Source of the DNA: Minisyncoccota bacterium
GTDB lineage: Bacteria; Patescibacteriota; Minisyncoccia; Phycocordibacterales; Zambryskibacteraceae
Assembly (NCBI GenBank): GCA_025450175.1
Contig: JANWHY010000004.1
Span: forward strand, 1 to 39,450
DNA: 39,450 nucleotides
Direction: 5' to 3'
Shown here: one piece after another, positions 1 through 39,450 of the stretch
Layout: each line of letters begins with the position of its first letter
Numbering within the stretch: position 1 is the first letter of the stretch
The notes under the pieces: model-generated
What the model was told of the DNA's origin: nothing
Databases searched by the model: none
Seen by the model: only the letters and a program-made list of their open reading frames with translations
Position numbers and translations under genes: made by a program

Positions 1-90
1 GCCAACACTGACAACTGGTGTGTAGATAGCGTAGGTACTTCTAGGGCTATTGCCGCTCCGCTTGGTGCTGGGGATGTAATTTGTAACTAA
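1..90 (+). CDS. type IV pilin-like protein, C-terminal fragment
   Basis: Frame 1 is open from the window edge to a TAA at 88-90 and reads 29 residues that include WCVDSVGTSRAI. A Trp-Cys-Val-Asp-Ser segment near the C-terminus is familiar from major pilins of Parcubacteria, and the next genes are a prepilin peptidase and four prepilin-like proteins, so a pilin is the most likely reading. The N-terminal methylation signal lies outside the window, so this rests on context and on the short C-terminal motif. A hairpin terminator follows 20 bases after the stop. Confidence 0.6.
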   Translation, partial: ANTDNWCVDSVGTSRAIAAPLGAGDVICN

Positions 91-110
91 GGTTTAGAAA
101 CCTCAAATAC

Positions 111-136
111 AAAAAGAGCCCTTAAGGGCTCTTTTT
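111..136 (+). terminator. Rho-independent terminator after the pilin gene
   Basis: Perfect 11-bp stem AAAAAGAGCCC / GGGCTCTTTTT with a TTAA loop. The stem is symmetric with A and T runs, so it could work on both strands. It separates the pilin gene from the prepilin peptidase operon. Confidence 0.9.
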
Positions 137-140
137 GTAT

Positions 141-146
141 TATAAT
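141..146 (+). promoter_or_regulatory. -10 box of the pilin-assembly operon (leaderless)
   Basis: A perfect TATAAT ends seven bases before the ATG at 154 and directly follows the terminator. Transcription would start at or within a base or two of the start codon. No SD and no good -35 element are visible. Confidence 0.6.
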
Positions 147-153
147 TTTGTGA

Positions 154-876
154 ATGGATATATTTCTCTTTATCTTCGGAGCAATCATAGGTAGCTTCCT
201 CAATGTGGTGGCTCTCAGGTGGGATGAGAAGAATTTTAACGGTCGTTCAGAGTGTCCTCATTGCCACAAGGTTCTTCGGTGGTGGGAGCTTGTACCAGTG
301 TTTAGCTTCTTGGTGTTACGAGCCAGGTGTTCGAGCTGTAAACATAAGATATCTTTCCAATACCCACTGGTAGAAATATGGACAGGACTTATATTTCTAA
401 CGGTCCCGTATTTAATGCTTCCTATCTTTTGCATTTATGTAGTTATTACTATCTACGATTTCAAATATAAGATAATTCCTGACCCACTTGTGTACGCGGC
501 CATTATACTAAGTATTCTCTATGCCTTTGTAAGTTACGACCCAATCGATTGGTTGGCTGGACCCATTATCTTTCTTTTCTTTGCTGCTATCTGGTTCTTT
601 TCCCAGGGGAGAGCCATGGGCTTCGGGGATGCCAAGCTTGGATTATCTGTAGGACTTCTTCTCGGAATGGCCCAAGGGTTGTCGGCTATCACTCTCGCGT
701 TCTGGATTGGGGCCTGCGTATCTCTTATCCTAATGGCACTGAGTAAATTCGGCTTTCTTAAAAGTGCTTTAGGGCTTACAATTAAGAGCGAGGTTCCCTT
801 CGCCCCGTTTATTATTCTCGGAGCCTGGATAAGTTTAATTTTTGACCTAAACATTCTTCATGCGAGTTCCTTATAG
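154..876 (+). CDS. pilD: prepilin peptidase (A24 family, PilD/GspO-like)
   Basis: Membrane aspartic protease that cleaves the leader of prepilins and usually N-methylates the new N-terminus. At 240 residues it has the full two-part layout: an N-terminal zinc-binding loop with C34/C37 and C59/C62, then several membrane helices carrying the two catalytic aspartates, D102 (in YDFKYK) and D159 (in GFGD). Its substrates are probably the four prepilin-type proteins encoded directly downstream and the pilin upstream. The next gene starts inside its 3' end (17-base overlap), so the genes are likely translationally coupled. No Shine-Dalgarno precedes the ATG. Confidence 0.93.
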   Translation: MDIFLFIFGAIIGSFLNVVALRWDEKNFNGRSECPHCHKVLRWWELVPVFSFLVLRARCSSCKHKISFQYPLVEIWTGLIFLTVPYLMLPIFCIYVVITIYDFKYKIIPDPLVYAAIILSILYAFVSYDPIDWLAGPIIFLFFAAIWFFSQGRAMGFGDAKLGLSVGLLLGMAQGLSAITLAFWIGACVSLILMALSKFGFLKSALGLTIKSEVPFAPFIILGAWISLIFDLNILHASSL

Positions 877-1462
877 AAAAGAGGCTGGCTTTACCCTCAT
901 AGAAATGCTGGTTTGCATAGCTATAATGGGGATTCTTCTTTCTGTCATCTTTTTCTCACAATCAAAAACTGCTTCTCGTCTTGTGATGAGAACTTTTCTC
1001 GAAGACCTTAGCCTAAGAATCACTCAGGCTAGATCCTATGGGGTGGGAGTGAGAGAGAGTGCTCCGGGATCAGGCAACTTCGATGTCTCTTATGGATTTA
1101 GCTTTTACAGTGATCATATCCTCTACTTTCTAGACCAAGATGGTGATCATACATATGATGGCAACGATCAGTGTTCTGTAGGTACTCCAGAATGTATAGA
1201 GGAAATCCATTTACCAACTGAAACTTTGGGTAAGGGAGCTGGCGCAAAAGATGCCTCGGGCAATACTATTCCAGCCACTTACAATAAAGTAGATGTGACT
1301 TTTACTAGGCCGAGCACAGAAGCTGTTATTAAATTTTTCTATCTGGGGAATGAGGTCCTAGTACCAAATGTTGCGTATATTGAGGTTGGCTATATTCGTT
1401 TCAATCCTTTCGAAACAAAAAATCTTCGCATTTATACTACTGGGCAAATATCGATTCCATAA
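860..1462 (+). CDS. prepilin-type protein (GspH-like minor pilin)
   Basis: A type IV pilin-class protein of 200 residues. A basic leader (MRVPYRKEAG) is followed by the class III cleavage site G10|F11, with FTLIE giving the conserved Glu at +5, then a hydrophobic helix to about residue 30. The C-terminal part is a beta-rich globular domain with a Cys pair (QCSVGTPEC). The segment SRLVMRTFLEDLSLRITQARSYG resembles the alpha-1 helix of GspH/FimT-type minor pseudopilins. It overlaps the peptidase gene and is followed after five bases by another prepilin gene, so it belongs to a minor-pilin operon. The exact minor-pilin class is inferred. Confidence 0.85.
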   Translation: MRVPYRKEAGFTLIEMLVCIAIMGILLSVIFFSQSKTASRLVMRTFLEDLSLRITQARSYGVGVRESAPGSGNFDVSYGFSFYSDHILYFLDQDGDHTYDGNDQCSVGTPECIEEIHLPTETLGKGAGAKDASGNTIPATYNKVDVTFTRPSTEAVIKFFYLGNEVLVPNVAYIEVGYIRFNPFETKNLRIYTTGQISIP

Positions 1463-1467
1463 TTATC

Positions 1468-2007
1468 ATGACCTATCCTCCTATAAATCGAGGGTTTACT
1501 ATAATAGAGCTCATCACAGCAGTATCTGTCTTCCTCGTCATTATGGTTATCTCAATGGGGTCTATTCTGGGAGTCTTCAATGCCAATACTAAATCACGAA
1601 CATTGAGGGCCGCTATTACTAATTTGAATTTTGCCGTAGAGAGCATGTCGAAGGAAATGCGGTTTGGTCATGAGTACTACTGTGGCGCTGGTACAGGTAC
1701 CCAAGATTGTCCTAGCGGAGATTATCAAATGTCATTTCATGATGCAGACGATCATATTATCTATTATCGCTTAGCCACTAATATAATAGAGAAGAAGGAG
1801 GATAGCGGCCCTTATATTAGACTAACACCACCAGAGGTAGTTATAGATAGTCTTAATTTCTATGTGTTGAATTCCCAACCACTTTCGGGAGGAGATAGTA
1901 ACCAACCTAAAGTCCTCATCAAGATACAGAGTCATGTGGGTGGAGGTAAAACTAGAACCGATTTCGCTTTGCAGACCCTTGTTTCCCAGCGGATATTAGA
2001 TTATTGA
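1468..2007 (+). CDS. prepilin-type protein (PilW/GspJ-like minor pilin)
   Basis: 179 residues with a short leader (MTYPPINRG), cleavage site G9|F10 and FTIIE with Glu at +5, then a hydrophobic alpha-1 helix to about residue 32. The sequence after it (AITNLNFAVESMSKEMRFG) resembles the PilW/GspJ family, where this helix packs against the other minor pilins. A disulfide is possible within YYCGAGTGTQDC. Five bases separate it from the gene before and six from the gene after. Likely role: part of the initiating or tip complex of a type IV pilus, which in these bacteria may serve host attachment or DNA uptake (inference). Confidence 0.85.
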   Translation: MTYPPINRGFTIIELITAVSVFLVIMVISMGSILGVFNANTKSRTLRAAITNLNFAVESMSKEMRFGHEYYCGAGTGTQDCPSGDYQMSFHDADDHIIYYRLATNIIEKKEDSGPYIRLTPPEVVIDSLNFYVLNSQPLSGGDSNQPKVLIKIQSHVGGGKTRTDFALQTLVSQRILDY

Positions 2008-2013
2008 TAAGAT

Positions 2014-2553
2014 ATGTCTAAACCACCAAAACATATGATAAAAGCAAAAGGATTTACCCTGGTGGAAAGTTTGGTGGCTGTATCTATGTTGGTATTGGCT
2101 ATCATTGGAGCTACCCAAGTATCTCAGACCACTCTCTCTTCCTACATCTTCTCTAAAGATCAGGTCATTGCTTTCTATCTTGCTCAAGAAGGCTTCGAAC
2201 AAGTGAGAAACATTCGAGATGCGAATAATCTCAAGGGGCAAAACTGGCTTACTGGGATTGCCGCACAAGCAGGAGACCCATGCTTCCCTGGTAAGGCTTG
2301 TACTGTAGATCCGGTCTTTTCTAGCGAAGCCATAAATTGTCCAAGTGGGCCAGACCATTGCCCAAATTTGAGACAAGACCCAGTAACTGGTTTCTATGGT
2401 TATAATGCTCCTTGGACAGAAACAGTTTTTAGAAGGGAGATTAGAGTAAGCACTGTTAATTCAAATGAAGTATCTATTACTGTAACAGTAGATTGGTCCA
2501 AAGGGGTTGTGGCTAGACAGTTCCGAGCAAGAGAAAATCTTTTAAACTGGTAA
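2014..2553 (+). CDS. prepilin-type protein (PilV/GspI-like minor pilin)
   Basis: 179 residues. Leader MSKPPKHMIKAKG, cleavage G13|F14, FTLVES with Glu at +5, then a hydrophobic helix. The following AFYLAQEGFEQVRNIRD is the LAxEGxExVRxIRD-like stretch typical of PilV/GspI-type minor pilins, the clearest family mark among the four. Two Cys pairs (PCFPGKAC and NCPSGPDHC) suggest disulfides in the globular head. No SD is visible, and the gene begins six bases after the previous stop. Confidence 0.87.
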   Translation: MSKPPKHMIKAKGFTLVESLVAVSMLVLAIIGATQVSQTTLSSYIFSKDQVIAFYLAQEGFEQVRNIRDANNLKGQNWLTGIAAQAGDPCFPGKACTVDPVFSSEAINCPSGPDHCPNLRQDPVTGFYGYNAPWTETVFRREIRVSTVNSNEVSITVTVDWSKGVVARQFRARENLLNW

Positions 2554-2557
2554 TCCG

Positions 2558-3031
2558 ATGATTCCTTCTATATTTAAAATTAAAAGAGATAAGGGATTCA
2601 CAATCTTTTTTGCCATGATTACTATTGGCACACTGATCCTCATTACAGGTACTATGGTCAATCTAACAGTTAGAGAAAAAATGATTTCCCAATCAAATCG
2701 TGAATCTCAGTATGCCTTTTACGCCGCTGACACTGGCATTGAGTGTGCTCTGTATTGGGATGTGAAAAATCCAAGTGGGGAGAGCGCTTTTTCTACCAGC
2801 ACTTCTTCAACCATAAATTGCAATAAGGATGGAGATAATCCAAGCAATGAGTGGGTGGTAGGGAATAACGCTGTAAGTACTTTTACAATACACTTCTTAC
2901 CAGATCCATTCTGTACGACTGTTAGGGTAACTAAGGGAGTAGGCCAAACAACTATCGAATCTAGAGGTTACAATACATGCAATTTGTCTAACCCGAGGAG
3001 AGTAGAGCGGGCAGTAAGAGCAACCTATTAA
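2558..3031 (+). CDS. prepilin-type protein without Glu at +5 (PilX/GspK-like, tip)
   Basis: 157 residues. Leader MIPSIFKIKRDKG with G13|F14, then FTIFF: the fifth residue of the mature protein is Phe, not Glu. Loss of Glu+5 is a known hallmark of GspK-type tip pseudopilins, which cap the filament and need no partner ahead of them. The stretch SQYAFYAADTGIECALYW matches the AxxAAxxGIExA region of PilX/GspK proteins. Last gene of the peptidase/minor-pilin operon. The tip role is inferred from the missing Glu. Confidence 0.83.
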   Translation: MIPSIFKIKRDKGFTIFFAMITIGTLILITGTMVNLTVREKMISQSNRESQYAFYAADTGIECALYWDVKNPSGESAFSTSTSSTINCNKDGDNPSNEWVVGNNAVSTFTIHFLPDPFCTTVRVTKGVGQTTIESRGYNTCNLSNPRRVERAVRATY

Positions 3032-3047
3032 TAAGAGGTAAGATGGT

Positions 3048-3053
3048 TATAAT
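3048..3053 (+). promoter_or_regulatory. -10 box of ligA (leaderless)
   Basis: TATAAT six bases before the ATG at 3060, with no SD between. It lies just after the stop of the minor-pilin operon. Confidence 0.55.
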
Positions 3054-3059
3054 AGGGCC

Positions 3060-5039
3060 ATGGTTATGATACCTAAGAGCGTTTTAGACCGAGCTCGCAA
3101 ACTTCGCGAGACTATAATTCGGCATAATGAGCTCTATCATACTCACGATAAGCCTGAGATTTCCGATGAGGCGTATGACTCTCTAGTCCGCGAACTCGAA
3201 GAGATGGAGGCCGAGTATCCTGAACTACAAACTCCGGACTCTCCCACCCAGAGAGTGGGGGGAAAGATTTTAGAGAAGTTTCTAAAAGTGGCTCACGCGG
3301 TACCGCAGTGGTCCTTCAATGATGCCTTCAGTGAGGAGGATATCCGGGCTTTCGACGAGCGAGTGAAGAAGGGTTTGTTAGAGAAGCCTGTCTATATAAC
3401 GGAGTTGAAGATTGACGGGCTTAAGGTCGTGCTTACTTACGAAGAAGGTCGCCTTGTAACTGCCGCAACCAGAGGTAATGGCAAGATTGGAGAAAATGTC
3501 ACCAATAATATCCGCACCATAGATTCTATCCCTCTCAAACTAGCGAAGCCTGTTTCTATTATCGTCGAGGGAGAAGTGTGGATGTCTAAAAGAGTTTTTG
3601 AGAAGCTTAATTCGGAGCGGCAGAAGAAGGGAGAGGAGGCCTTCGCCAATCCGCGCAATGTTGCGGCTGGATCTATCCGTCAACTTGATCCGAAGATCAC
3701 TCGCTCGCGGCGTCTGCAGTCGTTTGTTTATGATATTTCGAGCATTGGAGGCTCACCCCCTAATTCACAAGAAGAAGAGCTTAAACTCTTGAAAGAGCTA
3801 GGCTTCCAGGTTAATCCTCATTTCAAAAAGTTTGAAAATATTGAGGGAGTAATCAAGTACTGGAAAGAGTGGGAGAAGAAGAAGGATAAGGAGGATTATC
3901 TCTTGGATGGTGTCGTGGTGAAGGTCAATGATAAAAGATCGCAAGAAAGATTAGGCTATACCGGTAAGGCTCCGCGTTTTGGTATAGCTTTCAAGTTTAA
4001 GGCTGAACAAGTTACCACTTTGGTAGAAGGGATCGCTCTCCAGGTGGGCCGTACGGGCAAGATCACTCCAGTAGCTCATTTGCGGCCTGTCTTTGTCGGT
4101 GGCACTACGGTAGCGCGCGCTACTCTCCACAACGAAGATGAGATCAAGAGACTCGATGTGCGTGTCGGAGATACGGTGGTGATACAGAGAGCGGGGGATG
4201 TCATACCCGATATAGTGGAGGTGGTTACAACTTTACGTACCGGAAAGGAGAAAAAGTTTGTAATGTCAAAAAATTGTCCTGTCTGCAAAGAGCAAGTTCG
4301 GCGTCGAGGAGTAGATTCTTTCTGTATTAATCCTGATTGCCCGACGAAGAACATCCGAGCCATGGAGCACTTTGTGTCGGCCTTCGATATTTATACTGTG
4401 GGACCTAAGATCCTTAAACGCTTTAAGGATGAGGGCCTGATCTCGTCTGTGGTGGATCTCTTCTATCTTAAGGTGGAGGATATTCAATCTCTTGAGCGCT
4501 TCGGCGAGAAGAGTGCGGAGAATATTGTTCAGTCTATTGAAGATCACAAGAGAGTCACACTTGCTAAATTTATTTATGCACTGGGTATCCCTCATGTGGG
4601 GGAGGAGACGGCCTTCGACTTGGCCAATCGCTTCGGATCTATCGAGGCTCTTATGAATGCAAGCGAAGCTCTGTTAAGCAATATCCCAAATATTGGAGAA
4701 GTAGTGGCTCGAGCAGTCTATCAATGGTTCGCTAATCGAGCCAATAAAAGTTTGGTAACTAAGTTACTCGAAGCTGGAATAAAGATCGAAAATATAAAAA
4801 TCAAGAAAACGCCTCTGACTGGTAAGAGTGTAGTGGTGACGGGCACTCTCGAGAGCATGAGTAGAGACGAGGCCAAAGAGCGGGTGAGGGCAGGGGGAGG
4901 GGACTGGAGCTCCTCGGTATCTAAGCTTACAGACTTTGTAGTAGTAGGCGAAAACCCAGGTTCTAAGGCCGATAAAGCAAGAAGCCTAGGGGTCAAGGTG
5001 TTAAATGAGCAAGAATTCCTCAATCTAGTTGACTTTTAG
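3060..5039 (+). CDS. ligA: NAD-dependent DNA ligase
   Basis: Seals nicks in duplex DNA during replication and repair using NAD+ as adenylate donor. At 659 residues it is near the normal size (about 670) and every domain is visible: NAD-binding Ia domain with YHTHDKPEISDEAYD (about 25-40), adenylation domain with the nucleotide-binding lysine K117 in ELKIDG, OB fold, a four-Cys zinc finger (C406, C409, C422, C427), helix-hairpin-helix repeats (about 440-570) and a C-terminal BRCT domain (about 585-659, starting LTGKSVVVTGTLESMSRDEA). The start at 3060 fits the -10 box six bases upstream; a second ATG at 3066 is possible. It stands alone as one transcription unit. Confidence 0.97.
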   Translation: MVMIPKSVLDRARKLRETIIRHNELYHTHDKPEISDEAYDSLVRELEEMEAEYPELQTPDSPTQRVGGKILEKFLKVAHAVPQWSFNDAFSEEDIRAFDERVKKGLLEKPVYITELKIDGLKVVLTYEEGRLVTAATRGNGKIGENVTNNIRTIDSIPLKLAKPVSIIVEGEVWMSKRVFEKLNSERQKKGEEAFANPRNVAAGSIRQLDPKITRSRRLQSFVYDISSIGGSPPNSQEEELKLLKELGFQVNPHFKKFENIEGVIKYWKEWEKKKDKEDYLLDGVVVKVNDKRSQERLGYTGKAPRFGIAFKFKAEQVTTLVEGIALQVGRTGKITPVAHLRPVFVGGTTVARATLHNEDEIKRLDVRVGDTVVIQRAGDVIPDIVEVVTTLRTGKEKKFVMSKNCPVCKEQVRRRGVDSFCINPDCPTKNIRAMEHFVSAFDIYTVGPKILKRFKDEGLISSVVDLFYLKVEDIQSLERFGEKSAENIVQSIEDHKRVTLAKFIYALGIPHVGEETAFDLANRFGSIEALMNASEALLSNIPNIGEVVARAVYQWFANRANKSLVTKLLEAGIKIENIKIKKTPLTGKSVVVTGTLESMSRDEAKERVRAGGGDWSSSVSKLTDFVVVGENPGSKADKARSLGVKVLNEQEFLNLVDF

Positions 5040-5069
5040 CAGAAAGTACGCTACACTTTATCTAGACTT

Positions 5070-5092
5070 AGGAGGTGTTGATGATGGGATGA
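5070..5092 (+). promoter_or_regulatory. strong Shine-Dalgarno with a three-codon mini-ORF
   Basis: AGGAGGT at 5070-5076 is followed by ATG ATG GGA TGA at 5081-5092, a mini-ORF of three codons. It lies 76 bases upstream of the ATG of the DksA-like gene. This is one of only two strong SD sequences noticed in the window, so it may be a short leader peptide or an initiation site that influences translation of the zinc-finger gene. Function inferred, not shown. Confidence 0.4.
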
Positions 5093-5167
5093 CCCGGGGT
5101 CCGTAGATAAGAGGGTAGACTTGTGTCCACTCGCCTTATCAACTGTCGTTGTCGTTCGGAGTTTACA

Positions 5168-5455
5168 ATGCTACAACTCGGTTCTTCCATTCGAGGAGAT
5201 CAGGGTGATCGGTCGGCTTCTAGTCATGAACAGGTGGTTCAGACTCGGATTGCGTCGATCATCTACAGCGAGAAAAGTGAGGCTGATATGGCCTTGGTCG
5301 CCGCTCGACAAGCAGGAGTAGCTTCCAAGGACTGTATGGACTGTGGTGGAGAAATCTCGGAAGCTCGCTTGCGAGCTAAACCGGCGGCTCGGCGTTGTAC
5401 GGGATGCCAAGAAATATTTGAGGCAGACCAGAAAAGACGCTTCGGTCGCAATTGA
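5168..5455 (+). CDS. DksA/TraR family C4-type zinc-finger protein
   Basis: Short protein (95 residues from ATG 5168) whose C-terminal half carries CMDCGGEISEARL...CTGCQEIFE, two CxxC pairs spaced as in the DksA/TraR zinc finger, with the typical RL.A.P.A..C..CQ linker. Family members bind the RNA polymerase secondary channel and change initiation. The N-terminal helix is short, as in TraR and phage-type proteins, not as in full DksA. Start is uncertain: ATG 5168 has a GGAG eight bases upstream; a GTG at 5123 with a GAGGG upstream would add 15 unusual residues (Cys-Arg-Cys-Arg). Unlike most genes here it sits in a leadered, SD-bearing transcript, and its sequence is more GC-rich than its neighbours. 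Confidence 0.8.
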   Translation: MLQLGSSIRGDQGDRSASSHEQVVQTRIASIIYSEKSEADMALVAARQAGVASKDCMDCGGEISEARLRAKPAARRCTGCQEIFEADQKRRFGRN

Positions 5456-5522
5456 CCTCTCGTACGAATTCTTGAGATATCCAAGAACAGCTCGAGTTAG
5501 CAGTCAGGCTGTGCTTTGATTT

Positions 5523-5541
5523 TTCAAGGATGTCGCTTGAA
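5523..5541 (+). other. RNA hairpin in the 3' region of the DksA-like gene
   Basis: TTCAAG (5523-5528) and CTTGAA (5536-5541) form a perfect six-bp stem with a seven-base loop. It lies in the 144 bases between the zinc-finger stop and the terminator, which hold no ORF I can support. This could be a structured 3' UTR or part of a small RNA. Confidence 0.4.
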
Positions 5542-5599
5542 GGCGAGGATCCCTACAACTCGATTTGGCTGCAAGGGTTTCTTCAACTGACGGCGGCAG

Positions 5600-5638
5600 G
5601 GGCGAGGTACGGTGCCCAGCACATACCTCGCCCTTTTT
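5600..5638 (+). terminator. Rho-independent terminator of the DksA-like transcript
   Basis: GGGCGAGGTA (5600-5609) pairs perfectly with TACCTCGCCC (5624-5633) across a 14-base loop, and five T follow. The next gene's -10 box begins seven bases after the T run. Confidence 0.92.
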
Positions 5639-5644
5639 CTATGT

Positions 5645-5650
5645 TAAAAT
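5645..5650 (+). promoter_or_regulatory. -10 box of the gatCA operon (leaderless)
   Basis: TAAAAT, seven bases before the gatC ATG at 5658, directly after the terminator T run. No SD is present. Confidence 0.5.
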
Positions 5651-5657
5651 CACCGTA

Positions 5658-5936
5658 ATGAATAAGGAAAAGGTTTTATCTCTGGCGACACTCGCGAGAA
5701 TTTATATAAGTGATGAGGAGGCAGAGAAGCTCTCGGGCGAATTCGACTCAATTTTAAATTATGTAGGAGAGATAAAAAGCTTAAAAGCTAACAAAGCTAC
5801 TGAAGCTTCAGAAGCTATTAGAAACGTGATGCGCCAAGATGATGAGCCTCATGCCTCCAGCCTTTATACAGAGAAGATTTTAGAACAAGCTCCAGCGCGA
5901 GAAGGTAGTTACATAAAGGTAAAGAAAATCCTGTGA
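5658..5936 (+). CDS. gatC: Asp-tRNA(Asn)/Glu-tRNA(Gln) amidotransferase subunit C
   Basis: Small subunit of the GatCAB complex, which amidates Glu-tRNA(Gln) and/or Asp-tRNA(Asn). 92 residues, normal for GatC (about 95). The N-terminal ATLARIYISDEEAEKLSGEF and the FDSILNYVGEIKSL helix match the family, as does the C-terminal MRQDDEPHASS (usual form RxD). A longer reading from 5565 would run through the terminator and is not credible. The stop overlaps the gatA start (GTGA), so the two are translationally coupled. gatB is not in the window. Confidence 0.93.
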   Translation: MNKEKVLSLATLARIYISDEEAEKLSGEFDSILNYVGEIKSLKANKATEASEAIRNVMRQDDEPHASSLYTEKILEQAPAREGSYIKVKKIL

Positions 5937-7225
5937 CACCCGAAGAAATTAAAACGAAAGATAAGGACATCCACGCCTTTCTTGAAGTGTTCGATAGTCC
6001 AAAACCATACGGCGACGGGCCTTTAAGTGGGAAGACTATAGCGATCAAAGATAATATCCTTTTCGAGGGTCACAAGGTGAGTGCCGCGTCCAGAATTTTA
6101 GGGCACTTCACTGCCCCTTACGATGCCACGGTGGTGAAGAAGTTGAAAGATGCTGGCGCCATAATAGTGGGACGTACAAATATGGATGAGTTTGCGATGG
6201 GAAGTTCTACCGAGAACTCTGCCTTCGGAGTTACGAAGAATCCTCATGATCTAGACCGAGTAGCTGGAGGAAGTTCAGGAGGGTCTGCCGCCGCGGTAGC
6301 GGCAGGCATGGTGGATATGGCACTGGGCTCAGATACAGGAGGATCTATACGACAGCCAGCGGCCTTTTGTGGAGTTGTGGGTCTTAAGCCTACTTATGGT
6401 CGAGTTTCGCGCCACGGGCTTATAGCTATGGCCTCATCCTTCGATCAGATTGGGCCAATAGCCAAGACAGTTAGAGAGGTGGAAAGTCTCTATAATGTTA
6501 TTAAGGGAGAAGACCCTATGGATAGTACGACCATTTCTGATGCCACTTATCCTGCGCGAAACAACTTCTTGAAGGTGATCGGTGTGCCAAAGTCGTTTAT
6601 TGAAAATGAAGGGGTAAAGAAGGAGGTGAAAGAAAATTTTAAAGTCGCTATAGAGAAGTTCAAATCTCTTGGCTACAAGATAAAAGAGGTTGAGGTAGAG
6701 AGCCTAAGACATGCTCTCCCGGTATATTACATCGTGATGCCGGCAGAAGTGTCTTCGAATCTTGCACGCTTCGATGGGGTGAAGTATGGCTTACATATAG
6801 ATGGAGAGAATGGTATTGATGATTATTTCAAAACTCGTGGAGAAGGCTTTGGTAGAGAAGTGAGGAGAAGAGTCATCCTTGGCACATACGTTTTGTCATC
6901 AGGTTATTATGATGAGTATTATGGTAAGGCTCTAGAGGCTAGGGCGCTCATCACTTCGGATTTGAGGAAGCTCTTCCAAGATGTGGATCTCATGCTCACT
7001 CCTACTACGCCCGGACCTGCCTGGAAGATAGGGGAGAAGAGCAAGGATCCACTCGAGATGTATCTCGAAGACATCTTCACCGTTCATGCCAACATTAGTG
7101 GTTGTCCGGCTATATCGCTACCGAGTGGCTCTGCTGGCGCACTTCCACTAGGGATTGAACTTACAGCAGATCTCGGCAGAGAGGATAATCTGTTTGCTGC
7201 TGGTAAAGAATTTATGGGAGAATAA
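5933..7225 (+). CDS. gatA: Asp-tRNA(Asn)/Glu-tRNA(Gln) amidotransferase subunit A
   Basis: Amidase-signature glutaminase that supplies ammonia to GatB. The catalytic triad is complete: Lys39 in AIKDN, Ser114 in GGSSGGS and Ser138 in GSDTGGS, with the same spacing as in Staphylococcus aureus GatA (75 and 24 residues). At 430 residues it is shorter than the usual 480-490: the N-terminus starts right at the KDIHAFLEV strand and lacks the first helical segment of most GatA proteins. Start codon is GTG, overlapping the gatC stop. The C-terminal [13 protein letters not shown] block is normal. Confidence 0.95.
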
Positions 7226-7228
7226 ATC

Positions 7229-7903
7229 ATGGCTGACAAACCTAAACCAGAAGGTCCTAAGATTACAGGCAGTGAGATCAGCGATAGCTATGCTATCGAG
7301 CAGACAACATTTCTCTTGGGAGGCCTGCTCCTTCTCGGAGTTGTGTCTATGGCTATTATGAACTTCATTCATAGCTTGGTTGGTGGGGAGACTACCGGGA
7401 CTGTACTCGACTATATAAGATATTTTATCTGGCCCATTTGGAAGATTGTGGCAGTTATCCTTACGATCTTTGCAGGTATTGGGATTGCCTACAACCTTTT
7501 GAAGATTAAGGTGCTTACCGAAGAGGAGGATAAGATCTTTAACCCCCATAAGCATTACGAGGAAGGGGGTAGGCAAGTAGAGAAGTTGGCTAATAATAGA
7601 TGGGATAAAATATTGAAGCTTGCTAACTCACTAAACGCTTCTGACTGGCGCCTCGCGATAATAGAGGCAGATGTGATGCTAGAAGAAGTACTACATAATG
7701 CTGGATTTATGGGAGACTCTATCGGAGAAATGCTTAAGGGGGAAGGTCAAGGTAGTCTCAATTCGATAAACGAAGCTTGGGAGGCTCATAAGATAAGAAA
7801 CGAGATTACTCATACAGGAGCAGACTTCGAGCTTACTGATAGAGAGGCCAAGAGAGTAATAGCCCTTTTCGAAAAAGTGTTTAGAGAATTGGGAGCAATT
7901 TGA
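7229..7903 (+). CDS. membrane protein with a C-terminal HEPN-like domain
   Basis: 224 residues, last gene of the gatCA operon, three bases after gatA. Two membrane helices are clear (about 27-50 and 65-91), joined by a short loop, followed by a soluble cytoplasmic part. The C-terminal region (about 125-224) is all-helical and ends with AWEAHKIRNEITHTG, where R190-N191-x3-H195 fits the R-x4-6-H motif of HEPN domains, followed by LTDREAKRVIALFEKVF, as in DUF4145/Abi-type HEPN proteins. HEPN proteins with an intact motif are often RNases, but some are only binding modules. No toxin-antitoxin partner is adjacent. Function unknown; membrane anchoring and the motif are the visible facts. Confidence 0.65.
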   Translation: MADKPKPEGPKITGSEISDSYAIEQTTFLLGGLLLLGVVSMAIMNFIHSLVGGETTGTVLDYIRYFIWPIWKIVAVILTIFAGIGIAYNLLKIKVLTEEEDKIFNPHKHYEEGGRQVEKLANNRWDKILKLANSLNASDWRLAIIEADVMLEEVLHNAGFMGDSIGEMLKGEGQGSLNSINEAWEAHKIRNEITHTGADFELTDREAKRVIALFEKVFRELGAI

Positions 7904-7905
7904 GT

Positions 7906-7934
7906 TTGTTCAAATATAAAAAATAGCGTATAAT
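7906..7934 (+). promoter_or_regulatory. promoter of the initiator tRNA gene
   Basis: TTGTTC at 7906-7911 and TATAAT at 7929-7934, separated by 17 bases, the cleanest two-box promoter in this region. The tRNA starts 16 bases after the -10 box. Confidence 0.65.
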
Positions 7935-7950
7935 ATCCGCCGTGCAATAT

Positions 7951-8021
7951 AGCGGGTTGGAGGAGCAGTACCTCGGCAGGCTCATAACCTGCAGGCATCC
8001 GTGCAAATCGGGTACCCGCAA
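7951..8021 (+). tRNA. initiator tRNA-fMet (CAU), unusual
   Basis: Cloverleaf: acceptor AGCGGGT / ACCCGCA with an A1.A72 mismatch, D stem GAGG/CCTC with a seven-base loop AGCAGTA, anticodon stem GCAGG/CCTGC around CTCATAA, four-base variable loop AGGC, T stem ATCCG/CGGGT with loop TGCAAAT. The 1:72 mismatch, the A11:U24 pair and the G30G31:C39C40 pairs mark it as initiator, not elongator. CCA is not encoded. Odd points: position 55 is G instead of the almost universal U, G18 appears to be replaced by A, and the first of the three G:C pairs of the anticodon stem is A29:U41. Length 71 against the usual 74 without CCA. Confidence 0.88.
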
Positions 8022-8051
8022 CAATTTTTGGTACGTGATTTTGTGTTATGT

Positions 8052-8057
8052 TATATT
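8052..8057 (+). promoter_or_regulatory. -10 box of the second CAU tRNA gene
   Basis: TATATT 10 bases before the tRNA 5' end at 8068. A weak TTGGTA at 8028-8033 could serve as -35. It suggests that the tRNA genes here are transcribed separately. Confidence 0.4.
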
Positions 8058-8067
8058 GTCCATTATC

Positions 8068-8138
8068 GCCGGTGTAGTTCAATGGTAGAACAGAGGACTC
8101 ATAAGCCTCAAACAATGGTCCGATTCCATTCACCGGCA
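8068..8138 (+). tRNA. tRNA with CAU anticodon, probably elongator Met
   Basis: Acceptor GCCGGTG/CACCGGC fully paired, D arm GTTC-AATGGTA-GAAC with G18G19, anticodon arm GAGGA-CTCATAA-GCCTC, variable loop AAAC, T arm AATGG-TCCGATT-CCATT, A73. The paired 1:72 end separates it from the initiator. CAU could also be tRNA-Ile with lysidine; the GCCGGTGTAG start resembles bacterial elongator Met. Oddities: C at position 55 of the T loop and an A31.G39 mismatch at the base of the anticodon loop. CCA is not encoded. Confidence 0.85.
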
Positions 8139-8153
8139 CAAGTGCAGTTTTGT

Positions 8154-8159
8154 TATAAT
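8154..8159 (+). promoter_or_regulatory. -10 box of tRNA-Asp
   Basis: TATAAT nine bases before the tRNA-Asp 5' end at 8169. It sits between an inverted pair GTGCA (8142-8146) / TGCAC (8160-8164), which could be a weak operator or chance. Confidence 0.5.
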
Positions 8160-8168
8160 TGCACGATT

Positions 8169-8246
8169 GCGGCCGTGGTGTAGCCTGGTTAACATAATTC
8201 CCTGTCACGGAATAGATCGCCGGTTCAAATCCGGTCGGCCGCGCCA
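8169..8246 (+). tRNA. tRNA-Asp (GUC), CCA encoded
   Basis: Acceptor GCGGCCG/CGGCCGC, anticodon stem ATTCC/GGAAT around CTGTCAC (anticodon GUC), T arm GCCGG-TTCAAAT-CCGGT with normal U54U55C56, discriminator G73, then CCA at 8244-8246. Unlike the two CAU tRNAs upstream it has a standard T loop and D loop and an encoded CCA. Confidence 0.95.
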
Positions 8247-8250
8247 AGCT

Positions 8251-8283
8251 AAGAAAAGCCGAACCTCGTGCTCGGCTTTTCTT
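8251..8283 (+). terminator. terminator after tRNA-Asp
   Basis: AAGAAAAGCCGA (8251-8262) pairs with TCGGCTTTTCTT (8272-8283) across a nine-base loop. T-rich on the plus strand and, by symmetry, possibly active on the minus strand too. Confidence 0.85.
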
Positions 8284-8293
8284 GTGCTTTTGC

Positions 8294-8424
8294 TGGATTC
8301 GAGACCGGATTTGAACAAGAGAGGGGTCGGGAGAACATATGGTCTCCCGTGGAGGAAATTATTCAAAACCGTGGGTTTTGAAAGAGCCGAAGGCTCAGGA
8401 GTGAAATTCCGGTCGGCGTATCCA
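8294..8424. ncRNA. possible structured RNA or decayed tRNA-derived element
   Basis: A 131-base segment closed by TGGAT (8294-8298) / ATCCA (8420-8424) and by ACCGGATTT against AAATTCCGGT with one bulge. Inside lie three local hairpins: GGGAGA-TCTCCC, CAAAACC-GTG-GGTTTTG and GAGCC-GAA-GGCTC. The 14 bases at 8303-8316 are the exact reverse complement of the T-arm region of the adjacent tRNA-Asp (8223-8236). On the minus strand it would end in front of the bidirectional terminator. No tRNA cloverleaf could be drawn and no known RNA family was recognised. Strand is uncertain. Confidence 0.35.
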
Positions 8425-8481
8425 CCTTGCTTTCCCATAAATCAGGACTATAGTTGAATTAAGTTAAAAATTAAAATTACT

Positions 8482-9213
8482 ATGAAAACAAGTGTCCTAA
8501 TGTTCGGCGTGGGCCTAATCATACTTGGAGGTTCTTATAATGTTGCTAGTGCCAGTGTGTTCTCAGACGATTTTAATGATGGGCTTACTGATGGATGGTG
8601 GCTTGGCTATTCTCAGCATACTCCATGGGTTGATGGTGACTGGAGAATTGAAGATATCGGGCTACCTCATAATGGAGTATTAACACAGGATAATGGCGGA
8701 GATCATTTTATTGCTCTTGCTGAAGGTATCCCAAACTCAAGTCATACAGTCGAGACTGATATAAGATTCAATCAAGTTGCTGGTTATGGGGGTATTACTG
8801 TTTGGTATGAGAATGATGACCATTGGGTAAATGTGTTGATATATCCAGCTGGTGGTCGGATACTAGTATTGGAGGATGGTGATACTGTCGATGGAACCAT
8901 ATATTCTTATTCGTCATCTAATGATTTGTGGTACAACCTCAAAGTAGTTGTCGATAGCATAACAGGTGAGTTAGACATTTATGTTGATGATGTCTATGTC
9001 TTAACTCATACAGTGACTACCACGCATCGTAGTGGCTTATCTGGAGTAAATAGTGGAAATTCTGGAGCGTCTTTTGATAATTTTCAAATTAGTTGGGATG
9101 ATTTGGTTGGACCTCCAACTACCCAAGACCAGTGTAAGAAAAGTGGTTGGAAAACTTTCAACAATCCAGCGTTCAAGAATCAAGGGCAATGTATACAATT
9201 CTTAAATAAATAG
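8482..9213 (+). CDS. secreted lectin-like (LamG/DUF1080 fold) protein
   Basis: 243 residues with a Sec signal peptide (hydrophobic stretch to ASA at about 24). The body, beginning VFSDDFNDGLTDGWW, with a repeated GGITVWYENDDHWVNV pattern and ending ISGASFDNFQISW-like strands, resembles the jelly-roll fold of LamG/DUF1080 domains, which often bind glycans. No catalytic residues can be claimed. The last 28 residues form a small Cys module, C218-KKSGW and FKNQGQC237, nearly shared with the secreted protein at 37418-38197. A TAAAAT ends four bases before the ATG, again suggesting a leaderless or very short leader. Confidence 0.7.
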   Translation: MKTSVLMFGVGLIILGGSYNVASASVFSDDFNDGLTDGWWLGYSQHTPWVDGDWRIEDIGLPHNGVLTQDNGGDHFIALAEGIPNSSHTVETDIRFNQVAGYGGITVWYENDDHWVNVLIYPAGGRILVLEDGDTVDGTIYSYSSSNDLWYNLKVVVDSITGELDIYVDDVYVLTHTVTTTHRSGLSGVNSGNSGASFDNFQISWDDLVGPPTTQDQCKKSGWKTFNNPAFKNQGQCIQFLNK

Positions 9214-9222
9214 CATAAATTT

Positions 9223-9256
9223 AGTTCTAACTTCGTCCACTAGCCCGCGCATCGGT
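9223..9256 (+). repeat. 34-bp direct repeat, copy 1 (upstream of the DUF2726 gene)
   Basis: Matches the copy at 9708-9741 in 32 of 34 positions; the last 23 bases, from CGTCCACTAG to GCATCGGT, are identical. It is GC-rich within AT-rich surroundings and ends four bases before a TATACT -10 box. Confidence 0.85.
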
Positions 9257-9260
9257 CTGG

Positions 9261-9266
9261 TATACT
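9261..9266 (+). promoter_or_regulatory. -10 box of the DUF2726 gene
   Basis: TATACT six bases before ATG 9273, directly after repeat copy 1. No SD is present. Confidence 0.5.
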
Positions 9267-9272
9267 TTAATT

Positions 9273-9728
9273 ATGAGGAATTTCCCTTATATACCTAAGT
9301 TATATTCATATAATAAAAAAGATTTTTTAGTAACAAAGTCTGAATTTGAATGCTTTAAGTTACTTACGATGGCTTTAGAGAATGATTACTATATTTTTCC
9401 GCAAATTCATTTACCGGCATTTATTGATGGGCAAATTTTTAAACAAAATTGGAATGGGGCCTTCCGTCATATTAATGAAAAATCTGTGGATTTTCTTTTA
9501 TGTGATAGATTCAACCTCAGGCCATTATTAGCTATAGAACTTGATGATCCTACACATGAATTACCGAATAGAAAGAAAAGAGATGTTGAGGTTGAGCGAA
9601 TCCTAAAAACTGCAAAATTCCCACTTCTAAGGTTGAAAAGGGAAGATTTGGATAGTCAATTGTCAATTATCCAAAAGGTTAATGATATGTTCGCTATGGA
9701 TAAAAACAGTTCTCACATCGTCCACTAG
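9273..9728 (+). CDS. DUF2726 domain protein (restriction-endonuclease-like fold)
   Basis: 151 residues. The run FLVTKSEFECFKLLTMAL, then YYIFPQIHLPAF, KSVDFLLCD, LLAIELDDPTHELPNRKKRDVEVERIL and FPLLRLKRED follow the DUF2726 pattern. That family is related to PD-(D/E)XK nucleases; the ELDD and vDF segments are the likely active-site positions. In other bacteria this domain occurs alone or fused to helicases and topoisomerase-type zinc ribbons. Its last six residues (SSHIVH) and its stop codon are encoded inside the second copy of the 34-bp repeat. The gene is clearly more AT-rich than the housekeeping genes around it, consistent with acquisition. Confidence 0.8.
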   Translation: MRNFPYIPKLYSYNKKDFLVTKSEFECFKLLTMALENDYYIFPQIHLPAFIDGQIFKQNWNGAFRHINEKSVDFLLCDRFNLRPLLAIELDDPTHELPNRKKRDVEVERILKTAKFPLLRLKREDLDSQLSIIQKVNDMFAMDKNSSHIVH

Positions 9729-9741
9729 CCCGCGCATCGGT
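9708..9741 (+). repeat. 34-bp direct repeat, copy 2 (upstream of the PNPOx-like gene)
   Basis: Second copy, 485 bases after the first, overlapping the 3' end of the DUF2726 gene and ending at the -10 box of the next gene. Two mismatches to copy 1, both in the first ten bases. Confidence 0.85.
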
Positions 9742-9747
9742 TATACT
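9742..9747 (+). promoter_or_regulatory. -10 box of the PNPOx-like gene
   Basis: TATACT abutting repeat copy 2 and ending six bases before ATG 9754. No SD is present. Confidence 0.5.
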
Positions 9748-9753
9748 GATTCT

Positions 9754-10191
9754 ATGGATTTAAAGAAGATTGTTGTAGAAATTCTAGAAAAAGAACATTT
9801 AATAAGCTTGGCTACTATAGATGATGGGGGAGTTTGGGTTTCTGATGTTATATATGTCTTTGATGATGATTTAAATATCTATTGGATGTCGGATCCAGAG
9901 GTTAGACATTCGGAAGCAATTTTGAAGAACCCCCAAGTTGCCGGAACTATAACAATTAGTAATAAAAATAAGGAGCCAAATTTAGGTATTCAAATTTCTG
10001 GGATTGCAGAAAGGATTGAAGGTAAAAGATTTGATCTTGCTATTAAACACCTATTGAAGAGAGGATATCCAGAACCCAAAGAAACGGACGATGTATTACA
10101 AGGAGATTCTTGGTATGTATTGAAGCCAAAGTTTATAGATGTAATAAACGAAAAGTTGTGGGGTTACGATAAACAGAAATTAGAATTCTAA
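9754..10191 (+). CDS. pyridoxamine 5'-phosphate oxidase-like flavin-binding protein
   Basis: 145 residues from ATG 9754. The layout EKEHLISLATIDDGGVWVSDVIYVFDDD, then IYWMSDPEVRHSEAILKNPQVAGTI and GIQISGIAERIEG, is the split-barrel FMN-binding fold of the PNPOx-like superfamily (closest in style to YhbP-type proteins). Members may be FMN or F420 oxidoreductases, or bind heme; the substrate cannot be told. The open frame extends upstream to 9682, but the -10 box at 9742-9747 and overlap with the previous gene favour 9754. AT-rich like its neighbour. Confidence 0.8.
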   Translation: MDLKKIVVEILEKEHLISLATIDDGGVWVSDVIYVFDDDLNIYWMSDPEVRHSEAILKNPQVAGTITISNKNKEPNLGIQISGIAERIEGKRFDLAIKHLLKRGYPEPKETDDVLQGDSWYVLKPKFIDVINEKLWGYDKQKLEF

Positions 10192-10232
10192 TATAACCCA
10201 CTCCTCTACATTGTAATTAGCCTAAATATCCA

Positions 10233-10238
10233 TATAAT
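10233..10238 (+). promoter_or_regulatory. -10 box of the 67-residue gene (leadered)
   Basis: TATAAT, 26 bases before the ATG at 10265, leaving room for a leader of about 20 bases with a GGAGG at 10255-10259. This contrasts with the leaderless arrangement elsewhere. Confidence 0.55.
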
Positions 10239-10264
10239 ACCCGAGGACTATAACGGAGGTGCAC

Positions 10265-10468
10265 ATGGCGAAAGTGTTAGAGCCGCGAGATATCGTGGTG
10301 ATGAACGGTAGCCGAATTATGGGTGGGGAAGATTGGATCAAGATGCTTGGGTTCGACAACGATCTGGTCGACATCAAGATCAATGAGTCGAACGACCTTT
10401 TGATCACCCAGCCCTTGAGGGTACCAAGTTGGACATTGAGTGGTCTATGGAGACCTGTGGGCACCTGA
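10265..10468 (+). CDS. small protein of unknown function (67 residues)
   Basis: Not recognised. The start is set by GGAGG five bases before ATG 10265, one of the best ribosome-binding sites in the window. The product, beginning MAKVLEPRDIVVMNGSRI, is soluble, mixed alpha/beta in character, with no Cys and no signal peptide; MGGEDWIKMLGFDNDLVDIK is the most distinctive part. Codon use is more GC-rich and balanced than in the AT-rich gene before it. The gene forms a compact unit: promoter, SD, ORF and a very strong terminator eight bases after the stop. With the DksA-like locus it shares this leadered style. Confidence 0.7.
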   Translation: MAKVLEPRDIVVMNGSRIMGGEDWIKMLGFDNDLVDIKINESNDLLITQPLRVPSWTLSGLWRPVGT

Positions 10469-10475
10469 GAAATTC

Positions 10476-10524
10476 AAACCGCCGGAACCTGGTAGAGCTC
10501 TACTCCCAGGTCCGGCGGTTTCTT
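10476..10524 (+). terminator. strong terminator of the 67-residue gene
   Basis: AAACCGCCGGA-ACCTGG pairs with CCAGGT-CCGGCGGTTT around a 13-base loop; one of the longest GC-rich stems in the window. A short TTTCTTG follows. It also faces the convergent gene ending at 10531 and could stop both. Confidence 0.9.
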
Positions 10525-10530
10525 GTTTAA

Positions 10531-11118
10531 TCAAGATATTTTGGTGGTTTTCTTTATCCCGTAGGTGTAGATAATGCCGAGTATTGCGGTGACTCCATAG
10601 AAGATCCAAAGGATCCGCATAGGTCCTTCCTGTAAATCGCTTCCTAAGGAGAGGGAGTGGAAAAAGGTGAGGATGAAGCCAATATTACTTATGATGAGGA
10701 TGGCTCGCCAATGCTTACTAGACCTTTCATGTTTTCTTAATGCTTTGCCAATATCATATGTGAGGAGTAGTAGGAGCCCCACCACAGCTAAGGTTATGGC
10801 TTGGGGGTTTCCGCGGAATATTGAGTTAAAATTAAATTTCACTAGAATTAAGAGAAGGAGCGGGTGAAGGATGATGGAGACAAAGATGACGATAGAGGTC
10901 CAATGTACAAAGTTATCAAAATCAAAATGCTCCCTCAACCACTCTTCGAAGACTCCTGCCATGGAGTGAAGCCATAGGAGAGTGAAGGCCAGAAGTCCAA
11001 AAATAGGGAAGACATTGACCACAAAGGTTCCCGCACTCCAAGAAGTATGAGCGATATGGACCACGATGGGCGTAAGGACAGAGAAGGTGGCGAGTAGAAT
11101 TACTAACTTTTTAGCCAT
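10531..11118 (-). CDS. ferric reductase-like transmembrane protein
   Basis: 195 residues, almost entirely hydrophobic, with about six membrane helices. His72 and His85 in VHWTSIVIFVSIILHPLL, spaced 13 apart in one helix, and His136 and His154 in a later helix fit the heme-ligating pattern of ferric-reductase-like (FRD/MsrQ/cytochrome b561-type) domains. There is no NAD(P)H or FAD domain, so it would need a partner. It is divergent from a cupredoxin gene, and their -10 boxes overlap. A role in membrane electron transfer is inferred. Confidence 0.75.
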   Translation of the reverse strand: MAKKLVILLATFSVLTPIVVHIAHTSWSAGTFVVNVFPIFGLLAFTLLWLHSMAGVFEEWLREHFDFDNFVHWTSIVIFVSIILHPLLLLILVKFNFNSIFRGNPQAITLAVVGLLLLLTYDIGKALRKHERSSKHWRAILIISNIGFILTFFHSLSLGSDLQEGPMRILWIFYGVTAILGIIYTYGIKKTTKIS

Positions 11119-11126
11119 TAGAATAA

Positions 11127-11134
11127 ATTATACT
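11127..11134. promoter_or_regulatory. overlapping divergent -10 boxes
   Basis: Plus strand: TATACT at 11129-11134, seven bases before ATG 11142. Minus strand: TATAAT at 11132-11127, eight bases before the ATG at 11118. The two genes are separated by only 23 bases, so one symmetric element appears to drive both, each leaderless. Confidence 0.6.
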
Positions 11135-11141
11135 TTAAAAT

Positions 11142-11570
11142 ATGAAAACATTAATTACCATCATCATTCTCGCTCTCCTCGTATGGGGAGGTTACACACT
11201 AATAAATAGAGATGGAGCCGAGATGACGCCTACTAATAATGAGGCGATTACAACCCCAACCCCAACCCCCACACCATCACCTGTGAGCTCTACCCCAACT
11301 ATTAGAGAGATAGCTGTGACAGGTAGTAACTTCGCCTTCTCTACTTCAACCATTAGGGTGAAGCGTGGAGATACTGTGAGAATAGTTTTCAAGAGTCAGG
11401 GCACTCACGATTGGGTCATAGATGAGTTCAATAAAAGGACTAAAGTCTTGTCCGCTGGTCAGAGCGAAACTATAGAGTTTGTGGCTGATAAGACAGGTAG
11501 CTTCGAGTATTATTGTTCTGTAGGAACTCATCGCCAAATGGGGATGAAGGGCACTCTTATAGTGGAGTAG
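11142..11570 (+). CDS. membrane-anchored cupredoxin (blue copper protein)
   Basis: 142 residues. N-terminal signal anchor (about 3-20), then a Thr/Pro-rich linker (TTPTPTPTPSP, about 38-48) and a plastocyanin-like domain from about 55. The type 1 copper ligands are all visible: His89 in GTHDW, Cys125 in YYCSVGTH, His130 and Met133. The domain faces outward on the cell surface. Probable single-electron carrier, perhaps paired with the divergent ferric-reductase-like protein. No SD is present; the start is fixed by the nearby -10 box. Confidence 0.9.
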   Translation: MKTLITIIILALLVWGGYTLINRDGAEMTPTNNEAITTPTPTPTPSPVSSTPTIREIAVTGSNFAFSTSTIRVKRGDTVRIVFKSQGTHDWVIDEFNKRTKVLSAGQSETIEFVADKTGSFEYYCSVGTHRQMGMKGTLIVE

Positions 11571-11601
11571 TCTCGAAAACAGTTTTTGTCTCTTCGGATG
11601 C

Positions 11602-11607
11602 TATAAT
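11602..11607 (+). promoter_or_regulatory. -10 box of the ABC transporter gene
   Basis: TATAAT nine bases before ATG 11617, with no SD. Confidence 0.5.
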
Positions 11608-11616
11608 ACTTTCCTT

Positions 11617-13374
11617 ATGCGCCTGCTTTGGAAAGAGGTTAAGAAATATAGGAAGCTACTCTTCGGGGCCCTCTTACTTGCGACTATAAACCAAGTCTTC
11701 TCGCTCCTCGATCCACAGATCTTCCGCTACATCGTCGACAACTATGCTTCGCGAGCTGGGGAGCTCACTCGTACGGAGTTTATAAGAGGAGTCAGCCTCC
11801 TCCTTCTTACGGCTGTTGGTGTAGCCTTCGTTTCGCGGGTGGCTAAGGCCTTCCAGACCTATTATGTAAATGTCATCATCCAACGCTCTGGCACTAACCT
11901 CTATGCTCGAAGTGTCCAACACGCTTTCTCCCTACCTTATGCGGTCTTCGAAGACCAGAGTTCTGGAGAATTGCTCAATAAGTTACAGAAGGCCCGCACC
12001 GACTCGCAGACCTTCATCACCAATGCGGTCAATATCTTCTTCCTCTCGCTTGTAAGTCTTGTGTTCGTGCTTATCTATGCCACAACTATCCACTGGCTTA
12101 TAGGGCTGGTCTACTTCCTTACTATACCCATACTAGGAAGTGTTATCTTCTTCTTAAGCAAGAAGATTAAACAAGCTCAGCAGATGATAGTAAGAGAGAC
12201 GGCCTCACTTTCCGGCTCTACTACTGAGACTATTCGCAATGTCGAGTTGGTCAAAAGTCTAGGTCTTGAGGATCAAGAAGTGAGGCGGCTCAATACCGTG
12301 AACGATAAGATCCTCGCTCTTGAGCTCAAGAAGGTGAAGATGGTGAGGAAACTCGACTTTATCCAAGGCACGCTCACTAATGCTATACGCTCCGGCGTCC
12401 TTCTCCTTATGCTCTGGATGATCTTTATCCACGTGGTGACTCTTGGTCAGTTTTTCACTCTTTGGATCTATGCCTTCTTTATCTTCGAACCGCTTAATGC
12501 TCTCGGAATGCTTGCGACCAGTTACCAAGAAACTACTGCAAGTCTTAACCAGCTCGACGAAGTTTTCCATCAGAAGCCAGCCCCTATACCTCTCGATAGT
12601 CGAGATACAGGAGAAATTAAGAAGATCGAATACAAGCATGCCTCATTCTCTTACAATGAGACTGACGACAAGCAAGCTCTCTCAGACATAACTCTCTCTA
12701 TCAAGGCGGGAGAGACGGTGGCCTTCGTCGGACCTTCTGGTTCGGGTAAGAGTAGTATGGTCAAGCTCTTGGCCGCTCTTTACATGCCAACTTCTGGAGA
12801 TATTTTTATAAATGATATTAATATTAATGAGATAAATATTGGAGAATTGAGAAGGAGGATTGGCTTAGTGGCTCAGGAGACCCAGCTCTTCGCAGGGACT
12901 ATCCGTGAGAACCTGCTCTTTGTTCGTCCTATTGCTACGGACAGTGAGATGATAGAAGCTCTTAATGCAAGCCAAGCTCAAGAAGTATTAGCGAAGAATG
13001 GCGGACACGAAGGGGGTCTTAACTTGCGTATTGGAGAGGGGGGAGTGAAGCTCTCTGGGGGAGAGAGGCAGAGGCTCGCTATCGCTCGCGCACTTCTAAG
13101 AAAACCAGACCTAATAGTCTTTGACGAGGCGACCTCCAGCCTCGATTCTATTACTGAGAAGGCGATCACTGAGACTATCAAGAATATTGAGAAGACCCAT
13201 AAACAATTGATAACCATCATCGTGGCGCATAGGCTCTCTACTGTTGCACACGCAGACAAGATCTATGTCTTCGAGAAGGGGAAGATCGTGGAGACTGGTA
13301 AGCATAAAGAGCTTATCAGTAAAGCAGGGTTGTATGCAGCGCTGTGGCGCCAACAAGTAGCCCAGAATAGTTAA
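11617..13374 (+). CDS. ABC exporter, fused permease and ATPase
   Basis: 585-residue half-transporter of the MsbA/LmrA type. Six membrane helices occupy about 15-310 (ABC transporter transmembrane region, type 1), the ATPase domain about 335-575. Walker A GPSGSGKSS at 372-380, signature LSGGERQ at 479-485, Walker B LIVFDE at 499-504 with D-loop SSLD, and the switch His538 in VAHRLST. Works as a dimer, exporting lipid, drug or peptide; substrate unknown. All ATPase motifs are intact, so it should be active. It seems to be a single-gene unit, with the minus-strand coiled-coil gene ending six bases after its stop. Confidence 0.93.
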   Translation: MRLLWKEVKKYRKLLFGALLLATINQVFSLLDPQIFRYIVDNYASRAGELTRTEFIRGVSLLLLTAVGVAFVSRVAKAFQTYYVNVIIQRSGTNLYARSVQHAFSLPYAVFEDQSSGELLNKLQKARTDSQTFITNAVNIFFLSLVSLVFVLIYATTIHWLIGLVYFLTIPILGSVIFFLSKKIKQAQQMIVRETASLSGSTTETIRNVELVKSLGLEDQEVRRLNTVNDKILALELKKVKMVRKLDFIQGTLTNAIRSGVLLLMLWMIFIHVVTLGQFFTLWIYAFFIFEPLNALGMLATSYQETTASLNQLDEVFHQKPAPIPLDSRDTGEIKKIEYKHASFSYNETDDKQALSDITLSIKAGETVAFVGPSGSGKSSMVKLLAALYMPTSGDIFINDININEINIGELRRRIGLVAQETQLFAGTIRENLLFVRPIATDSEMIEALNASQAQEVLAKNGGHEGGLNLRIGEGGVKLSGGERQRLAIARALLRKPDLIVFDEATSSLDSITEKAITETIKNIEKTHKQLITIIVAHRLSTVAHADKIYVFEKGKIVETGKHKELISKAGLYAALWRQQVAQNS

Positions 13375-13380
13375 GGAAGA

Positions 13381-13560
13381 CTATCTACTAGCATCTCTCT
13401 CGGCTTGGCGAGCTCGTTCTCGGGCCTCAGCTTCTTCGGCTCGAGCCTTACGGGCATCTTCGGTTCTTGCTTGGCGCTCTTTCTCTAAGTTCTCGCGGGC
13501 CTCACTCAGATGCTCTTGGGCTTTATCAACTTCTTGTTTTCTATCTTCGACATTAGCCAT
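13381..13560 (-). CDS. tiny highly charged coiled-coil protein (59 residues)
   Basis: Minus-strand ORF from ATG at 13560 to TAG at 13381. The product begins MANVEDRKQEVDKAQEHLSE and is almost wholly Glu, Arg, Ala, Lys and Gln, with Ala/Leu spacing typical of a single long helix or coiled coil. No signal peptide or membrane segment. Codon use (GCC, CGC, GAG) matches the neighbours and no frameshift is seen, which argues for a real gene although it is short. Function unknown. Confidence 0.6.
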   Translation of the reverse strand: MANVEDRKQEVDKAQEHLSEARENLEKERQARTEDARKARAEEAEARERARQAERDASR

Positions 13561-13623
13561 ATAAATAACTTAGCAAGAAGATAATTAATACTAGATGAAG
13601 TTTTGCGAAACACTGTATTATTC

Positions 13624-13629
13624 TATAAG
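13624..13629 (+). promoter_or_regulatory. probable -10 box of the tRNA-Thr/prfB unit
   Basis: TATAAG at 13624-13629, 20 bases before the first tRNA-Thr, with a weak TTGCGA at 13603-13608 upstream. Nothing else in the 89 bases between the coiled-coil gene and the tRNA looks better. Confidence 0.35.
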
Positions 13630-13649
13630 ATTGAAATTACTGAATTTAA

Positions 13650-13722
13650 GCCGTTGTAGCTCAGTTGGTAGAGCACTTCCATGGTAAGGAAGAGGTCATC
13701 GGTTCGATCCCGATCAACGGCT
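13650..13722 (+). tRNA. tRNA-Thr (GGU)
   Basis: Acceptor GCCGTTG/CAACGGC, D arm GCTC-AGTTGGTA-GAGC, anticodon arm CTTCC-ATGGTAA-GGAAG (anticodon GGU), T arm ATCGG-TTCGATC-CCGAT, U73. Standard T loop. CCA not encoded. Six bases separate it from the next tRNA. Confidence 0.96.
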
Positions 13723-13728
13723 CAAGAG

Positions 13729-13801
13729 GCCACCTTAGCTCAGTTGGCAGAGCGGCAGTATCGTAAACTGCAGGTCCCCAGTTCGATCCTGGGAGGTGGC
13801 T
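13729..13801 (+). tRNA. tRNA-Thr (CGU)
   Basis: Acceptor GCCACCT/AGGTGGC, D arm GCTC-AGTTGGCA-GAGC, anticodon arm GCAGT-ATCGTAA-ACTGC (anticodon CGU), T arm CCCAG-TTCGATC-CTGGG, U73. CCA not encoded. The prfB start codon follows only six bases after its 3' end, so tRNA and mRNA are probably co-transcribed. Confidence 0.96.
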
Positions 13802-13807
13802 CAGAAT

Positions 13808-14686
13808 ATGAACGATAAAGAAACTAAAGAACAAAAACTTACTGGGCTAGAAGCGATGATGAGTCGCGCTGACTTTTGGAACGATAAGGTAGAAGCTCAA
13901 CGAGTGATAAAAGAGATACAAACTCTCAAAGACGAGCTCGCCGGGGTAGGTAAGTATGACAAGGGTGGGGCGGTGATGACCATCTTCTCTGGAGCTGGAG
14001 GGGACGATGCCGAAGACTTCTCCAAGATCTTGGTAGAGATGTATCTAAAACTTTTTCAGAAAAAGGGTTGGCAGTATTCGGTCGTTCATAAAAATGAGAA
14101 TGACCATGGAGGGTATAGGAATATTACTCTCGATATAGAAGGTAAGAATATATATGGCACGCTGAAGAATGAGTCTGGGGTCCACAGGTTGGTACGGGTA
14201 TCTCCTTTCAATGCTAATGCGAAGCGTCATACTTCCTTCTCTATGGTCGAAGTGATACCGAAGTTTGAGGCTCCAGAAGAGATAAAGATACCAGACCAAG
14301 ATTTGCGAATTGAACTTTCAAAATCTTCTGGGCCTGGAGGGCAGAATGTAAATAAGCGAGAGACAGCTGTGCGCCTCGTCCATATACCTACCAATATCGC
14401 GGTCCATGTAGAGAGCGAGAGGAGTCAGGGTCAGAACAAGGAGAAGGCCCTGAGAATGCTCGAAGCCAAGCTCTACAGGATGCTCGAGGATGAGCGTAAG
14501 GCCAAGGAGAAAGGGATGTATATCTCCAAGACCACCGAGATTACGTGGGGTAACCAGATTCGCTCCTACGTTCTCCATCCGTATAAAATGGTTAAGGATC
14601 ATAGGACCGATGTAGAAGTTCGTGATGTGGAAAAAGTTTTAGACGGTCATCTAGATGAATTTCTTGAAGCAGAGAAGAATCTGTGA
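13808..14686 (+). CDS. prfB: peptide chain release factor 2, short form
   Basis: Releases the peptide at UGA and UAA. 292 residues from ATG 13808 against about 365 in Escherichia coli. The stop-codon motif SPF at 132-134 identifies RF2, and the catalytic GGQ is at 177-179. The deficit lies in domain 1: after the RADFWNDKVEAQRVIKEI helix (20-37) the chain passes almost at once to YDKGGAVMTIFSGAGGDDAE, skipping about 50 residues of the usual helical domain. No programmed frameshift site is present. An upstream extension of the frame would run into the tRNA, so 13808 is the start. The stop TGA lies in the -10-like sequence of rpsP. Confidence 0.95.
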   Translation: MNDKETKEQKLTGLEAMMSRADFWNDKVEAQRVIKEIQTLKDELAGVGKYDKGGAVMTIFSGAGGDDAEDFSKILVEMYLKLFQKKGWQYSVVHKNENDHGGYRNITLDIEGKNIYGTLKNESGVHRLVRVSPFNANAKRHTSFSMVEVIPKFEAPEEIKIPDQDLRIELSKSSGPGGQNVNKRETAVRLVHIPTNIAVHVESERSQGQNKEKALRMLEAKLYRMLEDERKAKEKGMYISKTTEITWGNQIRSYVLHPYKMVKDHRTDVEVRDVEKVLDGHLDEFLEAEKNL

Positions 14687-14690
14687 TAAT
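14682..14690 (+). promoter_or_regulatory. extended -10 box of rpsP
   Basis: TGTGATAAT, an extended -10 (TG-n-GATAAT form), ending eight bases before the rpsP ATG and overlapping the prfB stop. No SD is present. Confidence 0.45.
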
Positions 14691-14698
14691 CTGGCCAA

Positions 14699-15136
14699 AT
14701 GTTAAAAATTAGGTTGCAGAGAGTAGGGAGGACACACGAGCCGAGTTTCCGGCTTGTTCTGACTGACTCTAAGAATGCTACCAAAAGTGGTCGCTTCAAG
14801 GAGATGCTCGGATCTTATGATCCTAGGAAGACCCGCGACCTTTTGAAGAGTGAGAGGATCAAGTACTGGCTCTCTCAGGGCGTCGGTGTTACCCCCACCA
14901 TCCACAACCTCCTTGTGAGCCACAAGATTATTGATGGCACCAAGATCAATGTAGCTCCTCCTCGCAAACCCCAAGAAGTGCCCGCTATCCAAGAGGTAAA
15001 AGAGCCAAAAGTGCCAGAAGTAGTACAAGAAGAGACTTCAGCTCCAGAATCTAGCCCAGTTGAGGCTCAAGATGCGGCTCCCGAATCTTCATCAGAGCCT
15101 CAAAGTGAGGATGCTATAATAGAGGAGAAGGCGTAA
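14699..15136 (+). CDS. rpsP: 30S ribosomal protein S16 with an acidic tail
   Basis: Residues 1-80 are S16: MLKIRLQRVGRTHEPSFRLV, then GRFKEMLGSYDPR and RIKYWLSQGVGVTPTIHNLL. S16 binds 16S rRNA early in 30S assembly. The family is usually 80-90 residues; here a tail of about 60 residues rich in Pro, Glu, Ser and Ala (about 85-145) is added, likely disordered. rpsP-khpA-trmD is a reduced version of the usual rpsP-khpA-rimM-trmD-rplS cluster: rimM and rplS are not here. Confidence 0.96.
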   Translation: MLKIRLQRVGRTHEPSFRLVLTDSKNATKSGRFKEMLGSYDPRKTRDLLKSERIKYWLSQGVGVTPTIHNLLVSHKIIDGTKINVAPPRKPQEVPAIQEVKEPKVPEVVQEETSAPESSPVEAQDAAPESSSEPQSEDAIIEEKA

Positions 15137-15164
15137 ACGTCTGATTATCCCTTAATATACTTTT

Positions 15165-15500
15165 ATGGTTGATGACGTTCAATTTCTAGAATTTGTTATA
15201 AAGGCATTGGTTACACATCCAGACGATGTGAAGATTAAGAGAACGGTAGATGAGATGGGGGTGCTCATGACTCTCGATGTGCATCGCGATGATATGGGGA
15301 AGGTGATCGGTCGCGCTGGTAATACAGCGAAGGCTATTCGTATACTCTTGCGAGTAGTGGGGATGAAGAACAACTCGAGAATCAATCTCAAGATCAACGA
15401 GCCTCAAGGTGGAGACAGCTGGCAGAGCCCTCGTGATACTAGCGTCGCCCGACCATCGAAGACTCTGGATGAGGCCATGGACGATCTGGAGCTAAGCTAA
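15165..15500 (+). CDS. khpA: KH-domain RNA-binding protein KhpA
   Basis: 111 residues with one type II KH domain. VIGRAGNTAKAIRILLR contains the G49-R-A-G52 loop that contacts RNA. KhpA binds RNA, often with KhpB, and is linked to cell division and sRNA action in Gram-positive bacteria. The C-terminal 30 residues (SWQSPRDTSVARPSKTLD) go beyond the usual 75-80-residue protein. Several overlapping AT-rich hexamers (TAATAT, TATACT) lie 3-6 bases before the ATG and no SD is visible. trmD starts on the base after its stop. Confidence 0.9.
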   Translation: MVDDVQFLEFVIKALVTHPDDVKIKRTVDEMGVLMTLDVHRDDMGKVIGRAGNTAKAIRILLRVVGMKNNSRINLKINEPQGGDSWQSPRDTSVARPSKTLDEAMDDLELS

Positions 15501-16151
15501 ATGCATTTCCACGTTATCACTCTCTTCCCAAAAGCGTTTAGCTCCTATCTGGGTGAGTCTATACTGAAGCGCTCTATTGAGGATAAGAAGATCCGGGTCT
15601 CCTTCTACAACCCTCGCGACTTCGCAGACAATAAGTGGAAGAGAGTTGATAGGCCGCCGTATGGTGGAGGTCCAGGACTTGTCATAGAGGCTCTGCCAGT
15701 AATTGCCGCTATTGAATCTGCGTTAAAAAAGGCGAAGAAGGCTAAAATAATTTTCCTCTCGCCCTCGGGTAAGCAATTTAGCAATGAATATGCTAAAAAA
15801 GTTTCTAAAAAGTTTAAGCACGTAATTATTGTTTGTGGTCGTTATGAGGGTATAGATGCAAGGGTGAAGAAGGTTTTTAAAATGGAAGATATTTCTGTGG
15901 GACCATTCGTACTGACGGGAGGGGAATTGCCCGCCATGACTATTATTGATGTTATGTCTCGCCAAGTGCCCGGAGTCTTGGGTAACCTCGATTCGCTCGA
16001 AGAGCGTCGAGTCTCAACTTCGGAAGTTTACACTCGTCCAGAAGTTTTCAAGTATAAGAACAAGTCTTATAAGGTCCCCAAGATCCTCCTCTCCGGCCAC
16101 CGGGCCAAAATAGAGGAGTGGAAGAAGGGCTTGACAGGAAAGGGGGGATAG
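15501..16151 (+). CDS. trmD: tRNA (guanine37-N1)-methyltransferase, shortened
   Basis: Methylates G37 next to the anticodon with S-adenosylmethionine, preventing +1 frameshifts. 216 residues against about 245-255. The knotted N-terminal fold is clear: FHVITLFP, RPPYGGGPGL (52-60), CGRYEGIDARV (112-122), VGPFVLTGGELPAM (133-146). The segment after VPGVLG reads NLDSLEERRVSTSEVYTRP, where most TrmD proteins have a four-residue longer stretch with an Asp-Ser-Phe motif containing the proposed general base (Asp169 in E. coli). The C-terminal domain ends soon after ILLSGHRAKIEEWKK. Its start abuts the khpA stop. Confidence 0.9.
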   Translation: MHFHVITLFPKAFSSYLGESILKRSIEDKKIRVSFYNPRDFADNKWKRVDRPPYGGGPGLVIEALPVIAAIESALKKAKKAKIIFLSPSGKQFSNEYAKKVSKKFKHVIIVCGRYEGIDARVKKVFKMEDISVGPFVLTGGELPAMTIIDVMSRQVPGVLGNLDSLEERRVSTSEVYTRPEVFKYKNKSYKVPKILLSGHRAKIEEWKKGLTGKGG

Positions 16152-16246
16152 ATTACACTCCTAGGACTTCGCTGATTGAGTTACGGCTGCACGAAGGCGC
16201 CTCCCCTCTATTATTATCTCCTTTTAGCTTTAACCAAACTTTTTTA

Positions 16247-19200
16247 ATGCAAAAGAAATATTTCGGCCGCTTTCGTAAGCCCTTAGCCGAGATCCCTAAC
16301 CTTGTCACAAGCCAGGTTGAGTCCTTCAAGTGGCTAGTGCGAACGGGTCTCAAGGAGGTCTTCGAGGAATTCTCTTCTATTAAAGACTTCTCCGGTAGGA
16401 AGTTCCAACTCGACTTCGTCGGCTTCGAGCTTGCAGAACCTAAGGTAGATGAGTACACCGCCAAGGAGCGCAAACTCTCTTATGAGGCTCCTCTCAAGGT
16501 TCGCGTCCGCCTCAAGAACTTAATCATGAAGACAGAGAAGGAGCAGGAGATCTTTATGGCCGATTTCCCCCTCATGACTCCTCACGGCACCTTTATCATC
16601 TCGGGTATTGAGCGCGTGGTTGTCCCTCAACTCGCTCGTTCTACTGGAGTCTCCTTCACTACCCAAGAGGTGAAGGGGAAGAAGACCTTCGGAGCGAAGA
16701 TCATCCCTGGTCGCGGCGCTTGGATTGAGCTAGAGACCGACCACGACGACACTATCTACGTTCGTATCGATAGGAAGAGGAAGTTCCCTATAACCACGCT
16801 TCTGCGTGTCTTCATGTCGGAGGGGAAGAACGATGCCCCAATCTCTAACGAGAAGATTGTAGCCCTATTTAAGGATGTTCCAGAGGCTAAGCGCTTCATA
16901 GAGAAGACTTTGGCTAAGGATCACACTCAGTCTAGGGACGAGGCGGCTGTCGAGATCCATAAGCGCCTTCGCGATGGCGATTTGGCGGCTCCAGACAACG
17001 CGCGAGAATTCGTTAACTCCATCTTCGACAAGGAGCGCTACGATATCTCTCGCGTGGGTCGCTTCCGCTTCAATAACCGTTTTGGCGACAAGGTCGGATC
17101 TAAGGAGATTGAGCGCCGTACCTTATCTCTCGACGATATCATCACTATCCTTGGTCACATCGTGCATTTAAATATTACCCCAGGCTCTGAGGCCGATGAC
17201 ATCGACCACCTTGGTTCTCGTCGTGTGCGTCTAGTAGGGGAGCTCTTCCAACAGAAGATTCGCGTGGGTATGGCTCAGATCAAGAGGAACATCCAGAACA
17301 GGATGTCTACCATCGAGACCGACGTCACTCTGCCCGTCTCCTTCATTTCTCCTAAGCCTCTCCAGGCGAGGATGAAGGAATTCTTCACTACGAACCAGCT
17401 CTCGCAGTTCATGCAACAGAACAATGCCTTGGATGAGTTGGAGCATCTCCGCACCGTCAGTGCTCTTGGCCCTGGAGGTCTAAGTCGCGCTCGTGCGGGT
17501 TATGAGGTCCGCGATGTTCACCCTTCTCATTATGGTCGACTCTGTCCCATCCAAACTCCCGAAGGTCCAAACATTGGTCTCATCTTGCGTCTTGCCGCTC
17601 ATGCCAGGATCAACGACTTCGGTATGATCGAGACTCCTTATGCTGTGGTAGAGAAGGGTAAGATCACAGGCGAGCTCAAGTTCCTCAATGCTCTTGAGGA
17701 AGAGAATTACAAGATCGCCCACGCCGCCACTCACGTAGAAGACGACAAGGTTGTCTCCGATATGGTCGAGGTGAGAGTCAAGGGGACTCCTCAGACTGTT
17801 AAGCGAGACGAGGTGGACTTCATCGACGTCGCGACCAACCAAGCCTTCTCCATCGCTACTTCCATGATTCCTTTCTTGAACCACGACGACGCTAACCGCG
17901 CACTCATGGGTTCCAACATGCAGAAGCAAGCTACGCCTTGTATCGTGCCTGAGCTCCCACTCGTAGCTACGGGAGTGGAGAGTGTCGCTATTCGCGATAC
18001 CGGTCGTGTACTCTTCTCTGCTACGGAAGGTACCGTCACCTCTGTCGATGGCTCACTCATCACAGTCCGTGACTCTAAGGGTAATGACCACAAGTATCCT
18101 TTGGTCAACTTCTCTATGACCAACAACTTCACCGCCTTCCACCAGAGACCAAGCGTCAAGCTCGGAGAGAAGGTGAAGAAGGGTCAAGTCTTGGCCGACA
18201 CCTCTTCCTCTGATGAGGGCCAGATGTCTGTGGGACAAAATGTTTTGGTAGCCTTCATGTCCTGGTCTGGTGCCAACTACGAAGACGCCATCATCGTCTC
18301 AGAGCGTCTAGTAGAAAAGTCTAAGTTTAGTTCTATTCATATAGAAGAGTTCACTATCAATGTGCGCGACACCAAGCTTGGTCCAGAGATGACCACTTGC
18401 GACATCCCCAATGTCGGTGAGTCTAAGCTCAAGAACTTAGCTGAAGATGGCATCATCCGCGTAGGTGCTGAGGTGCGTCCGGGCGATATCCTTGTGGGCA
18501 AGATTACTCCTAAGGGTGAGTCACAACTTACTCCAGAAGAGCGTCTACTTCGCTCCCTCTTCGGTGAGAAGGCTCGCGATGTGAAGGACACTTCCAAGCG
18601 TATGGAAGGTGGTAAGCGCGGACGCGTGATCTCTGTCCAGATCTTCTCTCGCGAGAAGGGAGATAAGCTCGAGTCCGGAGTGTTGAAGCAGATCAATATC
18701 CAAGTCGCTCAGCTTCGCAATGTCTCTGTAGGAGACAAGCTTGCCGGGCGCCATGGTAATAAGGGAGTAATCTCCAAGATCTTGCCTGTCGCCGACATGC
18801 CTTACATGGCCGATGGTACTCCCATCGACATCATCCTCACACCACTTGGTGTGCCAAGCCGTATGAACTTGGGTCAGATTCTAGAAATGCACTTGGGTCT
18901 TGCTGCGCACACTCTCAACTATCAGGCTATAGTGCCTCCGTTTGCTGGTGCTACTGAGGAAGAAATTAAGGAAGAGTTAGTCAAAGCTGGCTTCGATACT
19001 TCGGGCAAGGTTGAGCTCTTCGATGGTCGCACCGGACAGGCCTTCGACCAAAAGGTGGCAGTGGGTTACATGTATGTGCTTAAGCTTCACCACATGGTTG
19101 AGGACAAGATCCACATGCGATCTATTGGTCCTTACTCTCTCATTACTCAGCAACCTCTCGGTGGTAAGGCTCAGAACGGAGGTCAGCGATTTGGAGAAAT

Positions 19201-19468
19201 GGAAGTATGGGCACTTCTGGGTCATGGTGCTGGATATACTCTGCGCGAAATGTTAACTATCAAGTCTGACGACATCTTGGGCCGCTCAATGGCCTTCGAT
19301 GCTATCGTTAAGAACGAGAAGATCCCTGAGCCACATCCACCAGCCTCATTTAATGTGCTGGTCAACAACCTCAAGGGCTTATCTCTCGATGTAGAGCTCA
19401 AGAAGACTCTCCGAGGAGATGCTGGTTTTATCTCCAAGACTCAAGATAACTCACAAAACAATGCCTAA
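16247..19468 (+). CDS. rpoB: DNA-directed RNA polymerase subunit beta
   Basis: 1073 residues, from ATG 16247 (MQKKYFGRFRKPLAEIPNLV); the open frame extends upstream to 16118, inside trmD, but that part is not RpoB-like. All main blocks are present: SRARAGYEVRDVHPSHYGRL and PIQTPEGPNIGL, the switch and flap regions, GDKLAGRHGNKGVIS and the C-terminal KLHHMVEDKIHMRSIGPYSL and GGQRFGEMEVWAL. The rifampicin pocket reads QFMQQNNALDELEHLRTVS: Gln390 stands where E. coli has Asp516. A weak TATTAT at 16212-16217 may be its -10. The 95 bases before it carry no ORF. It overlaps rpoC by eight bases. Confidence 0.97.
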   Translation: MQKKYFGRFRKPLAEIPNLVTSQVESFKWLVRTGLKEVFEEFSSIKDFSGRKFQLDFVGFELAEPKVDEYTAKERKLSYEAPLKVRVRLKNLIMKTEKEQEIFMADFPLMTPHGTFIISGIERVVVPQLARSTGVSFTTQEVKGKKTFGAKIIPGRGAWIELETDHDDTIYVRIDRKRKFPITTLLRVFMSEGKNDAPISNEKIVALFKDVPEAKRFIEKTLAKDHTQSRDEAAVEIHKRLRDGDLAAPDNAREFVNSIFDKERYDISRVGRFRFNNRFGDKVGSKEIERRTLSLDDIITILGHIVHLNITPGSEADDIDHLGSRRVRLVGELFQQKIRVGMAQIKRNIQNRMSTIETDVTLPVSFISPKPLQARMKEFFTTNQLSQFMQQNNALDELEHLRTVSALGPGGLSRARAGYEVRDVHPSHYGRLCPIQTPEGPNIGLILRLAAHARINDFGMIETPYAVVEKGKITGELKFLNALEEENYKIAHAATHVEDDKVVSDMVEVRVKGTPQTVKRDEVDFIDVATNQAFSIATSMIPFLNHDDANRALMGSNMQKQATPCIVPELPLVATGVESVAIRDTGRVLFSATEGTVTSVDGSLITVRDSKGNDHKYPLVNFSMTNNFTAFHQRPSVKLGEKVKKGQVLADTSSSDEGQMSVGQNVLVAFMSWSGANYEDAIIVSERLVEKSKFSSIHIEEFTINVRDTKLGPEMTTCDIPNVGESKLKNLAEDGIIRVGAEVRPGDILVGKITPKGESQLTPEERLLRSLFGEKARDVKDTSKRMEGGKRGRVISVQIFSREKGDKLESGVLKQINIQVAQLRNVSVGDKLAGRHGNKGVISKILPVADMPYMADGTPIDIILTPLGVPSRMNLGQILEMHLGLAAHTLNYQAIVPPFAGATEEEIKEELVKAGFDTSGKVELFDGRTGQAFDQKVAVGYMYVLKLHHMVEDKIHMRSIGPYSLITQQPLGGKAQNGGQRFGEMEVWALLGHGAGYTLREMLTIKSDDILGRSMAFDAIVKNEKIPEPHPPASFNVLVNNLKGLSLDVELKKTLRGDAGFISKTQDNSQNNA

Positions 19469-22400
19469 CTTCACACCTAAGAATTCCAATAATTCCAATG
19501 ACTTCGCGGCGATCTCTATCAAGCTCGCTTCACCTGAGCGCATTCGCGAGTGGTCCCATGGGGAGGTGACTAAGCCCGAGACTATCAATTACCGTACTCA
19601 AAGAAGCGAGAGGAACGGTCTTTTCGACGAGAAGATCTTCGGTCCTGATCGAGATTTCGAATGTTACTGTGGTAAGTACCGAGGTATTCGTTATAAGGGG
19701 ATTGTCTGTGAGAAGTGTGGTGTCGAGATCACTCGCTCTATTGTGCGTCGTGAGCGCATGGGCCACATTGAGCTTGCTACTCCGGTCGCTCATATCTGGT
19801 TCCTTAAGAATGTGCCCTCGAGAATCTCTCTAGTAATGGGTATCCCCGTCGCTGATCTTGAGAAGGTGGTGTACTTCGCGGGCTATGTCGTAACCTCCGT
19901 ATCGGAGAGTGAGAAGGCTCGTGTACTTAAGGATCTCGACTCAGAACTCAAGGCTAAGATGAAAACTCTTACCGACGATAAGTCGCGGCTAGCCTTGAAG
20001 GAGCTTGCAAGCGATACCAAGCGCGACATCGAGTCTCTAGTTCCTGGTCGAGTTTTGGATGAGATAGAGTATCATCGCGCTTCGGTGAAGTATCCAACCA
20101 TCTTCGAGGCTGGTATTGGTGCGGAGGCTATCTACAATATTTTAAAGAACACAGACCTCCACAAGCTCTTGAAGGAGCTTGAAGCTCGTCTTGAGCACGC
20201 TCCTTCTACCGAGATTACTCGTCTCAATAAGCGTATCTCTACTATCCAGTGGATGATCAATGGGGGAGTGCGTCCTGAGTGGATGTTCCTTATCCGTATC
20301 CCTGTTATCCCTCCTGCTATTCGACCCATGGTCCCTCTTGATGGTGGTCGTTATGCGGCCTCAGATGTAAACGATCTTTACCGCCGAGTAATCAACCGCA
20401 ACAACCGTTTGAAGAAGCTCAAGGATATCAATGCTCCTGATGTAATCTTGCGCAATGAGAAAAGAATTCTTCAAGAGGCGGTTGATGCACTCATCGACAA
20501 CAACATTCGCCACGGTAGTATTGCGGGCAATCAAGCTCAGCGCCGCCCACTTAAATCTCTTTCTGATAACCTTAAGGGCAAGCGAGGTCTCTTCCGTCAG
20601 AACCTCTTGGGTAAGCGCGTAGACTACTCCGGTCGCTCAGTGATCGTGGTCGGACCTGAACTCAAGCTCCACCAGTGTGGTTTGCCTAAGCACATGGCTC
20701 TTGAACTCTTTAAGCCATTTATCATCTCTGAATTATTGAAGAGGGAACTTGCCTTCAACATTCCCGGAGCCCGTCGACTTATAGAAGATGCGATTCCAGA
20801 AGTTTGGGCCATTCTCGAAGAGGTGATTCGCGGCAAGTATGTCCTCCTCAACCGTGCCCCAACCTTACACCGCTTGGGTATCCAGGCCTTCCAGCCTGTA
20901 CTTATCGAGGGTAATGCTATCCAGCTCCACCCACTTGTTTGTACTGCCTTCAATGCCGACTTCGACGGCGACCAGATGGCCGTTCACGTCCCTCTTGGAG
21001 AAGAAGCTCAAGCTGAAGCCCGTCTTATCATGGCCGCGGATAGAAACATCCTTAAGCCGGGTAATGGTGAGCCTGTGGTCTCTGCCAAGCTCCTCGATAT
21101 CGTCCTCGGTACTTACTGGGTTACCAGAATTCTGCCTGGAGAGAAGGGGGAAGGTCGCTACTACACTAATCCTAACAGCGCTATCACTGCTTATGAGTTC
21201 GGAGTAGTAAGTCTCCGTGCCAAGATTAAGGTCTTACCTACAGATACTGAGAGGTACAAGATTTTCGGCGGACAAGCTTTCGAGACTACTGTTGGTCGAC
21301 TTATGTTCAACGGTATTCTTCCTAAGGACTATCCTTTTATCAACAAGGAGATGAGTCGTAAGGAAATGTCTAAGCTTGTCGATGATCTCATTGAGCGCTA
21401 CGGGATCGAGAACATCCCTGCCATCATGGATGGTATTAAGAATTTTGGTTTCCGCTTCGCTACTTACTCTGGTGTAACCTGGGGTCTCTCTGATGTGAAG
21501 ATTCCTGAAGGCAAGAAAGCTGTTATTGATAAGGGTAAGGCTCAGGTGCGAGAAGTAGTAGAGCAGTATAACGAAGGACTTCTTTCTGAGCATGAGAGGA
21601 TCACTAAGTCAGTTGAGATCTGGCAAAGCATTAAGTCAGAGGTTGAGAAGCTCATCCCAGCTACTCTCGATATACGAGACTCAGTCTACGACATGACATA
21701 TTCTGAGGCTCGCGGGTCCCTCGGTAACTTAAACCAGATGGCTGGCATGAAGGGTGTGATCGCCAACGTCTCGGGAGAGTCTCTAGAGTTCCCCATCCTC
21801 TCGTGTTACAAGGAGGGTCTTACTCCACTTGAGTACTTCATCACCACTCACGGTAGTCGTAAGGGTCTTACCGACACGGCGTTGAACACTGCAAAGGCCG
21901 GCTATCTTACTCGCCGCCTCTTCGATGTTGCTCAAGATGAAATTATTAATGAAGATGATTGTGGTGCCAAAGAGGGCACGACTATTCACAAGAAGACTGC
22001 CTCGGGTATTGAGATGCCTCTCTCTAAGAATATTAAGGGTCGCTTCTTGGTGAGCGACTTACTTGATGCTAAGGGGGAAGTGCTTTTCAAGCGTGGGCAT
22101 CTTATCAGTAAGGATGATGCAGAGAAGATAGATGAGAGTGGGCTTGAGTCTGTACGCGTCCGCTCACCACTTGCTTGTAAGTCGATGAAGGGTCTCTGCA
22201 TTAAGTGCTACGGTATCGATCTTGGTAACAATAAGCCTATCGAGCTCGGTGAGGCAGTAGGTACTGTCGCCGCTCAAGCTATCGGCGAGCCAGGTACGCA
22301 GCTCACTATGAGAACCTTCCATGCCGGAGGTATTGCCTCTGCAGGAGGAGACATCACTGCCGGTCTTCCTCGTGTCGAAGAGATCTTCGAGAAGCGCCAA

Positions 22401-23144
22401 CCCAAGAATCCTGCTCTCATTAGCCATATCAATGGTATGGTCTCCGAGATTAAAAACCTGGGCCACGACCGCCTGATCGTCATTACTCCCGAGCTTGGAG
22501 AATCTAAGGTTACGAAGAGCGCCAAGAGTAAGAAGCTCGACACTGAGTACACGGCTGTGGCCTCTCGAGTGATCTTGGTGAAGGTTGGCCAGAATGTATC
22601 TAAGGGAGAGTTACTTACCGACGGCTCTGCCGATCTTGATGAACTCTTCCGCTATGCTGGCCGAGAGAAGACTGAGAATTATATTATTCACGAGGTTTCT
22701 AAGCTATACGAACTCCAAGGTGCGGCCGTCTCTCATAAGCACATCGAGCTGATCGTTAGACAAATGTTTAGCCGCGCTAAGATAAAGAATGCTGAGGACA
22801 CCCACTTCACTCGTGGAGATGTTGTGGAGATCTCAGACTTTGCCGAGGTGAATGCCAAGATGAAAGAACGAGGTCTTACCGAGGCGGTGGCTGATCCGAT
22901 AATTATGGGTATCTCTGAGGTTTCTCTCTCCCGAGCCTCCTTCCTTTCTGCAGCTTCCTTCCAACACACTCCACGAGTCTTGATCCAAGCTGCTATTAGG
23001 GGTGCCGAAGATGAGCTCGTTGGTCTGAAGGAAAATGTTATTATTGGTCGCCTGATTCCGGCAGGTACCGGATTTAAGGGTGGCTATAAAGAAAAGTTGA
23101 TATGCGAAGCACTGTCGACGCAATCAAAGAACGGCTCGATATAG
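19461..23144 (+). CDS. rpoC: DNA-directed RNA polymerase subunit beta'
   Basis: 1227 residues from ATG 19461, whose ATGCCTAA overlaps the rpoB stop. N-terminal zinc-binding site CYCG...CEKCG (about 70-90), catalytic NADFDGDQMAVH with Asp500, Asp502 and Asp504 holding the active-site magnesium, second zinc cluster CKSMKGLCIKCYG, bridge-helix region and trigger-loop region (VAAQAIGEPGTQLTMRTFH). Shorter than the E. coli protein (1407) because it lacks lineage-specific inserts. The C-terminus IGRLIPAGTGFKGG is normal. The primase gene begins 43 bases before its stop. Confidence 0.97.
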   Translation: MPNFTPKNSNNSNDFAAISIKLASPERIREWSHGEVTKPETINYRTQRSERNGLFDEKIFGPDRDFECYCGKYRGIRYKGIVCEKCGVEITRSIVRRERMGHIELATPVAHIWFLKNVPSRISLVMGIPVADLEKVVYFAGYVVTSVSESEKARVLKDLDSELKAKMKTLTDDKSRLALKELASDTKRDIESLVPGRVLDEIEYHRASVKYPTIFEAGIGAEAIYNILKNTDLHKLLKELEARLEHAPSTEITRLNKRISTIQWMINGGVRPEWMFLIRIPVIPPAIRPMVPLDGGRYAASDVNDLYRRVINRNNRLKKLKDINAPDVILRNEKRILQEAVDALIDNNIRHGSIAGNQAQRRPLKSLSDNLKGKRGLFRQNLLGKRVDYSGRSVIVVGPELKLHQCGLPKHMALELFKPFIISELLKRELAFNIPGARRLIEDAIPEVWAILEEVIRGKYVLLNRAPTLHRLGIQAFQPVLIEGNAIQLHPLVCTAFNADFDGDQMAVHVPLGEEAQAEARLIMAADRNILKPGNGEPVVSAKLLDIVLGTYWVTRILPGEKGEGRYYTNPNSAITAYEFGVVSLRAKIKVLPTDTERYKIFGGQAFETTVGRLMFNGILPKDYPFINKEMSRKEMSKLVDDLIERYGIENIPAIMDGIKNFGFRFATYSGVTWGLSDVKIPEGKKAVIDKGKAQVREVVEQYNEGLLSEHERITKSVEIWQSIKSEVEKLIPATLDIRDSVYDMTYSEARGSLGNLNQMAGMKGVIANVSGESLEFPILSCYKEGLTPLEYFITTHGSRKGLTDTALNTAKAGYLTRRLFDVAQDEIINEDDCGAKEGTTIHKKTASGIEMPLSKNIKGRFLVSDLLDAKGEVLFKRGHLISKDDAEKIDESGLESVRVRSPLACKSMKGLCIKCYGIDLGNNKPIELGEAVGTVAAQAIGEPGTQLTMRTFHAGGIASAGGDITAGLPRVEEIFEKRQPKNPALISHINGMVSEIKNLGHDRLIVITPELGESKVTKSAKSKKLDTEYTAVASRVILVKVGQNVSKGELLTDGSADLDELFRYAGREKTENYIIHEVSKLYELQGAAVSHKHIELIVRQMFSRAKIKNAEDTHFTRGDVVEISDFAEVNAKMKERGLTEAVADPIIMGISEVSLSRASFLSAASFQHTPRVLIQAAIRGAEDELVGLKENVIIGRLIPAGTGFKGGYKEKLICEALSTQSKNGSI

Positions 23145-24679
23145 CCGAAGTCGTCTCTTCTTATACGAAACTCGAGAAAGCTGGTACTAGTTTCAAGGCG
23201 CGCTGCCCCTTCCATACTGAGAAGACACCATCGTTCCTTGTCTCACCTCTACGGCAGACTTTCTACTGCTTCGGATGTGGGGCGAAGGGTGATATCTTCA
23301 CTTTCGTAGAACAAATGGAGGGGATCGAGTTTAAGGACGCTCTTAAACTCTTGGCTGAAAAGGCTGGGGTAGAGATCGTATACGAGAGGCGAGAAGGAGA
23401 GAAGGAGGATAAGGAGAAGCTCTACGGCATATTAGAGTCGGCTACTGCCTTCTTCGAAGAAAAGCTTAGAGAGAATAAGGTTGCCTACGACTATCTGGTA
23501 TCTCGCGGTCTTACTCGAGAGACGATAAAAGAGTGGCGACTAGGGTTTGCTCCTGATGAGTGGCACTCGCTCCTGGATCACTTGAAGACACTTGGATATG
23601 AGAAAGCACTTTGTCTTACTGCTGGTCTTGTAAAAACGGGGGACCCTTCGATAAGCTCAGGGCAGGTGAATGAACGCGAGCCATACGATGTCTTCCGCAA
23701 TCGGCTCATCTTCCCACTCCGAGATGCTTCGGGGCGGATCATCGCCTTCTCTGGGCGAGTGTTAGACAAAGATGCGATGCCTAAGTACCTCAATAGTCCT
23801 GACACTCCAATATTTAGGAAAAGTGAGGTTCTCTACGGACTCGATAAGAGTAAGATGTCTATCCGGAAGCAGAACTATGGGGTGCTTGTGGAGGGACAGT
23901 TCGATCTACTTCTATCTCACCAGGTGGGGGTGAAGAATACTGTGGCCTCATCGGGCACAGCCTTCACTCAAAGTCATCTTGAAAGACTTAAACATCTCTC
24001 ACGTCGTCTTATACTAGCCTTCGATGGTGATGTGGCCGGGCTCGCTGCGGCAGAGAAAGCGACCTTTCTTGGCTTAACTCTTGGCTTCGAGCTTAAGGTG
24101 GCGACCCTAAAAGAAGGGGAGGATCCGGCAAGTCTCGCTCAATCTAGTCCGGAAGAGTGGAAGAAGGTTCTTAGAGAAGCCGAGCCTGCTCCCGAGTTTT
24201 TCTTGTCGAAGATCCTAGCCAAGGAGAAAGATCAGAGAAAGATTGGCAAGGAGATCGTAGCAAAGATCTTACCCATGATTAAGCTCCTCGGAAGTTCTAT
24301 AGAGCAAGCCCACTTCATCTCCTCTCTCCATGCTCGGACGGGGATCAAGGAGGAGGTCTTGTGGGCGGATCTTAAGAAGGTGACTAGTCCGGCGGTGGTA
24401 CGAGGTGAGGAAAATTCTCTAACTCTACCTCCCCAAAAGATTGAGGGGCGTTCACGATTTGATGAATACAAAGAGGTTATAGAATTTTTGAAAGAGAATC
24501 CTTCTGACAAAAACCTCCTGGCTCAGAAGGATGAGTTAGAAAAACGTATAAGGGAAAATGAACTTAGTGAGAAGATAGAGGCTCTCCGTATCGAGTCTCG
24601 AATGAGCCCAGATGAGGTCCTCAAGGAGATTGACATACTTACTCGGGAGAGGGATGAAGTGAGGCGGAAATTATTGTAA
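23102..24679 (+). CDS. dnaG: DNA primase
   Basis: Makes RNA primers for replication. 525 residues: CHC2 zinc finger with C35, H38, C56 and C59, RNA polymerase domain with TOPRIM core (E264 in VEGQFD; D308 and D310 in FDGDVAG) and a C-terminal helical part that would meet the helicase. Two oddities. The ATG lies inside rpoC (43-base overlap), a strong sign of coupled expression. Residues about 181-188 (DPSISSGQ) are encoded by a CCTTCGATAAGCTCAGG-type repeat inserted in frame in the loop before the TOPRIM domain. The product should still be active. Confidence 0.96.
   Translation: MRSTVDAIKERLDIAEVVSSYTKLEKAGTSFKARCPFHTEKTPSFLVSPLRQTFYCFGCGAKGDIFTFVEQMEGIEFKDALKLLAEKAGVEIVYERREGEKEDKEKLYGILESATAFFEEKLRENKVAYDYLVSRGLTRETIKEWRLGFAPDEWHSLLDHLKTLGYEKALCLTAGLVKTGDPSISSGQVNEREPYDVFRNRLIFPLRDASGRIIAFSGRVLDKDAMPKYLNSPDTPIFRKSEVLYGLDKSKMSIRKQNYGVLVEGQFDLLLSHQVGVKNTVASSGTAFTQSHLERLKHLSRRLILAFDGDVAGLAAAEKATFLGLTLGFELKVATLKEGEDPASLAQSSPEEWKKVLREAEPAPEFFLSKILAKEKDQRKIGKEIVAKILPMIKLLGSSIEQAHFISSLHARTGIKEEVLWADLKKVTSPAVVRGEENSLTLPPQKIEGRSRFDEYKEVIEFLKENPSDKNLLAQKDELEKRIRENELSEKIEALRIESRMSPDEVLKEIDILTRERDEVRRKLL
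23644..23662. repeat. short interspersed palindromic-type repeat inside dnaG
   Basis: CCCTTCGATAAGCTCAGGG, of the widespread CCTTCGA(C/T)-AAGCTCAGG class with imperfect inverted ends. It is in frame and adds DPSISSGQ to DnaG. A related element lies in typA at 30574-30593. Confidence 0.7.
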
Positions 24680-24682
24680 AAT
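24677..24682 (+). promoter_or_regulatory. possible -10 box of rpoD
   Basis: TG-TAAAAT, overlapping the dnaG stop and ending nine bases before the GTG start of rpoD. It would allow separate transcription of the sigma factor; read-through from the polymerase genes is also likely. Confidence 0.35.
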
Positions 24683-24691
24683 AATAAAGCT

Positions 24692-25909
24692 GTGGCAAAA
24701 AAATCTAAAAAACAAAAGAATAAGCCCCGACGTATGAAACCGTTGGGGTCCCGACCAAAAGCGTCGGGAAAGGTTGTTAAGAAGAATCTTAAGACTAAGC
24801 CTGTTAAGGCTGTCCCAGCCAAGCTTGCTAAGCAGAAGGTTGATGAGGCATTGAAGATTGAGATCTTACTAACTCGCGGTAAGGAGCGAGGCTTCGTCAC
24901 CTATGACGAGATTCTGAAACAATTTCCTACTATCGAAACTAATATAACTCTTCTTGATGAGCTTTATGCCAAGCTTAATACTCTCGGTATTGCCGTGCTT
25001 GAGAGTGGTGGTCTGCTAGACATCGTAGAAGATGAGGATCTAGCTAAACCAAACATATATTCTCGCAGCAGTGATTCATCTTATGATTCTATCCAAATGT
25101 ATCTTCGTGAGATCGGTCAGTATCCTCTTATTGCCGGGTCGATGGAGAAGGAGCTTGCTCGACGTATTGAGGCCGGAGATGAGGATGCCAAAAACCTTTT
25201 GATGAAGGCGAACCTTCGTCTGGTGGTCTCCATTGCCAAGAAGTATGCCAATAGAAGTCCCGATCTTACCCTCCTTGATCTCATCCAAGAGGGGAACTTG
25301 GGTCTATACAAGGCCGTAGAAAAGTTCGACTGGACTAAGGGATTCAAATTTTCAACCTATGCGACTTGGTGGATCCGCCAGGCTATTACGCGCGCTCTTG
25401 CCGACCAGTCACGCACTATTCGTGTGCCTGTGCACATGGTCGAGACTATTGCTAAGTACAAGCAAGTGGTGCGCCGCCTAACTCAAGACCTCGGTCGCGA
25501 GCCTCTACCAGAAGAGATTGCCATGGAGATGAACTTGGATGTAGATAAAATTTATCAGATCGAGAAGATCGACCAATCCACCGTTTCACTCGAGACTCCT
25601 ATTGGAGAAGAGGAGGATGGTAAGAGTAAGCTTGGAGACTTCCTCGCTGATGACAAGATTCTCTCGCCAGATCAGGACTCATCTCGACGTATCATTGCGG
25701 ATCAGGTCAAAGAAATTTTAGGAGATTTGCCTCTTAAGGAAAGAAAAATTCTAGAGATGCGTCACGGCTTACTCGATGGATATACTCATACTCTAGAAGA
25801 AGTAGGGAAGGTCTTCGGTGTCACTCGCGAACGCATCCGCCAGATCGAAGCTAAAGCTCACGAGAAGATTCGCCAACACGAAAAAATTAATCGCTTGAGA
25901 GGTTACTAA
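24692..25909 (+). CDS. rpoD: principal sigma factor (RpoD/SigA)
   Basis: 405 residues, GTG start. A Lys-rich N-terminal tail (about 1-55) precedes a region 1.1-like part ([20 protein letters not shown]). Then regions 1.2 to 4.2: [71 protein letters not shown] (recognises -10), and the helix-turn-helix [20 protein letters not shown] (recognises -35). Complete regions 2.3-2.4 fit the many clear -10 boxes in the window. It follows dnaG, as in the macromolecular synthesis operon of many bacteria. Confidence 0.97.
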
Positions 25910-25922
25910 GAAAAACTCACAA

Positions 25923-27425
25923 ATGGTTATTTCGAAGTCGGAGTTCATGATGTTTCTTAAACATCCGGCGTGGCTCTGGCTCAAGAAGTACGATAAGGGG
26001 AAGATCCCAATACCTGACGAGGAGTTGCAACTACGCTTCGATGAAGGAGCACTCTTCGAGAGTTATGCGGAAAAGATTTTTAAGAACACGGTAAAACTTG
26101 GGTACAAGCACGAAGATGGCTCCTTCTCTGGGAGTATGTATTACTCTTTGCCCGAGACCACTCTTGCTGAAATTAATAAAGGTACGAAGGTTATTTTCCA
26201 AGGGAGGCTTGAGGTAGATAATCTCACATCGATCTTCGACGTGCTTGAGCGTAATAGTGATGGGAGTTTCAATCTCTACGAAATCAAGTCTTCTACTAAG
26301 AGTAAGCCCGAACACATCCCAGACCTTGCCTTCCAAACTATTGTGCTTGAGAAGTCAGGATTTAAGGTGAAAGAAATTTCTGTCCTACATGTAAACAATA
26401 AGTACAAGAGACAGGGTGACATCGACCCGGCTGGTATTACATCCAAGACAGAAGTAACAGATGAGGTAAGAGATCTTATCCCTTGGGTTGAGGGTCAGAT
26501 TGAGGAGGCCTTCAAGGTCTTGGCGAATAAAACTATGCCAGATATCTCACCACGGTATCTGACAAGTGGCACTATGGCCGAGTGGCTCGAGATTTACGAG
26601 TTGGTGAAGGGTCCAGTGCCTGCATATAGCATCTTCAAGCTCTGTGGTCTCAAGAGCGATACTGTGGCTTGGCTTGAGGATAACGGTATAGAGGTGCTTG
26701 GCGATATCCCACTCGACTGCCCCTTGAACGAGAGGCAGACCAGGCAGGTAGAAGCTATGCGGAGAGATACTCAACACATTGATAAAGAAGAGATAAAGAA
26801 TTTCTTAGACTCTTTGGAATATCCACTATACTTCTTTGACTACGAAACTTTCTCTGGGGTGATCCCAGCCTTCGATGGTTACAGACCTTATCAGCAGGTA
26901 CCATTCCAATACTCTCTGCATATACTGCCAGCGCCCGGAGCGGAGCTCATACACAAAGAATATTTGCATACTGAGAATTCTAAACCTGAGAGCACTCTAC
27001 TTAAGCAGCTCTCTCAAGATATTGGTGGCAAGGGGTCAGTTATATCCTGGAGTATGAAGTTTGAGAAGGCTCGTAATAATGAACTAGCGGAGGCCAATCC
27101 AGAATATGCCAATATCCTTCTCAATATAAATGATCGTATGGTGGATCTAATGACCCCTTTTTCTAAAGGCTGGTTTGTGGACAAGGACTTCTTCGGTTCT
27201 GCATCTATCAAAGCGGTATTGCCAGTACTCGTACCAGAATTAAGTTACAAAGATTTGGAGATTACTTATGGTGGGGAAGCTCAGCGTGTGTGGATGGAGA
27301 CAGTGTTGAGGGGTAAAAATAAAGATAAGAAAAACGAGATCATGAAGGATCTAATCGAGTATTGTAAGCTCGATACCTATGCTATGTATGCAATATTTAA
27401 TTATCTAAGAGAGCGTCTATCTTGA
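25923..27425 (+). CDS. DUF2779 protein: Cas4-like nuclease fused to a DEDD exonuclease
   Basis: 500 residues. The N-terminal half looks like a RecB/Cas4-type PD-(D/E)XK nuclease: LEVDNLTSIFDVLE and LYEIKSSTK, with E120-I-K122 as the E-x-K motif. The C-terminal half carries DUF2779 with an RNase H-like DEDD exonuclease: D306-Y-E308-T in FFDYETFSG and D484 in YCKLDTYAMY. Family members are widespread but of unproven function; no CRISPR array or Cas1/Cas2 is near. It starts 13 bases after rpoD with no SD and overlaps the convergent DsbA-like gene by 29 bases at the 3' end. Confidence 0.82.
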   Translation: MVISKSEFMMFLKHPAWLWLKKYDKGKIPIPDEELQLRFDEGALFESYAEKIFKNTVKLGYKHEDGSFSGSMYYSLPETTLAEINKGTKVIFQGRLEVDNLTSIFDVLERNSDGSFNLYEIKSSTKSKPEHIPDLAFQTIVLEKSGFKVKEISVLHVNNKYKRQGDIDPAGITSKTEVTDEVRDLIPWVEGQIEEAFKVLANKTMPDISPRYLTSGTMAEWLEIYELVKGPVPAYSIFKLCGLKSDTVAWLEDNGIEVLGDIPLDCPLNERQTRQVEAMRRDTQHIDKEEIKNFLDSLEYPLYFFDYETFSGVIPAFDGYRPYQQVPFQYSLHILPAPGAELIHKEYLHTENSKPESTLLKQLSQDIGGKGSVISWSMKFEKARNNELAEANPEYANILLNINDRMVDLMTPFSKGWFVDKDFFGSASIKAVLPVLVPELSYKDLEITYGGEAQRVWMETVLRGKNKDKKNEIMKDLIEYCKLDTYAMYAIFNYLRERLS

Positions 27426-28089
27426 TCTTAATCTTAGCTATAGGTTCGGCACCGTTGATTACATCTTTCTTGCCATCTTTCGCCACTATCACGGAGTAAG
27501 GAGTGCCGCGAGCACCGATCTTGACCGCTTCTTCTACGCTCGCGAGGATCGCTTTATTATATTTACCACTATCTAAGCAGGCACTGAAGGCTGTCTTATC
27601 GAGCCCGATAGCGAAAGCGATCTCTGGGAGCTCTGCGAGATCCAGAGAGTTGTTGGAGTTCGTAGCTTCGAATACTTTGTCTGTGAAGTCCCAGAAGGAT
27701 TGTGGTCCTCCAAGCTCTGTGGCGCACTCTGCCGCCTCAGCTTCCTTAATAGCTTTGGAGTGGAGCTGGGCAATGGGGAAGTGGCGGTAGACCCAGGCGA
27801 CTTGGCCTCCGTATGAGGTAACAATATTCTTCATAGTGGAGTGGAAGGCCTTACAGAAGGGACACTCACTGTCGGAATACTCGATCACAACTACTGGTGC
27901 ACTGGCACTACCTTGGATGTGGTCAGATCCTCTCACTCCCGGTACGGTGATCTCCTTAGGAGTTTCACTATTATCTACTACACTTGATGGCGCTTTAGAT
28001 CCGCCAAAGTAAATAGCTGCTGATATGAGAGCTCCGGCCACTACGATAGCTAGAGGGACGAGAAATTTGTTTTGCTCCTCGGTTTCCAT
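27397..28089 (-). CDS. membrane-anchored DsbA-family thiol-disulfide oxidoreductase
   Basis: 230 residues. N-terminal signal anchor (about 9-29), then a thioredoxin fold with active site C76-P-F-C79 in SECPFCKAF, the long helical insertion of DsbA/DsbG/BdbD-type proteins, and the cis-Pro in GARGTPYS. Two more Cys (AAECATE and FSACLDSG) may form a structural disulfide. It acts outside the membrane, forming disulfides in secreted proteins, of which this window holds several (pilins, Cys-module proteins). A redox partner (VKOR/DsbB) is not in the window. Leaderless -10 box at 28096-28101. Confidence 0.9.
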   Translation of the reverse strand: METEEQNKFLVPLAIVVAGALISAAIYFGGSKAPSSVVDNSETPKEITVPGVRGSDHIQGSASAPVVVIEYSDSECPFCKAFHSTMKNIVTSYGGQVAWVYRHFPIAQLHSKAIKEAEAAECATELGGPQSFWDFTDKVFEATNSNNSLDLAELPEIAFAIGLDKTAFSACLDSGKYNKAILASVEEAVKIGARGTPYSVIVAKDGKKDVINGAEPIAKIKIKIDALLDN

Positions 28090-28095
28090 GAGAGC

Positions 28096-28101
28096 ATTTT
28101 A
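28096..28101 (-). promoter_or_regulatory. -10 box of the DsbA-like gene (leaderless)
   Basis: TAAAAT on the minus strand, six bases before the ATG at 28089; no SD. Confidence 0.5.
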
Positions 28102-28120
28102 CCACAGAGGTATCCAATCT

Positions 28121-28696
28121 CTAAAACGGGAGAGAGAAGGTGAGTTTGTGTTCGGTTGGAGTTTCCCACTCACTTGTGTTAAGAGGAATTTCTTTTAGTT
28201 GACCACCTTCTTTGAAAATTAGCTTCTGATTGGCTCGAGCATAGTCGTAAAGTTCTTTAGTGAGACGAACATCATCAATACAATATTCTCGAACTCTATC
28301 TATTTCTCCATCATGCCACCACTTGGTTGCATCAGAGCCATGACCAGACTTGTTCTTTCCAAGAGTACCTTCTGCTAGTTGGTCTAGCTTCATACGCCTA
28401 CCGTAGCTAGTTTTAATCTCTTTTAAGATGTCTAGATGCTTTATTTTAGAAAGGTCACCGGGGTAATACTTGTTGAGCAGAGGAAGGTCGAAGTGCTCAG
28501 AAGTAAAGCCGATAATCATATCCGCGCGCTCAAGTATAGGCCAGAGTCGGTTGAGCTCGTCTTCTAGATATGAGGAGTAAGTATCAGTCTCGGAGTCGTG
28601 GATCGCTACTAGAGCAATATCAAGGTCTCGAGGGTCGCTACTTCCGACATCATGAAAGAAGTTCTTGGTCTCAATGTCGAAAACTATTTTACGCAT
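28121..28696 (-). CDS. DEDD-family 3'-5' exonuclease (RNase H-like)
   Basis: 191 residues with the exonuclease I block IVFDIETKN (D7, E9), the ExoII-like block GFTSEHFDLPLLNKYY and the ExoIII block REYCIDDVRLTKELYDYA, where Tyr-x3-Asp fits the DEDDy subgroup. Resembles the stand-alone YprB/PolB-like exonuclease domains annotated as ribonuclease H-like. It may process DNA or RNA ends. Its start overlaps the 3' end of the HisRS-like gene by eight bases, so the two are coupled. Confidence 0.85.
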   Translation of the reverse strand: MRKIVFDIETKNFFHDVGSSDPRDLDIALVAIHDSETDTYSSYLEDELNRLWPILERADMIIGFTSEHFDLPLLNKYYPGDLSKIKHLDILKEIKTSYGRRMKLDQLAEGTLGKNKSGHGSDATKWWHDGEIDRVREYCIDDVRLTKELYDYARANQKLIFKEGGQLKEIPLNTSEWETPTEHKLTFSLPF

Positions 28697-29456
28697 TCTT
28701 CAAGGGCAAATTATGTGTCTCTAGAAAGTCTCGGATGGTGATGTCTCCCATGCCGAAGCCTATAGCTGGCACAGGCTCGACATCAAATATTTCTAGCAGG
28801 TTGTCGTATCTACCACCTCCGGCAATCGAGCGAGAGTTCTCGGTATTGGTATCGAAAATTTCGAAAACTACTCCAGTATAGTAAGCCTGGCCTCGGGCCA
28901 GAGTCTCGTCGTACTTGAAATTGGGTGCAATATCTTTGAAGATTTCAATATCGGCATTATTGACTCTGATCTCGAAGTCTTCATCTCGTGCACCAAACTC
29001 TCTCATCACTTTGTAAGCAAGAGAGATTATTTCCTTATCAGCTTCTATCCCAGCTATACCTAAAAGGTCGACATTGAGTTGGTAATGCTCACGTTTGCGA
29101 CCACGTTGGGGACGTTCGTAACGGAAGAGGTTGGGAATGGAGTACCAGCGGAGAGGGAATTTAAGAGTTTTCCTTTGTGCGGCTACCATGCGCGCAAGAG
29201 TCGGGGTCATCTCGGGGCGTAGCGTGACAGAGCGCTCGCCGCGGTCGGTGAAGGTGAAGGTCTGCTCATTTACAATTTCTACCCCAGACTTCTCAGTGTA
29301 AATCTCGGTCGGCTCGAGAGGGGAGGCGCTGTATTCTACGTAACCCATATCCTCTACCACCTTGCGCCAGACGCCGAAGATGTAGTTCTCTATAGCCATA
29401 TCCTCCGGGTAGAAATCTCTTACCCCCTTATATGGATCGGTACTTAGCTTTGCCAT
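28689..29456 (-). CDS. histidyl-tRNA synthetase-like catalytic core, truncated
   Basis: 255 residues, starting MAKLSTDPYKGVRDFYPEDM. Class II motif 1, motif 2 (NLFRYERPQRGRKREHYQLN) and the HisA blocks ARGQAYYTGVVFEIF and AGGGRYDNLL are present, so this is the HisRS fold. Missing are the insertion domain between EIRVNNADIE and ARGQAYY and the whole C-terminal anticodon-binding domain: the chain stops after the catalytic core. HisRS is normally about 420 residues. It could be a minimal synthetase, a HisZ-like paralogue (no histidine biosynthesis genes are seen), or a partner of a separate anticodon domain. The gene ends cleanly by overlap with the next ORF, so a recent frameshift is unlikely. 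Confidence 0.8.
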   Translation of the reverse strand: MAKLSTDPYKGVRDFYPEDMAIENYIFGVWRKVVEDMGYVEYSASPLEPTEIYTEKSGVEIVNEQTFTFTDRGERSVTLRPEMTPTLARMVAAQRKTLKFPLRWYSIPNLFRYERPQRGRKREHYQLNVDLLGIAGIEADKEIISLAYKVMREFGARDEDFEIRVNNADIEIFKDIAPNFKYDETLARGQAYYTGVVFEIFDTNTENSRSIAGGGRYDNLLEIFDVEPVPAIGFGMGDITIRDFLETHNLPLKNA

Positions 29457-29464
29457 TGCCAGCT

Positions 29465-29470
29465 ATTATA
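29465..29470 (-). promoter_or_regulatory. -10 box of the HisRS-like operon (leaderless)
   Basis: TATAAT on the minus strand, eight bases before the ATG at 29456; no SD. It would drive the HisRS-like gene and the coupled exonuclease. Confidence 0.55.
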
Positions 29471-29489
29471 TCTCAAATTGGTATAGAAA

Positions 29490-31319
29490 TTAACTCTTTT
29501 TCTGGGCCTTGTTGCGCTCTTGCTGGGTGAGGTAGACTTTGCGGAGGCGGACGGATTTTGGAGTGATTTCGATATATTCATCGGCATTCATAATCTCCAT
29601 GGCTCTTTCGATATCAAGTTTGAAAGCAGGGACGAGGAAGATACCTTCATCAGAACCAGATGCGCGCATGTTAGTAAGCTGTTTGCCCTTGGTTGGATTC
29701 ACATACATATCTTCGCCCTTAACTGCATTGCCGATAACTTGTCCGGCATAGACCTCATCACCTGGTTCGACATAGAGTACTCCGCGCTGTTGCAAATTGT
29801 CGAGAGAGAAGGCAAGACACTTGCCTGGCTCCATCGAGATCATAGCACCCACATCATGGTGATCGATCTCTCCTACGTATTTCTTAAAGGCGATGAACCG
29901 TGATGAGAAAATACCTAAGCCCTTAGTTGCCACGACGAATTCCCCACGATAACCCAAGAGGCCACGAGTAGGGCCTTCGAAGATTAGGCGAGTTTGGTTA
30001 CCCTCTGTTTTCATATCCATGAGCTGAGCTTTACGAGTACTTAGAGTTGAGATGATGTTACCCTCATATTCTTTGGGCACATCGATCACCACTTCTTCGA
30101 ATGGTTCTGTTTTCTCTCCACCCTCTTCCTTAAGGATAACTTTGGGCTGAGAAACTTGGAGCTCGAATCCTTCGCGACGCATGTTTTCACAGAGTATGGC
30201 AATGTGCAGCTCACCTCGACCATAGACGGTGTAATAATCACTAGTGCTGAAATCTACTTTGAGTCCTACATTTACTTCTAATTCGCGCTCTAAGCGCTCG
30301 CGGATCTGGCGACCGGTCACGAACTTGCCTTCTTGTCCGGCGAAAGGAGAATTATTGACTAGGAAGTTGAGCGAGATGGTAGGCTCGTCAACGTTGATGG
30401 CAGGAAGTATATCTCGATCGGCGGATCCAGATATCGTGTCGCCGATGAAAATTTCTGGCAGTCCGGCAAGCATCACCACATCTCCTGCTACCGCTTCAGA
30501 AACTTCTTTTCTCCTAACACCTTCGAAGGTGAAGAGCTTGGTGATCTTGCCTTTGTACATCTCACCTTTTTTATCCTGAGCGGAGTCGAAGGACTGTTGT
30601 TTTACGAAAACTTCTTGACCATCTTTGAGTATGCCTTCGTAAATTCTCGCAATAGCCATACGTCCAAGAAAATTGTCGTATGCCAAGTTAAATGGTTGAA
30701 GGCGCACAACTCTATCTAGATTTTGTGTGGCTGGTTTTACGTGCTCAAGGACTAGATCAAGTATAGGTGATAGATCTTTCCTCTCATCATTAATATTTTT
30801 CATCGCTACTCCTTCGCGTCCAATAGCATAGATAGTAGGGAAGTCGATCTGCTCGTTATCAGCGCCTAGTTCTAGGAAAAGCTCTAAGACTCTCTCGTGT
30901 ACCCAGTCGGGGCGAGCGGCAGGCTTATCTATTTTATTAATAACTAAGATGGGCTTAAGGCCTAGCTCCAGAGATTTCTTAAGCACGAAGCGGGTTTGGG
31001 GCATCGGCCCTTCTTGAGCATCTACGATGAGAAGTACGGTATCGATAGATCGTAAAACTCGCTCTACTTCTGAGCCGAAGTCGGAGTGGCCCGGAGTATC
31101 TACTATGTTTATCTTAGTGGCGGGACGTCCCGAGTTTATCGAGGGGTAAAAGAGGGAAGTGTTCTTAGAGTAGATGGTAATACCGCGCTCCTTCTCAAGG
31201 GCGTTGGAGTCCATACTCTCGCCTTCGGCGAACATCCCATTCTGACGCAAAATAGCATCAGTAAGAGTCGTCTTGCCGTGGTCGACGTGGGCGATGATCG
31301 CAATGTTCCTAATCTCCAT
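29490..31319 (-). CDS. typA: ribosome-associated GTPase TypA/BipA
   Basis: 609 residues, the family's usual size. Translation-factor GTPase that binds 70S ribosomes and helps 50S assembly and stress growth. G1 AHVDHGKTTL (10-19), the Thr switch region in ERGITIYSKNTS, G3 VDTPGH and G4 NKIDK are intact, followed by EF-G-like domains and the TypA-specific C-terminus (TKGKQLTNMRASGSDEG). Residues about 243-250 (SFDSAQDK) are an in-frame short repeat insertion in domain II (plus strand 30574-30593). A GC hairpin sits 11-25 bases before the start. Confidence 0.96.
   Translation of the reverse strand: MEIRNIAIIAHVDHGKTTLTDAILRQNGMFAEGESMDSNALEKERGITIYSKNTSLFYPSINSGRPATKINIVDTPGHSDFGSEVERVLRSIDTVLLIVDAQEGPMPQTRFVLKKSLELGLKPILVINKIDKPAARPDWVHERVLELFLELGADNEQIDFPTIYAIGREGVAMKNINDERKDLSPILDLVLEHVKPATQNLDRVVRLQPFNLAYDNFLGRMAIARIYEGILKDGQEVFVKQQSFDSAQDKKGEMYKGKITKLFTFEGVRRKEVSEAVAGDVVMLAGLPEIFIGDTISGSADRDILPAINVDEPTISLNFLVNNSPFAGQEGKFVTGRQIRERLERELEVNVGLKVDFSTSDYYTVYGRGELHIAILCENMRREGFELQVSQPKVILKEEGGEKTEPFEEVVIDVPKEYEGNIISTLSTRKAQLMDMKTEGNQTRLIFEGPTRGLLGYRGEFVVATKGLGIFSSRFIAFKKYVGEIDHHDVGAMISMEPGKCLAFSLDNLQQRGVLYVEPGDEVYAGQVIGNAVKGEDMYVNPTKGKQLTNMRASGSDEGIFLVPAFKLDIERAMEIMNADEYIEITPKSVRLRKVYLTQQERNKAQKKS
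30574..30593. repeat. short interspersed repeat inside typA
   Basis: On the minus strand TCCTTCGACTCCGCTCAGGA, of the CCTTCGAC-TCCGCTCAGG class; it is read in frame as SFDSAQD in TypA. Related to the dnaG element at 23644-23662 in its CCTTCGA and GCTCAGG ends. Confidence 0.7.
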
Positions 31320-31329
31320 AATTTAAATG

Positions 31330-31344
31330 CCCCGCAAGGCGGGG
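31330..31344 (-). terminator. GC hairpin between the secreted-protein gene and typA
   Basis: CCCCGC/GCGGGG with a three-base loop, 37 bases after the stop of the upstream gene (31381) and 11 bases before the typA ATG. It lacks a T run, so it could be a weak terminator or a 5' structure that affects typA translation. Confidence 0.45.
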
Positions 31345-31380
31345 GTTGTAATTAAAGCACAAAAAAGGATAAAAACCAAA

Positions 31381-31929
31381 TTACTTCTCTTGGAGTTCGC
31401 CAGTGACGTAGACAAACTCGGCACGCTTCTCTATGGTAGGTTCGGCTGCAAGGGGCTCATCAGCTTCGCGATCAAGATACTTCACCGTAATGACGCCGCG
31501 ATTTATGGCAATAGACTTAGGCGAGATACGGTCGCCGAGGAAGATGGTATTCGATCCTTTGTAAGTCACTGGCCCTGAGAGGAGCGCGGCCACGTATATA
31601 AAAGTCCCAGAGCCCCCGCCTGATCTTACCAAAAGGAGCGCAGTATCATCTTTGCTATCGCTATTGAGGTCACCGGAGGCTTCGAAGTCGAGGAGGCGTG
31701 TCTCTTCTACTAAACCATTGTCTTCGCCAGATTCTTCGTTCTTGCCTCCAGACAGAGTTACGCTCCCATCATCGAATATAAAAGTAGCGTTAGAAGGGTC
31801 GCGGCTAGGAGGAGTATTGTTGGTAACATCGCGCTCCTTAGGGGTTGCCGTAGTAGAGGCGCGCTTAAAATACCAATACCCTCCTCCGAGAAGCGCGAGG
31901 ACAACGATGAGGATTACGAGCTTTTTCAT
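31381..31929 (-). CDS. membrane-anchored secreted protein, FG-GAP/VCBS-like
   Basis: 182 residues. N-terminal signal anchor (MKKLVILIVVLALLGGGYWY), a Thr/Pro/Ser-rich spacer to about 48, then a beta-rich domain. ASGDLNSDSKDDTALLLVR resembles the GDLNGDGxxD pattern of calcium-binding FG-GAP/VCBS repeats, here as a single copy. The rest (TFIYVAALLSGPVTYKGSN) is not recognised. It faces outward. Leaderless -10 box six bases upstream, and no SD. Function unknown. Confidence 0.65.
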   Translation of the reverse strand: MKKLVILIVVLALLGGGYWYFKRASTTATPKERDVTNNTPPSRDPSNATFIFDDGSVTLSGGKNEESGEDNGLVEETRLLDFEASGDLNSDSKDDTALLLVRSGGGSGTFIYVAALLSGPVTYKGSNTIFLGDRISPKSIAINRGVITVKYLDREADEPLAAEPTIEKRAEFVYVTGELQEK

Positions 31930-31935
31930 AGTTTT

Positions 31936-31941
31936 ATTTTA
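31936..31941 (-). promoter_or_regulatory. -10 box of the FG-GAP-like gene (leaderless)
   Basis: TAAAAT on the minus strand (in TGTGATAAAAT), six bases before the ATG at 31929. Confidence 0.5.
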
Positions 31942-31950
31942 TCACAGGTA

Positions 31951-31980
31951 ACGAAAATCTCCGCCGAGGCGGAGATTTCG
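31951..31980 (-). terminator. terminator of the peptidoglycan-binding gene
   Basis: On the minus strand CGAAATCTCCGCC-TCG-GGCGGAGATTTTCG forms a long stem with a three-base loop, in front of the FG-GAP-like gene's promoter. Confidence 0.75.
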
Positions 31981-32228
31981 TTTCGCGGTCTGCTCTACCG
32001 AGAGGAGGTTCCACTTTTTATTATTTTTTTGGGTTATCTCGTATTGAGGCTCATAACTCTCAATGGATGAGATCCCTATAATTGTTGTTTAAGGAACTCC
32101 TAACGAATTGCTGACCTGAATATATTTTCTTCCCTAACTTTCGAATTGTCAAACTCTAATTTTCGAATAATTTAGGGGATATACTGTGTACGAACTGTGT
32201 ATATTCATGCGAAGTCTCGGAGCACTCC
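31981..32228. other. 248-base stretch without a recognised gene
   Basis: No ORF with coding character on either strand. AT-rich with a T run at 32018-32030. TATACT at 32180-32185 on the plus strand could be a promoter pointing into the 3' end of the peptidoglycan-binding gene. Probably the 3' UTR of that gene plus spacer. Confidence 0.4.
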
Positions 32229-32801
32229 TTAGGGTACTCGTAGAGCTATTTTGGCTAGTCTCACATAGTAACCCTGGGAGAGTGGTCCCCAGTAGCCCGT
32301 GCCACTCACTATGCCCGAGGGCGAAAGCACTTGGCTGGCAAAGGTGTTTTGCCAGCGCATTACTGCTTGGCGAGTGAAGGTGCCGAAGTATTGACTTTCT
32401 AAGCCTCGAGAACCAGGTCCTGCTGCTGCTACGCTGAAACCTGCGTAATTAAGGTAGCGCTGTAAGCATCGCACGTCTTCCCCAGTAGAGCCTAGAGTAA
32501 GCGGACGCACAATTTCACAAAGGGGGAAGTAAGGATCAATCGCCAAGATTACCACAGTGGTTACTATATTGTTGGTGGTGTCATTCGAGTTGCTATTTGT
32601 ACTACTAGAGTTTGATGAGCTCGTAGTAGCAGTGGCATATGTGGTGGTGATAGTAGTGCCAGAAGAAGTGGTCGTCTGAGTGGTTGTCGACATCTGAGCA
32701 GATGTATGAGCGGTAAAGAGAATGCCTGACAAGACAATAACTAACCCTCCCAATGCACGAGCTATGGTAACAGACCGCGTTGTTCTTCCTGTGTTTACCA
32801 T
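32229..32801 (-). CDS. secreted peptidoglycan-binding domain protein
   Basis: 190 residues: a signal peptide or anchor (about 12-35, ending HTSAQ), a long Ser/Thr/Asn-rich low-complexity stretch (about 36-80), then a PG_binding_1 domain: RPLTLGSTGEDVRCLQRYLN, FGTFTRQAVMRWQN and GYWGPLS. Such domains hold proteins to the cell wall. No catalytic domain is attached. It is divergent from a polysaccharide deacetylase, which also acts at the cell surface. Cys pair (LCEIVR and VRCLQR) could form a disulfide. Confidence 0.85.
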   Translation of the reverse strand: MVNTGRTTRSVTIARALGGLVIVLSGILFTAHTSAQMSTTTQTTTSSGTTITTTYATATTSSSNSSSTNSNSNDTTNNIVTTVVILAIDPYFPLCEIVRPLTLGSTGEDVRCLQRYLNYAGFSVAAAGPGSRGLESQYFGTFTRQAVMRWQNTFASQVLSPSGIVSGTGYWGPLSQGYYVRLAKIALRVP

Positions 32802-32851
32802 GATGTCTCGTTAGTTAAACTAGTAATGTTCTTTTTTGTTGTAGCAAGAAC

Positions 32852-32870
32852 AGGAGGCATGGGATACCTC
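32852..32870. other. hairpin in the divergent spacer
   Basis: GGAGGCAT-GGG-ATACCTCC, an eight-base stem with one C.A mismatch, in the 154-base spacer between the divergent peptidoglycan-binding and deacetylase genes. It could be an operator or an RNA hairpin. No supported ORF lies in this spacer. Confidence 0.3.
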
Positions 32871-32955
32871 CATGTACACTCTAGCAATTAGCTATTAAAT
32901 TCTAGTGAAGATCGGGTTCATCCCTCCTTCACTAGAACTCGTATTTAATGTGGAA

Positions 32956-34167
32956 GTGAAGCAATATTTACTTTCATTAACCCTTGTCTTCCTATTCGTG
33001 GGCCTAGAGGCAGGGCCGGTATGGGCGGCAAGTATTATTCCTAATTGGAACTTAGAAATAGCATCGCCCACCTCCAGCTCAACTCCGGAAGGTTGGATCC
33101 GTGGGCGGTGGGGAACCAACACAGCAGTCTTCTCTTACCCGACCACCTCCTTTGATAATTCACGCGCTGCTGAGGTGACTCTTACTTCTTATACCTCAGG
33201 TGATGCTAAGTGGGCACCGAACCCTGTCGGAGTTAGCGCAGGAAGAGCATATGAGTTTAAGAATAATTACAAATCCAATATTCCAAGCTTCGTCACTGTC
33301 CAATTTATAAAAAGTGATGGCAGTACCTCTTATCTCGATATTGGGAACCTCGCCTCATCGAATAATAGTTGGACCGAGTTTAGGGCGATCTTTACCGTAC
33401 CTGCTTCGGTTGCATCTCTCACAATCTTTCACGTCATTAAGAGTGTCGGCAGCCTGGCAGTAGATAATTATAGTTTGAGTGTTGTAGCATCAGATCCGGC
33501 TAAGTTTGATAAGGGGTATGTCTCTCTCAATTTTGACGATGGATATCGTTCTACCTACAACAATGCGGTGCCTATTCTTGATGCGGCCGGCTTTAAGAGT
33601 GATCAATTTATCGTGACGAGCTATGTCTCAGGGAACTTCCCTGCGTACATAAACAAGGATCAGCTACTTACACTCCAAGCTCATGGCCATGTCATAGGAG
33701 CTCATACTCGCACTCATCCTGATCTCACTACTATCTCTCAAGCAGACGCAGAGATAGAGATTAGAGGATCACGAGAAGATCTTGTAAGTTGGGGAGCCAC
33801 GCCGGTAAATATATTTGGCTATCCCTTCGGTGCTTATAATACTTCCATTCAAAACTTAGTAAGAAGTATAGGCTTTAGCGCGGGGCGCTCGAGTGATGGG
33901 GGCTACAACGATAAGCGGACCTCTCCTTATGCTTTGAGGCGTCAGTCGATGTTAAACACTACAACCTTAGCTGAAGTGAAGAATTACATAGATACTGCCA
34001 GGGCGAATAAAACTTGGGTAATCCTACTCTTTCACGAGGTAGATACCAATGGCCATAGATATGCGGTGACTCCAACTCTCTTTGGTCAGATCGTAGATTA
34101 TTTAAGAGAGATCAATATGACTCCCATCACGGTAGAGGAAGGTGTGCGACTTATGCAAGGCTCTTAA
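32956..34167 (+). CDS. secreted polysaccharide deacetylase with an N-terminal carbohydrate-binding-like domain
   Basis: 403 residues from GTG 32956, chosen because it begins exactly at a good signal peptide (MKQYLLSLTLVFLFVGLEAG); the frame is open from a GTG at 32905, which would add 17 residues. A beta-sandwich, carbohydrate-binding-like domain (about 27-180) precedes a NodB deacetylase domain (about 185-403). Metal ligands are visible: Asp195 in LNFDDGY and His250/His254 in GAHTRTHPDL. It removes N-acetyl or O-acetyl groups from a cell-surface or host polysaccharide; the substrate is unknown. Stop overlaps that of the convergent kinase gene. Confidence 0.88.
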   Translation: MKQYLLSLTLVFLFVGLEAGPVWAASIIPNWNLEIASPTSSSTPEGWIRGRWGTNTAVFSYPTTSFDNSRAAEVTLTSYTSGDAKWAPNPVGVSAGRAYEFKNNYKSNIPSFVTVQFIKSDGSTSYLDIGNLASSNNSWTEFRAIFTVPASVASLTIFHVIKSVGSLAVDNYSLSVVASDPAKFDKGYVSLNFDDGYRSTYNNAVPILDAAGFKSDQFIVTSYVSGNFPAYINKDQLLTLQAHGHVIGAHTRTHPDLTTISQADAEIEIRGSREDLVSWGATPVNIFGYPFGAYNTSIQNLVRSIGFSAGRSSDGGYNDKRTSPYALRRQSMLNTTTLAEVKNYIDTARANKTWVILLFHEVDTNGHRYAVTPTLFGQIVDYLREINMTPITVEEGVRLMQGS

Positions 34168-36176
34168 TCATCTAGGGCCTTAAGAAGATCGGGGGTGCGT
34201 ACAGGTTTAACCAAGTGTTGATTAAAACCAGCTTGGTGCGAAGCCTCCTTGTCTGACTCTTGCCCATATCCGGAGAGGGCTATTAGTTTGCCCTGCCAAC
34301 CTCTAGCACGAATTTGTTTGGCTACCTCAATGCCATCCATATCTGGCATCCCAATATCTAGGAAGATAGCTTGGGGATCGAAAGTGTGGAGAATCTCCAA
34401 AGCACTTTTACCTGAGTATGCCACTTTGACATTGTGGCCGAAGTGACTAAGCAGCTTGGCCAAAGTGTTGGCCGCGCTCTGGTTATCATCGACAAGAAGT
34501 ATTTTACGAGGGGCTGGTATCCCTATACGCTGATTGCTTTCTCTAACTTGAGAGAGGGTCTCGTCAGATGGTCTAGGGAGGTAGATGTTGAAGACGCTAC
34601 CTTTGCCCAGACCCTCACTCTCTACCTGAATTCTTCCTTGGTGAAGCTCAACCACATTTTTAGTTATATATAAGCCGATACCCAAACCCATGATCCGACC
34701 TCCTGAGGCTCGCACTTGATGAAATGGTTTAAAAATATTTTTAATCTCTGTTGGGTTAATACCCATACCAGTATCTCTAACTCGGACGAGTATAAACTCT
34801 CTAGTCTCTTGGAGCTCTAGGGTGATATGGCCTCCATGCTCGGTATACTTACTAGCATTGTTTAGAATATTGATAAGGACTTGCTTAATACGGACTGGGT
34901 CAGCTTCTATCATTACGTCTTCCTCAGGCACAATAAGTTCGAAGCGGTGGTTCCGAGCTTCTATTAAGTCGTCAACGCTTCGCACAGAGAGATCAACAAT
35001 ATCTTTGATATTAAAAATTTCTTTTCTAAGCTCCATACTGTTCTGGGTGAGGCGAGCAGTCTCTAAGAGATTGTCTAAGAGACGGCGTACCATCACTAGG
35101 TGAGCCTCGGCTGTATTAAGGTAGACTCGGGATTCGGCATTTTGAGGTTGAAGCTTCAAAAGTTCTATCGAGCTTACCACTGGGGCAAGGGGATTCCTCA
35201 ACTCGTGGGCCAATATAGCGATGAACTCGTTCTGGGCTTGTTCAGTAGCTGAGGCGGTGAGATAGGTCTGCTCGAGTTCTAGATAGTTGGCGCGGCGCCT
35301 CTCTACTACAGAGGCAAAGATTAAGAAGATTGCTGCCACCATACTTATGTAGACTTCAATATTTAAGAGTTGCTGGTTAACGGGGATGAGACCCGGTTCT
35401 TTTAAGAGGGTACCAGCAATGCCGCTAATGGCTGTGAGGAAAATACTGAGAGATAGCCACTTAGGTGAGAGTCGGAGTACTACCCACATGAGAACAATTG
35501 GTAAGAAGAAGATTACAGAGATGCCAAAGAGTGCGGGATAACTCGTCCAGAAGAGTAAGTGGTTGAGTAAAATAAGAATGAGAAATACTGAGCTCACCTC
35601 TAGCTTCCATCTTGAGTCTTTGGGGGGTTCGGCTTCGGGCTGGTACCAAGTAATAAAGAGGGGAACAGTCGTCAGTACACCGAAGATCCCACCACCCCAA
35701 GCTCGTGCGAAGTTGAAGAAGGGTGGAACAGTGAGGGTGTGCATATAGATTTGCACTAAGGTAGCAACTAATGGTTCGATGAGGGTTACCCCGAAGGCAA
35801 TACTTATCAGCACAATCGCATTCTTGAGGTTGCCAATATTTAGATTGCTTCTAAATAGGCGAGTGATCCAGAGCGCTACTAATCCTTGGAGAGTGAATGC
35901 GGCCGCAATGATAAGAGAGATAAGTTGGGCGTTGGGAATCTCGGAGATAAGGGCCAGGTATTGAGCAAGAAAGAGAGGAAGCCACATGCGGTAACCTCCG
36001 AGCATGAAGGCGATGATGGAGACCCCTGCGGCCGGCCAGATGAGGGCTGGAGAGGTGGCGAAGGAATAATAGAAATAGAGACCAATCTTGGCAGCAGAAA
36101 AGTAGGCCATAAAGGCCGCTACCGCCCTCATCCAATCTTGTCTCGAGTAAAGAAAAAGGTTGATAAATTGAGGCAT
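34164..36176 (-). CDS. hybrid sensor histidine kinase (MASE1-HisKA-HATPase-REC)
   Basis: 670 residues. About eight to ten membrane helices over 15-295, with IWPAAGVSIIAFMLGG and the ARAWGGGIFGVLTTVPL block, fit the MASE1 sensory domain. Then HisKA with phosphoacceptor His324 in LAHELRNPLAP, HATPase_c with N box ILNNASKYTEHG, G1 DTGMGI and G2 GLGIGLYI, and a C-terminal receiver domain (KILLVDDNQSAANT) with Asp607 in FLDIGMPDMDG. The output partner is unknown: no separate response regulator lies near. Large signalling proteins are rare in reduced CPR genomes, which makes this gene stand out. Overlaps the deacetylase stop by four bases. Confidence 0.93.
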   Translation of the reverse strand: MPQFINLFLYSRQDWMRAVAAFMAYFSAAKIGLYFYYSFATSPALIWPAAGVSIIAFMLGGYRMWLPLFLAQYLALISEIPNAQLISLIIAAAFTLQGLVALWITRLFRSNLNIGNLKNAIVLISIAFGVTLIEPLVATLVQIYMHTLTVPPFFNFARAWGGGIFGVLTTVPLFITWYQPEAEPPKDSRWKLEVSSVFLILILLNHLLFWTSYPALFGISVIFFLPIVLMWVVLRLSPKWLSLSIFLTAISGIAGTLLKEPGLIPVNQQLLNIEVYISMVAAIFLIFASVVERRRANYLELEQTYLTASATEQAQNEFIAILAHELRNPLAPVVSSIELLKLQPQNAESRVYLNTAEAHLVMVRRLLDNLLETARLTQNSMELRKEIFNIKDIVDLSVRSVDDLIEARNHRFELIVPEEDVMIEADPVRIKQVLINILNNASKYTEHGGHITLELQETREFILVRVRDTGMGINPTEIKNIFKPFHQVRASGGRIMGLGIGLYITKNVVELHQGRIQVESEGLGKGSVFNIYLPRPSDETLSQVRESNQRIGIPAPRKILLVDDNQSAANTLAKLLSHFGHNVKVAYSGKSALEILHTFDPQAIFLDIGMPDMDGIEVAKQIRARGWQGKLIALSGYGQESDKEASHQAGFNQHLVKPVRTPDLLKALDD

Positions 36177-36185
36177 TAGCCCATC

Positions 36186-36647
36186 CTACTCCTTTTCGGC
36201 CGCTTCTTTCAACTTGGCGATATCAAACTTCTTCATCTTAAGAAATGCCTGAGTTACTCGCTCCCTCTTCTCCTCGGGACCACTCATGAGCTCACCCATC
36301 TCTTCAGGGACGATCTGCCACGACAATCCGTACTTATCTTTGAGCCAACCACACTGTTCGGCTTCTGGTACGGCTGAAAGCTTTTCCCAGTAATAATCTA
36401 TCTCGGCTTGATCCTTGCAGTTAATCATAAAGGATATGGCTTCGTTGAACTTGAAGAATGGCCCGGCGCTAATAGCCATAAAGGGTTGCCCAGATAACTC
36501 GAAGGAGACAATATCCGAATCACCCGAAGGGGTGTTGTGGATGGTAGTGACATTGTTAATTTTAGAATTGGGGAAGACGCTTACGTAAAACTCCGTAGCT
36601 TCCTTAGCTTCCTTGTCGAACCAAAGATGTGGAACTATTTTCTGCAT
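36186..36647 (-). CDS. PhnB-like VOC family protein
   Basis: 153 residues. MQKIVPHLWFDKEAKEATEF and YVSVFPNSKI, with SFELSGQPFMAISAGPFFKF and CGWLKDKYGLSWQIVP, match the PhnB/3-dmu-9_3-mt branch of the vicinal oxygen chelate superfamily. No enzymatic activity has been agreed for these; they are often found near DNA-binding or glyoxalase genes in free-living bacteria. It follows the other VOC gene after two bases, in one operon. Confidence 0.9.
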   Translation of the reverse strand: MQKIVPHLWFDKEAKEATEFYVSVFPNSKINNVTTIHNTPSGDSDIVSFELSGQPFMAISAGPFFKFNEAISFMINCKDQAEIDYYWEKLSAVPEAEQCGWLKDKYGLSWQIVPEEMGELMSGPEEKRERVTQAFLKMKKFDIAKLKEAAEKE

Positions 36648-36649
36648 AA

Positions 36650-37042
36650 TTATTTTCTATGAGGTTGGAGCATGCCGACCCTATTGCCTTCAGTATCTAA
36701 GAACATTACGAACATGCCTATACCTGGGATATCCATCGTTTCTCCTTGGATCTCTCCGCCACCCTTCTTGACCTCCTCCATCTTCTCGCCAAGATTTTCT
36801 ACAGCGATCACCAAGTGGGGGACGGTTCCACCTGCTCCCTTATCGTAGAAGCCTCCATTAATAGTGCCGGGAGTAGTGTTCATACCATCGGGACTAGTGG
36901 GGGCAGTGGTAGCTACAAGATAATTACCCATCTCTTCTCCAAGCTGCTTCATCTCCCAGCCAAAAACTGTTTCGTAAAACTTCTTGGTGCGAGCCTTATC
37001 TTCGGCCGGCATTTCGAAGTGGACTACTGAATTCATTTTCAT
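36650..37042 (-). CDS. VOC family protein (glyoxalase/bleomycin-resistance fold)
   Basis: 130 residues. VVHFEMPAEDKARTKKFYET, FGWEMKQLG, GGTVPHLVIAVENLGE and GIGMFVMFLDTEGNRVGML follow the two beta-alpha-beta-beta-beta modules of VOC proteins. Typical metal ligands would be His8 in the first strand, His in PHLVIAV and Glu in DTEGN. Substrate unknown. First gene of a two-gene VOC operon, with a -10 box six bases upstream (37049-37054). Confidence 0.9.
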   Translation of the reverse strand: MKMNSVVHFEMPAEDKARTKKFYETVFGWEMKQLGEEMGNYLVATTAPTSPDGMNTTPGTINGGFYDKGAGGTVPHLVIAVENLGEKMEEVKKGGGEIQGETMDIPGIGMFVMFLDTEGNRVGMLQPHRK

Positions 37043-37048
37043 AAGTTT

Positions 37049-37054
37049 AATATA
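37049..37054 (-). promoter_or_regulatory. -10 box of the VOC operon (leaderless)
   Basis: TATATT on the minus strand, six bases before the ATG at 37042. Confidence 0.45.
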
Positions 37055-37145
37055 TCACTACTTGATTAAGTTTCTATGTAAGCCTCTCTTCATTAATAAT
37101 TCACTCTATGGGTATTCAATGGAAGAGTATTAATAAAAAAATTAT

Positions 37146-37352
37146 ATGTCAGATAACAATTCAACATCAAGCGTCAACACAGTCTTGATTGTAATCATAC
37201 TTCTTATCTTGGTTGGTTTCGGAGTGTGGTGGTTCGGAGTGAGGGGCGGGGCGGGGGCGGGGAATACAAACGATGGGAGTCTAAATGTGGATCTCAACTT
37301 GCCTGGAGGCAATGGGGAAGAGAATAACTCTTCTGATTCTGGCGAGTATTAG
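37146..37352 (+). CDS. small single-pass membrane protein (68 residues)
   Basis: Ser/Asn-rich N-terminus, one clear membrane helix (VLIVIILLILVGFGVWWFGV, about 13-32), then a Gly/Asn-rich acidic tail (about 33-68) that would lie outside. Looks like small surface proteins common in Parcubacteria. No SD; an AT-rich run precedes the ATG. A terminator follows 16 bases after the stop. Function unknown. Confidence 0.65.
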   Translation: MSDNNSTSSVNTVLIVIILLILVGFGVWWFGVRGGAGAGNTNDGSLNVDLNLPGGNGEENNSSDSGEY

Positions 37353-37368
37353 TCTTGATGATAAAAAT

Positions 37369-37401
37369 AACAAAAAGCTCCGCGATGCGGAGCTTTTTGT
37401 T
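37369..37401. terminator. bidirectional terminator between convergent genes
   Basis: AACAAAAAGCTCCGC-GAT-GCGGAGCTTTTTGTT, a 15-bp perfect stem with A and T runs on the two sides. It serves the small membrane protein gene and the convergent secreted-protein gene ending at 37418. Confidence 0.92.
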
Positions 37402-37417
37402 AATTAGTAGTAAATGA

Positions 37418-38197
37418 TTAGTTACCGCTTCCTTTGTTCTTACCTTGGGAGGCAACGAAGCTTACACAATCTCCCTGGTTCTTGAAGGAGTGTCCTTGGT
37501 CATCAGCAAGAGTCATCCAACCGCCGTTCTTACATTCATCTTTGTTTGCGGCGACCGGGACTTCGTAAGTGAAGAGGGTGGTATTGATGAGAGTGTTGTC
37601 GATATCGGTTCCCTGCTCACCATCGATTGCTGCCCAGCTTGCGTCCACCACTGCCGAGATGGAGGTCACCGTAGATGTTCCGTATTTAGCTAGTGCCAGA
37701 TCATACGGGTCATAGAAGTTGCCGCCCGGAAGCTGTGACGAATCTACGAGACGCCCCGCTTCAAGGAAATCACCTGTGTTTTGCCAAGTACCCGGGATAC
37801 ATGGTGCGCCTGCAGAATCGATGCCGAAGTAGAGAAATATCGAGCCGTCCCTAGTGCCGTTACCATCAGTATCGATACCTATAGAGAAGCGCGGTGAGCC
37901 GCCGACGCATGAGTCGTCTGCATCAACGCGGAAATCACTCGAGAGTGTCGTGAGGCTTGCAAACGTGGTGCCTGCTTCGACGCCATAGCTAATGCCGCCA
38001 TATCCAGGAGTTGTCGATGTGCTGGATTGTAAGTGCACTGCTCTACTAGATGAAGCATTACCTGGCGAAACGTAACTAGCATCACCGAAGAGGCTGTAAT
38101 GCTCTGGGGAGTGTATAGCGAAGGCCACGCTTGCCATTAATAAAGCTCCTGAGAGGAAGGCTGCTCCACCCACACCCAATTTGTTTTGTATTTTCAT
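37418..38197 (-). CDS. secreted protein with a C-terminal Cys module
   Basis: 259 residues. Signal peptide (about 1-27, ending VAFA), then a beta-rich domain with DADDSCVGGSPRFSIGIDTD and GSIFLYFGIDSAGAPC, four Cys in all outside the last module. The C-terminal 40 residues hold C222-KNGGW and SFKNQGDC244-VSFV, nearly the same as the end of the secreted lectin-like protein at 8482-9213, then a Lys/Gly/Asn tail. The main domain is not recognised. Probably surface-exposed. No SD. Confidence 0.65.
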   Translation of the reverse strand: MKIQNKLGVGGAAFLSGALLMASVAFAIHSPEHYSLFGDASYVSPGNASSSRAVHLQSSTSTTPGYGGISYGVEAGTTFASLTTLSSDFRVDADDSCVGGSPRFSIGIDTDGNGTRDGSIFLYFGIDSAGAPCIPGTWQNTGDFLEAGRLVDSSQLPGGNFYDPYDLALAKYGTSTVTSISAVVDASWAAIDGEQGTDIDNTLINTTLFTYEVPVAANKDECKNGGWMTLADDQGHSFKNQGDCVSFVASQGKNKGSGN

Positions 38198-38287
38198 TCT
38201 TTTTCTAATAATTAATTATGCTAGTAATACTAATAAGCGCACACTTTTAGTAATGCTACACATAAGCTATGAATGCGGAATGAAGTT

Positions 38288-38581
38288 TTACCAAACTTTG
38301 TATATTTCTCTTGAGCCGCTTACGTACATGTCGTTTGTCCCGGCCATTTTCTCATGCATCTTTTTATTCTCTTCGGTATCAGCAGTGTACTTCTCCCAAC
38401 TCTTCTCGTAGGCCGTCAAGTTCTCGTATTGGCTCACCATTATTACTCGGTGCCACTGCCCTGTCATATCGGTCATGATGTGGAGCACATCCTTCTCCTT
38501 ACCCATAACTTCTTTAAAGAGTTTTGCAATTTTTGAGGCATTGCCGGGCTTACAAACAAAAGTATCGTGGACGATGATCAT
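38288..38581 (-). CDS. NIPSNAP/ABM-like ferredoxin-fold protein
   Basis: 97 residues. MIIVHDTFVCKPGNASKIAK, then HIMTDMTGQWHRVIMVSQYE and an alpha helix (TAYEKSWEKYTAD), the beta-alpha-beta-beta-alpha-beta layout of the dimeric alpha-beta barrel superfamily (NIPSNAP, antibiotic biosynthesis monooxygenase). Function unknown; often such proteins are small-molecule binding. It is a lone minus-strand gene in an accessory stretch. Confidence 0.6.
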   Translation of the reverse strand: MIIVHDTFVCKPGNASKIAKLFKEVMGKEKDVLHIMTDMTGQWHRVIMVSQYENLTAYEKSWEKYTADTEENKKMHEKMAGTNDMYVSGSREIYKVW

Positions 38582-38638
38582 AAGTGTGAATAGTTAAATA
38601 ATAATCTCTAATTATAAAGTACTTGTGTGAATTTCTAA

Positions 38639-38872
38639 TTATGATGAGAACTCTGTCACCTTAACGACCACTCCTTTACTATCGTAAGTAGTCCATTTGC
38701 CCACCTGTTTACCTTTGTCAAAAGAACCGGAGCGCATTTTTGTACCGCTTTTTCTAAACCAGACCCACTTACCGTGCATCTTGCTATTGAGTAGTTCGCC
38801 CTTGGCCCAAATACTTCCGTCTTTGTGATAGTGAGTATGTTTTCCCGACTTTCTGCTATTTACTTTGGGCAT
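38639..38872 (-). CDS. MORN-2 type repeat protein
   Basis: 77 residues with three short repeats of the MORN_2/YwqK form: HYHKDGSIWAKGELLNSKMHG, then WVWFRKSGTKMRSGSFDKG and WTTYDSKGVVVKVTEF. These repeats form beta hairpins and occur in antitoxin-like or membrane-linked proteins. No toxin gene is adjacent. Lys-rich N-terminus, no signal peptide. Probably part of a run of minus-strand genes with the two genes upstream. Confidence 0.75.
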   Translation of the reverse strand: MPKVNSRKSGKHTHYHKDGSIWAKGELLNSKMHGKWVWFRKSGTKMRSGSFDKGKQVGKWTTYDSKGVVVKVTEFSS

Positions 38873-38881
38873 AAATAAATT

Positions 38882-39127
38882 CTATCGATGGGGGCAACCG
38901 GACCAGCAACATGGTCGGCGTTTGCCTTCTTTGAGCTCTGCTCTGGCGCGTTTGATATGGTGAGCCCTTGTTTCTTCTCTCTTCACTGACTCGATCCAAC
39001 AGAGCCACTCATTGCGCGCCAGGGGAGTGATGTCTTCCCAGGCTTCTCGCGCCGCTTTGTCAGAAGTAAGGATCTGGCGAAAATCTGCTGGGATTTTATG
39101 CACTACGCCGTTAGAAATCTTATTCAT
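38882..39127 (-). CDS. YdeI/OmpD-associated (OmdA) family protein
   Basis: 81 residues. VHKIPADFRQILTSDKAARE, then AWEDITPLARNEWLCWIESV and KREETRAHHIKRARAELKEGKR is the OmdA domain (PF13376 type), linked to bacteriocin protection or polymyxin response in enterics. The C-terminal CCWSGCPHR adds three Cys and a His that might bind metal. Its ATG overlaps the stop of the upstream 53-residue gene (ATGA). Confidence 0.85.
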   Translation of the reverse strand: MNKISNGVVHKIPADFRQILTSDKAAREAWEDITPLARNEWLCWIESVKREETRAHHIKRARAELKEGKRRPCCWSGCPHR

Positions 39128-39285
39128 AATTTCTTCCTACCTCTTATTAGACCTACGATTCCGGCAATAAATGCTATTAACCCTATTAACTGTGCGCCGG
39201 GGCTATCGTCAATGCCTCCATACACCACTATAAACACCCCAATAATTATTGCGAGGATACAGTATATTGGCTTAATTTTATTCAT
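39124..39285 (-). CDS. small two-pass membrane protein (53 residues)
   Basis: Minus-strand ORF from ATG at 39285 to TGA at 39124, product beginning MNKIKPIYCILAIIIG. Two hydrophobic helices (about 6-22 and 32-47) joined by GGIDDSPGAQ, ending in a basic RGRKKL, so both ends would be cytoplasmic. The ATGA overlap with the OmdA gene is good evidence that it is translated. The longer plus-strand frame over the same bases (39098-39310) is judged a shadow. Function unknown. Confidence 0.65.
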   Translation of the reverse strand: MNKIKPIYCILAIIIGVFIVVYGGIDDSPGAQLIGLIAFIAGIVGLIRGRKKL

Positions 39286-39376
39286 TATAAAGATACTAGC
39301 ATATGGTTGAAAGGAGAGGCAGATAAATGTATTCTGGTATGTGCTAGATCTTTGAGAAATAAATAGAACTTTTAGC

Positions 39377-39449
39377 TCCGCGATAGCTCAGTTGGTAGAG
39401 CGCCTCGCTGTTAACGAGGATGTCCCAGGTTCGAGCCCTGGTCGCGGAG
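39377..39449 (+). tRNA. tRNA-Asn (GUU)
   Basis: Acceptor TCCGCGA/TCGCGGA, D arm GCTC-AGTTGGTA-GAGC, anticodon arm CCTCG-CTGTTAA-CGAGG (anticodon GUU), T arm CCAGG-TTCGAGC-CCTGG, G73. Complete, one base before the window edge, so whether CCA is encoded cannot be seen. Standard D and T loops. It could be a substrate of GatCAB if Asn-tRNA is made by amidation here. Confidence 0.95.
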
Positions 39450-39450
39450 C

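Follow-up and report, generated by a model that had tools for sequence, protein, structure and literature searches.

The DNA window analysed here, a stretch of 39,450 nucleotides, is contig 4 of a 442-kb, 12-contig patescibacterial (Parcubacteria-like) genome that is 96% complete. At 7951-8021 it carries a complete tRNA cloverleaf with a CAU anticodon, on which direct reading, ARAGORN and Rfam RF00005 (46.2 bits, E 6.9e-07) agree (Table 1). Segmented, the gene reads AGCGGGT TG GAGG AGCAGTA CCTC G GCAGG CTCATAA CCTGC AGGC ATCCG TGCAAAT CGGGT ACCCGCA A, and by direct reading every stem position is paired apart from A1.A72. All cloverleaf features listed in an earlier sequence-only reading of this DNA (A1.A72, A11:U24, G30G31:C39C40, A29:U41, A18, G19, G55 and C56) are present. 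Its assignment of the gene to a real initiator tRNA also holds, given the intact cloverleaf, the conservation of the gene in the family and its standing as the sole initiator found. Two initiator hallmarks are a purine11:pyrimidine24 pair, here A11:U24, and the absence of a Watson-Crick pair at 1:72. The third, three G:C pairs at 29:41, 30:40 and 31:39, is incomplete, as 30:40 and 31:39 are G:C and 29:41 is A:U; G:C at 29:41 is a soft criterion, because natural initiators are known to vary there. The canonical elbow contact of G18 with U55 or Psi55 is lacking, its place being taken by A18 and G55, while G19:C56, U54:A58 and a purine at 57 are all retained. Upstream of the possible -10 box, TTGTTC at 7906-7911 makes a poor -35 element.

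Table 1. Features of the initiator tRNA gene and its neighbourhood, in window coordinates.
Feature	Position	Strand	Basis
TATAAT, possible -10 box, 17 bases 5' of the gene	7929..7934	+	Read directly, not listed by the consensus scan; weak evidence
Initiator tRNA-fMet(CAU) gene, 71 nt up to discriminator A73, CCA not encoded	7951..8021	+	Sequence, ARAGORN, Rfam
A1, faces A72; acceptor stem left open at 1:72, a mark of initiators	7951..7951	+	Sequence; A.A in 23/23 family members
D loop AGCAGTA, 7 bases; A18 = 7967, G19 = 7968	7964..7970	+	Sequence, Rfam; length as in most G18 loops of relatives
A18 in place of G18, partner of G55	7967..7967	+	Strict covariation with 55
Anticodon arm GCAGG-CTCATAA-CCTGC, G30G31:C39C40 and A29:U41	7976..7992	+	Sequence, order alignment
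T loop TGCAAAT; G55 8003, C56 8004, A57 8005, A58 8006	8002..8008	+	Sequence, Rfam, order alignment
G55 in place of the TruB target U55	8003..8003	+	Sequence, order comparison
A72	8020..8020	+	Sequence; family comparison
Elongator-type tRNA(CAU), G18 and C55	8068..8138	+	ARAGORN, Rfam, genome tRNA set

The genome yields 42 tRNA matches, just two of which have a CAU anticodon. A second standard initiator gene, which the sequence-only reading had named as a sign of a decayed copy or an assembly error, was looked for and not found among the 42 tRNA matches of this 96%-complete genome. The other CAU gene, of elongator type, has an A31.G39 mismatch in its anticodon stem; its C55 recurs in tRNA-Gly(TCC). 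U55 is kept in 37 of the 42 tRNAs. Two further tRNAs of the genome have A18/G55: tRNA-Ala(GGC), with a TGC T loop and the same D loop as the initiator (AGCAGTA), and tRNA-His(GTG) (G000:C8:38589-38659, minus strand; L041), whose loops were read by eye and which ARAGORN missed. In tRNA-His(GTG), the D loop is AGCAGCA (A18) and the T loop GGCAGCA (G54, G55, C56, A57, G58), U54:A58 being replaced too.

Positions 18 and 55 in the family and order

Near-identical tRNAs occur in named relatives (Candidatus Zambryskibacteria and other Parcubacteria). A search pattern that left positions 18 and 55 free matched in 23 of 31 genomes of the family, with eight genomes giving no match, and all 23 recovered initiators combine A18/G55 with A1.A72, the outcome that the sequence-only reading had proposed to look for in relatives. 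Across these 23 initiators, changes in the D, anticodon and T stems are compensated. In the order, 86 of 297 genomes matched this pattern, which fixes G9 and therefore misses initiators with A9. Taken together, the family and order samples comprise 103 genomes, 70 with A18/G55, 33 with G18/U55 and none mixed (Fisher p about 1e-27, kinship ignored), which bears out the earlier claim of a joint change at the two positions of the 18-55 contact. D loops have seven bases in all A18/G55 and most G18/U55 initiators, an equality that makes the alignment of position 18 unambiguous; the seven-base loop of the present gene likewise matches the AGTGGTA loops of relatives base for base and leaves no ambiguity as to its position 18.

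A decayed copy, a misassembly or a mis-aligned D loop could be suspected from the Rfam score of the gene (46.2 bits), which lies below those of the other tRNAs of the window. However, the same state recurs in 23 family genomes with compensated stems, D-loop length is equal in both states, and the genome has two CAU tRNAs only; the probability of such an artefact is very small. The A18.G55 initiator instead looks like a working natural alternative, and not like a broken gene.

The two other departures from usual initiators singled out by the sequence-only reading, A.A at 1:72 and A29:U41, are indeed present; their supposed peculiarity dissolves in the comparison. A29:U41 occurs in 68 of 73 distinct initiator sequences of the order and A1.A72 is one of several 1:72 states among relatives, and by this alignment both are usual for the lineage.

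Both states, A18/G55 and G18/U55, are found within four families of the order. A tree of 73 RpoB domains requires at least 12 changes of the 18/55 state, four of them forced by well-supported branches; as many branches of the tree are weak, 12 is an estimate and four the firm minimum. (In three genomes of family f57, G286, G233 and G154, a single open frame of about 2300 aa appears to combine rpoB and rpoC.) Ranked by APC-corrected mutual information over 73 distinct sequences, 18-55 comes fourth, behind the helix pairs 27-43, 28-42 and 13-22. Position 57 covaries as well, with A57 in 45 of 47 G55 sequences vs 6 of 26 U55 sequences. The coupling extends to an elongator, tRNA-Ala(GGC), which across the order shows 7 A/G, 25 G/U and 10 G/C combinations at 18/55 and no mixed one. 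In a phylum-wide sample of 380 genomes, A18/G55 initiators were confined to this order and to families f115 and f98, the remaining matches being G18/U55.

Positions 18 and 55 in other bacteria and viruses

In a wider survey, initiator-like genes were picked by G55 alone, with position 18 left free. Among these G55 genes, A18 was found in 82 of 88 on genome contigs and in 85 of 93 on viral contigs, and three or more of the other viral genes prove to have A18 on inspection. Other tRNAs on the G55-selected contigs comprise 57 A/G, 684 G/U and no A/U combinations, shares that, coming from selected contigs, do not represent a frequency. The exceptions with G18/G55 are L081 (Chthoniobacter), L180 (a Clostridiales MAG) and L142, which has a poor cloverleaf; the genome of L081 carries a normal initiator copy besides the G18/G55 one. 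Since a few G55 tRNAs keep G18, A18 is evidently not absolutely required with G55. Genomes of other phyla that have an A18/G55 initiator-like gene mostly carry a normal initiator too; a Prevotella MAG has the A18/G55 gene only, and this MAG may be incomplete.

Among cultured phages, both states occur within one subfamily, with A18/G55 in Brevundimonas phage Kikimora and G18/U55 in the Caulobacter phages CcrSC and CcrColossus. On the phage contig L237 (IMGVR_UViG_3300033233_000006), some twelve tRNAs spread over many isotypes have A18/G55, and similar tRNA arrays are present at the Verrucomicrobia loci L065, L128, L170 and L171. In an unselected viral scan, 94 of 95 initiator-like tRNAs were G18/U55 and none was A18/G55. 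The variant is hence a small minority in viruses, and we see no grounds for a phage origin of the gene in the window.

As read from tRNA genes, these comparisons show that positions 18 and 55 change jointly, almost never singly, and have done so repeatedly, in initiators and elongators and in Patescibacteria and phages alike. By the same comparative evidence, A18.G55 has repeatedly taken the place of the elbow pair G18.Psi55 through compensating changes, and it reflects neither decay nor an assembly error.

Elbow closure, TruB and formylation

The preferred interpretation, which we consider very probable, is that the gene encodes a functional initiator, with no other recovered from the genome, in which the elbow is closed by A18.G55 in place of G18.Psi55 while G19:C56 and U54:A58 are kept. 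In the standard elbow, base 18 intercalates between bases 57 and 58 and forms a single-bond pair with Psi55 (PMC4810234, PMC7912444). Base 18 would still be intercalated between 57 and 58 and paired with base 55 in the A18.G55 elbow. The turn at G55 could resemble that of a GNRA loop, with G55 N1/N2 contacting the phosphate and thereby replacing the N3-H contact of U or Psi. The sugar edge of G55 that is exposed in this way would best suit an adenine, which could dock with its Hoogsteen edge in a sheared-type A.G pair that a guanine at position 18 would be unable to form; such a geometry would explain the near-absence of G18 with G55. A single N6-O6 hydrogen bond is an alternative geometry. 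The tRNA would be charged, formylated, given its unpaired 1:72 end and the presence of Fmt, and used normally in the P site without Psi55. Mutations of 18-55 in P-site tRNA-fMet reportedly slow translocation strongly (Pan et al. 2006, cited in PMC8431766), so that A18/G55 may come at some cost.

Alternatively, positions 18 and 55 might not pair at all, A18 being an unspecific purine lodged between bases 57 and 58; a shared history and no contact would then link the two changes. The Steinberg laboratory is said to have made suppressor tRNAs in which the position 18 site holds an unspecific purine, which would fit this alternative, as would the natural G18/G55 tRNAs. However, it sits poorly with the concerted change in at least 12 switches, the lack of mixed states among 103 genomes, and the recurrence of the same coupling in a second tRNA species, tRNA-Ala(GGC), and in phages, and we rate it as unlikely.

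With G55 instead of U55, Psi55 cannot form in this initiator, as the sequence-only reading had stated. Nor does its genome have a match to the TruB family (PF01509), so that neither element that would mark a TruB substrate, U55 in the tRNA and TruB in the genome, is present. TruB-family matches are likewise absent from 13 of the 17 genomes of the genus, a count that includes this genome. Family relatives have at most a weak match, which is the only one in 15 of 31 family genomes; one such match proved, when its whole sequence was read, to be a divergent paralogue of 250 aa that carries GRLDP and scores below the TruB cut-off, whereas a canonical TruB from another family of the order carries GHAGTLDP. 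Divergent paralogues of this kind (GRLDP, 250-262 aa; L304:455-1204, L305:1281-2069 and L307:288-1040) are common in the order, at times beside a canonical TruB, and two that were scanned gave no match to a Pfam C-terminal domain.

These absences, soft as such calls are in MAGs, could suggest that A18/G55 follows the loss of TruB, the standard pair being weaker without Psi55 and selection favouring the modification-free A18.G55. Such a scenario draws on the missing match in the genome itself and in most of its genus, and on family relatives that have at most a weak match. Yet canonical TruB (E <= 1e-30) occurs in 11 of 47 A18/G55 vs 12 of 33 G18/U55 genomes of the order outside family f1 (p 0.22), 37 of the 42 tRNAs in this TruB-less genome keep U55, and most genomes of other phyla with the A18/G55 gene also carry a normal initiator. 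A causal role of TruB loss is improbable: by these counts, G55 is consistent with the absence of TruB without being accounted for by it.

A changed initiation system, at which the sequence-only reading had hinted, finds no support. In such a system, initiation factors, the ribosome or mRNA leaders would have co-evolved with the altered initiator elbow, and the A18/G55 initiator in every recovered family member and the leaderless starts claimed by that reading could be taken as signs of it. However, relative G127 combines a G18/U55 initiator with an A18/G55 tRNA-Ala, which places the 18/55 state with each tRNA and not with each genome. The same pair occurs in elongators and phage tRNAs, the RpoB tree calls for 12 or more changes of state within the order, and the domains of both Def and Fmt are present, making an altered initiation system highly improbable. 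Peptide deformylase and methionyl-tRNA formyltransferase are fused in one protein of 422 aa (G000:C11; L318:469-1734, plus strand), and with this Def-Fmt fusion present, initiation with formyl-Met is probably intact. An unpaired 1:72 end such as A1.A72 is accepted by Fmt. The compact Fmt part of the fusion does not reach the TIGR00460 cut-off; its NxH and D motifs are kept.

Among tRNA modifications, Psi55 is described in reviews as the one conserved most universally (PMC7912444), and this near-universality has left almost no natural variation from which to learn about the 18-55 contact. A lineage whose sole initiator switches between A18.G55 and G18.U55 offers a clean natural experiment on the role of the contact in folding, TruB dependence and P-site translocation. 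We see about an even chance for the wider proposition that nature closes the elbow in a third, fully functional way, with A18.G55 besides G18.U55 and G18.C55. Such a closure would have arisen many times, in tRNAs of cells and of phages, would do without both Psi55 and Gm18, and might change the dynamics of the P-site tRNA; 18-55 would in that case be a covarying pair rather than an invariant one. A search confined to the open full-text literature turned up no account of natural tRNAs that carry A18/G55; natural A18/G55 is thus likely novel, priority not being proven. There is also a practical side, as tRNA finders score A18/G55 genes low or miss them, which affects the annotation of Patescibacteria and phages.

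Comparison with known systems

The elbow described here shares with the canonical one G19:C56, the T-loop motif of U54, C56, purine 57 and A58, and a purine at position 18 that is capable of intercalation; it differs in having G55 and A18 where reviews call Psi55 universally conserved (PMC4810234, PMC7912444). Natural departures from G18/Psi55 are likewise found in tRNA-Pyl and in mitochondrial tRNAs with altered D and T loops, and tRNA-Pyl of Desulfitobacterium uses G13-C55 (PMC7609411). In those tRNAs the entire D/T contact, with G19:C56 as part of it, is lost or rebuilt; in the present initiator 18-55 alone is replaced and the rest is kept.

Standard bacterial tRNA-fMet and the present initiator have in common the unpaired 1:72 end, A11:U24, G30G31:C39C40, the CAU anticodon, G19:C56, U54 and A58. 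They differ in A1.A72 vs C1.A72, A29:U41 vs G:C, and A18.G55 vs G18.Psi55, and the seven-base D loop and four-base variable loop are also unlike standard tRNA-fMet. Initiator tRNAs of Mycoplasma and others have fewer GC pairs or another 1:72 pair and so resemble the present gene in their natural variation at 29:41 and 1:72; we know of no replacement of 18-55 in these initiators. The cell-wall tRNA-Gly of Staphylococcus, which has G55, has lost the D-loop GG and avoids EF-Tu, is alike in that its T loop opens with U54-G55-C56. Unlike that tRNA, the one described here keeps G19 and is the sole initiator of its genome.
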